Assembly: GCA_963971425.1 (NCBI GenBank)
Contig: OZ020516.1
Location: forward strand, 14,000,593-14,064,592
Direction of reading: 5' to 3'
Length of the DNA stretch: 64,000 bases
DNA from: Bryoerythrophyllum caledonicum
Taxonomy: Eukaryota > Streptophyta > Bryopsida > Pottiales > Pottiaceae
Shown: one piece after another, positions 1 through 64,000 of the stretch
Numbering within the stretch: position 1 is the stretch's first letter
Layout of the letters: the number at the start of each line of letters is the position of its first letter
Program-made: the position numbers and the translations under genes
Notes under the pieces: generated by a model
What the model was told of the DNA's origin: nothing
Seen by the model: only the letters and a program-made list of their open reading frames with translations
Databases searched by the model: none

Positions 1-1920
1 TTTTGAGATTGTACATTACCAAAGCGTCATACCTATGATCATCATAGAGGTCATCGTAATACTAGTGATCACCATGGGGGTCATCGTGATACCCATGATC
101 ACCGTAGAGGTCATTGTGACACCATTGATCACCGTGGAGGTCATCATGATGCTCATGGAAGTAGTTCCCATTACTCTTGGCATACATCCTCTCGACACAA
201 TTCTCGTGATCAACATCCTCATAGGAAGAAACCACCATTCCACCAAAGTAATGCAGCATGTGCCGTTAATACTATTCATTCTTATCACAATAGTGCTGAT
301 TCGGAAGCAAACTAGAGTGATGCCTTGTCTTGTGATGAGTGCGCTTTTACGGTCATCTCAATGAATTCTGAAGCCCTTCAGTTATCAATGAGTTACCTTC
401 AGACTTGTGGTACGGAGATACCGGCCCAACAAACACATGACTGACCAATGTTTGTGGTTTTCCACTTTCCAAGCTATATCCAAGGGGGCTGACAATCAAA
501 AACTACATGTGCTTGGCACTGGCACCATAAGAATTCTCTGCCATATTGATGGTAGTAGGAGAAAAGGATATCTAGAAAATGACCTTTATTTACCACAATT
601 TAAGAGAATCGTTTCTTTGTTGGACTTGCAATTGAGAAAGGGCTATCAACCACATCATGTGGAAACACATGCAAATTTTGTCTCAGTAATGGCAAGGGAC
701 CAACAATTATGAAGGGAATAAGACAAGGGAAACTCTTCATATTATCTTTCCAAGTGATTTCACCAGTATTTGCAGTGTGTATTGCCACTTCATCAGTACC
801 AACTACTGAGGTCACACTGAAGGATACATCCTTATGGCATCAGTGGATGAGGCACATCAATCCTCCTACAATGCAGAAGATGTTTAAAGTTGGCTCAATT
901 CTTGATTCTCCTCAATCTCGTTTAGGAAACTTATCACCACTCTGTAAAGGCTATGCTTTGGGCAAATAACATAAGGCGACCTACAGACATGATCTGGAAA
1001 AACAACAATTCTAGATACCAAGTGAACTTCTACATGCCAATGTCTATGAGAAAAAATTGATCAAATCCCTTGGTAATTCCTTTTATTACATCCTTGTAAA
1101 GGATGATGCTACCTCCTACGGCTTCATTCACTTTGCTCAGACAAAGAATGAAGCATTTTCATTTTTCAAAAAGGTGGTGCGTATAGTGCTTTGTGATACT
1201 AGAAATTGGGTGCGCCGTTTTCGTTCCAACAGAGGAACTGAATTCTGCAACAAAGCTTTCAACAATTTACTTGATCAAAATGGAATTAGACATGACACTG
1301 TAACTACACTGTATACACCTCAGCAGAATGGGTACATTGAGCGCGACAATAGGACAATCTTTGAAGCTGCTCAAAGTATGCTAACAACTATGAACATACC
1401 AAGTTTCTTGTAAGCAGAAGCAATTCATACGGCTATATATCTTCTCAACAAGACCATCAATACGCAAACAGGCCAATGCACCCCATAAGAGCTTTGGCAT
1501 GGACACAAGCCCTCGATAGCTCACTACAAGATTTTTGGATCTTTGGCTTATGTCTTTACTGACAAATTTTTTTGTCAGAAGTTTCAACTTCGTGGCAAAC
1601 CAATGCGTTGCATGGGATATATAGCGCAACATGGAAAGGGTGGCATTTTTGGGGCGACATGGAAAACAAGATATTGAGAGCTCCAATGTTCTTTTTGATG
1701 AGGTCAGTGAAAAATATTAGAATCCAAGTATTTTTCCTCCCTCTCAATTCATTCTATTTGGCTTGCCTCTTTTGGCAAATTCTCAGTCTAGTATTTCTAC
1801 ACATTAAGATCTTGTTTCCGACACTGATCACCGTTGAGTGTCTCTTCAGATGCAAATCCTTTACCAATTGCAGTGGGAGACTGTTTACCAAGCTCATCTG
1901 GTGGATCTACAACCTGTTCT
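1..1920 (+). mobile_element. Ty1/copia retrotransposon C1, 5' part (decayed; left end outside the window)
   Basis: Fossil copia element read on the + strand. In order one can see the His/Arg/Asp-rich tail of Gag downstream of the zinc knuckle (1-350), the protease-to-integrase region (400-960) and the integrase core (about 1057-1420, with RGTEFCNKAF and TPQQNGYIERDNRT). The proteins are clearly of the same family as element C3 at 13013-18643. The coding region is broken in many places. The element is interrupted after position 1920 by element C2 and resumes at 7436. Its 5' LTR and primer site lie left of the window. It is the oldest of the three copia elements here, judged by its decay and by being the host of the C2 insertion. 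Confidence 0.9.
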
Positions 1921-2127
1921 TGTTGGAAGAAGCTGAAGAGTTGTGCCACTACGCACTACTTTACAGATGAGGCATAAGCCCGAATATATACATGAGTACA
2001 TGAGGTTCTGTGGATGGAAAGCGTGAGCTGACTAATGAAATAATAAGCTAATGGATGAACAGTTACTAGCAAATGAGTGTACAACAGAAGAGAGGGCGGC
2101 ACATCAAGGAGCATAGTATTTCCAACA
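1921..2127 (-). repeat. 3' LTR of C2
   Basis: 207-bp long terminal repeat with TGTTGG...CCAACA ends, paired with 7229-7435. The left flank carries the GTTCT target duplication (1916-1920). On the - strand the sequence before it is purine-rich, which fits a polypurine tract. Confidence 0.95.
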
Positions 2128-2645
2128 CCCTTCCTCACTCCAAAGACGTCCGATAAAAGTTTCTGAGACACGATGTCGAGGTTCAGGGGGTTTCCGCCGG
2201 CTGTTGCAGTACAATGGAAAGAGCAGTTGGATCGTATGTCGGTGATAAGTACGGTTGTTTTGTGAACAGGCCTTGAGTACAATTGGTGGTGATTCAGGCA
2301 GTGTGTATGTTGTGTGTACTAGGTCGAGATCTTGATGTTGTGCGCCTTCCTGATGTTGGTCGTGCTGCGGCGGTTTTGTGAGATGGTGTCCGACATGTTG
2401 ATTTTCTGGGTTACTGCCTCAAGCCGGGAATTGGAAGAGTCTGAAGTGCAGGTCTTGGATATATCGCCTGGTAGGGTTTCTTTGACAGAGCAATTTGCAA
2501 CTAAGGTGGAGTCCATAGAGAGAAGCTAGGAGCAGTATTTTGATAACCCGCACGAGTGGTGGGACAATCGGTTGAAGAAAACCAACCCGCGTTAGCCAGA
2601 TTTTAAGAACATGATGACTCGCAAGGCGCTTTGGATAGACAGTTA

Positions 2646-5600
2646 TTATACGCCGGAATGGGTAAGGTCACGTCTTGAGTATGGTCGGTCGATAACTCCA
2701 GCAGCTTCCCTGTCTTGCGAGAACTTAGGATAAGGAAGTGGCTTTGTGAGGAAGTCCGCTTGTTGCATAGAGGTTGGAATGAAGTTAACCCTAGTATAAC
2801 CCTGATCTAAGGCCTTTCGGATGAAGTGAGCTTGAATGCCGATATGCTTTGTACGTACGTGCAATACAGGATTCTGGACAAGTTTAATACAAGACTGGTT
2901 ATCGCTGAAAATCTGTGTTGCATCAATCATCTGAATGCCGATTTCTTCCAGAAGTCTACGAAAATATATAACATCTTTGGAGGCGTCGGTTAGAACTCGG
3001 TACTCGGCTTCAGTGCTGGATAATGAGACAACCCGTTGTAATTTACTGGACCAAAATACACATGAGTCACCTAGCTTGTGCAGAATTTCGGAGGTGGATC
3101 GCAACGTGTCTAGATCCCTCCCCCAATCCGCATCTGCGAAAGTATGATGTTGCTTAGAAGCGTTTGCGGAGAGTAGGAGTCCGTGATGCATTGTCCCCTT
3201 AAGATAACAAAGGATTTGCTTAGTAGCTTGAAGATGAGCAGAGTCGGGTTGTACCATGTACCGTGCCACACATCCAACTGCAAAGCTAATATCCGGACGT
3301 GTGTTTGTAAGATAGATCAGGCTTCCGACTAGGGACCTATACAATTATGCGTTAACTGCTTCAGTGCCCATTGATTTTTGTAGTTGCATGTGCGGGTCCA
3401 TCGGCAACAAACTGTGGTTGTAGTTTTCCATACCAAACTTTTGCAATAGTCTTTTGATGTACGCCGTTTGGGTTAGGAGGATGCCCTCTCGCAAGCGTCG
3501 GATCTCGGCTCCCAAGTAAATGTGTGCGCCATTCAAGTCTGACATCTCAAATTCTTTCTGTAGCGCTGCTTTGAGAGTCTTTATTCTAGTCTTGTCATCA
3601 CCAGTGTTTTATAAGTCATCTACGTACAGTAAGATGAATACTCGTTTCCCGTGTTTTGTGTAATAGTAAAGGTTTGGGTCAAATTTGCTGCGCGTTAGCC
3701 CCTGTTAAATCAACCACGAATCTATCCTTGCATACCATGCCCACGGAGCCTGTTTCAAACCATATAGTGCTCGTCTTACTCTACATATTTTGGCTGGGTT
3801 ACCTGACTCAGGGAATCCCTCAGGAATTTCCATCAATACATCTTCATCCAAGGTTCTATTTAAAAAGGCAGTCTTGACGTCCATCTCATGGAGATCCCAA
3901 TCGTTTTGTGCAGCTAGCGCAAGTATGATCTTGATAGTTGACCACCTTACAACTGGTGCAAAAATGTCATCATAATCGATCCCCTCCTTCCGCTGGAACC
4001 CTCTTGCAACAACTCGAGCTTTTAGTTTAGTATTTTCACCTGCTTGCTTAACCTTAAATATCCATTTTGCCGTGATTGGCGTGCGTCCATGTGGTCTGTC
4101 TATTATGTCCCAGGTGCAATTACGTAAGATTGAACTAATCTTGCTATCAATAGCTTGGCGCCATCCCGGGTGTTGGAATGCCTCGTTGAAGCATCTAGGT
4201 TCTTCTGAGTTTTCCGAATTTAAGGCCCAGTGATCCTGTAGGCGTTGTGATGGTCGTCTCTCTCGAGTAGGGTACCGGGACCTTTTTGTTGATGTTGTTG
4301 TCCGTATTCGTTGAGCACTTGTTGCAGTACATGGCGGTTGTTTGACGTTTGTTGGTACGGTAGTAGGCCGCCCAACGGCAGCTTCTTGGTCCACACTGGT
4401 ATCCACGGGAATAGGGTTTGTTTCTCCTATTACCAAGTTCGTGTGGCGGCCTGCCGAGTCACTAACGATGAGTTGGGGCGAAAAGCGTGCCGAAAGAGGT
4501 TCTTCAACTTGGCGTGGGCTCCAGGTGGAGTCGCCCTGTGATAGGTAGGATGGTAGATCGTGTGATGTTGGTGCCGAACCGCGCGGAGTTTCTTGCGCTT
4601 GTTCACTCCTTTCCTGATATCTCTCCTCTAAGTTCGGTGCCTTGCCGTGATGTGTCACTAAATCTGTGGTTGATAGTGGGATGCTGCAACTAAAGCTAGG
4701 TGGATAAATTGAGGGTTTTTTTTCAAGTGGTTGAATCCCACTAGGCTCTCATCAAACACCACATCCCTACTAATAATAATTTTGCGCCTGACATGATTAT
4801 AAAGCCTGTACGCTTTTGACTCTTGATTGTATCCAACGAACATGCACGTATGACTTTTTTTGTCTAGTTTTTGTCTCTCACTATCTGGTATATGAACGTG
4901 AGCCATACAACCAAATATTCGTAAATTTTTGAGGTTGAAAGGTGTACCTGAGTAACTGGATTCTGGTGGAATCCCATAATTCGATCGCGTGGGGCTGCGG
5001 TTGATCAAGAAGGTCGCCATTTCCACTGCCTCAGGCCACAAGAAGGTTGGAAGCCGGCTGTCTGCAGCAATACTACGAGCTCGCTCCATAATGGTTATGT
5101 TTCGTCTTTCGGAGACGCCATTTTGCTGTGGAGTTTTCGCTTGAGTTAGCTCACGTTCAATTCCGAGCTGTAAACAAAAGTTCTTGAATTCATCTGATAA
5201 ATACTCCCCGCCCCTGTCACAGCGCAATGCTATTAACCGATTGCCGGTTTCTGCTTCCAGCTTGGCCCTGAAGTGGGAGAAGTATTTGTATGTCTCACTT
5301 TTGTGACGCATAAAATAGGTCCAACTTTTCCTCGAGAAATCGTCAGTGAACACTAGTATGAAGCGCGAGCCTCCTAGAAAAGGTCGCTGGAGAGGTCCTA
5401 TTACATCCGTGTGAACTCTTGTTCCTAGAGTTTTGGCCTGGATCTCTGATTTGTGAGGGAATCTCTCCCTATGATGTTTGCCTGCTAGGAAACATGTACA
5501 TACGCGCGTACTCACATTGATGTGAAGAAGACCTTCAATGTGACCAGATTTTGTGAGGAAACTGAGACCCGAATAGCTCAAGTGGCCCATCCTGCGATGC

Positions 5601-6417
5601 CATAGTTCGGCAGCATCACTGACCTCTACTGATAAAACCTCTTGAGGAGTTTCCTGAAGAAAATACAGACCGTTTGTATGGTCTCGATGTCCCACTGCAG
5701 CTATGTTTTGGTTCTTATAAATCCAACAATGAGTTTTTGTAAACAACACCGTATGACCGGAGTCGGTAATTGATCCGACAGATGCTAGGTTCTTCTTGAA
5801 AGTAGGCACGTAACAAACATTCTCCAACTTTATTTCTCCAGTAGAAGTACGGAGAGTAGATGTTCCAGTACCATGCATAGCGTGGGACTCCCCTCCGCCA
5901 GTTTTAATGTCATTGTGAGAGAAAGCTCGACTAGGCGCATAATCTAGCTTTCTGGCATCTGACGCTACATGAGATGACGCTCCACTATCAACATACCAAG
6001 GATTTGAATTACCATAGTAGTAGTAGGGGTCATAGTAGTACTGACCGTATTGTTCATCTAGATCTGTGTTGAAGACTTCGGCCGAGTATGCATATTCGTT
6101 GGTGTTAGGTGCCGCTTGTGAACTTCGACAGTCTCTCGCAAGATGGCCTGGTTTGCCACATACGTAGCAGATAGGTGGTAGCCTCTGTTGTCCTCCATGC
6201 TGCCTAGGTACGCCAAGTCTCCAAGCAGGGCCTCTGCCGCTTGTGTGGCCACGATTTGGAGGCGGTTGGCGTTATCCCCATGGTGAGCCTGGTGGTCGAT
6301 ACCACCATGGTGGTCCGCTTCCCCATCGTCCGCGACCTCGGCCTCGCTGAGGCTGACTTGAACCATTTTGATTCTTATGAGTTGCTGACAAGGCTTCGTC
6401 TTCGCCGTGAAGAGCAA
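2646..6417 (-). pseudogene. Pol region of C2 (protease, integrase, reverse transcriptase, RNase H)
   Basis: Decayed pol of C2 on the - strand. The GAG_pre-integrase/integrase part lies at about 5878-4658 (LWHRRMGHLSYSGL, TPQQNGVSERRN, LFGCMAHVH-type hinge). Reverse transcriptase starts near 4200 (DHWALNSENSEEPRCF, KARVVARGFQRKEGIDY) and RNase H lies at 3344-2646 (SLVGSLIYLTNTRPDISFAV, FSDNQSCIKLVQNP, KHIGIQAHFI). The region is split by several breaks and is not expected to make a full polyprotein. Confidence 0.9.
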
Positions 6418-6436
6418 CCCAATGTTGGGGTCGATA

Positions 6437-7147
6437 CTACTCTATGAGTATCTTTGCACTCAGTTTGTCAAACGACATGTCCGGATCCAAATGCGAGAGC
6501 GTCTGTACTGTGCTGTCGAATGACCGAGGCAACCCATTGAGAACAATCCGGTTGAGCTGCTGGTCATTCACATCCTCTCCCATGCTTGCGAGTCGGTTCT
6601 TCAACTTGTCAGCTTTACTAAGAAAATCCTCCACCTTGCTTCCTTCTGGCATCTTCAAAGTTTGAAGCTCTGCTGTCAGGGTTAGAATGTGTGACTGGTC
6701 ATTTGACGCAAATCGTTCTTTTAACGTGTTCCAAGCGTCACTGGGATCTAAATGTTTTGCAACAAGGTTGACCAAGCTATCCGAGACTGACATGAGTAAC
6801 ATACGACACGCGACAACCTTTCGCTTCTCAAACAATGCCTCACTGATCTCTTCTCCATTGACAACTAGAGGAAAGGCGGCTGGTGACCTCTTCTCTTCGA
6901 TGTAGTACCACAGGCTCTCCCCTCTAAGAATGGTCCGCAGTTTTAAGCTCCAAACAAAGTAATTTTCTATGCCTATCTGCTTGTCTCCCTCCCTTACTAT
7001 CATATTCTCCGTCATTTTGAATGCACTCTCTATTTGTTTCGGTTGAGAGACCAACCTTGACTCTGCAGAGGGCGACTCTTCTTTCACTGTTTGACTTGAT
7101 GACTCTTTTGGCACTCTCGACAGTTCTACTATCAACTTCGGCGGCAT
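6437..7147 (-). pseudogene. Gag region of C2
   Basis: A 236-residue reading frame with a copia Gag profile: an N-terminal lead, then IGIENYFVWSLKLRTIL, SDAWNTLKERFAS and MPEGSKVEDFLSKADKLKNR, which correspond to the UBN2-type Gag core of plant copia elements. It belongs to the nested fossil C2. The zinc knuckle and protease follow downstream on the - strand in broken form. Confidence 0.85.
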
Positions 7148-7216
7148 TGCCTTTCGATAGGACTTGACCCTCTCTCCTTCTCTAAAGATAATCCTACTTC
7201 AGTCCTAACTAAGCTC

Positions 7217-7228
7217 GCTCTGATACCA
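7217..7228 (-). other. Primer-binding site of C2 (initiator Met tRNA 3' end)
   Basis: On the - strand the bases right after the 5' LTR read TGGTATCAGAGC. This is the usual plant copia primer site, complementary to the 3' end of initiator methionine tRNA. Confidence 0.93.
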
Positions 7229-7435
7229 TGTTGGAAGAAGCTGAAGAGTTGCGCCACTGCGCACTACTTTACAAATGAGGCATAAGCCCGAATATATACA
7301 TGAGTACATGACGTTTTGTGGATGGAAAGTGTGAGCTGACTAATGAAATAATAAGCTAATGGATGAACAGTTACTAGCGAATGAGTGTACAGCAGAAGAG
7401 AGGGCGGCACGTCAAGGAGAGTAGTATTTCCAACA
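7229..7435 (-). repeat. 5' LTR of C2
   Basis: 207-bp long terminal repeat, same length as 1921-2127 and about 95% identical by eye. The right flank carries the second GTTCT (7436-7440). On the - strand it runs directly into the primer site at 7228-7217. Confidence 0.95.
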
Positions 7436-9345
7436 GTTCTCTCACAGAGACAAGCTCTCCAACTATAAGTGAGCCACTGTGACCTCGTTTTAGATCTCTC
7501 AGATTTGTATGATGACTCGTCTCATCGTATTCAAGACGTTTCCATTGATCAAGCTCTACATTATTCACATACCTATTTAATCAATACCAGTGAAACCTTG
7601 ATGGAACCGCAGACCTGTAAAGAAGTTGTCTCATCAGATCACTTAGCTAATTGGTTAAATGCAATGCAAATTGAATATGACTCTCTTATTGACAATTGAA
7701 CTTGGGATTTGGTATCCTTGCCTGCTGGGAGAAACTAGTTTGTAAGCTTCGGAAAAGCTTATATGGTTTAAAACAAAGCGGGCGGCAATGGAACATCAAG
7801 TTTGGTACATTCCTGAAGACGCACAACCTCATTTCTAGTGAAGCGGATCCGTGTGTATATCAGGATGCTACTATGACTCTCATCCTTGGCATTTTCATAG
7901 ACAATGGAATTGCTATGTCTACTGATTCTCACAGACTCAATGCTGTCATTAAGCATTCAGAGACTATTTTCAAGATCGTCAAGGGAGATCTCGACTAGTA
8001 TGTTGGATTTCAAGTCCATCAGGATCCAGAGACGCATGCTAATACGCTTCACCAGACACGCTACCTCAGCGATGTTCTTCTTCGTTTTGATATGTTAAAC
8101 TGTCACCATGTGTCAACACCACCTGATTCACAAACTATACTTTGTGAAGTCTCAAACGATGAAGATCATGCCTTTGAAGGGCCCTATCAACAGGCAATAG
8201 CGTGTTTGATGTATGCTACGGTGCTTACAAGGTTTGATATCACATTCACAGTGACGCGATGTGCCAAGTACTCATTTAACCAAGACTCTCTCATTGGGTA
8301 GCCGTGAAGAGTATTTTTCGGTATATTCGAGGCACACTCTCATGGAATCACCTTTTATGGCACATCATCAGATCTCAAGCTTAACGGCTATGTTGATGCA
8401 AACTATAGTAACGACTTAAGCAATAGGAAGTCACGAATTGGTGCCGTTTTCAAATTTGGGCATGGTCCAATCTCCTAGTTCTCGCAGAAACAAGGATGCA
8501 CAACTGATTCCACAATGGAAGCCGAATTCGTTGCTTTGGCAGAGGCCACGAAGGAAGCAATCTGGCTTAGAAGATTACTCAAAAGTGTTCCAGGACTTTC
8601 TCAAGATACCAGGTCGGTAATTTTTTGTGATAATCAATCAACAATCCACTTGATTAAAAACCCTGAATTTAAAAAATGTACTAAGCACATCCAAAGAAAG
8701 TATTATTTCTCCAAAGAGAAGTACGAGCAAGGGGAGATCGATGTTGTTTACATCAACATGACAAAGTCACAGATTGCTGATTTGTTTACGAAGGGCCTTG
8801 CTAAGGTGCAATTCTTCCTTCTCCGTGAACAAATTGGTATGACAACTCTTCTCTAAACATCGAGGGGGAGACTACTTTTTGAGACGTTCTTCATCGAGAT
8901 TTGTCTTTATTCTTTCAGCGAGTATCACCAAAGACTACTTGTATGCTACTGTGTGTTCACTTGAACTTACTTTTGTGAATTCCTTCAACTGAGAACATGT
9001 GGAAGTGTTGCAGTCTTTTCCGTTCATCAATATTTTTCATCCAATGTTGGATGTTTTCTGTTTGTTTAGGGTTTGACGTTCTTGTTTCCCTTCATTTGTG
9101 TATCTGTTTTTCAGCTGTAGTTAGTCTTTGAAATGTAGGCACAAAATGTGCACTAAGAGCTCGTGGTAGCAGATTGTAGTAGTTGTCTAGCTTGGAGACC
9201 ATGGATAATTCCATATTGTAGAAGTTAATTAAGAATAAAGAGAGCTCAAAGAAGCACTTGTGTATTAATTGTGTTAGAATATAGAGTACGTTCTTTTAAG
9301 TGTCTCGCACGTTCGTGTATGATCATTAAGTGATACAAACGAGTA
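7436..9345 (+). mobile_element. Ty1/copia retrotransposon C1, 3' part
   Basis: Continuation of C1 after the C2 insertion. The reverse transcriptase region is at about 7590-8300 (KLRKSLYGLKQSGRQWN, LILGIFIDN) and RNase H at about 8380-8856 (VALAEATKEAIWLRRLL, FCDNQSTIHLIKNPEF, QIADLFTKGLAKVQFF). A purine-rich CGAGGGGGAG lies near 8861 and a 3' LTR from about 9006. The coding part is broken in several places. The protein is close to that of C3, so the two belong to one family at different ages. Confidence 0.9.
9006..9345 (+). repeat. 3' LTR of C1 (right edge uncertain)
   Basis: Starts TGTTGCAGTCTTTTCCGTTC and aligns loosely, in order, with the reverse complement of the C3 LTR: a GGATGTTTTCTGTT block, a GGGTTTGACGTTC block, and ACTTGTGTATTAA near the end. 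The final CAACA is not visible, so the right edge at about 9345 is an estimate. Confidence 0.7.
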
Positions 9346-9686
9346 AAAATTTCATAAAGCTTAATGAAGCTCTGACTGGATGAAAAACTGGATGAAACCC
9401 AGTGTGTAATATATAGTCTGTTGTGACGACGTAGTTAGTAGTTGTTTTAGTTTGCTTTCTGTATGTAGCGCATGGAGCAGATATCTGCCATAGATGCTGT
9501 TAAGCGGTAATTCATAAGTGTTCATTGAAGTAAAGAGATCACGTTCAATAGTAACCAACACCAGAAATTCACACACTCCTCCAGGGTCATGACGATAGAG
9601 TCCGTCGGCGGCGGCCTCAGGAGCTGCACATTGGCCCATGTACTCTTCTCGATTATGAACATGAGTGAGTTTCAGCTGCCTTCTAC
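9346..9686. other. 3' flank of the HAC fragment
   Basis: Lies between the decayed C1 LTR and the stop codon of the HAC fragment. On the - strand it would be the 3' untranslated part of that fragment. I see no coding signal or clear polyadenylation signal in it. Confidence 0.4.
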
Positions 9687-10116
9687 CTAGCTGTTGCTGC
9701 CTGCAGCTTCCGCTGCCCTCTGCCGCATCATTTCCATCCGGTGCCTCGACTCCATTTGCTGCTGCAGTCGCCGTAAGTGCTCCTTCAAGTCCCTGCAAGT
9801 GGAGTCCACCCCGTCCCGGCGTATCAGTACAACAGTGAAAGCATTGTAGTCTATGCCCTTTTACTGTGATCAGGTGAGCAAGGGCAGTGACGTACTTGCA
9901 CCGCAGAAGCCTGCACTCGCATTCCATGCACGCTCTTGCGTGTAGTTGCAAGAGGTACCACATTCTCGTGCACATGTTACAACCTCCAGAGGCTCTGATT
10001 GATCTGCATTTCATGCCGTGCCTGAACAGGCTAGTCACGCCCAGGCATTTCGGATACTGGCAGGTTCCTAGCCCACACTGTGATGCGTGCACAAGAAGCC
10101 CCAGCGTTTTTGGCAA
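9687..10116 (-). pseudogene. C-terminal TAZ2 fragment of a p300/CBP (HAC) histone acetyltransferase
   Basis: Two exons on the - strand, 10116-9896 and 9792-9687, joined across a 103-bp GT-AG intron. The first gives LLVHASQCGLGTCQYPKCLG, then RHGMKC, ASGGCNMCTRMWYLLQLHAR and ACMECECRLLRC. The second gives KDLKEHLRRLQQQMESRHRM and ends AAEAAGSNS before TAG. This is the TAZ2 zinc finger and end of plant HAC1-type acetyltransferases, with the Cys/His zinc ligands in place. The upstream HAT, PHD and ZZ parts, normally over 1,000 residues, are not found in the window. Immediately upstream is sequence shared with the IPT9-like gene's 5' region. It is most likely a truncated duplicate. A small stand-alone TAZ protein is possible because both exons and the splice sites look sound. 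Confidence 0.8.
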
Positions 10117-10200
10117 CTTAAATCACAAGCCACACAAAGATGGTAAAGCAACTGTATCATACACACAGAAAACCACGTGCTTGGCGAAATGACGAGATGA

Positions 10201-10985
10201 CAATACATATTACACACTCATACCGATTAGAAAACAAAGGACTCCAATTATATCTTGAAAAGCAGAGGACTCCACCGCACGTCCGGACTAAGCTATGATA
10301 GACCGCAACCAGCACTACCCCGAGTTCCAGTAGCCTCCTATCTTCAAACTAGCAGAAACGAGCTGCACTCTACAAAACAAAGAAATCAAGTTCATGGCTA
10401 AACGATTCAGAAAATGATGTCGTAAAAGAAAAAGAAGATCAGTCCATTCAGCCAGGAGACTTCGAAGCTGGAACAGTTATCGAAGATAGGACTTCCGCAG
10501 CTCAACGCCTAAAGCCAAACGCAGGAGATCAGAAGATGAAGAACGCAGGAGTGCATGTGAGCATAAAAACTCCACAGCAAGCGGCCACAGGAGGACATAT
10601 GGGGGAGCAGGAGGAAGATAGCAGGTCTCATATTATTGTGGTTCAGTAAACTGATGATGAGACGTCGTCGTGAAGAATCTGAATCTTCACGTTGTAGTCT
10701 CGGCCGGAGGGTGATTACTTTGGATGAGTTTGTGGCTCTTCCATCGAGACCTTTCACTTGGATGTACCAGGTTCCAGGTGGTGCATCAAATCACATGTCC
10801 TATCATACATGTCATTGTCCTAAAATTGAGATCAAATGCTGTCGCCAAAGCTTACATGCGATCATGAAGTCGATGTTAACTTGGCCGCCTCAAATATGCT
10901 AGACTCATGAAGAGTAACATTACGAGGGAATTACCTACATGGCCCACTGGTGACCACTTGGACTAGCCTGACTCGCTTCGTTTTA
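10201..10985. repeat. Dispersed duplication, copy A (upstream of the HAC fragment)
   Basis: Aligns in the same orientation with 19761-20815. The first part (10201-10630) is loosely similar. The block 10631-10770 is almost identical to 20131-20266, with about four differences in roughly 140 bp. The block 10771-10985 matches 20597-20815 closely. Copy B has about 330 extra bases between the two blocks. Copy A lies upstream of the HAC fragment on the - strand, and copy B lies directly upstream of the IPT9-like start codon. Confidence 0.85.
10651..10770 (+). other. Short conserved open frame inside the duplicated block
   Basis: On the + strand both copies (10651 and about 20154) open with MMRRRREESESSRCSLGRRV followed by ITLDEFVALPSRP. 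Of the three base differences within the shared frame, two are silent. The opposite strand is also open here (GRATNSSKVITLRPRLQRED). I do not recognise either translation. It may be a captured exon or a non-coding block that is simply young. Confidence 0.3.
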
Positions 10986-11001
10986 AGGTGAAGTTCAATT
11001 C

Positions 11002-11029
11002 ATGACGTAAGAACAAAGTCTTACGTCAT
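11002..11029. repeat. Perfect 11-bp hairpin with TGACGT arms
   Basis: ATGACGTAAGA (11002-11012) and TCTTACGTCAT (11019-11029) are exact reverse complements around a 6-base loop. The arms contain TGACGT/ACGTCA, the core of bZIP (TGA-type) sites. Function is not shown. Confidence 0.75.
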
Positions 11030-11101
11030 AGTTGGACTTGCAAGATGCAACTTCTAAGAACAAAGTCTTACGTCATAGTTGGACTTGCAAGATGCAACTT
11101 C
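11008..11101. repeat. 47-bp tandem duplication
   Basis: Two identical 47-bp copies, 11008-11054 and 11055-11101, each starting TAAGAACAAAGTCTTACGTC. It overlaps the right arm of the hairpin at 11002-11029. Confidence 0.95.
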
Positions 11102-12273
11102 TAAGTGCAGTTTAAACATTTTCGTCAGGTTCATAATCACACATGTTGGATTGTGTAAATGTATCATGGCATAATGAATTCGTGGTGTAGTATGAATAAG
11201 GAAAATAATTTCGTATTTCATTGTTGGAAGAGAGATTGCACAACTGTCAATGTGAAAGCTACCAATATGGATATGAATGTAGTCAATTCTGAATTCTCAT
11301 GTTCCAACTCTACTCCCAAGTCCAGTTTCAGTTCTATATAAGTTCAATAACTGAGGCATATTAAGTATAAACGCTGGGGGAGCTTTTGATGATAATATTA
11401 ACTAATTGGAATTTTTCAAAACCTTATAGTCTAAGTGCTATAGTATTTTACACACTAATCCACCTGATCATTTGAAGAACATAAGTATCTCCCTAAGTAT
11501 CCAAAAATATAATTTGGATTTCAGCCAAATATTGAGATCGAAACTTACACCAATTTCATTTAGATGAAATGAAATTTCTTTTGGATGTACTTCCATCAAT
11601 ATAAGAATCCATGTACTACATAACTACTTGATGTCGCACGTGACCAGCTGATAGCAGGTAAAAAGCACAAAGTTTTATGTTAAGCGGCACAAAACACATG
11701 ACCAGCCCGAAGTGCACTTAAACTGCCCGACCTGCAAACTACGATATAAATATCTCCTTCCCTACTGTATTTTTCTAGAAACTGAGTTCGAGGCATACTT
11801 ATCATCCAATGCACCATCATCCGAAGCAGTACAATGACATAGGAACCCATACAGTCCAATGCCTCATATCACCTGCCCATGTTCTACATCATAAGAGAAA
11901 CAAACAGTAGCACTTCATTTTTCCAATCCAGCAGACCAGCCTCTACTACCACCAGTCCTCCACTCATCAAGCGAATCACACACTTACCAACTTCAGAGAC
12001 CTCCAAAACAACTGAGCAATGTGATTCATATGAACGAAGAAGAGCGCATTATAAAACAAGAAATCCATTATTCAATCCAATGTCGTGGTGACGAAATCAG
12101 TCCGCCAGCAACCAATGTATAGTTTCGCCAAATTATACGTTCACCCTACCCTGCATACAAAATTGTTCAGCCTCAGCAACATATACAATATTGCACCAGT
12201 GCTTCGGAGAAGTAGCCCTCCACTTAGAAGCTGGTCTGTTGGTGCACTGGTTCACAAAGTGTGCATGCGACAA
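11102..12273. other. Intergenic DNA, 3' side of the IPT9-like gene
   Basis: AT-rich stretch with only short spurious open frames. The part next to 12274 would hold the 3' untranslated region of the IPT9-like gene. No repeat end, RNA gene or coding homology was recognised. Confidence 0.4.
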
Positions 12274-13012
12274 CTAACTGCAGCAATCGCAGCCTGTCAA
12301 GGCGCCCAAAAAGGCCCAGTCCTTGATGTGATCCCACTTATCCACCGGGTGCCCCTGCGTCCGCTTGATCCACTTCAGGATGCTCGCCGCAGCGTCCGGG
12401 TCTTGGTAGATCTGCAGAGTTGGCCGGTAAGTCTTCATGCGCTTCTGCTCCTTCATGCTGAGCGCCATGAGCTCCTTCCCACTCTCCACTTCGAAGCGCG
12501 ACCCCCCGGGCTCGGCGTACTCGGCCGCCAACACTTTCACCATCTGCTCCACCGGCAGCCCCGCCCGGATCCACCGGAACTTGCGCACGTCGCTCCTGGC
12601 GGACTTGCGCCACCACGCCGTCTGCTTCCGCGCCAGGTCGCGGCAGTTGTGCTGGAACAGCGCCAGGAACTCCAGAAACCTCTTGTGGCTCACCACGCCC
12701 CCGTTCCTGCGCGCGTCCAGCAGCAATCCCATAGACTCCTCGTACCCGATGGCGTCGCACGCCTGCGGGGCCAGGCGGTGCAGCCCCCGGTCGAGCAGGC
12801 GCGACGCCTCCTCCAGCAGCTCGGGGATCTGCACCTCACAGCGCAGGTCCAAGCGCGGGAATAGATCGGCGCGGTGCTGGTACAGGAAGTAGCCCTGGAA
12901 GTCCAAGTCCCAGCGATCCGGGTCCGCGTCGCCCTCGCCCGTCAGATCCTCGCCCGGGAACGGGTGCGTCGTGATGCTCGCCGTGTTGTGCATGTAGGTG
13001 CGCATGTACATG

Positions 13013-13373
13013 TGTTGAACTTCCTTACGCCAGACCATGTAACGATCACAAAACATTTTAAGACACACTGAAGAACATACTCTGTATTCACTCTTCTTTA
13101 ATACACAAGTACTTCTAGAATGCTCTTCTTTATTCATATACTACTCTATCAAACACAAATGGATTAATCCAGAGTTCAGAGCTAAGCATCTAAGGAACTA
13201 CATGGTTCTATCACCTCAAGCTCCCGGAGCACGGCAAAGACCTTACACTCAAAAACTAAACTACAGCAGAAAGCAAACAGACAGATAAAGGGAATTGGAG
13301 TGTCAAACCCTAGCTAACAGAAAACATCCAAATGAAGGATGAAAAGACTGATGAACGTAAAATAAACTCAACA
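13013..13373 (-). repeat. 3' LTR of C3
   Basis: 361 bp, identical by eye to 18283-18643. The left flank is ACATG (13008-13012) followed by the rest of the IPT9-like exon. The purine-rich stretch GAACGAGTGGGAG (- strand, from 13386 down) lies next to it and fits a polypurine tract. Confidence 0.97.
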
Positions 13374-13572
13374 CTCCCACTCGTTCTTCAGTCAAGAGAG
13401 GAGGGAACAAAATGTGAGTAAACTTCAGTAAGCTTGAGTGAACAGACAGAACTGATGTTGAACGTTTCAAAACTCCAACTTAAAGAATCATATGCAAGTA
13501 AACTTCGGTAAGATGGAAATGATAGATCTGATGTAAAACGTTGAGAACTCCCACTTGAAATCTCCCACTCGT

Positions 13573-16500
13573 TTAAAGAAGAGCTGTCATGCCTATCTTT
13601 TCACGAAGAATAAGAAACTGCACCTTTGGAAGCCCTTTGGTGAATAGGTCAGCGAGCTGGAGCTTCGTATTGATATAAACAACATCAATCTCCCCTTGCT
13701 CGTATTTTTCCCTGGAAAAATAATATTTTCGCTCGATGTGCTTTGTCCGTTTATGAAATTCGGGATTCTTCACGAGTCGAATTGCAGATTGGTTGTCGCA
13801 GAACAACACGGTTCTGGTATTCTGTGGAAGACCAATGCTTCGCAATAATCGACGCAACCAGATTGCTTCTTTTGCAGCCTCCGCTAGAGCTACAAACTCC
13901 GCCTCTGTAGTGGAGTCAGCGGTACAACCTTGCTTCTGCGAGATCCATGAGATTGGTCCATTCGCAAGTTTGAAAACAGCTCCTGTACGAGACTTCCTAT
14001 CACTCGCATCATTGCAATAGTCTGCGTCTACATAGCCTGTGAGTTCAAGATCAGATGAGGTTCCATAGAAAGTGATTCCATGAGAGATCGTTCCGCGAAT
14101 ATAGCGCATTATCCTTTTAACCGCTGCCCAGTGTGAAATACGTGGTTTAGATGAGTATTGTGCACATCTTGTCACAGCATAAGAAATATCGTCTCTAGTG
14201 AGCACCATAGCGTACATGAGGCATCCTATCGCCTGTTGATAAGGCCCTTCAAAGGAATGGTCTTCATCGCTGGCAACTTCATATAGAGTTGTGTGCGAGT
14301 CTGCTGGCGTTGATACAGGACTGCAGTCGAACATATCAAAACGATGAAGGACATCGGTAAGGTAACGGGTTTGGTGCAACGTAATGGCATACGTCTCGGG
14401 ATGTTGATAGACCTGGAATCCAACATAGTAATCCATAATCCCTTTCACAATCTTGAAAACAGTCTCTAAATGCTTGATCACAGCACTGAGTCTATTAAAA
14501 TCAGTGGAAGCGGCGATCCCATCATCAATGAAAATGCCCAGGATAAGGGTCATGTTGACGTCATGATATACGCATGGATCCGCTTCACTGGGGATAAGGT
14601 TGAAGCTTTTAAGAAAAGAATCAAACTTCATATTCCACTGTCTGGCGCTTTGTTTAAGGCCATACAGGCTTTTCCGCAATTTACACACTAGTTTCTCGCA
14701 ACCTGTTGCAATGAAACCTTCAGGTTGACACATATAAATGTCCTCATGGAGATCACCATTTAAAAATGCCGTGCCAATATCAAATTGTAGAAGTTTCATC
14801 TTGTGTGCTGCAGCAATAGCAAAGATCACACGAATAGATGAATACTTCACAACTGGAGAGAATGTCTCAGTATAGTCAATCCCAGCTTTTTGAGAATAGC
14901 CCTTGGCAACAACTCGAGCTTTAAATCGATCAATGTCACCAGAGGATTTGTACTTGACTTTAAACACCCACTTGCACTGTATTTTCTTCCGTCCAACAGG
15001 CAAAGATACAAGATCCCAGGTGCGATTATCTATTAGGGAGTCAAATTCTTTCTTCATGGCATCTTGCCAATCTGTGGAATGATCAGAAAGAATAGCTTCC
15101 TTATAGGTTTGTGGCTCCATGCACACTTCACCAGCTGTTACAAGTAAGGCTTGAGAGGTCATTTCAGGAAGAGAATTGGAAGAAACCTCAGGCTCATCAG
15201 AGTTTGCATAAAGATCTGCAAGACTCCTAAAACGTGGTTGAAGGGGTTCACTCTGAGAGGTTTCGTCAATATCAGTTGTAGATTCAGTAGCAGAAGGTGA
15301 TACATGTTCTCCCACTACAACCGGAGTAGGATTGAGGTCGGATGAAAGGCTCAAGGATTCGAGTTGATCAGAATCAGAAAGAAAATCTGGAGGAGGTATT
15401 GTAGGAACAGTTCTGGTTGATAAAGTAGGAGGATCAATCATAAGGTACTGAGAGATACGTTGATGGTCGTCAGGTTTAAACTTCCCATGGTGTTCATCAA
15501 AGAGTACATCAGAGCTCTCTATGATTTTATTCGCACCATAGTCCCAAAATCGCCACCCTTTGCTTGTATTGCTGTACCCTACAAACCGAACCTGTTTTCC
15601 CCGGGCATTGAACTTTTGCCTAAATTTCTTATCAATAAGAACGTAAGCAAGAGATCCAAAGATATGGTAATTTGCAACAGATGGTTTGTTGCCATACCAA
15701 AGCTCAAATGGGGTTTTGTTCCCTGTCTGAGTATTGATGGTGCGATTCAGTAAATAAACTGCAGTACTCACTGCTTCCGCCCAAAGATAAACGGGTAGGT
15801 TCATCGCTGTAAGCATACTCCTTGCAGATTCGCAAATGGTCCTGTTATCTCGTTCAATGTATCCATTTTGCTGTGGGGTATAGGGAGTACTAGTTTCTCT
15901 CTTGATACCTTCATCATCCAGAAAATCATCGAAAGCTTTGTTGCAAAACTCAGTCCCTCGATCTGACCGAAATCTACGAACTGTGTTACCAGTATCATGG
16001 TGAGCAGTGCGAACAATCTTTTTAAAGAAGAGAAGCGCTTCATTTTTTGCCTTGGCAAAATGTATAAAACGAAAAGAAGTTGCGTCATCCTTGATCAATA
16101 TGTAGTAAACAGAATCACCAAGGGATTTTTTTGAAAATCTCCCGCAAACGTCAGAATGTAGAAATTCGCCTGGGATTAGTGATCTCTCTTTGTTCTGATC
16201 ATGACGATAAGTAGCTTTCGTCTGCTTCGCCAAGGAACACCCTTCACATAGGGATGAGGAACTCTCAAGATCAATGAGAGGAAAATCCAAAAGGGATTCA
16301 TGACGAGACATCTGCTTCATGGTATCAAGGCTAATATGGCCCATGCGTTGATGCCAAACATCCGTCTCAGTCTTTTGTGAAGCGGAAATATCAGATACTG
16401 TAGAAGTAATGACATTGGCTTCAGATCTAGAGGAATCAACTTCAAAAGATAGGAGGAATAATTTTCCTTGTCTGGTCCCTTGTAGAACCACATGACCTTT

Positions 16501-17907
16501 TCCTTCATGTAGACGAAACTCACAGGAAGTACCATGAGAGGTAAACGAGAGACCCTTCTCGATAGCTAGTCCAATGGAAAAAAGATTTCGCTTAAGTAAT
16601 GGTACATACAGTACATTCTCAAGAGATCCTCGTCTATGGTCACCGTTGATGTGTCTTGTAATTCGAATTGTACCGGTGCCAAGAACAGGCAGCTTTCTGT
16701 CGTCAGCTACAGATACGTACCATGATCCTTCGACGACCGGAGTAAATGTATCAAACCAAGAGCGTCGATCTGTCATGTGCTCCGTAGCGCCCGTATCTCC
16801 GAACCAAAGATCGGAGTCAGATGTGACAGATAGTGCTGCTGACATACTGGATATAACCGTGAATGCGTAGTCACCTCCAGATGATGCTTCACTTCTTGAA
16901 TCCTCATCAAAACTGTGCTCCTCATCCGAATAAACAGTATTAACGGCGCATGCGTTGCTCTGATGCAAAGGTCTTTTTCCTTTGTCGTGATACTTATCAC
17001 GAGAGCCATGCCAAGACTGAGATGTACTATGACGCTCATGACGCGAATCATGGGGTCGAGAATGATGTGTACCTGAGCTCCCTCGATGATCACGTTTGTC
17101 GCGATAATCACGGTTGTCACGATGATCGTGGTTATCACGCTTAGGCAGCATACAATCTCTGGCGTAATGGTCTGCACCACCACAATTGAAACAGACAGAG
17201 CGCGATTGAAGTTCTCGAAGATACGTTGCATCTTGCTCCCGTCTGATTAATTTAGCCATCTTCTTCGTGTTTGGTTGGGCACGGGTAAAATATGCTGTAT
17301 CTGTCGAGTTTTCCTTGTCTTGTTGTTTTAATATGTGTTCCTGCTGTAACAAACGGGTGGTAATCGCAGAAATGGTTTGACTCTCACTAGGTACATTTGC
17401 CCAGGCAGCAACGGTGCTGTTGTAACTGGGAGGTAAACTCATCAAGATCTTTGTAATCACCTGCTTATCGCTGAGTGGTTCACCTAAATCTTTCAAGATG
17501 CTTGCCTTATGCTCAATATTGTTAATATGAGCTTTTATGCTATCACTCTTGGTCATCTTATAGTCGTAAAAATCAGCATGAACCATATAGACGTTCTCTG
17601 CGGATTTTAGCTGATGAATTGACCTAAGTTTGGTCCACATTTCAGCAGCTGTGGTACAAGAGATCAGGTCCTCCATCACTGTGGATGTCACTGCCTGCAT
17701 TATAAGCATCCTAGCGTGATCATTCTTCTCCGTCCAAGAATTAATCGCCTCAAGGGTAGAAGTACTAGCAGGTTTTTGTTCAATGCCATTGACAATTCCG
17801 GAAACCTTCTTGTAGGCAAACAATATGTCCATCGAGCTTTTCCATACATTGAATTTCGACCCGTCAAACACCTTGATGCCGGCCATCTCCGATCGTTCCA
17901 TGATCAC
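13573..17907 (-). CDS. Gag-Pol polyprotein of C3
   Basis: One uninterrupted frame of 1,444 codons in a copia element. Gag spans about residues 1-260 (VFDGSKFNVWKSSMDILFAY, CCHC zinc knuckle CFNCGGADHYARDC at about 239-252), followed by an Asp/Arg/His-rich linker. The protease motif WFGDTGATEH lies near 371. Integrase follows with HQRMGH and CEGC zinc ligands and the core RSDRGTEFCNKAF and TPQQNGYIERDNRT. Reverse transcriptase has LQFDIGTAFLNGDLHEDIYM and the catalytic FIDDGIA, and RNase H has TGYVDADYCND, STTEAEFVAL and LFCDNQSAI. Length and order are those of a complete copia polyprotein. The first or second Met (codon 1 or 3) could be the start. Confidence 0.95.
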   Translation of the reverse strand: MIMERSEMAGIKVFDGSKFNVWKSSMDILFAYKKVSGIVNGIEQKPASTSTLEAINSWTEKNDHARMLIMQAVTSTVMEDLISCTTAAEMWTKLRSIHQLKSAENVYMVHADFYDYKMTKSDSIKAHINNIEHKASILKDLGEPLSDKQVITKILMSLPPSYNSTVAAWANVPSESQTISAITTRLLQQEHILKQQDKENSTDTAYFTRAQPNTKKMAKLIRREQDATYLRELQSRSVCFNCGGADHYARDCMLPKRDNHDHRDNRDYRDKRDHRGSSGTHHSRPHDSRHERHSTSQSWHGSRDKYHDKGKRPLHQSNACAVNTVYSDEEHSFDEDSRSEASSGGDYAFTVISSMSAALSVTSDSDLWFGDTGATEHMTDRRSWFDTFTPVVEGSWYVSVADDRKLPVLGTGTIRITRHINGDHRRGSLENVLYVPLLKRNLFSIGLAIEKGLSFTSHGTSCEFRLHEGKGHVVLQGTRQGKLFLLSFEVDSSRSEANVITSTVSDISASQKTETDVWHQRMGHISLDTMKQMSRHESLLDFPLIDLESSSSLCEGCSLAKQTKATYRHDQNKERSLIPGEFLHSDVCGRFSKKSLGDSVYYILIKDDATSFRFIHFAKAKNEALLFFKKIVRTAHHDTGNTVRRFRSDRGTEFCNKAFDDFLDDEGIKRETSTPYTPQQNGYIERDNRTICESARSMLTAMNLPVYLWAEAVSTAVYLLNRTINTQTGNKTPFELWYGNKPSVANYHIFGSLAYVLIDKKFRQKFNARGKQVRFVGYSNTSKGWRFWDYGANKIIESSDVLFDEHHGKFKPDDHQRISQYLMIDPPTLSTRTVPTIPPPDFLSDSDQLESLSLSSDLNPTPVVVGEHVSPSATESTTDIDETSQSEPLQPRFRSLADLYANSDEPEVSSNSLPEMTSQALLVTAGEVCMEPQTYKEAILSDHSTDWQDAMKKEFDSLIDNRTWDLVSLPVGRKKIQCKWVFKVKYKSSGDIDRFKARVVAKGYSQKAGIDYTETFSPVVKYSSIRVIFAIAAAHKMKLLQFDIGTAFLNGDLHEDIYMCQPEGFIATGCEKLVCKLRKSLYGLKQSARQWNMKFDSFLKSFNLIPSEADPCVYHDVNMTLILGIFIDDGIAASTDFNRLSAVIKHLETVFKIVKGIMDYYVGFQVYQHPETYAITLHQTRYLTDVLHRFDMFDCSPVSTPADSHTTLYEVASDEDHSFEGPYQQAIGCLMYAMVLTRDDISYAVTRCAQYSSKPRISHWAAVKRIMRYIRGTISHGITFYGTSSDLELTGYVDADYCNDASDRKSRTGAVFKLANGPISWISQKQGCTADSTTEAEFVALAEAAKEAIWLRRLLRSIGLPQNTRTVLFCDNQSAIRLVKNPEFHKRTKHIERKYYFSREKYEQGEIDVVYINTKLQLADLFTKGLPKVQFLILREKIGMTALL

Positions 17908-18270
17908 ATTTAGGAAGGGAAATCACTCTAGGGTTTCAATGAAAACTATAGGATAACGGCTACCACAGTTCCGCTTCCGAGGGATCACGGTAACAAACTA
18001 CCACGCTTCCGCTTATGATAGATCAAAAAATATGGACCGAAATAGAGGAAGAGGTAGAAAAAGAATTTAAGAATCCATGTAAGAAAAGATACTTAACACA
18101 GAACATACCTCATAGTCGCAAGAACTGCGCCATGAAGTAAAAGGCTTAGATAATATGCTCCATCAATTGAAAACGCAGCGCTCCAGGGGTGGTTTCTCCA
18201 TTTACAATGGTTTTACAAAAAAAAACCCACCGAAAATAACTTGAAATGGCATGAGGAACTAGAGAAAGCT

Positions 18271-18282
18271 CGGCCCATAACC
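18271..18282 (-). other. Primer-binding site of C3 (internal, half-tRNA type)
   Basis: On the - strand, directly after the 5' LTR, the bases read GGTTATGGGCCG. Eleven of these are complementary to the anticodon arm of initiator methionine tRNA (GGGCCCATAACC) and not to its 3' end. This is the primer arrangement known from Drosophila copia and yeast Ty5, where a cleaved tRNA half primes. It differs from C2 in the same window. Confidence 0.85.
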
Positions 18283-18643
18283 TGTTGAACTTCCTTACGC
18301 CAGACCATGTAACGATCACAAAACATTTTAAGACACACTGAAGAACATACTCTGTATTCACTCTTCTTTAATACACAAGTACTTCTAGAATGCTCTTCTT
18401 TATTCATATACTACTCTATCAAACACAAATGGATTAATCCAGAGTTCAGAGCTAAGCATCTAAGGAACTACATGGTTCTATCACCTCAAGCTCCCGGAGC
18501 ACGGCAAAGACCTTACACTCAAAAACTAAACTACAGCAGAAAGCAAACAGACAGATAAAGGGAATTGGAGTGTCAAACCCTAGCTAACAGAAAACATCCA
18601 AATGAAGGATGAAAAGACTGATGAACGTAAAATAAACTCAACA
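18283..18643 (-). repeat. 5' LTR of C3
   Basis: 361 bp, identical by eye to 13013-13373. The right flank is the target duplication ACATG (18644-18648), directly followed by coding sequence of the IPT9-like gene. In this orientation the LTR promoter would read through the element. Confidence 0.97.
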
Positions 18644-19289
18644 ACATGCCCGTGCCGCCGATCACAATGGGCACGCGCCCGCGCGCCAGGATGTCCTCTG
18701 TCGCGGCTCTGGCGTCTACCACGAAGCGGGCGTAGGTATACTCGACTGTGGGCGGCACCATGTCCATGAGGTGGTGCGGGACGCCCTGGCGCTCCTCCAT
18801 GGTGGCCTTGGCCGCGCCGATGTCTAGGCCCTGGTAGACCTGCACCGAGTCGGCGTTGATGATCTCCCCGCCCAGCTCCTTCGCCAGCTCAATCGAAAGC
18901 CGCGTCTTCCCAACTCTGCACAATCGCCACACAGCATGCTTCAGTTTCAGAGCCGATTGCGATTCACATACTTATGGTGAGTATTACCGGGACTCGATTC
19001 AACGTCAGGGTGTTTGCACTACTCCGTCTTATGTCAGTCAAGCATCAAGATAGAGAAAGCGATGATATCACCCAACTGCAAATGGATCCGATATGCTTTC
19101 CAACTCTGTTCACTTTGAACAGCGTGTAAACCTATCTCAAGCTCATTATACGCTTAAACAGAGTAGTGAACCAGTGACCACACTGTATGTGGTGAATGTA
19201 CTCGCAAAAGAATTCTCATCTAAAATAGCATGGGACTCTAACAGGGTCCTACTCGTGTACATTACAACTCGACTTTGCGTAATTCAAAA

Positions 19290-19420
19290 AAGCAGCAGAT
19301 GAAAGAGATGCACTTACGCAGAAAGCAGCAGATGGAAGAGATGAACTTACGCAAAAACCAGCAGATGGAAGAGGTACACTTACGTTAAAACCAGCAGATG
19401 GAAGAGGTGCACTTACGCAG
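19290..19420 (-). repeat. Four tandem copies of the exon-1 splice-donor region
   Basis: About 33-bp units, four in a row, each with GCAGATGRAAGAGRT on the + strand followed by CTTACG. On the - strand each unit carries a (G/A)CGTAAGT, so intron 1 of the IPT9-like gene starts with the real donor at 19416 and then three further donor-like sites. The copies differ from each other at a few positions. Confidence 0.85.
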
Positions 19421-19760
19421 TGGGGCCTGCGATTAAAATCACTCGCGGCTTTGTCGCCGCACGAGCGACCTTCTCAGGAGGAGGAGGAACTGTAGACAGG
19501 CCGTCGAGCAGAAGTCCCGCGGAGCGTGGCGCGATGGCGCAGACCGGATACCGCTCCTTGCCGCGGTTGGCTACCTCGCTACCTTGCAGAGGCTCCAGCG
19601 ACGAGTTCACCATCCGGAGACAGCCTGCTTTTTTGGTGAAAGGTGGCTTGGGGTGCACTGACCCAAGTTTCCATGATGATCCACCGAAGGTGGACTTGCA
19701 GCTGAGAGGGGGCACACCGGTGATGAGAGTGAAGGAAGTCGCCATATCTGCAGCTGCAGT

Positions 19761-20815
19761 TACATATTACCCACACATGATGTACTGATCAGAAACGAGA
19801 GGAATCCAATCCTAACTCGAAAAGCAAAGGATTCTACAGGCTCTCACCAAGGAATGGACCGCAACCTGCACTACACCAAGCTCCAGTTCTCTCTGGATTT
19901 CAAACTAGCACAAACGAGCTGCATTCTAAGAAAGAAAAGTCCACAAGTTCATCGGTAAACGATTCAGGAAACGATCAGTCGAAAAAATAGCAGATCAGTC
20001 ACCTGAGGCACGAGAGAACAGCCTTGTCGGAAGTTGGGACTTCGGCAGCGCAGCGCCTAAAGTGAAAAGCAGGAGATCATGAGAGCAGGAGAGCAGGAGA
20101 GCAGGAGGGCAGGAGGGAGATAGCAGGTCTTATATTATTGTGGTTCAGTAAACTGATGATGAGACGTCGTCGTGAAGAATCTGAATCTTCACGTTGTAGT
20201 CTCGGCCGGAGGGTGATTACTTTGGATGAGTTTGTGGCTCTTCCATCGAGGCCTTCCACATGGATGTACTGTGTGCACCCATGACAAGCATCCATTGCAC
20301 ACGACGGACGCATTGAGAGCGTATTCATGTGTGCGGCGTCATGCGGATTCCTTCATCATGGTGCCATTTTGCGGTAGACGAGGGACGTAAATATTGACAC
20401 TACTTGGTACAAAATCGAATGTATACAAGAGCGGTACTCAGCGGTATTATTTCTAAGACATTCAATTGACACTCCATCCAAGTTTCCACACACATGCACC
20501 TTTTCATTCCAGTCGCTCCTCTTCCAAATTTTGTGTTTTTCACGTCAAAACTCATGACCCCTGAAGACTTTGTTCATACGTCATGAAATTGCACCAGGTT
20601 CCAGGTGGTGCATCAAATCACATGTCCTATTCTACATGTCATTGTTCTGAAATTAACATCAAATGCTGTCGCCAAAGCTTACATGCGATCATGAAGTCGA
20701 TGTTAACTTGGCCGCCTCAAATATGCTAGACTCATGAAGAGTAACATTACGAGGTGGAATTACTTACATGGTCCACTGGTGACCACTTAGACTAGCCTGA
20801 CTCTCTTCGTTATAT
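19761..20815. repeat. Dispersed duplication, copy B (upstream of the IPT9-like gene)
   Basis: Partner of 10201-10985. It begins within about 20 bases of the IPT9-like start codon (19745), so it covers what should be the gene's 5' untranslated region and promoter on the - strand. It includes a short GAGCAGGA tandem run (about 20081-20115) and a 330-bp stretch absent from copy A. Confidence 0.85.
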
Positions 20816-22358
20816 GGTGAAGTTGACAGCCCTGAAGTGATTTGAGGAGTTGAATGGGCTTCAATTCATGAGGTAAGTCAGCATCGTGGTGGCTCCGGCT
20901 TAACTAGTTCGTCGTGAGGTGACCCTACAGTGCGGATTCTGGATGTGTCCATGGAGAATTTAGTATGTTACGAGATAAAATACATCAGGCAAACGCTGCA
21001 TAATATGAAGACTGTTGTGTAGAAATGTACCTCTAGTCCACAGTTCCAACTATTATTCCAGACTTCGCCGTCTTTGTTGTCCCCGGCCTCCACTTGCCAA
21101 GTTCTCATCCGCTAAAGGGAATCCATCTTGAGCTGTTAGAAAATTGATGCTATGTCAAGGTTTTTGGCCTCCTTCCTGCATTCAAATAAAGTTATGAGTG
21201 CAAACCTATATTTGTTACAGTGGGATCATGTAGCATTTCATACTGCAACTTTTGTTGAGACATTCAAATGATCGAGCACATCATAGAATCGAAGGAAAAT
21301 ATGGTTGATATTAGAATTTGTAACCGGAGAATCCAAATACCTGTATCCTAGTCAAGCTGCTTCTTAATTTCTCACACCAGAAGTTACTTTAAGTTCAAAG
21401 TCGAATGTCGTTTCAAGGAAGAAATGAAAATTATACTGGAAGATCAGAATTATCTGCGGGTACCCTAACAAAGTGACTTCACAAAGACCTAACATTCTTT
21501 TATCAGTGGACAGATTCAGTGTCCATCAGCATAGCTAATTGAACCTCAAATGAATCATTAGAAACTTCCTTCAGGGAGGGCAAAACTATACAACAATAGA
21601 ACGAAGAGAGTTTGGCCTACAACATCAAATGATCTAGCGAGAAGTTTCCATTCTTATCTACAGATGTTCAAAGTGTCACTTTCATATGTACCTTGATGTG
21701 AAGGCATCTCTGGCTGCCATTTCTGCATGGAGAGCGACCAAGGTGAACTTTTGAGGTTGCATGGCGAGGAATATTCAGGAATATATTGCATACTAAGTAT
21801 GTAAGAGATTGGTGGTTCAATTCCAATAGTAAGATCAGTTCTTTAATAATGGATCACATCGTGCCTTGTGTCTTGATAACACCATATTCATTATATTGGG
21901 AGATTTCCAAGACTTTGAAAGATATGAATGGTTTTAACTTTTCTCAATAGTAATTGTTTGTGCACTTTCAGGTTGACTCAAGCTGAATATGTACCCATTT
22001 TGTGGATATTGGACAAATTGCATTGTGCAAATTCACTTAATATTTGCATGTTTAGGCCACCTCAAGCTTCAAATATGATTTTGAGACGCTCCCAATCTTC
22101 CAATACAATGGCGATTAAAAGTGTCCGCACAATGAAGCATCTCTCTAATATTAGGTGTTGATTGTAGCATAGCTGGTGGGTTGATAAGAGATTTATTGGG
22201 CTAGCTTTGATTAGTACACCTCATGGCACGTAATTAACATTGACTTCCTCAAAATATGCCACTTGTAGAGATTATACATGCAAAAATCATGAAGGGGTGT
22301 GTATAACTTAATATGCACATAAATTGTACACACCAAGTCTATCTTCTCATTACAAGTG
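20816..22358. other. Intergenic DNA without recognised features
   Basis: AT-rich, with scattered stops in all frames. Only short chance open frames are present. I see no gene, RNA gene or clear repeat ends. Confidence 0.4.
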
Positions 22359-23762
22359 CACTGGTAAGACTATTTGTTTGGATTTTTTTTGTAAAATTTG
22401 GAGAGGACTTTGGTGATTTGCTATTGCTCCTAGAAGGTTTGAGAATCAATGTATGGCAGTTCTTGAGATGTATGGGCGAGGCAACTCATATGACAAGATT
22501 TTAGCAGTTTTGGGCATTTGTCAAAGCACTTCTCATGAGATAATGCGAAGGTTTTGTGAGAGAGAGTCTAATAGACAAAACTTTGCCCAATAGATCTAGA
22601 ATTCATGATGAATGTGGTGACTGCGACACTGTGAGGAGGTTATATGGTGGAAATACTAGTACAGTGGTAGCAATAGGAAGAGAGTTACAATTTGAAGGCA
22701 TGCAATTGAATGATAATACAATTAAAAGGAGTCTTTGGAGGCAAGGGTTGAGAGCATGTGTTAAGACCAAGAAGCCACTTTTGATAAAGAAACATTGAGC
22801 TAGCCACTTTCAGTAGGCAAAGAAGCGCAAACATGTAGAGTGAAAGTTCTGGGAATTCTGGGCTCATGTCATTTTTTCTAATGAGTCCAAATTTAAACTT
22901 TTTGGTTTAGTTGTGGGTCAGCATTGTTGGAGAAAGAGTGGAGAATGTCTTTTAGATTAGCATGTGCAATTTGCAGTCAAACAGGGAGGAGAAAGTATAC
23001 TCGTTTAGGGTTGTATGAATTGGAAAGGAGTTGGCAAGTTTCATTTGATTGAAGGGAAGATGGATAAATATATATACTGCAACATTTTAGAGACGGAATC
23101 TATGGGCATTATACAAATGCAAGGTTTAGAAGATGATCACATTATTTTTCAACATGACAATGACCCAAAACACATTGCACAATACGTTGTAGATTGGTTG
23201 TGAGCTCAAAAATTTCTCTTTATTAGACACCCTCTAGAATCACTTCACCTCAATCCAATAGAACATCTTTGGAATGCAATAGATCCCTGTCTGAGAAGGT
23301 CTGAGAGGAAACCCATTGGTAAAAGTGATTTCTAGGAGAAGATCCAAGAAATTTGGTACAATGTAGAGCCTGATGTTGTTTGGAAGTTGATACGCTCTAT
23401 GCCTGAAAGAGCTAAGTTGATGTCTACCAAGCAAGAGGTGGCTACGCACTGTAGTAGTGTTTGTGTTCTTCTTAGTTGAATCATTGAGTTGTAACGGTGT
23501 TTAGTAATGTTTAATCTTGGTTTCTAAAGTTGACATACAATAAAAATCAATTTGACCATAAAGAATTGTACAGGCTTGTTGAATATTTGAATTATTATGT
23601 GTTTTTCTAGTTCATATTTTCATTGAAAACTTTGTGTTTTAAGCTTGTTGCAACTACACGCGCTTGTGGTTGTGTTCTTCCTATTTTATGAGAGTTCATA
23701 TAGATTTGGTAACTGATTTTCTAAAAAAGCTTCTCTTGTACAACTATTTTTGGTTGCCACTG
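22359..23762 (+). mobile_element. Tc1-like (Tc1/mariner, DD34E) DNA transposon, decayed
   Basis: Degenerate transposase on the + strand. The N-terminal helix-turn-helix starts near 22452 (MAVLEMYGRGNSYDKILAVL). Then come LNDNTIKRSLWRQGLRACVK, a first catalytic block FSNESKFKLFG (Asp changed to Asn), GCMNWKGVGKFHLIEGKMDK, the second block FQHDNDPKH and the third LNPIEHLWNAI. The second Asp and the Glu are 34 residues apart, the Tc1 spacing. There are at least six in-frame stops (several at Trp positions, e.g. VWG-type) and a frame shift near 22570, so it is dead. The 3' end reads ...GGTTGCCACTG followed by TA (23763-23764), a typical Tc1 terminus with TA target. The left end (CACTGG at 22359) is approximate. 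Confidence 0.85.
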
Positions 23763-24039
23763 TATAATGAGTATGGTGTTTGATGTTGTTTGGCCTTATG
23801 CATAAGTATGTTTGAGACAATCTATGCATAAATTTGTGTAAAGTATAAAGATATTTGTAAAGAAAGGCAAAGCTACCATGGATCTTCACCTCTTTTTCAT
23901 TTTCAATGATTAATAAACCAGGGTTTAACTTGTAGTCATGATCATATTTACACCAACTCGAAATAGCTCAAAATAATCATAATCGGTTATACATGGGGAA
24001 TAATGTAGCTGAGTTTTACGAGGTGAAAGTGTAGGACAC
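23763..24039. other. AT-rich spacer
   Basis: Spacer between the Tc1-like element and repeat copy A1. Nothing recognised. Confidence 0.3.
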
Positions 24040-24840
24040 CAAGTGAGACTTATTAAGTAACACACTTGCAATATTTCATAAACTTTGACCGCACCAATTA
24101 AAAGATTATATTGTTTGAAGCATAGAAAATGGTTCATAATCTCCCCTACATTGAATGGATCAACAACCTTTGACTTCATTTAGTGTCAAGTTCTTGCACT
24201 ACGCAAGGTCTAAATTCATTGCACTCATGTTAAGCAAAATTTTAGTTCCTTGTAATCTAAATTTTAGAGGTGGAAAAGGGGTGTAGCATATTAAAAATAT
24301 ATGTGCAAGGAGTGGGAGTTTAAAAAGTACCAATTCATGTTTTGTTTTTTTTGTGAACTTACTATGTTTTAGATTGATGATACAAAGGTTTACACCACAT
24401 ATTGTTGTGGAAAAAATAAAATGTAAAAAATGTGAAGATATCTAAATTTTATGTGGAAAAGAAGAATTTTTTTGGTACCTTGCCCCACAATGTGTGACAA
24501 CGTGTGAAATGTTTGACTTGGTTAATATGCTATTTTCCACTAAATTTGAAAGGAAATAATACACCTTGCTAGTATTAAAAACCTCAAATTCAATAGCATG
24601 TCCTAGCAAAAAAAAATTGGAGCTTTCCAACATGCCTACTTTCCTCAAAACCTTGTAACTTTTTCATTAAATGTTGGATATAGGGAATAAAATTGTACTC
24701 CTACAAAGATTTTAGTAATGCCCATCTAGAGTACAAATTTTTAAGACGGATGTTATAAAATGACACCAAGCCTAATTTAAGTGAACCTTCAAAAAGCCCA
24801 TTTTTGACATTTTGACCTTTAGGGATTAATCCCTAAAAGA
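24040..24840 (+). repeat. Interspersed repeat family A, copy A1
   Basis: Aligns along about 800 bp with 53310-54135 in the same orientation. Shared landmarks are GTTAAGCA, AGGGGTGTAGCATATT, CACCACATATTGTTGTG, CTTTTTCATT(G/A)AATGTTGGAT and CCCATTTTTGACATTT. Inverted or partial relatives lie at 29130-29690, 55205-55820, 56650-57510 and 59930-61270. It ends at a perfect palindrome AGGGATTAATCCCT (24821-24834). It has no coding capacity. Confidence 0.8.
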
Positions 24841-26709
24841 TTGTGGCTATATTTCTCCAAAACCACTCCAAACCTGCTGCTCTACGATGAAATGCTCTAA
24901 AATTCATTCAAACAACTTTTGGTTAATTTCAACCCTGGGATCTACAAGTTAACTACTACAAGAAAACAACAAAGTTTTTTAAAAACTGATAGTGTGGATG
25001 GAAAAGATACATAATACATTTGAAGTGTCAATAAGCTTTGTCTTTCCATTTACGGACAAGGTCAGTGTACTTTGACTTAAAATAATGACATATTTTTCTA
25101 CTACACATTAGAAATCTTCTATGGAACTATGTTCTACCTTGTGTTAATAGGTCATTGCATGTCAAAACTTGCAAGTAAATTATTGAGGAGTTTAGAATGA
25201 GGAGAAGGATTTTGCAATGACGAGAGGTGTAGCACGCAGCCTTTTTCTTATCATAGCAAATTTATTCTTTAATTAATTAAATAAATATTGGATTTCGAAT
25301 CCAAATGTTAGATGAAAGCATCATGTCTTATTCTCTAAAACAAAAAGTTATTCATTTTAAAAGAAATAAAACTCCTAATTTTTATACATTTTAAAGTAAA
25401 ATCATAGAAGGCAGCCATATATTTTCTTTCACTACTGCCTCCCTCAAAAAATTGCACTATTAGCATCTATAGTAGTACTATTTAGTTCTATGTTTTCTTG
25501 CCTAGCTGCCCAAAAAGTCCGGCTTTTGACGTTCGAAGTGCAGAACAATTTTCAATATAAATTCAAAAAATAAAATACAAATACCTTGCTAAAGCTTATT
25601 AAAATTTCTATTCATAATGTAATTTTTAAATAGATGTTCAAAATCAAAATTTCAAGAACATGTCCAAATCTTAGTTGTCCTCTCCACAGACACCCACTCT
25701 TTTAGGGATTAATTGCATGTTTATACAAGTTAGATTGTAGAATTGGTAACATATGTAATCATAAATTTAATGAGGCCATATTTTTATGTAAATCTGGTAA
25801 AAAATCAAATAGAAAGTAAAACATTATATTACTTTGATTTCTTTTTGAATATTTACAATATCGGATCCACACATCTCAAAGTTGAAATGAAAAATATTAA
25901 ACTAAAATCTCTTTGGTATCACAAGCTTCAAACCTAAAGACTTCGCTATTGAATGTTTCCATTGAAGAGATATAGCATACCAAAGAATCCATTTTAAATT
26001 GAGTGCAAATGTTTTCCTAATTAAAATCTCAAAAGTGAGGAAATGCTTTGATTTAAGCTTATAGAAGGTGACATCATAGAAGGTGATGTAAGAAAATTAG
26101 AAAAAATTAAACCATAATTGAATGACCCTCTTTAAACTTCCATTTTCTATTATATTAAGATCATAGATATTATGTTTATAGAGGTTTTGATAACTATTGT
26201 CTCTGAATGCATCTAAGTCCAATTACCTTGTACTTGATTATGAAATATAGCATTACCAAAATGGTTGCAAGAGATTGATAGATGATATGAGTATAAGAAA
26301 AAAGTATTCTACTAACAATTATAAGAATCTACAAACATTTACTTTAGCAATTCATAAAAAATTACACCAAATAAATTCTCAAATTAAAATTTGGATGTGA
26401 GGAATGGTTTCTCACTGAATGTTCTAACTGCGGTAAATTGTTTTTTGTGGAGATTAATATCACAAGTATGTTACATGGATATATAAATAATACCTTCTAC
26501 CTTACATGCATGTCTTCCCATTATTTTCATCCATTGGGAGGTGTCACACCCTTTGTGGTCTATTCTCAATCTTCAAAGAATGAGTAGCATGACATTTTTC
26601 CAAGGAAAATATTGTGATATTCTATTGAAGATTAAAAATGGGACCTCAAAAAAATTGGTTCCCATTGCTTTACATTCGGATGAGTTTTTGCGGGCATTCA
26701 AACACACAA
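24841..26709. other. AT-rich intergenic DNA
   Basis: The first 200 bases look like another partial copy of family A (CCAAAACCACTCCAAACCTG matches, inverted, the end of the copy at 57450-57500). The remainder shows no gene or repeat I can identify. Confidence 0.35.
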
Positions 26710-26815
26710 TGGGTATCACCTAAGTATCACATGGATATCACCTAAGTTTTACATGGATATCACTTAGGCATTACACAAGTATCCCCTTGGCATTACATTG
26801 GTATCACCTAGACAA
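26710..26815. repeat. Short imperfect tandem repeat (GTATCACCTAAG-like)
   Basis: A run of about 20-24-bp units of the form ATCACYTARGYATTACAYRG, repeated about five times with drift. Confidence 0.65.
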
Positions 26816-26940
26816 ATCTCTTGATTTTTCCAAAATTTTGGAACATTTTCCATTGTGAAGTAATCAAATACAAAACTGACCGGAGATAGGATCCACCCGT
26901 GAAACTCTCATCCCCTAGTCACCTAACCTTTATGGTTCCT

Positions 26941-27064
26941 CAATTGTGGCACTCCACATTCAGGGCAACTAATCAAATCCAGGATACAATATCTAATTTC
27001 ATCAATTGTGGCACTCCACATTCAGGGCAACTAATCAAATCCAGGATACAATATCTAATTTCAG
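26941..27064. repeat. 62-bp tandem duplication
   Basis: Two copies, 26941-27002 and 27003-27064, each starting CAATTGTGGCACTCCACATT. I find no difference between them, so the duplication is recent. Confidence 0.95.
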
Positions 27065-28055
27065 GTCACCAAGCCTAGTACTTTCAAGAAAACTCTAATC
27101 TTTCTTTTGAGAATAGTGTGACACCCCCAATTATTTGTTGCATTATAACATCTCCAATATTTACCCTCAGTACATCCACTCTCGCCAACTTTAGCAAGCC
27201 CTCAAAAGTCACCTTCGGAGAGCGCGACTACCTAGGGTTCCACCTAACAGGCGGTGCACCGCCAAACTTCCTCCAAACTGAACCCTAACTCGCTCCAACA
27301 ACCTGAAACCCACGCAACTCGAGACACCAGAGGCCCCATCTCACGCACACAACCCCAAATGTTCCCAGTCTCCGACATAAGAATGAATCACTGTCCCTCG
27401 CTCTTACCGAATCCCAAAATCACATCAAAAATAGCCACTGTGAACGAAGTTGCGTACAAACAACGCACATGCACTTTCCAATCTCAGTATAATCAACCAT
27501 GAAACTTCACTCGCGTCAAAAAAACGCAGTTAAAAGAACAGACCAAATCAGGTGTTGAAGGAGTCATCAATTCACATTAAAAACGAACACAATCACTCAA
27601 AACGCAGACCAGCGTTACAGAAAGGCAGTCAGGAACTAGAACAGATGACATGCAATATAACGTCTGATGATCGCGGACGTGAGTAAGAGAGAGCACGAAA
27701 TGAGAAGTGCCATCGCTGAGATGGCTTCAAGCTTTAGGGGGAGAAACCCTAACGGACGCAGATGTGAAAAGCCCCACCGGGGTTACATAGTAAAGTTCTA
27801 CATGCGTCAAGCGCGGTGCGGCCATTGCCGCGGATGGGAGTGTAAGCTACTACGAAGAAGGAAATAAAAAAGGGAGACGTCGACAGAAACATCAAGGGCC
27901 GGCAGGGTACAAAAATATCTCGCGGATCAGAGCTTGGACCGATCACAAACACGCATTTGAGCAGCTACCCGAATGTCTAAGGAAGGGAGGGGGACAAAAA
28001 AATAATGGGTTCCCGGATCCACATCAAATTTTATGTAGTGAAACGAAGCTAGAAT
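27065..28055. other. Intergenic DNA downstream of Ran
   Basis: 3' side of the Ran gene. From about 27240 the base composition rises and there are two chance-length + frames (27254-27502, 27667-27867) without recognisable domains. It may hold the Ran 3' untranslated region and another gene's promoter or 5' exon, but I cannot support a call. Confidence 0.35.
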
Positions 28056-28727
28056 CTAGCTGTCGAAGGTGTCGTCGTCGTCGTCCGGCAGCGGCATGTT
28101 CTGCGCGGCCTGGAGCTCAGCCTCGTGCCGCTGCTGCGCGTCGAGGTCGATCGGGACCTCGGGCGGGGCGAGTGCCGGCGACTCGACGAAGTGGAGCGTG
28201 ACGTCGCCCGCGAGCTTGCGCGCCAGGTAGAGATACGGCTTCTCGAAGTTGTAGTTGCTCTTCGCCGAGATCTCGTAGTACTGCAGGTTCTTCTTGCGGT
28301 GGAACGTCACCTGCTTCGCCTTGACCTGCCGGTTCTTCACGTCCACCTTGTTGCCGCACAGCACGATAGGGATGTTCTCACAAACGCGGCACAGATCACG
28401 GTGCCAAGTCGGCACGTTCTTGTACGTCAGACGCGCCGTCACGTCAAACATGATGATCGCGCACTGCCCATGGATGTAGTACCCGTCGCGCAGCCCGCCA
28501 AACTTCTCCTGCCCCGCCGTGTCCCAGCAATAGAACCGGATGCGCCCGCAGTTGGTGTAGAAATCCAGCGGGTGCACCTCCACGCCAATCGTCGGCTCAT
28601 ACTTCTTCTCGAACTCCCCCGTCAAGTGCCGCTTCACGAACGTCGTCTTCCCCGTACCGCCGTCCCCCACGATCACCAGCTTGAAGCTAGGGCAGTTCTC
28701 CGGAGTCTGCTGCCCGGGCAACGCCAT
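28056..28727 (-). CDS. RAN: Ran small GTPase
   Basis: 223-residue Ran, the GTPase that drives nuclear import/export and spindle assembly. Start chosen at the Met of [20 protein letters not shown], which is where plant Ran proteins begin; upstream in-frame codons are not Ran-like. Visible motifs are P-loop [14 protein letters not shown], switch [18 protein letters not shown], switch [24 protein letters not shown] and [13 protein letters not shown], and the acidic tail [11 protein letters not shown]. All nucleotide-binding residues are intact. The coding region has no intron here. A pyrimidine-rich tract followed by TTCTCGCAG nine bases before the start looks like a 3' splice site, so a 5'-UTR intron is likely. 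An intact processed copy is the alternative. Confidence 0.96.
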
Positions 28728-29129
28728 CACGATCTGCGAGAAGAAGAGAGAGAGAGAGAAGGAGCGCAACAACCACAACAGAGAGAGCGAAGAGAGAAGA
28801 GTGAACAATACAAGCGACCGTTGAGGCGCGCTATCTAAGCAGAGCCAGGGTTTGGGGACCGTCCAACGTTGCTTGACCTCGAGGGTTTATGGCCCTCTAC
28901 AGCCTATCGCGGCGCGCCATGTGGCTCCCTGACGCGCTGGCTGCTGGATCTGAAAGCTGCTCCCCTCGTTAGGGTTTCATCCAATATATATTTTTTCATC
29001 CGTCCACACAGAACTTCACTCTCTGATTTTCCCTCTATATTTACAATATATATTCTTTTATCATTCAATCCCATCTCTAACAAACTCCCATTGAGATGAT
29101 GAAGGTCTTCCACCCCTAATCATTTTTCG
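28728..29129 (-). promoter_or_regulatory. Upstream region of Ran
   Basis: Holds the CT/GA-rich probable 5' untranslated stretch (28738-28800) and sequence that should include the Ran promoter. No individual site can be assigned with confidence. Confidence 0.35.
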
Positions 29130-29690
29130 GTTTTTCAGTTTGGGCAGGTTCCTAAACTTCAAAAAAAAATCTTTTCTCTTTGGAAATTTGAATACTAGAT
29201 TTTCCCTGATAAAGGCCTTCATGTAAATACTTTTTTTTGTTTTCTAAGAAAGATAATAGTCTTCAATGTCAATGTGGGGACTCTGGGTAGCTCCAAAACT
29301 TTTAGGAGAAGTTTCTACTGACATTGATATTTTTCATGCATATAGAGAATACTCCCTTCTTTGCAAATGTTTTTTTAAATTCTTGTCTTTAGTGTAAAAG
29401 ACCAAGTCAAACATTTGCCCACATTCTCAAGCAAGTGGAGGAGAAAACTTTTCTTAGCACTTCAAAAGTGATAACCTTCATATCTTTTTATAGCACGTCA
29501 TATGTGATAATCTTCATATCCAAACAGTAAATTGCAGCCATAAAATATGGTACGTTCATGTAGAAGTCTATCTAAAGATCTTACAGTTAAAAGTCCAAAA
29601 CTATACTTTAAAATTAGATTTTCTTGCCATTTTTTTGATAGTGGCAGTTTTGGAGTGTTTCTTGAGGGCCTTTAGGGGTTAATCAAATAA
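29130..29690 (-). repeat. Interspersed repeat family A, copy A4
   Basis: Inverted relative of A1: GGGCAGGTTCCTAAA near the left, CACTTCAAAAGTGATAACCT in the middle, and GTGGCAGTTTTGGAGTG with GGCCTTTAGGGGTTAATC at the right end. Confidence 0.6.
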
Positions 29691-29983
29691 TCAAGGAGTA
29701 TTTACAGCCTCGGAAAGATGGCAGACATTTGAAAAAGCCAGTTGAAACAGTGGTCAAAGCTAGCGTTCTTTTCACGCACTTTCAAGGACGAAGAGCTTCC
29801 GAAAGCTTCTAGAACCTTCTCATGACACCAAAAACCTTCTCATATATTTGAACAGGTGTGGGGTTCAGGGGGGATCGAAATAATTATACAAGGATTCTAT
29901 AAAAATGTAAAGAGAAAAAAGGATGGTCAGTGGAAATCCTGTACGATGTGTGTAAGTTGATAACATGGGTGTTATTTTCTTGA

Positions 29984-32900
29984 TTAGTGTTTTGCTTGCT
30001 GTTTGCGGGCGGCTTTGGCAGCGCGCGCGGCTTCGTTGGCTTCCACTCGCTTGGCGTGCGAGGTGAGCGTGTCCATGAGCAGCGGCGGCGCGAACATGGG
30101 CGTGCCGTTGTGCTCCTCGGAGTCGATGCAGAAGGAGAGCAGGATGGTGTCGATGGCCATTTCCACGACGCCGAAGAACATCCCCGCCGCGAGGTAGCCG
30201 ATGAACCAACAGAACTGCGCACGAGAGGATCGTCTAGTTAGCGAGAGAGGGAGGGATGTTGTGAGGGGAGAGACTGCGATTCGTTTCTTCTTACCAGCAC
30301 AGGGAAGAGCGGCGACGAGACTTTGTCGTGGCCGGATTTGTACTTGCTCGTGTCGAGCATCAGGAACGCGAAGAGCGCGCAGGCCAGGCTCACGACGACC
30401 TTCCCCAGAAAGAGGATCATGTCGCCGATGATGTTCACGGCCGCGACTCGCAGGACGTTGTTCACGATCAGTCCCGTCGCCTTGGCGGCCGCGCGGCAGA
30501 AGCCTTTGCCATTGATAGCGATCTGCACACGAAACGGGAAACATTGTTAGGTCACCGGATGTGGTTCCTGAGTTTGTAGTTTCTGAGGTGAGTTTTACGT
30601 ACTACGATGTAGGCGTTTCGGTTGATGAACTTGACGGTCCACTCGATGCAGCACAGGCAGCACTGCGCGCAGCAGCAGCAGATTGTGATAAGGCATCCGC
30701 CGGGGGCGGCTTCCAGCGCCTTGAGCTTCTTCCGAAGCATTTCTAGGAGGAAGCGGATCATTTCGATGATGGCTACTATTAGTGAGCCCAGCGCCATGGA
30801 GCCCAAACTGTAGCGGAACACGCGTTTTGCTGATGATAGTACCGGTAGCCATCCCATATTCTGCACAGGAAATCATCAATAGTAAGAAGGATTCGCCATG
30901 TTATTTGGCTAGCGATTTGGGGATAAACTTCAATCAAGAATTAGGTGTTGAATTCATCTGAGAATTTAGTGTACAATTCAACTAAAGGATTCACGGTTCA
31001 ACTTCGACTGAGGATTTAGGGTTGAACTTCAATAGAGAATTCACGACTATCGACTGAATTTAGAGAATCAACTGAGTATTCAGGGTGGAAGACTCACAGC
31101 GCTTTCGCCCCGGGCCCAGTAATAGGCAGCCACAGCACCCGCAATAGTGGTGAGACAACACGCGGTAATGAACTGCGTGGTCCAGAAGAATCCAAAGACG
31201 TGATACAGTATGGCCCATCCGAGATTCTTCGGATGGTGCAAGTCGTATCCACAGCAGTTGGCGTCCGTCACCTGCCCCACACTCAGATCATACGCCGCGC
31301 AGCTGTTGTTACAGTTGTTGCGTGTGACGGTGCCCGAACTCACGAGGTAGAGCAGCCCCGCGACCCAGTAGATCAGGAAGGCGCTCTGGAACAGGAACGG
31401 CACGATCGGGTAGACGATCAGGCTCGGTATTGCGCCAATCGCCTTGGCAGAAACCTGGATGAAAGGTAAGAAAAAACAAGGTTGTCAATGGTGCGTGAAC
31501 CGTGAAACGGTTGTCAATGGTTGTGTCTACTTTCTATGGTGTCTGGATTTTGCATCCGATTAGTTAAAGCAACTCCTTTACTAACCGGGATTGGCGATTA
31601 TATTGATGGTTTATGAACCGTGAAGTTGTGTCTGTACCTTGATCACGGCGACAGCGATTATGAGGCGTTTTAGGAGGACGAGAGTGATCAGGACGACGAC
31701 CACGAAGACGACCGACATGATCACCGCTACTATCTTCAGGTGATTCGCCTCCTGTACACGGAAAGACACGTTGTTGATTACAACAAGGTCAGGCCCATAG
31801 TTGCGAAAAGATTAGGGTTTCTGTTTGATTGGGGTGATTGAGCTCTAGAGATGTGATACAGTGAAAGTACATGATGTGGACAAGAAGAAACGGGAGCCTT
31901 AATCTAATGAAATGCAAGGCTCGAGATTGCACCATACACTTTCAGACGACGAGAGCACTTTGTCGGCACCGCTCCCAATTACGCCAGTGACAACGTCCTT
32001 CCCAATCCATCCCGCTGCACATGAAATTCACGTAAGACTCACCTTTCACATGACGTGAAACTTCTTACCCTCTTCATGGAAGATATGATACAACTGTAAA
32101 CTCATGTACCTTTGATGTAGAAAAAGAGCGTCACCAGAAGCGTGAGAGCGTTCAGCAGGAAGATCGTAAGCCATGTCAACACGCCCACAAAATAGCGAAC
32201 CAGGATGAGATATAAAACTGACAAAACTAGCGGCGCAATGCCGCCACAAACCACCAGAACTGGCCACGCTCTGCCCAAATCTGCAACGTATCTCTGCGAA
32301 CCAAAATTCAATCAGAATCCCTCTACAAAAATTGGCCAAATCTATTTACAAAAACTTGTCAACTTCATCTACAACCCCTCAACCCAGTTACGTCAACATT
32401 GATACGACATGCTACAGACCTTGATAATGGCAGCGGGAGCGGTGAGCGCATTCTGGATCACTTGCACGATCACATTGCCCGAGTTCACTGCAACGCCGCC
32501 GGCCTTCTCCCAAAGCGCCAAGGTCGCGTTCGAGGGCGAGTCGTCCAACTGACAGCTCCAGAATACTGATCCACAACCACATCAATCAGTTCCCTCACAG
32601 ATAATTAATCAAATCAGGTTTCCTTATGGCAAGTCGGTCAAATCAGGTTTCCTCACAGCAAACCGGTTTCTTCAAACCTAATCAGATTCCTCACATGATG
32701 TGCAGATCAGTTCCCTCACACTCCAAGTGTGAATCAACTCGCTTTCGGAGGAGGTGCTCACCATTGGTGCTCTCGAAGAGAACCGGATAGCACGGCCCGG
32801 TCAGGTTCAACGACGACGCCTGCTGCACGGGCGAGAGGATGCTGAAGTAATCGTACTTTCTTGCTGCCCAGTCCGCCATGGACAGCTTCACGTCGCCCTC

Positions 32901-33458
32901 GGGGTAATCACACACCCAGGTCAGATTCTCCGCCGCGGGAACCGGACAGTCCGCCAGGCAAATGCTGCGCGCGTCGGTGAGCGTGAAGGGGTCGGAGGCG
33001 AGCCCGCTCTTGTACACCTGGTTGGGGTTCACCCAGAAGCGCACGTCGAAGTCCCTGAGGTCGACGCCGCCCTTGTTGTCGCCGCACGTGTTGCCCTTGT
33101 AGTCGAGGCCGTAGACGAGGCGGCGCGGGTCGCCCTTGTTGAAGCCGTAGCTGGACTCGATCACGACGCCGACGCCGTAGGCCAGGAAGAGGAGCAGGAA
33201 CAGGATGTCGCGGCATTTGCGGTCCTGCTTGATGCGCGGCTTGGGATCGCGGGGGATGGTGGCCTCGGGGTCGGAGTAGAGAGGGGGCGCGCTCGGGGAG
33301 TAAGCAGCAGCGGGTGCGTATGCGGGCGGGCCGACGTAGGGTTTGGGGCTGCCATACTCGGAGGGCTGGTGCACGGGGCTCGTGCCGAAGAGCGGCGTTG
33401 CGCCGCCGCCGCCGCCCACGATGGCTCCCTTCGGCCCGGCGGATCTGTTTCGACCCAT
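29984..33458 (-). CDS. CTL1: Choline transporter-like protein (CTL/SLC44; CHER1-like)
   Basis: Nine exons on the - strand: 33458-32762, 32565-32420, 32293-32110, 32014-31938, 31751-31638, 31454-31098, 30860-30603, 30522-30295 and 30214-29984. All introns are GT-AG. The lengths add to 2,292 bases, giving 763 residues, close to the 700 of Arabidopsis CTL1/CHER1. The family is a polytopic membrane transporter that governs choline and lipid handling at the trans-Golgi and plasma membrane, needed for sieve pores and plasmodesmata in Arabidopsis. A Pro/Ala/Tyr-rich cytosolic N-terminus is followed by RKCRDILFLLLFLAYGVGVV (TM1) and GLDYKGNTCGDNKGG, a large outside loop with paired Cys and NLT sites, then many hydrophobic helices. 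The DUF580 core includes CCCCAQCCLCCIEW and KFINRNAYIVV. The C-terminus is basic and Ala-rich (AARAAKAARKQQAKH). The N-terminus is about 60 residues longer than in Arabidopsis. Confidence 0.93.
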
Positions 33459-34370
33459 CGCTCTCTCACTTGCAATAAATTCTTCAATGTTCCGCGTTCT
33501 TGTGTAGAACCATCCGATCAGAGTCAAGACTTTTCGACGGAACCTGGAACTGCTAGAATCTCTGACGCGCTTGCGCCTAATCGAAGATCTTGCGATAGAT
33601 GGTCCCAACTCTTCAATCTGTCCTTTAGACGATTCTCTAGAAGCCAAAACTCTACCCCAAAAACCACACCTTGCAACCAGGGCGGTCACAAATCCTGTAC
33701 AACAACTTCTAGAATCTCACGCTTGCGCGAAATCCATAATCCTCCAAAAAGCCAACCCGTCTTTTTATCTGAAACCATCCCAATCAATCGATATAATTCC
33801 CTGAGTCAAAAACTTCACCCCGGAATTCGAAGCATCGCCACTCACAAATTCCGATACCTCGCAATGAATTCACCCAACTGTTCAATCCATCTTCTTGACT
33901 AAAACTATCCTCGAAACCTTGCAACCAGGGCAAAACCTGTAGCTACTAGAATCAAACGCATCCATGAATCCACCTCTGATCACAAAAACAGCCCTCACTC
34001 CCCATCACCAAACATTAAGAGCCCAATTTTCCTGGCCAACGCTCCACCTCCCTTCTCCAACCTACCAAGGAGACGAAATCCCACGTCGAATTCTCCAGCT
34101 TCGATCCCCTCCCAACCGGCCATGATCACGGTAATCCAATGCGGCGGGCGTGGCGAAGGTGAAGCCCAACTCGCCGTGTCTGATCGTTAGCACGGAGAAA
34201 GGTCCGTCGTGATTCCATGACGGGAAGTTGCACCTCGCTGCGGGAAAGAAGTTGCAGTTCGTTGACGCGATCGGCGTGAAAGCGCGTGTGGACGTGCGCT
34301 TTGGTGCGATTTGTAAACGAAGCGGATGCGTTCCGCGAAGATGGGTTCAGGTGCGTTTCATCGGCCTTCC
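33459..34370 (-). promoter_or_regulatory. Upstream region of the CTL gene
   Basis: 5' untranslated and promoter DNA of the CTL gene. It is moderately GC-rich near 34120-34370. No gene was recognised and individual promoter elements are not assignable. Confidence 0.35.
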
Positions 34371-34374
34371 AACT

Positions 34375-34472
34375 CTGACGTGGGGCCCACCGCAGATGAT
34401 TGAGGAGAACTTTAATATATAAAAAGTGAAAGTTCTCCTAAAAGTAAAAGTGACAGGATGGGGCCCTACGTC
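34375..34472. repeat. Nested hairpin, MITE-like
   Basis: Outer arms GACGTGGGGCCC (about 34377-34388) and GGGGCCCTACGTC (about 34460-34472) are near-complementary. Inside, GGAGAACTTT (34404-34413) and AAAGTTCTCC (34429-34438) are perfect complements around an AT-rich loop. Confidence 0.7.
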
Positions 34473-36559
34473 ACCCCTATCACTATTGGAATGATGATAT
34501 GAGACGATCAACAAGTACACCAAACAATGACTAACTTTGGAATAAATTGTTGTTATTTTGTATACCCAAATATCATCGTTTACCATCTTATCCAATGATC
34601 ATTGTTTACCATCTTTCGAGTCATCTATCTTTAATGGAATGACCTTCATTTTTATTACAATATGAAGATGTCCTTTTGTTGGCCTAGGCTTTATCCTTAT
34701 ATTTCATAACATAAATCATTCTTACTAATGAGGCTCTTTTATTTAAAATGATGAATAGCATCTTTGTGTGGAAGGCGGCTCCACTAGTGGCCTCATCTCT
34801 CTATAATTCAATAAAGTTTATGAAAGGAGACAAGAGCTTGGATCTTTAAATAAGGGAGGATATCAAAGTTGGATTTTATTATTAATGAATCATGATGATG
34901 TTGTAGATTCACACTTCCATGCATCTTTATCTTTTGGGTGGTTTTGTGATCATAAACATAAATCTATGGGTCATACATTCCTACATGTAATCCTCACACT
35001 TCTATTATTATAACAACAAAATAGTCCAAAATATAAAAATGTAGGAAGTGGAGTACTTATAAGATCCATTTGGAGGCTCTTGAAAAGTGAGTGGGCCTCC
35101 AAAGTCCACCTCATTTGAGGACATAAGCACCTCTTTGTCTACCTCATTTTCCTACATTATAATTCATATGGCATGAGAAGGGAAATATAATACAATTTTT
35201 CATTCAATTACAATAATATAGGGTTGGTAGTAGGACTTCTTTTTACTAAAGTAAAGACAAAATTCAGTTTTTCTAAAAAAGATCTCACTAGTGAGAATGC
35301 TCTGAATAATACCTTAGACTATGGATTAAGACCATGTGATCAACAAAAATGAATTGATTACATGGTCACATTTTATGGTCATACTATGATGGTAACACTT
35401 TGTAAGATTACAAGTTTTGAATCCCTTAGACAAGTGCAAACTAGACTTAGATTAGGAGGAGTAATAATGCACTAAATTAGATAGGATAATTATTTTATGC
35501 ATCTACCAATCTTTGAGGAGCCTCAAATATTATTCATTCAATTAATAATGGCTAAATTTCAAATCATTTTGATAGGCAATGTTTTCGGCCAATAGTATTA
35601 TGGATTGCAGTATTTGCCACTCTCATTGCAAATCTCATAAGAGTGGCCTTGTCTATTTTTCATTAGATATATTTAGTGGCTTTTTAGAGACTCGATTCTA
35701 ATTGACACTTTTTTTTTTACCCTTAACTTAAATCCAAGCTAGATTGGGATGAGTTGATAGAATCTATCATAGATTTTAGACACCCTTGGTCCATAGTAGA
35801 AAATCAATGCTTAGGATGCTCTATCAATGTACCAATGTACAACTGGCAGACTTTGTATAATCCCTCAAAGAGATCCCACAGATTTAAAGTTGAAGCTTAC
35901 CTTTATACAAGGCAATTATTCACTTCAACCAACAATATTGAGCTCTTGGCTTGACAAATCATGTCATTGCTCTGTTCACCTTTTAGCTTGTGTTCATTAC
36001 AACTTTCCCATTCCATATTGTTAAACTAGTTCTATTGTTTAGCGTCTATCATCTTCAGTAGTCCTATTTTCTTTCACTAACCATCAAGTGGATTCTAAAA
36101 AAAACCTCTATATGAACATACATTTTATATTCATACTAATATCACAATACACCAAAGTTATATGTAAATTCAAGCTCAAAGATACCAAAGTTTTATTGTT
36201 CTTACTACTAGAACCAACCACAATTAACTCTATATTTATATAATTATGTCAAAGACAAGGGAGGTGGCAAAGATTGATTGATACAACAAGCAAATTCATT
36301 TTCAAAGGGTGTTAAAAACTAGTACGAAGTGGATCAGCATTCTGAGAATAATGAATCAATGGATGTCCACTTCTCGGTTGATATCTTCTCTATACTCGTG
36401 TGATACTATACTGATACCCTCACAGTACCCTTTATCCTTTCACTCGAGCTTCAACCACCATCTCTCTCTCGCGCCATCGCCATCGCCATCGCAAATCAAT
36501 CAGCAAGTGCAGGAGCCTCACGCAGCATCGCAGTTGGAGAAGAAGAGGGAGAGCGGGAG
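34473..36559. other. AT-rich intergenic DNA upstream of RPL24
   Basis: No gene or identifiable repeat between the hairpin and the RPL24 promoter. The last 150-200 bases (CT- and GCCATCGC-rich) are the probable 5' untranslated region of RPL24. Confidence 0.4.
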
Positions 36560-37518
36560 ATGGCGATGGCGCTGCAGTCTCCGGCTCTGCACCTCGACTC
36601 GCTCTCTAATGGCTTCCGCGGCCTCTCCCTCTCCTCCCCGGGACCCGCCTCGCAGGTACTCCACCGCATTCATCTCACGAGGCTCGAATTACAGAAAGGA
36701 AAGGAGTATAGATCATCACGTGTTAGGTGCTAGCTTCGATTGAGAGAAGATGCTATCTGAAGGTCGAACTCGGGCAGGTGGTGGGATTATTCCTCGGAGG
36801 ATTTGCTTTGAATTCTGAAGTGAGGTCGTAGGTGGTTTTGAGGTGACGGGGTTTAGGGTTTTGGGGTGCAGGCGTCTCCGAGGATTGGCACCAACATTCG
36901 CATGGCTGTGAGTTCTTCTGAGCATCATCAGTGAATTCTTTCTAGAGCTTCATTTGAGGTTTAATGAGCAATTGTCCCTGGGACGGTTTGCGAGGAGGAA
37001 TTCCGAGCTTGCAGAAGGTTTCATAATTTTCCAGCCGCTTAGGTCTAATGTGCATCATTTTTAGAGAGTGATGAATCATCTCTTTGCTGTTCTTTCAGAT
37101 CAAGCGATGGGAGAGGAAGGAAGTGAAGGAGAATAGCCTCCCAGTGGTCAAGAAACTCCACGTCAAGATCGGCGACACGGTAAAGGTGATCTCGGGCCAC
37201 GACAAGGGCAAGGTGAGCACTGTGACGCAGCTATACACGCACAACAGCAAGGTGGTGCTCAAGGACGTGAACCTGAAGACGAAGCACGTCAAGGGCAAGG
37301 CGGAGGGCGAGACGGGCCAGATCGTGCAGGTGGAGGCGCCCATCCACAGCTCCAATGTGATGCTCTACTCCAAGAGTGCGAAAGTGGCGAGCAGGGTGGG
37401 GCATAAGACTCAGGACGACGGGAAGCGCGTGCGGTATTTGGTGAAGACCGGGGAGGTCCTTGATAGCGCCGAGGAATGGAAGAAGGTGCACAAGAAGAAA
37501 GACGAGAAAAAAGAGTAG
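36560..37518 (+). CDS. RPL24: Plastid 50S ribosomal protein L24 (nuclear-encoded)
   Basis: Three exons: 36560-36655, 36872-36907 and 37099-37518, with GT-AG introns in phase 0, giving 183 residues. Exons 1-2 code a Ser/Ala/Leu-rich chloroplast transit peptide (MAMALQSPALHLDSLSNGFR). Exon 3 is the mature protein with the KOW motif VKIGDTVKVISGHDKGKVST, the conserved VNLKTKHVKGKAEGETGQIV and HSSNVMLYSKSAKVASRVGH, and a Lys-rich tail KKVHKKKDEKKE. It matches plant plastid L24 over the full length. L24 is an early assembly protein of the large plastid ribosomal subunit. The end of exon 3 has a partial duplicate just downstream. Confidence 0.96.
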
Positions 37519-37700
37519 GTGGTTCCGTTTAGGTATACTTCCTCCCTCCTGCTGCTTCATCACATTAGAATTGGTTATCTGAGCACACACTACGACCTTA
37601 CCAGCAGAGTGGAAGAAGGTGCACAGAAAGAAACAGTAGGTAGGTAGATTTTCTGCTGCTTCATCACATTTTCTGCTGCTTCATCACATTAGAATTGGTT
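37470..37700 (+). repeat. Duplicated 3' end of RPL24
   Basis: TGGAAGAAGGTGCACA recurs at about 37611 after its coding occurrence at about 37478. The trailer TGCTGCTTCATCACATTAGA at about 37550 recurs near 37672, with a further partial copy near 37650. The last codons and the 3' trailer have thus been copied in tandem and have drifted. Confidence 0.8.
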
Positions 37701-38018
37701 CATAATGTATTACATTAGAACTGCTTGTCTTCAAAGAGGACACAGAACTAATATTCGCTGCCTTTGTACCTAACCTCTCTTTACTCTTCTGAAATGACTT
37801 TAACGGGTTACCATGAAATTAACGCTCCGTAGCAGAGCTGATGGTTGTTTTTGCCGCTTTTTAACGTGAAACTCCAATTTTTCTAACCTCTCTTTCCTGT
37901 TAGCAGATAACTCCAACACTTTAGATCTAGTTTTTAGATTGCACACTTTGCAACAGCCTAGTACACATGGGAGACTACACCGAGCTCTTGGAGCCGAGTG
38001 AAGTAAAACCCAGGTCTC

Positions 38019-38052
<34 letters not shown>

Positions 38053-38268
38053 ATAAAAATAACAGACACTATACACAACTTCTATTTGAGAAAACTATTA
38101 ATCCCTGCAATGTGCTGCAGACTCTACAATACCTTGTTCTCCTCAAAATGACGACTCTAATGTGACCTTTCCACGGTACCCATCAACTGCAATAACAACA
38201 GACTATGATACATGGTCTAGAGACCACCTGATCTGGGGATCTCCGTGTCACGGCGTTGAACAAATGCA
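37701..38268. other. Spacer between RPL24 and the GT31 gene, with a CT microsatellite
   Basis: The two genes converge here. The only distinct feature is a (CT)n run at about 38013-38053. The rest is 3' untranslated or spacer DNA. Confidence 0.5.
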
Positions 38269-40247
38269 CTAATCCCAGCCTGGGGAGAGTGTGGCTATGG
38301 ATTGGCCTGGTTGGCAGGCTCCCAAGTGCAAGTCGATGGTGTCGGCAGTCCAACCTGTCAGTTGGCAACACGACCTTCTCGGTGCCTGCAATGACGATCA
38401 ACATAGTTTGTTTAACTACTACAATTTTTGAGAGTACAAAGGTGTTTCGAGACCGTGAGGACAGTACCTGAAACCAAGTATCTGGAACAGGCTCCTTGGT
38501 AACGCGTATCCTCTGCACCCCCTTGACCCCCTCCACCTTCTCCCCACACGCCCACCGCCGCCACGACCACCGCTCGCCTTCCTCCTCGTACTCGCTCTCC
38601 AGCACGCGGTTCCCCCTCCGCGCCCAGCTCAAGAAGTAGATCCTCGGCCTCCCACAGAACTCCCTCGAGAACTCCCGGGTGTTAAAACTGAACTCCGTCT
38701 CGTGCTTCTTCAACAAAACCGAGTTGAAGGTCCTCACCGGCACCTCGAGCTCTCTGGGCGCGAGGTAGCCTTTGTAGATCTGCACGGCGTAGCCCCAGGA
38801 GACTGAGATGGAGAAGATCTGGTGGTTGCGCTGGCAGTAGCACATGGACTGCTGGAGCAGGCTCGCTTGGTCCACCTTCGCGGCGTCCACGAGGTGCGAG
38901 AGCGCCTCCTGGCGACTGGAGGATCCAGGGAAGATGGCGTCCACCGCGTCCAAGTGGTGGAGCGTCACCAGGGGGTTCACTGGGTGCGCCGCGAGGAGGC
39001 CGAAGGGGTTCCCGTGAATGTCCATCTGCACGAGGTTTATAAAGCTCATTCTTGCATGTAGGATGCATGACTTAAAACTAACCAGAACTACCTTATTGAG
39101 AAGAGATCATGGAGTGGTATGGTACGGACAAAACGAAATGTTACACTGACCTGATGGAAGCCAGGCTCTTTGGTGAGCGCCACACCCAGTTCAGACATGC
39201 AAGCGTGAATCCGGTCGTCGCTTCCGTACGCTTGCGGGTATCTGTACAACATAGCATTTATGTTAGGAAATGGGCGTACAAATCAGAAGATCAAAGCACC
39301 TGAACACCACGTTGATTTTATTGGCCGATCCTGATTAGTAAACGAGTAAATCACGAAAAGTAGTAGCTGAAGTAACAGGTGAATGATCATAAAACCAGGA
39401 CAGAGTTCGCAACGAAAGGATTGGTTTCTTACCTCGTGAGGCAGTCGTCTTCCATGCTGGCGAGCTCCTTCGCAAGCGGGTAGCTAATCGCAAACCCGCC
39501 CCCTCCGAACGCCATATTATAAGAGTAGATAAGGTTCTGCACACTGCTCTCGGAGTTGCTACCCACATAGAACATCTGCTTGTGATCATACTTGGACAGC
39601 ACCTTCACGAGATTCTCAGGAAAGAACACCGTGTCGTCGTCTCCCATCACGAGCCAGTCCACGTCCGGGAGCTCCAGCCTGAGCGTCTCGGAGATGATCC
39701 GGAACATCCTCACTCCACTTCCCAGAGCGGGAGTCTCCAGCGCCGAGATTCTGAACTCCGGGAGCTCCGAATCCAGCGCTTCCACCGGCGCGTCCAGCCA
39801 CACGAACCCCCTCAGCCCCTCGTTCAGCCGCCACCACAGCGTGATGTACTGCTTCCGGTGCGCCCAGCTCTTCGCCGCAGCGCCGATCCCGAACACAATC
39901 CTGGTGAGATCCGTAGCTTTTCTCGTGGGAAGCTCCACCTCATCCACAGGGCTTGGCTCTGGAGGCAACCAGAGGCGGAAGTCGTTCTCGGTTGGAGTCG
40001 CGGAAGACGGGAAAGCTCTGCTCCGGGGGATGAAGGGAGGCGGCGGGATGGAAACCTGCGGCATTCCTGAAAAATCCTCCAGATCCGGGCGCTCCTGTTG
40101 CCCGTCGGTTATCAAAAAATGCACCACGTAGATCGAAGCGCAGATGCAAAAGATCGCCACCGCCGTCTTGAGCCACGAGGGACCTACTCCGAGCAGCTTC
40201 TCGAACCACTTCTGTGGTTTCCTCGTCAAAAATCCTTCCTTCCCCAT
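38269..40247 (-). CDS. DUF604/GT31 family glycosyltransferase (Fringe-related), type II membrane protein
   Basis: Four exons on the - strand, 40247-39433, 39241-39151, 39025-38468 and 38385-38269, give 526 residues with phases that close. The start is the Met of MGKEGFLTRKPQKWFEKLLG. A single membrane helix (AVAIFCICASIYVVHFLI, residues about 29-46) with a short cytosolic lead marks a Golgi type II protein. The catalytic domain has LTRIVFGIGAAAKSWAHRKQ, WLVMGDDDTVFFPENL with the metal-binding Asp cluster, GGGGFAISYPLAKELASMED and YGSDDRIHACMSELGV, then HGNPFGLLAAHPVNPLVTLH and a C-terminal domain ending in the APRRSCC motif. These are the hallmarks of plant DUF604 proteins, placed with GT31 and thought to transfer a sugar to cell-wall or glycoprotein acceptors. 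The acceptor is unknown. Confidence 0.92.
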
Positions 40248-40585
40248 CAAATCTGGTCTTGCTACCTAGACTCTAGTATCATGAGATTCGTACCATGCAT
40301 GAGAAATAAAGCTACCACTTCTTACAGTGCCAATAATGAAGACGGGCTATGTTTATGTTAGCTAACTAATACTTGTCCTAATCCTAAAGCTCGAAACCAT
40401 GAGTCTGAAGTGATCACGGAATGCTACTTACTTTCGCTACCGACTGGTTGACCTGATCCTGAACCTCGAATCATAAGACGTGTTTACTCTACAAAGGAAT
40501 ACTACTCGATTTCGATATGACAGAGTCCATAACGGAAGACTGGTTATTGCTTTTTGTGATGTTAGCTAGCTACTGATTCTAGAGT
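40248..40585. other. Short intergenic gap between the GT31 and thioredoxin-like genes
   Basis: About 340 bases that must hold the GT31 promoter/5' UTR and the thioredoxin-like 3' UTR (both genes run on the - strand). No specific site identified. Confidence 0.4.
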
Positions 40586-42092
40586 TTAGGGTGAGGAGGC
40601 ATCTGTGTGCAGCCAGACTCGGTCTCGGAGGCGTTGAGGGCCCGCGCCGTAAAACTCGTCCACCTTCTCGCCGTCGCGGTAGAAGCGGAACGTCGGGGTG
40701 TAGCGCACATCTCGCGTGGTTTCATAGCACTTGTCCACGTCCGCGTAGATGAAGAGCGCCTGCTCGTTGTCGTTGCTCAAGTTGCAGAACGTCGGCAGCA
40801 TGTGACGACAGGCATGGCACCTGAAAACCGACACCAAATCATCATAACACACCTCTAGAATGTTACGAAGAATGTTAGAAGTTATGTAGATCATATGGAG
40901 GAAAGAGAGAGTCTCACCATGGGGCACCATACGTGACTATCGCCTGCAAAACCACCCACATTCCAAACATTCGTAAGAGAAATGCAAGTAACAATACTAA
41001 ACTGAGAATGACGACTACAACAGTAAACTGAGGAGAGAAATTCAAGTGCCGCATCCTGTCAATATCCAAATGAACAACACGGAAGCTCACGCGCATTCCC
41101 CAATCCAAATCCCTGATCCAAAATTCCATGGTTGGCTATAGAATGGAATAACCAATAACGCTCACAACTGTGCCCTCACAAAACAAATGAAACTTCCTAA
41201 GCCCTAGAGATAAGTTCCGCGACATCACCAAAAAAATTGCGTTCAACATCCGAACGCTTAGGGTTTAAGCGCCAACCAAAAATCCAACGACTCCGCCCAC
41301 CAGATCATAGTCCCCAAGACGATGATCTAAGAAAGAAGAGAAAAAAGAAAACCTACGAATTCACGCTAACCCTAATCGCCACGAAATCCTCAAAACTAGA
41401 GCACCCAAAACTTCCTGCTCATCACTGAAGTCCACCTCGCGATACTCTAACACGAAACGATCCTCGACAAATCCTCCCAAAATCTCAGAATTCACATCCA
41501 AAAACTAGTCGTAACCGAAACCAGCAGAACCAGAAAGCGGGCAAACACACAACACACAGATTACCGCACGCTAAACTACGATCTAAGAAGAGGAGGAAGA
41601 AGAAGCAGAAGAGAAGAAAACAGGGATTCTTCCCGCTAACCCTAATCTCCAGGATTTATATCCTATAAATCTTAAACCTGTTGAAATTCCTATTTCACCT
41701 CGCGAACCGATCAAAAACAAAACCTCACAACCCCTGTCACAAACCAGAACAAATCTGGCAAACATACAACTCAGCAATCAAAAGAACGATGTACAGGGGA
41801 AAAAAAAACAGGGGTTCTTCACGCTAGCACTAATCCCCACGAAATCCTCAAAACCCGAAACCTGTTGAAATTCCTCTTCCGCAGAACCTCACAAACCCCC
41901 AGAATCTGTATCAAACACGCACACAACACTCACGGGTCGCTTGGAGGTCTTGGCGCGCTGCAGCAGAGACAGAAGCTCGTCGTCGTTGCTTGCGCTCGCA
42001 AGATTATCGTGGAAGTTCACAGGCAGCGACGCATCGCCCAGGCTCCCGCTCGCTCCCTCTCCAACGCTAGCGCTCTGCTGCGTCTCAGCCAT
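40586..42092 (-). CDS. Thioredoxin-like 3-3 protein
   Basis: Three exons on the - strand, 42092-41934, 40943-40918 (only 26 bases) and 40820-40586, give 139 residues. The reading frame crosses the tiny exon to form AIVTYGAPWCHACRHMLPTF, a thioredoxin active site of the form WCxxC (here CHAC). It is followed by IYADVDKCYETTRDVRYTPT, with the cis-Pro of thioredoxins, and FRFYRDGEKVDEFYGAGPQR. The match to Arabidopsis thioredoxin-like 3-3 is strong, including ETTR, YTPTF and RDGEKVDE. It is a probable cytosolic disulfide reductase; no transit peptide is evident. CHAC instead of the canonical CGPC suggests altered redox potential, as is usual for this subfamily. Intron 1 is about 1 kb and contains repeats. 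Confidence 0.93.
41361..41880. repeat. Repeats in intron 1 of the thioredoxin-like gene
   Basis: Blocks of the form CGCTAACCCTAATC recur at about 41363, 41633 and 41822 (as CGCTAGCACTAATC). ACGAAATCCTCAAAAC follows the first and third, and CCTGTTGAAATTCCT follows the second and third, spaced about 190 bp. The third copy lies next to the exon 1 donor. Confidence 0.75.
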
Positions 42093-42902
42093 AGCTGATC
42101 GAAAAAGAATAAAACCCCGCTGCGATCTCAACCGCACCTCCTCATTATTCTCTCACCCTCCATACCCAACTCCAGCTGTGGTGAATGCACCACCCGGTTT
42201 CTCGCATCGCATTCTGACATGGCCGAAAGCTTCGCGGACAAGGTGGCAGCGTGGACCCCTCGAAGAATATTAAACTAATACGAAAGTGTGAAGTATCAGC
42301 AGCAGAGATAGTAAGATGCTGCCATTTGGTGCCACTTTTGTGTGGTGGGAAGGACAAGTGCAGTCAAGCAATCTCCGAGTCTCAGCGTCTCACCTTCGAC
42401 TCTCACTGTTTTCTTTGGAGGTGGAGACTCTAGTTGTGGTTTCGGATGTGATGTCGGTGGGAGAATCGTTCTTTGTGTTATTTGGTTGAAGTTATTTGTT
42501 TGGGTTCTGGGTTTCTTTTTACGTTTGAGAGGTGATAGGTTTTCCATCTAGCAATGGATTTGAAGCTAGGCCGTGTTAGAATTAAGCTCATCTGTGAGGT
42601 TTGCTGTTCGCGTTCATCGGAGAGGACGATCTTGGAGTTGAAGCACTGATGTTGTTGCGTCGATACGCTTGTTTCTCCTTCTTCCTCTTCTTCTTGTGGT
42701 GAGAATCTGGAACGTGGGTTAAATAGTCTTCATTGGCGTCGCAATTCTCGTTGTGTGGATAAGGTATCTTGGGTTGCGCATCTTGTAGAGCTCCAAGTCC
42801 TGGAACGCGCATGATCTTCAGTTTGCGGCGTCTGTTCTTCAGGAATTGATTGTTGGAATTCAGGACAGAGCCTGTAGAATTTTCAGCAACTGAGCAGCAA
42901 CC
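42093..42902. promoter_or_regulatory. Shared head-to-head promoter region
   Basis: 810 bp between the start codons of the divergent thioredoxin-like (-) and ThrE-like (+) genes. It should contain both promoters and 5' untranslated regions. No coding signal and no individually assignable element. Confidence 0.5.
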
Positions 42903-44506
42903 ATGTTTTCCGAGACGTTGAAGGAGAAGCTGCTCCGAGTGGCAGGCAACGTGGAGGTCGTCGAGGAAAACCGCAAGGAAGCCAGCTCTGGCTCCCGGGG
43001 CCGCAGCCGCGACGGCGGCATGAGGCGGCGCCGCACGGAGCAGGAGATCCTCTCCCGAATGAAGGCGAAGCCGCCGAAGCTCATCAGCCCGGGCCTACGC
43101 CGCCGCTTCATCATCCGCCTGGCCATGGCGCTCCACTCCTACGGCAGCTCTGCGTCCCGCACCGAGTACCTCATCGACAAAGTCTCCGACAAGTTGGATA
43201 TCAAAGCCAGCATCTCCGTGTTCCCGTCGCTCATTCTCCTCTCATTCCCAGGTCCAAATCTCTTCTCAAACCTCACAAACAACGCGTCCTCAAACCTGTC
43301 TGAGTCGTCTTCGATTGTTTTGCAGGTGTGGATCTGAATGATCCGAACCAGAAGGAGATTCACATGATCAACGTCGAGTCTGACCTCGACGTCGACAAGC
43401 TCGGGCGCGCGGACGAGCTCGCGAATGGCGTCGGCCAAGAGGGCGCGCCGCTCCTCATCGCGTACTGGCGCCTCAAAGCCATCGCGAATGCCCCGCCGGA
43501 GTTCAACAAATACTGGCGCCTCTTCGCGTTCGCGCTCTCCGCGTCCATGTCCTCGCTCCTCTTCTTCAACGGCAGCCTCCCCGACGCGCTCTTCTCGCTG
43601 CTACTCGGCCTCATCGTCGGCCTGCTCGACATCCTGTCCTCTCGCTCCGGCCTCTACGCGAGCGTCCTTGAGTTCACGGCCGCGCTCGTCGTCTCCTTCC
43701 TCGCGCGCACCTTCCAGGTCGAGTTGAAGCGCTACAGCCTCTGCTACTCCGCGATGGCGCTCTCCTCGCTCGTGCAGCTCCTCCCCGGGCTGTCGCTCAC
43801 GCTCGGCGTGAGCGAGATGGTGGCGAAGTCGCACGTGACCGGCACCTCGCGCATCATGTACGCGCTCTTCTCCGCGCTGCAGCTCGGCTTCGGCCTCGCG
43901 ATGGGCGAGAATCTCGTCATCTGGGCGCCGCGGCCCATCTCCGACGACTGCCCGCCGCCCTCGCTCCCGATCTACACGAAGCTCCTCTGGTTCGCCGGCT
44001 ACACCTTCGCGTCCAACGTGCTCCTCAACGCGCGCCTCGACCAGTGGCCGGGCATGGCACTCGCGTCCTTCGTCGGCTACGTCGTCTCCGAGCTCACCAG
44101 CCTCCGCCTCGCGTCCAGCGCGTCGTCCGTCATCTCCGCGTTCGCGGTGGGCATGACGGGGACCGCGTACTCGCAATTCACCGGCGACCTCCCCCTCGTC
44201 ATGGTGCTCTCCGGAATCTTGCTGCTGGTCCCGGGCGGAATCGGCGTGCAGGGCGTGACGGCGATGCTCGGGGACGATGTCTTGTCCGGGATGGGATTCG
44301 TGTTCCAAATGGTCATTGTCGGGCTGTCGATCACGCTCGGCCTGCTGCTTGCGAAGATCGCGCTGCCGTCGGCGCTGTTCGGAAGCACCGGGCGCCCGAA
44401 CAGCTCTAGCAAGAGCACGTTGCCGGGGGATATGGCCGGCGATCGCCCGGAGGACGATCTCACCTCTTCCTCGGATTCCGAGGATGTAGAGAGTATGGCC
44501 ATTTGA
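42903..44506 (+). CDS. ThrE/Prm10-type membrane protein (DUF1212 + ThrE_2)
   Basis: Two exons, 42903-43251 and 43326-44506, with a 74-bp GT-AG intron, give 509 residues. The N-terminal 80 residues are basic and soluble (RSRDGGMRRRRTEQEIL). The DUF1212 domain follows (FIIRLAMALHSYGSSASRTE, RADELANGV), then about ten hydrophobic helices in two halves (LFAFALSASMSSLLFFNGSL, FAGYTFASNVLLNARLDQWP, LPLVMVLSGILLLVPGGIGV). An acidic Ser/Asp-rich tail ends SSSDSEDVESMAI. The family includes bacterial threonine/serine exporter ThrE and YjjP/YjjB and fungal Prm10, with both halves fused as in eukaryotes. The predicted role is export of small amino or organic acids across a membrane; substrate and membrane are unknown. 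I recall no Arabidopsis member. Codon use is GC-rich like the neighbouring genes, so recent transfer is not indicated. Confidence 0.9.
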
Positions 44507-44960
44507 GGATCGGTGAAGAAGGTGTGAGCCCTAAACCCTAAACCCAAACCCTGAGATCCACTTGGGCAATATCACGTCTGGGGATTCTGAGACAAGGGAT
44601 TTTCCCAGAGAGCATCGCTTCTTCATCGATTCTTCTGAGGATATGGCCATTGGGGTTTGATGGAGCGCGTCGCTTCTTCGGAGGATTCGGGTTGTGAAGA
44701 TGACAGGTTTATAGGTACCTTCAACCCTAAACCCTAAACCCTGGGACCCATTTGAGTATATCACTTCTGAGGATTCCGGGAATGAAGGAGATATGGGATT
44801 TTTCAGACAGCATCGCTCCGTCATCGATTCTTCTGAGGATATGGCCATTTAGGATTGGATGGAGCGCGTTGCTTCTTCTGAGGATTCGGGTCGCGAAGAA
44901 AATAGGTTTATGGGTATCCAAAGCCTTAAACCGTAAACCCTAAAACATTTGGGGTATTGT
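44440..44960 (+). repeat. Tandem copies of the ThrE-like 3' end with telomere-type motifs
   Basis: The last coding stretch (TCGGATTCCGAGGATGTAGA to the ATGGCCATTTGA stop) recurs as CGATTCTTCTGAGGATATGG CCATT at about 44625 and 44825, period about 200 bp. Each repeat is followed by a plant telomere-type run: CCCTAAACCCTAAACCC at about 44529-44545 and 44725-44741, and a degenerate one at about 44925-44945. Confidence 0.85.
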
Positions 44961-45969
44961 TTCAGGTATGAGCACCTCACTGTAGGAAAGTAGGAGGCTA
45001 GGTTTGTTGTTCGCGTGAGATGTTGGGGTGCTTGCGACGTGATGGTGTTGGAGCAGAAATCCATCCTGTTCTAGTTTCCTCGTTCACGTTTTCCTCCTTC
45101 AATAATGAGGTGTCCGAATTCGTTTCTGCTTCAATAAAATCTCGAGAACACGGGAGCAATGATGAAATTGGGCTGATTTTTGGCAAACGTTTTCGGACGG
45201 AGATGCTCTTAAGAACTTATTGCCAAATGGAATGGGGTCCAAAAATGAACATGTCTTTCACTGAGTTTGTAGAATTCTATGTATTTGAAGTGAACTAAAG
45301 TTTTATGTTTAGTGTAGTGGTATGATTAGTGTAGTTATCCGACTACATTGTTTGTGAATAAGTTGATCATAAGTGTCCAATCTCCCATGTCTTGAATGGA
45401 CCGCCAACTTCATTAATTCAGTCACCAACTCCAACCCATACCTCCAGTTCTCTAGAACTTTGCACCATTATCCATTCTCTTCAATACCTGCCTCCCTTCC
45501 CTTCCTCCCACCTCTTTGCCTACCTGGCAATGCATTCTCTTCCTCCTACTTGCTTGTAGTTGTGGTTGACTTCACACACACAACAATTGATTTTGACATA
45601 TTAGCAATGATTCACGAATATGGAATCTTATAGTTGTGCCCTGCTAGGGAGGTGCTCATTTCTAGCTATGGCAGTGGAGGCGAGTAGTGTGAAAAGAGCC
45701 ATGTTGCGAATCATGTCGCAAGTCCCTCGCATGTCATTGTGTTAGTCTTCACACATACAGATTGGTTCCGATGAATTCAAGAGCTCTAAAGGAGCATTGT
45801 GAATCTTGGTGCAATAATAACCATTTGTCAATCCTCCCCGCATCTCATCCTCAATTAAACACGTTGTCTTCCCAATTACTGCATTGAAGCAACTCTTTGG
45901 TTTGGTGAAAATCACCAAGACAAATTTCAAGACGCCTTCAATTCTATAATATTATATTTAACCAATGGT
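44961..45969. other. Intergenic DNA
   Basis: One 92-codon + frame (45020-45298) has no recognisable domain and AT-rich codons unlike the neighbouring genes, so I do not call it. Nothing else identified. Confidence 0.35.
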
Positions 45970-46120
45970 GGCCTTTCAAATGCCCATAACTCACTCAAAC
46001 TTTGTCCAAATTGGACACATGAGGTGTTTTCCAACATTTACATCTTTCATAAATGTCAACAAACACCTCGTATGTCCTATTAGGACAAAATTCGAGTGAG
46101 TTATGATCTTCAAAAGGTTG
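45970..46120. repeat. Long foldback hairpin
   Basis: Arms of about 70 bp (45970-46040 and 46051-46120) pair with roughly 80% identity around a 10-base loop. Shared blocks are ATAACTCACTC, TTTGTCC, GGACA and GAGGTGTTT. The shape fits a foldback MITE or a long-hairpin small-RNA precursor. Confidence 0.75.
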
Positions 46121-46966
46121 TTGATATTTTCACCTTTTTTCCACCTTTAGTTACACTAAACGTCAACAAGTTTTTAAAAAATTGTTCCAAATTTTACTAG
46201 AGCTGGCAAATAGTGTTAGATGAATTAGAGTACACTTAGCTCCTTCTAAAACAACCCCATTTGTCTTACCAAAATTTACCATCATCTACCTAGTCCACCC
46301 CTCGTGTTTACCACAAGAAGAAATAGTTGCTACCCTAGCCGACGATTGAGGTTGAAACAGACCCTTTTCTGAAAGGGAGTTGGACTATACTTTGTGCTTT
46401 GTGTAATCTTACCATATGAAGACCAACAAACGCTGTGTGAGCTTCCTTCTAAATACAACTCCTAATAAAAGTGAAGGAAGATACTAGAAATGCACACCTC
46501 AAATTCGAAACACAACCATTCTACTCTTGACAGCTTGAAGAACAAAACCACAACAACTTGGAACACAAATAGTTGGAACAACTCGGCTTTTCCAGCACTT
46601 CAGTTTTATTATCGTCACTTGTGATTTTTCCTCCAATTCTTGAGCATTATCAGAACCTCACCGATCAGTGAGGCACGTAAAAGTGCGAAGTTGTCCTCAG
46701 CATTCTTCGTCAGTGATATGTTGCGAACTCTCCTTGTTCTGCAATCCAGCTTGTTTGACATGGCACAAGCACCTCTCCTCTCTCTCTCTCTCTCTTCTCG
46801 TTTCTCTTTCTCTGCACATATTTTACAATCTTCTATGCCCGAAAAGCTTGAGGAGGTGAGTCGCTCGTCAACATGATCTAGTTATTGTAGAAACAACACT
46901 CTCGTATGGTCACCTATGTCGTAGGGGGCTCGTTTTACCCCGTTGCCTCAAATAAATAGACAACTG
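46121..46966. other. Intergenic DNA
   Basis: 3' side of the mitoferrin gene, with a (CT)n run at about 46775-46800. No gene recognised. Confidence 0.35.
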
Positions 46967-47004
46967 ATAGTAGTAGTAGTAGTAGTAGGAGGAGGAGGAG
47001 GAGG
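46967..47004. repeat. AGT/AGG trinucleotide microsatellite
   Basis: A run of TAG/AGT units followed by GGA units, placed just beyond the stop codon of the mitoferrin gene and so probably in its 3' untranslated region. Confidence 0.9.
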
Positions 47005-47022
47005 ATTTCCAGCCAGGAAAAC

Positions 47023-49208
47023 TTACGGCCTTTGATCGTCATTCCCACCTTGCAAGAAGCTCTTGCCTGCTTCGTAAGTCGACCAGCAGATTGCCGCTGC
47101 TGGTGTGTGGAACATCACTCGAGGCCGCATTCCCCTCCACAGAGAAGCTGGGCCTTCCCGCTTCACGATGCTGCGAGCTGCTGCCAGCACTGATCCGCTG
47201 GCGTATCTATCAGCTCCACATACGCCCTGTCAACAATTATCGAATGAACGTGAATATCTTCTGCTGGAACTGCACAGAGCAGTGTCGGCGATAGCTAATA
47301 GGTTCACTTCCGGTCGACTGCGAGAGATTAATCAAGACCTACGATTCACTGAAATGCGAAGCCTGCAAGGTTTGAGATGGATATGGTGACGCACCTGGCA
47401 TTGCAGTCTTGTTTTGATCACGTCAAGTGGGGTTGTGACAGCACTAGCTAAAGCCCCAGCAGCTCCACCCGCGGTGATGTGAATCAGCAAGTGTTCCTCG
47501 TCGGCGTATTCTGGGTAAAGCCCCGCCAAAACCTGCAACGCCCGGTCGATCATTCATCAAGATTTGAAAGACACAAGCCATCACAACATAAAAGCCGTAG
47601 CACATCACTCGGTATAAGAGCATAGATCGACCTATGATGTAGACACCGTAGGAATAAGTTTCTGATTGTTTCATACAAGCTCAAAGATGTCTTCGAGTGA
47701 AATCTAGACATGCCTCTCTCAACAAGACGAACCAGGTTATAATCACTTCGAGACGGTGAAAAAAGAAAGACCAGCTCGAAAGACTTATATGCGCACAAAT
47801 TATACTCCACCAATGCGATGGCTACAAGTCCTTATTTACCACAAGCAATTGACTGAAGAAAATGCACCAAATATCAAAGCCACAACTGGGACGCATAGAA
47901 GTCGTCCCTTGCAACCTTGCTGGCTACAAGTTCTACAACACCAGCCAGCCAAGCTTGAGATTTCTGAGGTACTACAACTAGTGACCGTTATTATCAGTAA
48001 TCCATCTCGTTGATCGCAACTTTCAAGAGGAAACGGTGAAGAAATGCAACCAAATCCTCTCAAACGAACGAGTCTTTTACGAAAAACTTTCGGAGAGCAA
48101 TGATCATCGAGCGATTTCTGGCAACCTTCTCAAAACATAACCATCGAAAGAGTCCTCACTCAAATACAAATTCTACAACATCATCCAAGCTTGAGAATTC
48201 TACCACGGTACTACGACTACTAGAATTATCCTTCCTCAGTCATGGACTCAGCCTCTCACGAACGAGCTTCAGATCGATTGCAACAGCGCTTGCGGCAACG
48301 TCTCATAACATAACAAATGTATCTCAAGCTCAAAAATTCTAACAGGGTACTACGACTAGTGATCACCATGTCTCAGTTGATCGATCGCAACAGACGAGCG
48401 TACTCTCTGTGATCACCACAACAATTCAACTAGTCTCTCACGAACTCTAATTCACGAACGAGTCTCTCATGACAGAGCTTCGATCACCGCGCGCTTTCAA
48501 AAGAGGACATCTACATCTCAATTCTACCAGGAAGAGAAGAAAGAAACGTCCAAAATCCAAGCGGCGTACCTTCTTCCCGGCTTCGTAGGCGGCGAAATGC
48601 ACAGCGGTGAACGGGATGTTCATAACCACGGTGGTCCGATACGACTTAAAAAACGCGGAGAGACCTTCGTCCTTCAAGGTCTTCCGGACGCAATCCACGA
48701 CACTGGAGTAGGGGCTGTGCCTGAGCTGCAGGCGCTGCTTCACGACGTCCATGGGCGTGAAAACGGCGTCACTGGCGACCGTGGCGCCCACGCCGGCGAG
48801 CCCGTGCGCGAGCGGGTGGTGGCCGCTCGCATTCCCGCCGAACCGCTCCTTGAGCGTCTCGTACGCCGCGAAGTAGACCGCGTGCGCCGGCCCCGCCCCC
48901 AGGCCCATGGCGCCAATGCCGCGGTACAGCCCGAGCGCCCCCTCCGCCCGCATGATCGCGAAGAACGCCTTGCACACCGTGCTGTGCGCGGAGCCCCCCG
49001 CGCTCTGCAGCATCTGCATGCGCGTCTTCACCAGGTCCACCGGGAACATCGCCATGTGCTCCACCATCCCCGCCACGGACCCCGCCAGCATCCACTGCCC
49101 GAACCCCAGCCCGTCGTGCTGCAGCTCCCCGGTCGCCGCCGCCCCGCCATAGTCCCTCGCCCCCAAAAAATGCCGCTCGCGCAACACCTCCGCCATCCCC
49201 TCCGCCAT
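47023..49208 (-). CDS. MIT: Mitoferrin-type mitochondrial carrier (iron importer)
   Basis: Three exons on the - strand, 49208-48570, 47532-47395 and 47226-47023, all joined in phase 0, give 326 residues. It has the three tandem carrier repeats of the SLC25 family: repeat 1 from WMLAGSVAGMVEHMAMFPVD with signature PVDLVKTRMQ, repeat 2 from HGLAGVGATVASDAVFTPMD with PMDVVKQRLQ, and repeat 3 from ITAGGAAGALASAVTTPLDV with PLDVIKTRLQCQ. It then continues GVCGADRYASGSVLAAARSI and PRVMFHTPAAAICWSTYEAG. The second signature, the VMNIPFTAVHFAAYEA block and the closing PAAAICWSTYE are typical of mitoferrins, inner-membrane carriers that bring iron into mitochondria. A GGNDDQRP tail ends the protein. 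The Met at 49196 is an alternative start. Confidence 0.94.
47930..48400. repeat. Diverged repeats in intron 1 of the mitoferrin gene
   Basis: Three units of about 120-160 bp share CAAGCTTGAGA or CAAGCTCAAAA, then (G)GTACTACRACTA(G/C), then GTTGATCGCAAC or GATCGATTGCAAC. Their order and spacing suggest an old tandem triplication inside the intron. Confidence 0.6.
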
Positions 49209-49570
49209 CCCCACCACCCAACTCCCCAACGCGCTCTAGATTCAATCACAGCGCGCTACGACCTTCGATTCAATCACAACCTCGAGTCCAGCTCCCGAAG
49301 CAGAATTCGAGCTTCCTTGACGTCGATTCACGGCGACCCAGGCGCTGTTTGAGCTTGGATTTACATGCTTGCTCTACAGATTGCGGGAATGTGGGTCGTT
49401 GCCAGATTGTGAGGTGAATTGCGAGGAGACGCGAGTGAAGTGGTGGCCTTTGAGGAGCAGCAGCAGCGCGTGCACTTGATGCGCTGCGAGTGTCGAGGTG
49501 CCTTGTTTTATGTGAGCACGCTTGCCGTCTCTCCTCCCTCGCCGTTACTTTTACTTTTTCCCTCGCGGGG
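49209..49570 (-). promoter_or_regulatory. Upstream region of the mitoferrin gene
   Basis: Moderately GC-rich 5' untranslated and promoter DNA. No specific element identified. It ends where the first family B repeat begins. Confidence 0.4.
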
Positions 49571-49767
49571 CACACCAAGCACTGAATATGGTATGGATTC
49601 TTGATGTGGATCACCTACACTAATTTGCATCAAGCACATGCGTGTCCGAATCTGATTGGCTATTCGTTTTCAAGCAAGTGTGTGTCAGTTGTTGATTGGA
49701 TGTAAATTTCCAATTAGTGTAGAAACTTGGAATACTTTGGTCCACACTATATGCAGTGTTTGGTGTA
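49571..49767. mobile_element. MITE-like element family B, copy B1
   Basis: About 197 bp with inverted ends: CACACCAAGCACTGAATATG at the left and, inverted, CTACACCAAACACTGCATAT at the right. Subterminal CACTAATTTGCATC and GATGTAAATTTCCAATTAGTG also pair loosely. No coding capacity. Confidence 0.75.
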
Positions 49768-50234
49768 GTAAGTTACTCTCATCACCGCTTTTATTTCATC
49801 TTCTTCAATGGTATCAAACTTTGGATGACATACATGAAGTGATAATATCAAATTACTATATCGTCCGTTGCGTTTGTGGTGATAAAGTGGGTCACATGAA
49901 TGCTAAGATGTGAGCAGTGAGGAGTGAGCAGTGAGCGGTGAGTAGTGAGTAGTAAGCAATCTATTTTTTTCAATTGGGCACCCTATAACCAGAGATTTGG
50001 GGTGATTTACAAGAAACAATTTTACATTGTGACCTATTTTTGTAGTATGAAAAAAATTCAAAATTGGAGAAAGTTGGATTAAAAAACCTGGAAATAAACT
50101 ATTTGGAGGATATTTGGATGAATGTAGATAGATGGATGAATGTAGATGAATGATTGCTCAACTTATAGTTTAAAAAAATATAGCAACTTCTAAAATATTA
50201 GTAAAAAAACAAAAAAAAACAAAAAAACAAAAAA

Positions 50235-50435
50235 ACTAGTCGAAGGGTTCCTCGGTACCGAGGAGGGCCATGAAGGCGAAACAAAAAACGAAACAAAAAA
50301 TTAAAAAAAATTTAAAAAAAACAGCCGAGGGGCTCCTCGGTATCGAGAAGTGCCTTGAGGACCAAACTGAAAAAAAAAAAAAAAAACACACAGCCGAGGG
50401 GCTCCTCGGCACCGAGGAGTGCCCTAAGGGCAAAA
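50235..50435. repeat. Three tandem GC-rich hairpins separated by poly(A) tracts
   Basis: Units near 50240, 50325 and 50395 carry GGCTCCTCGGCACCGAGGAG or close variants, an 8-bp palindromic stem CTCCTCGG/CCGAGGAG. They are spaced about 75 bp and separated by A-rich stretches. In the middle unit the stem is slightly decayed. The island stands out sharply from its AT-rich surroundings. Confidence 0.85.
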
Positions 50436-50474
50436 TCAAGGGAAACCAAAAAAAATACAAAAATACAAAAAAAA

Positions 50475-50890
50475 TCTCCTGAAGGGGTTATCCAAATTGC
50501 CCATTTGGCACTTCAAGCTTCTCCGTATATTTGAATACAAAAAAATTCTCCTTAAGGGGTTATCCAAATTGCCCATTTGGCACTTCAAGCTTCTCCGTAT
50601 ATTTGAATACAAAAATTCTTGCTTTCACTACAATTTTACATAATTTTACAATTCTTGCTTCCACTACAATTTGAGTGAGGGGAAAAATGGCACCTTGGTA
50701 CCAAAGTGCCCATTTGGCACTCCAAACTTTTATGAAATTTTGAACACTAAAATTTTTGCTTCCACTATAACTTTACATAGTTTGAGTGAGGAGAAAAATA
50801 GCACTTTGGTACCGAATTGCCCATTTGGCACTCCAAAATTTTATGCAATTTTGAACACTAAAATTCTTGCTTCCACTATAATCTCCATTG
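50475..50890. repeat. Two sets of tandem repeats sharing GCCCATTTGGCACT
   Basis: First set: two copies of a unit of about 75 bp starting GGGGTTATCCAAATTGCCCA (50486 and 50557). Second set: two copies of about 115 bp starting GAGTGAGGRGAAAAATRGCA (about 50672 and 50787). All four contain GCCCATTTGGCACT. Confidence 0.85.
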
Positions 50891-50899
50891 CACTGGAGC

Positions 50900-51835
50900 A
50901 TTAGGCCATCTCAAAGCGTGGGTGAATTGCAAACACTTGTATTATGTATACAGATTCTTGTGCAAGGTAAACCTGGTAGACAACAAGTAAATACATGCAC
51001 CAAGTCTTAGTTTCAATGAAGTACAGCTCCTACTCCGCAATAGTAATCTCTAAGTTTTTCTTGTTTTTGTCACAGTAGTTATGGCAAGTTATTGCCTCTT
51101 TTATAGTTTAACTTTGAAACTACACAAATCTTTGGAGGGCCAAAATGGCTCCTTGGTAGTGAGGAACCCTTTTGGGCTTCACAAAAAACTTGTGAAGTTC
51201 AACGATTGTCACTTGTAGAAATAATAGAATTTTTTGAGGAAAAAAAATTTGAAACATATTTTACCTGCTATTGGAAACGGGATTTTTTTTTATAAAAAAT
51301 AGATAAAGAAATAAAATAAAAATGGGCCTAGTAGGCTCTATGGCACAGAAGAACCTCTTTTGACTTCTTTAAAATCTTGTAGTTCGGTGATTCATCTTCA
51401 CTCTTGAAAGGTATTTTTTTTTATGCGGCATGAATTATGAAGCACTATTAACTAACATAGTTTTTGTTTCCCATTAAATGTCATGTCGCTCATAGAGAAA
51501 TTTTCATAAAACTAGATGAGATTTTGAATGGATGCCCTAAACTTCATTCATTCATAAATTATGTCCATCCATGAAATATATCATCCAAACTTATTCATTC
51601 ATTTAATGACGAGAAATAGTCAACTCCATATTAAAATTTGGTTAGATTTGTCCCTAAAATTCAACATTTATTTTCATGTGAAGCAATTTCATAGCCCATT
51701 TGTAAGTGAAAAATCACAGAAGACATTTGTAAACCACGGTAATAGGTTGCAAAATTTTACTTTTTTTAGAATATTCCAAATATCATTTGTAGAAAATTAC
51801 TATAATTAGAATATTCATGTCCATTTTTATCCTCC
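50900..51835. other. Remaining interior of the Mutator-like element
   Basis: AT-rich, without coding signal. A weak relative of the repeat motif (CCCTTTTGGGCTTCAC) lies near 51167. Confidence 0.4.
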
Positions 51836-51949
51836 CTCCTCACTGCTCACCACTTACCGCTCACCGCTTACCGCTCATCGTTCATTGCTCACATTCTAGC
51901 GTCGTTGAAGTGGGTCATAGCCTTTTGAATTGGTTTTCTATTGTGTCAT

Positions 51950-52150
51950 CTAGTACACTGAATATAGTGTGGATTCATAATTGATGGGGCTCACCCACAC
52001 TAATTTACATCAAGCACATCCATGTCAGAATCTGATTGGTTATTCATTTTCAAGCAAGTGTGAGTTAGTCGCCGATTGGATGTAAATTTTTTATTAGTGT
52101 AGAAGTTGGAAATACTTTGGTCTACACTGTATACACAGTGTTTGGTGTAG
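51950..52150. mobile_element. MITE-like element family B, copy B2
   Basis: Close relative of B1, with ACACTGAATATAGTGTGGAT at the left and CAGTGTTTGGTGTAG at the right. Together with its right flank (through about 52320) it forms a tandem array with B3, period about 370 bp. Confidence 0.75.
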
Positions 52151-52320
52151 TAAGTTACTCTCCTCACCACTTTTATTTCATCTTTTTCGATGGCATCAAA
52201 TTTTAGATGACATATATGAAGTGATAATATCAAATTACTATATCATTCGCTCCCTTTGTGGTGATAAAGTGGGTCATAGACTTTTTAATTTGCTTTGAAT
52301 TGGTTTTCTATTGTGCCATC

Positions 52321-52518
52321 TAGTACACTGAATATAGTGTGGATTCATAATTGATGGGGCTCACCCACACTAATTTGCATCAAGCACATGCGTGTCAGAA
52401 TCTCATTGGCAATTTGTTTTCAAGCAAGTGTATGTCAATCGCCGATTGGATGTAAATTTCCGATTAGTGTAGAGACTTGAACTACTGTGGTCCACACTAT
52501 ATGTAGTGTTTGGTGTAG
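52321..52518. mobile_element. MITE-like element family B, copy B3
   Basis: Same ends and interior as B2, offset by about 370 bp. CCTACACT-type subterminal blocks and CGCCGATTGGATGTAAATTT are shared with B1 and B2. Confidence 0.75.
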
Positions 52519-52778
52519 AGGCAATATATAGTATCAAAATAAAAGCATAAAATAAAGATATCGAAGTAAAAGTGTCAAATCTTCCAAAAACAAAGATAAG
52601 CTTGAACGTGGTCATGGAAACCAGTTCTACAAAAAGTTTTGGTAAGGAATTGTGATAGAGGGGTGTTTGCTTGCGAAGCCAATTGTTGTCCTGGGCTTGA
52701 GAAAGCTTGTACTTTTGTACACATGATATAACAATGTCAAATTAAACCAATAAATGTCGAATTATTCAGATAGATGTA

Positions 52779-53205
52779 AAAAGTAAAGCCTGAACTTTTG
52801 ACGTTGGATCAGAAGGGCAGCTATGTTGTGAGGTGAAGCATAAACTTATGTGTGTTTGAAAGGGCGTTCAACCACATGGACGGCTATGTTATCAAATTCA
52901 GACAAGGAAAAGACGTCCATATGCTTGAGAAGGTATCACAGAGAAAGCACAACAAAGGTGTGATGTTTTCCTAGTAAATGACGAAATAGATTGATAGTTG
53001 TAAAGAGTAAAGCATAAACTTTTTTTGTTTGAAGGGCATCAAAGCACAAGGGCAACTATGTTGATAGGTGAAGCATAAACTTACGTGTGTGTGAAAGGGT
53101 GTTTGACCACAAGGATGGCTATGTTGTCGAATTCAGACAAGGATAAGACATCTCATATATGCTACATAGAAAAGGCAACAAAGGTGTGATGTTCAACCCC
53201 TAAGG
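52779..53205. repeat. Tandem duplication of about 227 bp
   Basis: Two diverged units share GGTGAAGCATAAACTTA, GGCTATGTT(A/G)TC(A/G)AATTC, AGACAAGGA and CAACAAAGGTGTGATGTT. They start at about 52779 and 53006. Confidence 0.8.
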
Positions 53206-53309
53206 CACCGTGACAGTTTCACACCAAAAACACTTTAAAAGTTGGATTTTAGTGCAATGAATAACAAAGGAAACAAAAAAATTGACTTCTAGTCTTGACA
53301 GTAGGATCT

Positions 53310-54135
53310 CAATTCAGACTTGTTAAGTAACATACTCACAAAATCTCTTTAACTTTGACCACATAGGTTGAAAGATTATAGTGTTTGAAGTCAAGCAAAT
53401 GGTTCATTTTCTTCCTTGCATTGAGTGGATCAGCAGACTTTGACTTCACTTGGTGTCAAATGTTTGCACTACACAAGGTCTAAATCCATCACCATTGTGT
53501 TAAGCATGATGGTAGTTCTTTATACACCAATTTTTAGAGGTAGAGGAGGGGTGTAGCATATTCAAAACAAATGTGCAAGGAGTAGAGGTTCAAAAATTAC
53601 CAACTCAAGTCATATTTTTTTGTGAACTTAATATGTTTTAGATTGATCATTTGAATGGTCAATAAGAAGGTCTACACCACATATTGTTGTGGGAAAAATA
53701 AAAAGTAAATAATATGAATATCTCTAAGTTTTATGTGGAAAGGAAGAAGTTTTCTTGGTACCTTGCTCAACAATGTAAGACAATGTGTAAAAATGTTTGA
53801 TTTGAGTTGATATGTTGACAAGAATTTATTTTTTTAAATATGAAAGGAAATAATATTACTTGCTAGTGTTGAAAATCTCACAAATCAATAGAGTGTTCTA
53901 GGAAAAAAATTTGGAGGTGCCCGACATGCCCACTCTCCCCGTTTGAAATTCAAAACCCTATAACTTTTTCATTGAATGTTGGATTTAGGAAAAAAATGTT
54001 CTCCCACCAATGTTTTACTACTGCCCTTACTAATTCCACAATAAAAATTTCAAAGAGGAATGTTTGAAATTGATACCATAGGAACATGACCAAACTTCCA
54101 AAAAGCCCATTTTTGACATTTGGTCCTTTAGGGAA
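53310..54135 (+). repeat. Interspersed repeat family A, copy A2
   Basis: Aligns with A1 (24040-24840) over its full length with scattered small gaps. Its right end is CCCATTTTTGACATTTGGTC CTTTAGGG. Confidence 0.8.
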
Positions 54136-55204
54136 CAAGGGACCATATACTATTTTATGTGTTTAGTGAGATGTGAGGTTGTAAAGATAGTCCTATTTGT
54201 GCCAAGTTTCAAAAGGGGTGCCAATGTTTGAGACATACAATGACCATACATTCATATTGCTATCATCAAAATTTATAAAATTAATTCATGATGAATATCA
54301 AGACTTCACAATTCTACCACAAATCAAAAAGTAATCATATCTTGTAACAATTTAATACCTTTAAATGTGTTTCGTTGGAATAATATCCATAGAATATCAT
54401 GGATTCCAATATGATGTGGAAGACAAGCCACACTGTTCGAGGAAGTTAGAATAGTTGCGTGGAGAGAGAAGAGATTAAGCATATTCTTTTTGTCATTCAA
54501 TCAACAAGCCAATCCCGGGCTGCAATGTTTCCTGCAGTTTGGGGATGACATAAATATCTGCCCATTCTCGCAAAAATGATGGCCTTCCAATGCCATGACC
54601 CAAGAAATTCAACATGGGAAATTCAATTCAATGTGGTCTTGAACACTGAATTAGACCTTAGCCACATGAATTTCACTAAGATGTATGTTTCTCATCAGAT
54701 AATATAAAAGAAAAAAGAAAAAAGAAAAAAAAGGGAGTTATGAAGATTTGTAAATGTTAATCTACATTAGGGCATACAAGTAGGATAAGACTCTCGTCTC
54801 GAGGGAATTTTCACTCCTTAACAAATACTAGTGTGAAAATGTGTATACACAAGTAAGTGGATATATTAGTTGTTTCATTTGCATCACAATGGAATTGCCC
54901 TCACCTAAAATGCAGGGCCTAACAAATACCTTCTGTAGTATCTTTACCACTTTAGCACTAATTAACTCCTATAGGACCAAGGGATTTTAGAGGAATATCT
55001 AATTCATTGATTGAAAAGTGCCAATATCAAATTTTTGAGAATGTAGCCATATGATCTTTTTCTAAACTTATATGTGATGATGTGGTAAATATTTAGTGAC
55101 TTTTGACCATACAAATTGTCAAAGATAATTATAGTCAAAGTAAAAAGAAATTGTCCTTTGTATCCTGAGGGGTTGAAGTCATTTTTTAAAGAAATTTTTG
55201 GGAA
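54136..55204. other. AT-rich intergenic DNA
   Basis: No gene. It includes an A/G-rich low-complexity tract near 54710-54740. Parts near 55140-55200 resemble an end of family A (GGGGTTGAAGTC). Confidence 0.35.
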
Positions 55205-55820
55205 AGTTAACCCCTAAAGGACCAAGTGTCTAGAAATGGCAATTTGAAGGCTCGGTCAGGCTTGGTCAGGTTCCTATGATGTCAATTTCTAACATTCTTC
55301 TTTGAAATTTTTACTATAGAAGGGCATTACTGAAACCTTAGTGGGATAACAATGTTTTTTTTCTTCTAAATCTGGCATTTAATGAAAAGTTGTAGGGTTT
55401 TCAATTTCAAACAGGGAGAGCGTGCATGTAGAACACCTCCAAAAACTTTTGCTAGGACACTCTATCGGATGTGGGATTTTCAATACTCGCAAGTAATATT
55501 ATTTCCTTTCACCTTGTAAAAAGAAAGTTCTTGTCTTTAGTGAAAAATAGCATACTAACCCAAGTCAAACGTTTTCACACATTGTCCAGCAAGGGGGTAA
55601 AAAAAACTTTTTCTTGCACTTCAAACACTATAATCTTCAAACCCGTGCGGTGGATTGCAACCAAAACAAAAACTATGGTATCGAAGACTATTTTAAGATC
55701 TTCCAACTAAACGTGCAAAAATTTACTTTAAAATGTGATTTTCATGCCTCTTTACAGTAGTGACAGTTTTGCACTGGTTTTCCCTCTAAAAATGTGCCTT
55801 GGTCCTTTAGGGGATAATCT
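55205..55820 (-). mobile_element. TIR element of repeat family A, copy A3 (complete ends)
   Basis: A 616-bp element whose ends are inverted repeats sharing 16 bases exactly (CCCCTAAAGGACCAAG), at 55205-55226 and, inverted, 55798-55820. The interior matches A1/A2 in reverse for its first 420 bp. It has no coding capacity, so it is a non-autonomous DNA element. A clear target duplication is not visible. Confidence 0.75.
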
Positions 55821-56649
55821 AAAAATTCTAAAAGTGGTAAAAGTACTATGGTACCGTACAGTGAGGGAAGGTACTACAAATTTACTTGATCTTACCATAT
55901 ATGAAAGCAGAGACTGATTCCTAGGGAACAGAGATTGGTTCCATTTTCCACGGGAAACCTCCTGAAATTTGGCATGAATGTAGAGACATGTCAAAATTCG
56001 CTTTGGTTTTGGACTGATTGGCATGCAGAGGCCACAAGCTTCATTATCCACGGGGCTTCCTTCCCCTGGCATCCATAGCCACACCCAATCGAAACAAAGA
56101 TTCTTGAGCATTGTTACGGTGCACGAAGAGGTTTCTAAGTTCGCACTTATCCATCATTTGCACCACGCTTTTGTGGGCCCCGAGTTTATTCGCAACCTCC
56201 AGGCCCATTCACACTGTTGCCCGCTGCTACATAATATTCATAGAAAAGAAAGAAAAATCGCGCGGGCCAAAAAAACAAGAGCATCATTCTCAAGAAACAA
56301 GCCTCACAGCAACCCCTTTCAAGAACCACCAGAAAGGTCACTTTGAGACCAGCCATGAGATGGTCTTCATGATCAACATCCACATGACTGATCATCATTT
56401 TTGGACATAGAAATAGAAACATAAATTACTTCAACACGTAGTGTGCCGTATACACCATAGCCATGGTGCATGATCACACAACCAATTGGTTGATAGTTAT
56501 AGGACGTTATTCTTTCCCCAATCAAAACACATTATGAAACAAAATTACCACTTGTAAAAAATGGTGCAATTACACCAAGAAATTACTTGGGTAAAGCATT
56601 TAGTAATTTTGGTGTAGTTTCACTATATTCCCACTATTCTCTAACCCAT
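55821..56649. other. Intergenic DNA, slightly GC-richer island
   Basis: 56020-56350 is less AT-rich and open in two + frames (about 100 codons each), but neither translation resembles a protein I know. No call. Confidence 0.3.
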
Positions 56650-57510
56650 AAAGGACCATTTGTACCCGCAGGGTACAAATTGATTTTGGGCAGGTTCCTA
56701 AAAATCCAAGTTTGACAACTTCTTGAAATTTTTAGCGAGAAGAGGAATACGGGCTATCTTTGCAAGGGATTTTTTCTTTCTTTTTCTCAACTTGTGAGGA
56801 AAAAGTTATGGCACTTTGAACATTAAAAGCTCGAGGAAAAGTTATGGCACTTCAAACATAAAAAGCTCGACTCTTTTGGCAGCTTGGCAGGGTACTGTAG
56901 AGATGAATGGTGCTGTTGTAGAGTTGACAATTGCAATTTTTTGAGGTGGGTAGCAACGAAGGAAAGTTCTTGGCAGCCTTCATTAGAAATTAAGGACTTT
57001 ATTTTTGTTGGAAGAAGTCATGATAATTAAATTCACTCTTTGGATCTTAGATCCAACAATTATTTCTCTATTTAAAAAATAAAATTGCTTCCTTAAGTAA
57101 AGGGCCACTTTCTATACCCATACTCATTGCAGGTCTATTTTTCTTATCGTAAACACGTCCATTACTTGTGATTTTTGGCGTGCAATGACCTAACACATGC
57201 TAGAACATGGACCCATTGAGCTTATGCAGTGTTGAATGGAAAAATATGCCATTATCTTGAGTCAAAGTACGCTGGCCTTGTCTGGGCACGGTGGAAAAAA
57301 ACATTTTTTCACTCTTCAAATGCATATATCTTTCAATCCGTACGGTCAAAGTTTACGAAAATTTCAGTGTGTCTTCTCGTAGTAGTTAACTTGAAGATCC
57401 AACGGTTGGAAATAATATAAAATCGTTTGAAGAAGTCTAATAATATCTCATCTCATAGCGCAGTTTTGGGGTGGTTTTGGTGAAGCACAAGGCCCGGTCC
57501 TGTAGGGTTC
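56650..57510 (-). repeat. Interspersed repeat family A, copy A5
   Basis: Starts at CCATAAAGGACC with a perfect 9-bp hairpin TTTGTACCC GCA GGGTACAAA (56659-56679). It continues with TTGGGCAGGTTCCTAAAAAT and ends with GCAGTTTTGGGGTGGTTTTG and GGTCCTGTAGGG. Confidence 0.65.
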
Positions 57511-58472
57511 AGATAGCCAAACACAACGTTAATGAAGCTGCTATAATCCAGTTCGCAGTAGCAGAAAAAGCTTCTGCTCCTTCATGACATGGATGCTGGA
57601 TTTTACAAGGAAAATGATCGAGCTCAAGGAACCAAATCTTTGGTAGGAACTGTGCTAAGTTATTGTTCTCGCACTTTTGGCACAATTATGGAAGTTGCCG
57701 GAGTGATTCAAGGTGAGAAAACAGTTAGAATATGACACTAGCACTCGGCTAGCACACGTCTGGGATCTCACATACCAGTCTTTCACAAAGTAGTGTGTGA
57801 GCCACACGCCATGCTCGCTTTGCAGAAGAGGCGTCTCATCCCAGCTTGTCCCTCGGTCTGAAAGCGTCGCACCGCCTGCGAAAATGAAGGACCAGTACAG
57901 TACCGTGTCCCACCTACAGCTACAGTGACTGATGGATAAGTCAGTCCAACGCATACTGTGTGGGTGTTTCTGGAGCTTCAATTACTTCCTTGATATCAAA
58001 TTAGCAACGGTGCTGTTCGTTAACTTCCATCCTGGTTGTCCCGCTGCAGTCACGGAGACGACAAGTGGATCGGGATTACTTCTGCGTAGAGTTCAGGCTA
58101 AGTAAAGGCTCCACGGTTTCAATCATTGGGTTTGGGAAAGTTTGATTCTTCGAAGCGACTGCTCTGGTGCACCTATGCAGTCGTTTTCTTTCGGAAGCTC
58201 AGGCACACCCCATCCACAGAATGATGGAAGAGCTGGTAGGTGATGCTGGAGACCAGGGACTGCCTGCTGTTCCAAGCTTGCAAGCAACTACACATGGGTA
58301 GGGTGGGGCCGCGGCGGGTGAGGTCGCGCGATCGCACGCACGCCCATCGAGGGCCCAGCTTGGTCACTCATGTTTCCGGTGGCCAACACCGATGAGAAGT
58401 GCCTACCGGATGAGATTCCGGTTCCCGGCCATGCATCGAGACTTTCTCTCCAGAGCACATTCATGGATTCAG
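57511..58472. other. Intergenic DNA with possible exon remnants
   Basis: GC-richer than its surroundings. It contains the exon-like block at 57776-57875 and a GC-rich stretch at 58150-58440 that is open on both strands without a recognisable domain. Confidence 0.3.
57776..57875 (-). other. Exon-like fragment of unknown gene
   Basis: On the - strand a 100-bp open block lies between a 3' splice-like TTCGCAG and a 5' splice-like GACTG|GTATGTGAG. It reads GGATLSDRGTSWDETPLLQS then EHGVWLTHYFVKD. The translation looks protein-like but I cannot name the family. No neighbouring exon was recognised. It may be a captured or orphaned exon. Confidence 0.3.
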
Positions 58473-58858
58473 CCACACCAAACACTGCATGTTGTGTGGG
58501 TTCTTTGGTAGTGTGGGTGAAAAATGGTGTGGACCACATCAATTTAAATGGTTTTGAAACACAATTGATGTGGAAATATTTCAGCATGTGTCATGCCATT
58601 CTTTTCTTTGCCACCACACCGCCACTCACTACCGAATATCTTTCTCAGCTTCCTCGTTGGTTGCCGCCACCTCTCCATAATCCACGATTCCACATTAATT
58701 TTGTATCAACAATTTTGAAACATCCCACACTATTTTACGAGGAACGTGATTTGATGTGGGTTGAGAATTGAGGTGGACCACTGGAATTTGCGTGTATTGG
58801 AATTAGTGTAGGTATTTTGAAATAGTCTGGTCCACAATATATGCAATGTTTGGTGTAG
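58473..58858. mobile_element. MITE-like element family B, copy B4
   Basis: 386 bp with inverted ends CCACACCAAACACTGCATG (left) and, inverted, CTACACCAAACATTGCATA (right). It is a longer member of the family than B1-B3, with a largely different interior. Confidence 0.75.
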
Positions 58859-58941
58859 TTACTAATATACTGATCCGTTGTTTCCCAATGGGGCAACTTG
58901 GCAACTTTCTTTCTTTCTCCATCCCCGTCCCCCGTCCCTAA

Positions 58942-59329
58942 TAGCATCTCCACTGAGGCACGTGGCCTTGTCAGATTTGTTGGGTTGTCGACTTTTTAAA
59001 GAAACTTCTTAGACTGCACACGATTTCCGTTGTCCTAGACTCCCAGTCCCCTAGGCTGGCCGCGCCCACTCTGTTGAACAACAAACTTATTGCTTTTGTG
59101 AGGTGGGCGTTAGATTCTGCCATCAAGGGTGGCGACTTCCATGCTGCCACGTGGCAGTACAAGAGTGGTTGTGAGGAGGGTTAGACAATTGACGATGGCC
59201 ATTGGTAACGCACAAGAGTATTAGACAAATTGCACCGAAAATCACAACTAGGCATGTTGTGATTCCTCGCTCTTTCAGGCAATTTTCCGCCTTGGCATGG
59301 ACATTTCCCCGTAAGAGGTGGAGATGCTC
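58942..59329. mobile_element. Tourist-like (PIF/Harbinger) MITE
   Basis: 388 bp flanked by TAA (58939-58941 and 59330-59332). Terminal inverted repeats are (T/G)AGCATCTCCAC, perfect over 11 bases. The 3-bp TAA target and GAGCATCTCC ends fit Tourist-type MITEs. It has split a CCCCGTCC-type minisatellite whose halves lie at about 58918-58938 and 59333-59425. Confidence 0.8.
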
Positions 59330-59929
59330 TAAACCCTGGTCCCCGTCCTTCACTCATACCTAACCCCATCCCCATCCTTAACTCATCTCTATCCTCGTCC
59401 CGGTCCTTTACTCATCCCCGTCCTCAAAATTTTGTGAATTTTATTCGTATAAATTGTTGCAATCATCCTAACTATAGTAGTATATTGCATAAATCTTGCA
59501 AAGAAATCTTCCAAAAAAATTATCCACAGAACTCATCCACATTATCATCATTCTAAATTATCCGCACAAATCATCCAAAAATCATCCTCCACGTGTCATC
59601 GCCTACTCGCTTCAAAGTTCGCGCTTGCCTTCACCTCCTCAATTCTGGAGGAGGTCGTGGCTTCACCGTACGGTTTTAGGTGGCCCGTCTCCATTTAGTA
59701 TAAGTAGTGATAGTATGGCATATGAGAGAGCAAATTCTTCACGATGCAATGTACAAATGGAAATGTCCATTGCGGATGAGAAATCACATTTCCACTCATC
59801 CAATATTGTGTGTAGATGTGTGTTTCAAGTGCATGCACTTTATTTCAAATTATGTAGGATATTTTTTGAACTGAGTTTTGGGCTATGGTAGAAAAAGTTT
59901 GTAGTATAAACGGTTCTCCATATAGGGTA
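59330..59929. other. Intergenic DNA with CCCCGTCC-type minisatellite
   Basis: 59335-59425 is a run of (GTCC)YCATCCC-like units with CTTTACTCAT spacers. It is followed by an ATC-rich imperfect repeat (about 59500-59590, AAATCATCCA units). No gene. Confidence 0.55.
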
Positions 59930-61270
59930 TCTCAAAACTTTTGACTTTTTTAAACCCCTAAACACCCAAAGCCCTGAGGTAGGCTTTTGGAAATTTGGGC
60001 ATGTTTCCATTTGTATTTCCAATTTTTGAATTTTTTTACAATGATGCAAGAAGATAAGAGCTATGTGGGAGCATGATATTTATTCTCATTAGACTTAAAG
60101 AACAAATATGATGTCATCTTTTTATAGAAATTGTTAAAGGGAGGCACTTTAGGCAACTTCAAAAAAAATTCTACAACATGATTTTCAATACTAGAAGTAA
60201 CATTATTCTATTTGAGATTGTAAGAGAAAAAACTTCCATGGTGTGAAACTATCACACCAAGATGAGTTACAAGCTTTTCACCTTTTTCAAGCAAGGTGCA
60301 AAGAATAAAATGAATCCTTCATAAAAACTAAAGATCTTCATTCATTTCTTAAGGGTCATAATTGACTAAGCTGGTGGGCCTTTAAAGTGTTCACAAAAAC
60401 TCCATTATTTACCTTTATTTTCATGAAGCACTAATTTTTCATGCCCTGGTGCATTGTGAATATTGCACATACTATCTAGTATAATATGTACAGTGTGTAG
60501 TATGAAATATACTCGGAAGAAAAACAATAAGGCTAATGGAAATTGTCCATGTGTTCTGTGAGCACAAAGTCCAAGAAATTAGTACCATGTCCAAGATATC
60601 TTCAGTTTACCTAACATTTTATGGTCCACCATTTTGTTAGTTCCTTCCAATGAATCGTTGACATTTAGAGACAATTTTTCAAAGGGCTCCAAATAAGATA
60701 TACTAAGTAGCGTATAATTTTTGCTCAAAATATATTGACGTTAGCGTACTTTTATCTTTATTCTTTTTGAATTTTTTTATCTTCAAGAAGAAGCATGAAC
60801 CCTGATTTTGATCACTTGGATTTTCAATTTACACAACAATGAATTGATTAATGAAGCAAAATGTGGTTTATGAACCTCTTCATTGCTTGATTTTTATGAA
60901 AATGCTTCACCTCTCCAATACCTCTAAAAATCGGTGTATGAGGAATTAACATCACACATATTGAAATGGTATAAAATTTATTTCTTTTATAATGCAAACA
61001 TTTAATACCAAGTGATGTCAAAGTTTGCCAATCCTTGATACCCAAGGAGGAAGAATTTTTTCCTTCACTTCAAACTCTATAATCTTCTAATCCGTATGGT
61101 CAAAGTTTATAACCATTTGTGAAGATGTGGTTTTATTAGTATGGATTAAGGTCTTATGGTTTGAGATGAAATTAAGAATTTAATTTCATTCCCACTCTTT
61201 GCATTGAAATGAGCAGTTTTGGGGTGGTCATAGTGAACCAAAGTCACGATCCTTAAGGGATTCAACCATG
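59930..61270 (-). repeat. Decayed copies of repeat family A (A6)
   Basis: Begins AACCCCTAAACACCCAAAGC. It contains CAATACTAGAAGTAACATTA like the A3 interior, and near 61045-61260 the TTCACTTCAAACTCTATAAT, GCAGTTTTGGGGTGGTCATA and CCTTAAGGG blocks found at the end of A5. Intervening parts are unrelated, so this is more than one fragment. Confidence 0.5.
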
Positions 61271-61460
61271 GAGATTATCTTTAGCTAGAGTGAAGACCTA
61301 TTGATCCCGAAAGAAGAAGGCAATCTGTGACTCTTTGGTGACAAAAAACTTGTCAAAAATTTATGGATTCATTGTTGAATTGAATTGCGATTACCGAAGC
61401 ACTTTGTTGTAAACCACATTGCGCATTAAGGGTTTTTAATGCAATACTCCTTCCAGGTTT

Positions 61461-61490
61461 TAAGGGTTTAGGGTTAGATTTAGGGTTTAG
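61461..61490. repeat. Telomere-type TTTAGGG run
   Basis: TAAGGGTTTAGGGTTAGATT and TAGGGTTTAG form a short imperfect array of the plant telomere repeat, with single GGGTTTAGGGTT units near 61556. Confidence 0.7.
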
Positions 61491-61521
61491 AATTCAAAAG
61501 TTGTTGGATTTAGGATTCAAA

Positions 61522-61603
61522 AATTGTACGTTGCATCTTTTTGTACAACAAATTTTGGGTTTAGGGTTCAAAAGTTGTTGCACGAAAGATGCAACATACA
61601 ATT
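61522..61603. repeat. Foldback hairpin with about 29-bp arms
   Basis: Arms AATTGTACGTTGCATCTTTT... (61522-61551) and its near-complement (61575-61603) share ATTGTA(C/T)GTTGCATCTTT and CAACAA. The loop carries GGGTTTAGGG. Confidence 0.75.
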
Positions 61604-61639
61604 GTCCATGCAAGAAAACGTCCTTAGTTAGGTAGATAT

Positions 61640-63110
61640 TAATTTGAAAAGTGTTTGTCCTTGTGTCTTGCTATTAGTCATGGTATACTTGACGTGCACC
61701 AAAAATTGCTTGCACTATATTGGAAAAGGTAGTTTGATGTTGTCAGTAACCAATGGAATAATCTGTGCTAGTATGAATGCAACATGCACTTCATGATCAC
61801 CCGTAAGGACTTCTGCCTCAATCATTTGAGTTGAGCAGCAACAGACAATGAGTTTGGCACCATTGAATAGTCTGTTTTATGGATCTAACTTCTTTAAGTT
61901 AAGCAAAAGCATCACCGATGTACCAACTTTAAGCGTAAGCTTATGTAGTGTCCACCCATTGACTTCCAACACAAATTCAACAACTTGGACAAGATCACAT
62001 TGGCGCCATCTACATTGACAACCTTGTCAGAGCTTAAGAGAATTTGACTTGTCCTAGATACCATGTCAACCACAAAAACGTTGATTCTTGCCACGTCATT
62101 GTTGTGCGACAAGAATGGCGCAACTTCTAGAAAAATTTCTTTCCCCGCATCTAGTTGTAATGTTGGGATAAATTGCGTCAATTAGGTCCTTCATAGTCTG
62201 CTCAAGCAACTTTTGTTGTGACTATTAGGAATCACTTTTGTTGTGACTATTGTGGATATTAGGTGGACAATGGACATGGTTTTTCTTAACAATGTTTAGC
62301 TTGCCTATTAAAAGCGCCAAAAATTCAATCTGTAAACATCCAATTATCCCAAGTCAGCAATCATCATCGAGATTGCAGCGGCAAGCATATTTTAACATAA
62401 GGTGCAAACTATATCATGGCTACATAAAGTGAACTTCTTGATTGATGGTGCAACAATGTCTGGCCACAAGCCTTATGAAACAATAGTCACAACAAAAGTG
62501 ATTCCTCTAAATTAGGGCACATTTTGTTAGGTATGTTGCAAAGCATACAACCGATAGCTTCAAAATCATGTTCATTGCCCATTGGCACCTTGTTCCACAT
62601 AATGAGCTTTATATGCCGTAGTAGTTCCACCAAGTTACTTTGTCTGCAAATGTTGTAGACAAATTCTGGATTCAACCTAGTTGAAATTTGAACTTTGGAA
62701 AAAACGGTTTGGCCTTTTTGCAGCGACAATGCAACAATTTTGGATGAAACAATTACCAATTCTATATGATTTTGTGCATGCACATACTTTGGATTGAGAT
62801 TCTTTAGTATGTCTTCCTAGTACCACGTAATCAATCATTAAAATAATTTTTGTCAAAGATGTCAAGTGTGCTCGATTGCATAACTCTCTTGTAAACATCA
62901 CGCTTCATGTTGTTCTTGGTCTCTATTGCTTGTTGAATCTCTTTCTTCAATTCTATAGTATTGTTGTTGAGTTGCTCCAAAATTTATTTGCAATTTCTCC
63001 ATGGGAAATGTTGGTTGAGGCACATTAAAATCATCCAATTGAAATTGACATTGTTTCACATTTTGAATGCCCAACTCAATTTGTGTTCAAAATGTCTGCC
63101 ATATCTCAGT
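61640..63110 (-). pseudogene. Helitron-type PIF1-like helicase remnant
   Basis: Decayed helicase domain on the - strand. From high to low coordinates: a lead-in near 63050 (LDDFNVPQPTF), a degraded Walker A block near 62815 (GTRKT), VIVSSKIVALSLQKGQTVFS near 62740, and CRQSNLVELLRHIKLIMWNK with VPMGNEHDFEAIG (62570-62640, Walker B, with Asp-Glu changed to Asn-Lys). Then come SHNNDVARINVFVVDMVSRT (about 62110), NRLFNGAKLIV (about 61850), AEVLTGDH and finally YTMTNSKTQGQT (about 61670). Order and motifs match the helicase half of plant Helitron RepHel proteins. It carries several stops and frame shifts and a 280-bp insertion (62227-62506). The Rep half was not recognised. Confidence 0.65.
62227..62506. 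mobile_element. Foldback MITE inside the helicase remnant
   Basis: 280 bp with perfect 26-bp inverted ends, AGGAATCACTTTTGTTGTGA... at 62227-62252 and its exact complement at 62481-62506. It separates the Walker B part of the helicase from the downstream motifs. Part of the left arm (TTTTGTTGTGACTATT) is also duplicated directly at about 62211-62226. No coding capacity. Confidence 0.85.
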
Positions 63111-64000
63111 TATTATAATATATTAGATATTGTTGATTGAATAAATGAACTTGCAAACATTGGATTGTTGGAGATCTTTTGTTCATTAGAAATCTAAATA
63201 GCCTCCCTGTTGCCTCAAACGCAAGAAAGTAGGGAGCATTGATATATTGTTTAATCTTGTTGTTGCTTCTGAAGACCAGAATTGCACAATTGAGACCTTT
63301 GTAGACGTATTAAAAAGGAATTCACAACCGCAATTGACAAACATGTCTATTGGAAAAAATGATCTAGAAACTATTAAGTTGACCTTCAAACAACAATGCA
63401 AGGGCGATATAGAAAGCATACCTCAATGTTTAAATACATGTTGTATCGTAACACTAAATATAAGTAATGCAGTACAACCCAATGGTTGTCAACTTGATGT
63501 CATTTGTTGTCAACAAAAGAGTGCCTATTATATCTCCTCATGTGTATCTGATAGCCAATGTTTCTTTGGTGAAGTTGTATTCGTGCATGTTTCTTTGCTG
63601 AAGTTCCAAGGGTAGTACTTTGTATATTTATCATATTACATACAAAGGGCACTTGGATTTTGTGTGCCGCAAGGCCTGTGCAGCAAACAACATATTATTG
63701 TCTCGTGCGCATCGGAATGCAAGACCAAATCTTGTAGTTCAGAGTTATTTGTGAGCTCATCTCGTTTGTAATCCTCAATTTTGACTAGTGGTTAAGAATC
63801 AATAGTATGTGCGCTTGTAATAGGCCTCTCTTTTGAAATTCAATCACCCAAATATATCCCTGCACCTTGCCAAATACTTTTGAAATCTGCCATTAACTTT
63901 TGAATTGTAAGTTGAACATAAGCGCAATTAAATCTAGTTGGTTTTGTTGTTTGCTCGCATTCAAGTTCTATTGTAATCTCAAGCCATTTCAGGTTATCCA
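63111..64000. other. AT-rich DNA, possibly the rest of the Helitron remnant
   Basis: Short open frames occur on both strands (for example 63247-63615 +), none recognisable. The position upstream of the helicase would fit the middle of a Helitron protein, but I see no motif. Confidence 0.3.

Follow-up and report, generated by a model that had tools for sequence, protein, structure and literature searches.

A recent copia-type insertion in one copy of a domain-less IPT-like gene family of probable retroposed origin in the moss Bryoerythrophyllum caledonicum

We analysed a stretch of 64,000 nt from Bryoerythrophyllum caledonicum (OZ020516.1), referred to here as the window, and searched for related sequences in the genome using a single assembly of 437 Mb in 894 contigs. 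The LFY DNA-binding region encoded by this genome agrees with a moss: by eye it departs from PDB 4bhk (Physcomitrella) at 5/105 residues, and it scored 239 bits against 4bhk compared with 167 against 2vy1 (Arabidopsis). Asp and Cys at two diagnostic positions of LFY are marks of mosses. The presence of several class I IPT copies, described below, is likewise in keeping with a moss (PMC6071968). The window contains a copia-type element of 5,631 bp (13013-18643, minus strand) which lies within a coding exon of an IPT-like gene and shares its orientation (Table 1). These limits were correctly placed by an earlier note on this DNA. No match to Rfam (at gathering scores) or by ARAGORN was found within the window.

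Table 1 Positions of the IPT-like gene, the inserted element and the reading frames created at their borders (positions are those of the window).
Feature	Position	Strand	Remark
Exon 1, IPT-like gene	19417..19745	-	Start codon at 19745
Single intron, 501 bp, GTAAGT..GCAG	18916..19416	-	Splits P-loop codons between GPTA and VGKT
Exon 2, 5' part	18649..18915	-	Ends in GGTGM motif at insertion
Exon 2, 3' part including stop codon	12274..13012	-	Frame reading
Target duplication ACATG, low-coordinate copy	13008..13012	.	Sequence comparison
Target duplication ACATG, high-coordinate copy	18644..18648	.	Sequence comparison
LTR (3' in element sense)	13013..13373	-	LTR comparison and repeat search
LTR (5' in element sense)	18283..18643	-	Identical to partner LTR
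Primer binding site, directly after 5' LTR	18268..18282	-	First 11 bases complementary to tRNA-Met anticodon arm
Single open polyprotein frame, 1449 aa stop to stop	13573..17922	-	ORF and motif order
Truncated frame, exon 2 into LTR, stop after 23 foreign residues	18573..18915	-	ORF
Open frame from LTR into C-terminal half of enzyme, ATG inside LTR	12274..13140	-	ORF

The two LTRs, each of 361 bp, were identical at 361/361 positions; they start with TGTTG and finish with CAACA, and in a direct comparison their identity stopped at the LTR edges. An independent repeat search returned the same LTRs and grouped their first 300 bases as one family. The element is flanked by exact copies of ACATG, and when one of these is counted the host frame runs free of stops from its start codon through GGTGMYMRTYM to its stop codon. 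At the empty site the sequence is CATGTACATG, which forms a palindrome of 10 bases; a weak preference for palindromes has been described among plant LTR elements (PMC6911290). Both flanks, searched separately as DNA, returned the same main loci, and in all three paralogs which span the site the flanks of the window gene abut, so these sites are empty: C3:15356106/15356107, C3:14441148/14441147 and C3:11856747/11856745, the last with one unaligned base between the flanks. A fourth close copy (C3:14437792-14438518) ends short of the insertion site. The description of the insertion in the earlier note therefore holds, including the identical LTRs, the exact target duplication, the very recent arrival of a copia-type element in a coding exon of an IPT-family gene and the coding state of the site when the element arrived. 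A recently active, low-copy Ty1/copia-type element has split coding exon 2 of an IPT-like gene on C3 at GGTGMY. As a young copia insertion it is well preserved and otherwise unremarkable.

The polyprotein carries motifs which we take to be CCHC, protease, integrase, RT and RNase H, in the copia order; by motif reading rather than profile scan, the integrase HHCC at residue 524 precedes the RT FIDDG at 1131. Paired TG..CA LTRs, a target duplication and an integrase placed before RT identify the element as Ty1/copia. Its primer is of the half-tRNA type: in an alignment, 11 bases next to the 5' LTR complement the anticodon arm of an initiator-type tRNA-Met. A pattern search for the exact complement of the entire primer site gave no match; the plant-type initiator anticodon arm did match, at 8 genome sites of which 6 were taken as loci, and ARAGORN called tRNA-Met in 4/6 of these loci and nothing in the other 2. 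Half-tRNA-Met primers are reported for Osser, Bryco and part of Gymco-II (PMC6317226). The element resembles the published descriptions of Bryco/Osser (REXdb; PMC6317226) in its 5-bp duplication, TG..CA LTRs, copia order and half tRNA-Met primer adjoining the LTR, a likeness of features; the primer type also occurs in part of Gymco-II. With 0 differences in 361 sites, LTR divergence is below ~0.8% by the rule of three.

The joined protein of the window gene matched Pfam IPPT (E 6.6e-36). Searches of the genome found further members of its family on C3, where the cluster comprises two open copies (C3:15.355 Mb and C3:11.856 Mb, with 94% and 90% protein identity over exon 2 respectively), two damaged copies (C3:14.438 and C3:14.441 Mb, within 14.438-14.442 Mb) and the split copy in the window. 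The open frames encode 444 aa in the joined window gene and 438 and 443 aa in the other two. Below, W denotes the window gene, L028 and L029 the open copies and L030b a damaged copy. Family fragments were also found at C3:11.860 and C11:2.208 Mb in the genome-wide protein search. Because 20 candidates were scored in the initial search, paralog counts are lower bounds. At C3:37.92 Mb and C8:12.40 Mb there are two class I IPT genes with many exons, and both of these multi-exon genes keep the tRNA-gripping domain. A second, intact copy, the existence of which the earlier note had raised as a point to check, is thus represented by two open close paralogs and two multi-exon class I genes, and the protein and DNA searches exclude the window gene as the sole IPT copy.

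In a tree built from 235 gap-free columns the C3 cluster was recovered as a single clade (support 100) with a long branch leading to it; the multi-exon gene closest to it was placed with a support of 52, too low to choose the parent gene. The two halves of the window gene have different closest relatives: for the 5' half this is the damaged copy at 14.441 Mb, for the 3' half the copy at 15.355 Mb, a pattern suggestive of gene conversion. Between the window gene and its nearest partner the silent distance amounts to 0.064 for exon 1 and 0.070-0.078 for exon 2. The LTRs, by contrast, show no divergence at all, which places the insertion long after the duplications.

Against Pfam IPPT, the family copies align only in two disjoint segments (1-78 and 150-242), whereas each of the two multi-exon genes gives one continuous match (1-243 and 1-242). 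Alignments of the family protein to PDB structures show the same gap. The absent stretch, of ~50-75 residues, is the insertion domain in tRNA-IPTs. From GGxx to the catalytic-domain Arg there are 56 residues in all four copies measured (W, L028, L029 and L030b), compared with 53 in the hop adenylate IPT, 107 in E. coli MiaA and, with exons joined by eye, 121 and 133 in the multi-exon genes. We rejected a hidden intron carrying the missing domain, as L028, L029 and the joined window gene each read across the junction in one unbroken exon 2 frame. Simple exon skipping was also rejected as the cause of the loss, since by eye the junction point lies within the matching exons of the multi-exon genes.

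The equivalents of E. coli T19, K23, T24, D42, Y47, H67 and R217 are retained in W, L028 and L029, and that of R217 is Ser in the damaged L030b. In E. coli, R167 and R170 bind tRNA and K56 is another tRNA-contact residue (PMC8234997); in our alignment the equivalents of both arginines fall in the missing stretch, the K56 equivalent is kept in the family and the K280 equivalent is Arg. After the catalytic Asp, adenylate IPTs are described as having a basic residue, Lys63 in hop and Arg in bacteria (PMC8234997), and W, L028, L029 and L030b have Ser. The NCBIfam MiaA model, which was made for bacteria, scored 145 bits, narrowly under its cut-off of 148.65, and the hop adenylate IPT (3a8t) ranked last of 6 PDB matches. 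By sequence, the family protein is nearer to tRNA-IPTs than to the adenylate IPT.

The family thus has the IPPT core of class I tRNA-IPTs such as AtIPT9, PpIPT1 and MiaA, with P-loop, catalytic Asp, DMAPP residues and GGTG motif, as well as the C-terminal regions AIGY and R..A.KQ..W, but it lacks the tRNA-binding insertion domain with its RxxRALE-type arginines (the R167/R170 equivalents). With the hop adenylate IPT it shares a short spacing which leaves no room for that domain (53 vs 56 residues), but Ser replaces Lys after the catalytic Asp and the family sequence is closer to tRNA-IPTs. In the exon 1 product the first 50 residues include 0 Asp/Glu and 13 Ser/Thr, a start which appears to resemble a plastid transit peptide.

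The multi-exon genes were mapped as 10 exon pieces at C3:37.92 Mb and 9 at C8:12.40 Mb, implying 9 and 8 introns; these exons were joined by eye, with GT..AG edges readable at most joins. One implied intron in each gene lies within the missing domain, where no comparison can be made. L028, L029 and the joined window gene have none of the remaining introns, so in the parts which the cluster genes keep, the parental introns are lost, as is characteristic of retrogenes. The cluster genes instead have one different intron, within the P-loop codons (Table 1), a point at which the P-loop exon has no break in either multi-exon gene. Based on this intron pattern we infer that the C3 family arose from a retroposed class I IPT mRNA, and loss of the insertion domain probably preceded the multiplication of copies on C3. 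The gene, called IPT9-like in the earlier note, is not the canonical IPT9 but a member of this retrocopy-like cluster without the tRNA-gripping domain.

The open copies show purifying selection. Silent changes were in excess in all six comparisons tested (Fisher tests on rounded counts, p from 0.0095 to 2e-8, with rates disturbed by gene conversion among copies). L028 and L029 differ by dS 0.212 and dN 0.075 (p 2e-8) and W and L028 by dS 0.131 and dN 0.055 (p 1e-4); the weakest of the six tests was W against L028 in exon 2 alone (p 0.0095). Across six pairs including L030b, dN/dS was 0.41-0.65 in exon 1, and in exon 2 it was 0.08-0.32 before the insertion site and 0.35-0.55 after it. The splice sites are identical in W, L028 and L029, and the linker which replaces the domain is nearly so. 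A three-way count in exon 2 with L029 assigned ~13 replacement and 5 silent changes to the window gene and ~9 and 11 to L028, ratios which may reflect a more relaxed constraint on the window copy.

The interest of the locus lies in the gene which was struck, more than in the insertion. Physcomitrella is described as being without an angiosperm-type adenylate IPT, and when it lacks IPT1 nearly all of its tRNA-bound cytokinin is gone and free iP and tZ remain (PMC4036517); a 2023 review cites this result as evidence of a tRNA-independent route in mosses (PMC10338860). Lindner et al. (2014) thought it most probable that at least one other moss IPT had lost tRNA binding and become adenylate-IPT-like (PMC4036517), a hypothesis which the architecture of the C3 cluster fits. 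Not every extra moss IPT copy has changed in this way: PpIPT3 and PpIPT5 appear among the confirmed tRNA-IPTs (PMC4036517). Physcomitrella and Sphagnum, too, have extra class I IPTs in several copies, where most other plants are described as having one (PMC4036517, PMC6071968), a likeness to the C3 cluster drawn from published description. Our search of openly licensed papers found no domain-less moss IPTs in print. As a domain-less family under purifying selection, the C3 cluster is a concrete candidate for the tRNA-independent cytokinin route of mosses.

We consider it highly probable that a recent copia insertion split one copy of a domain-less, retroposed IPT-like family on C3, leaving a null allele which is buffered by paralogs. 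The mRNA of a class I IPT would have been retroposed, its insertion domain lost and the copies multiplied on C3. The later insertion in exon 2 would have made one copy null, with a predicted truncated protein of ~223 residues and a separate C-terminal frame left over which may be driven by the LTR, and the paralogs would cover the loss. What the surviving members do is a more tentative matter. They may transfer isopentenyl to a free nucleotide without tRNA, which the residues and spacing make conceivable and which we hold to be rather less probable than its opposite. The fuller proposal is somewhat more doubtful again: that the cluster is a moss-born tRNA-independent family which was retroposed, lost the domain, gained an intron and a transit-peptide-like exon and multiplied, reaching a layout like that of adenylate IPTs in parallel to flowering plants, and is the source of the moss tRNA-independent route. 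If so, the copia insertion would be a natural knockout of one member. The cluster could equally be a family of pseudoenzymes.

The strongest competing account is that the whole C3 cluster consists of decaying, domain-deleted pseudoenzymes, and that the element struck a gene which was already unimportant. Damage in 2/5 copies, a domain loss common to the cluster, its long branch and the possibly relaxed constraint on the window copy are all compatible with such decay, but the three long open frames, the silent-change excess in every comparison and the conservation of splice sites and linker argue against it, and we regard it as unlikely, though with appreciable weight. That the element knocked out a true IPT9, with the loss of an important share of tRNA modification and of the cis-zeatin supply, seems very unlikely to us: membership of Pfam IPPT, the retained catalytic residues and the near miss on the MiaA cut-off would suit such an enzyme, but the gene has neither the insertion domain nor the pair of arginines with which the E. 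coli enzyme binds tRNA, the genome contains two close open paralogs as well as the two multi-exon class I genes, and in Physcomitrella the chloroplast IPT1 is reported to do nearly all tRNA prenylation (PMC4036517). For the same reasons (the open paralogs, the multi-exon class I genes and the absent tRNA-gripping domain) we do not uphold the suggestion of the earlier note that the insertion removes an important tRNA-modifying enzyme, and loss of tRNA modification through this insertion is unlikely.

It is also improbable that the allele remains active because the element is spliced out, or that the LTR drives the C-terminal half as a new short protein. Element and gene do share an orientation, and an open frame with its own ATG leads from the LTR into that half, but the C-terminal part is without the P-loop and catalytic Asp, and ~43 open codons in an LTR can arise by chance. 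An assembly artefact, which reliance on a single assembly would allow, has a minimal chance of being correct given the textbook LTR ends, the exact 5-bp duplication, a frame which is intact across the site and a sibling element elsewhere with a duplication of its own, GCGTC.

This sibling (C6:2593492-2599105) is 99.3% identical over the element, with 21 mismatches and 4 gap openings, and its LTRs differ at 1/361 sites. It interrupts a frame which in the empty site encodes 358 aa matching an aromatic amino acid lyase (E 2.1e-55), and an uninterrupted copy of this frame, 99% identical, lies ~54 kb away. Among the 48 lyase matches listed, 27 extend over 350 or more of the 358 residues, and the copy ~54 kb from the sibling is one of these. 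The genome also contains one solo LTR at 92% (C6:22.836 Mb, ~120 bp past an open frame and outside it) and more distant relatives of the element, one of which, on C7, has LTRs of 348 bp which are 96.8% alike and a duplication of GAATG (by eye). With at least two close full-length copies, the copia family has been active recently and seems to be rare. Both close full-length copies are found in coding exons of multicopy genes, and the solo LTR is not; two copies are too few to prove a target preference, and they are a small sign that exon insertions of this young family survive where paralogs cover the loss.

We found that the nearest relatives of the split IPT-like gene differ between its 5' and 3' halves. 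The IPT-like copies on C3, at 11.856, 14.013, 14.44 and 15.355 Mb (L028–L030 comprising two open paralogs and two damaged copies), look mosaic when their sequences are compared, in a pattern which appears as if gene conversion had acted among them. The intron of the split gene is 501 bp long, whereas those of the related copies are shorter, at 407–416 bp. Four 33-bp tandem units were found in this intron (window 19287–19418); read along the strand of the gene, every unit contains GTAAGT, a motif resembling a splice donor. Within window 10204–11701 there are stretches which are 71–93% alike to the upstream and flanking regions of IPT-like copies; this region may be what remains of another duplicate adjoining the split gene.

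In L032 (C8:12.40 Mb), a multi-exon class I IPT gene, GGTG is replaced by GGTC and the second tRNA-contact Arg by Asp; the function of this gene may also have changed.

The sibling of the window's young copia element also lies in a gene (see table), and its polyprotein is split into two open stretches. An uninterrupted copy of the lyase gene, 99% identical, is located ~54 kb from this insertion. It should also be noted that, among the matches listed, eleven long PAL-type lyase copies occur in 0.66 Mb (C14:16.07–16.74 Mb), each 90–91% identical to the query, the 358-aa empty-site frame at L044. The second copia-type element of the window looks older.

Locations of the sibling copia element and of further features of the window
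Feature	Location	Strand	Description
Locus of sibling copia element (L044)	C6:2592500-2600100		Within coding exon of aromatic-ammonia-lyase gene
Second copia-type element	Window 2646-7198	Minus	Polyprotein in several frames
Open frame	Window 9361-10122		TAZ zinc finger match, E 2.1e-11
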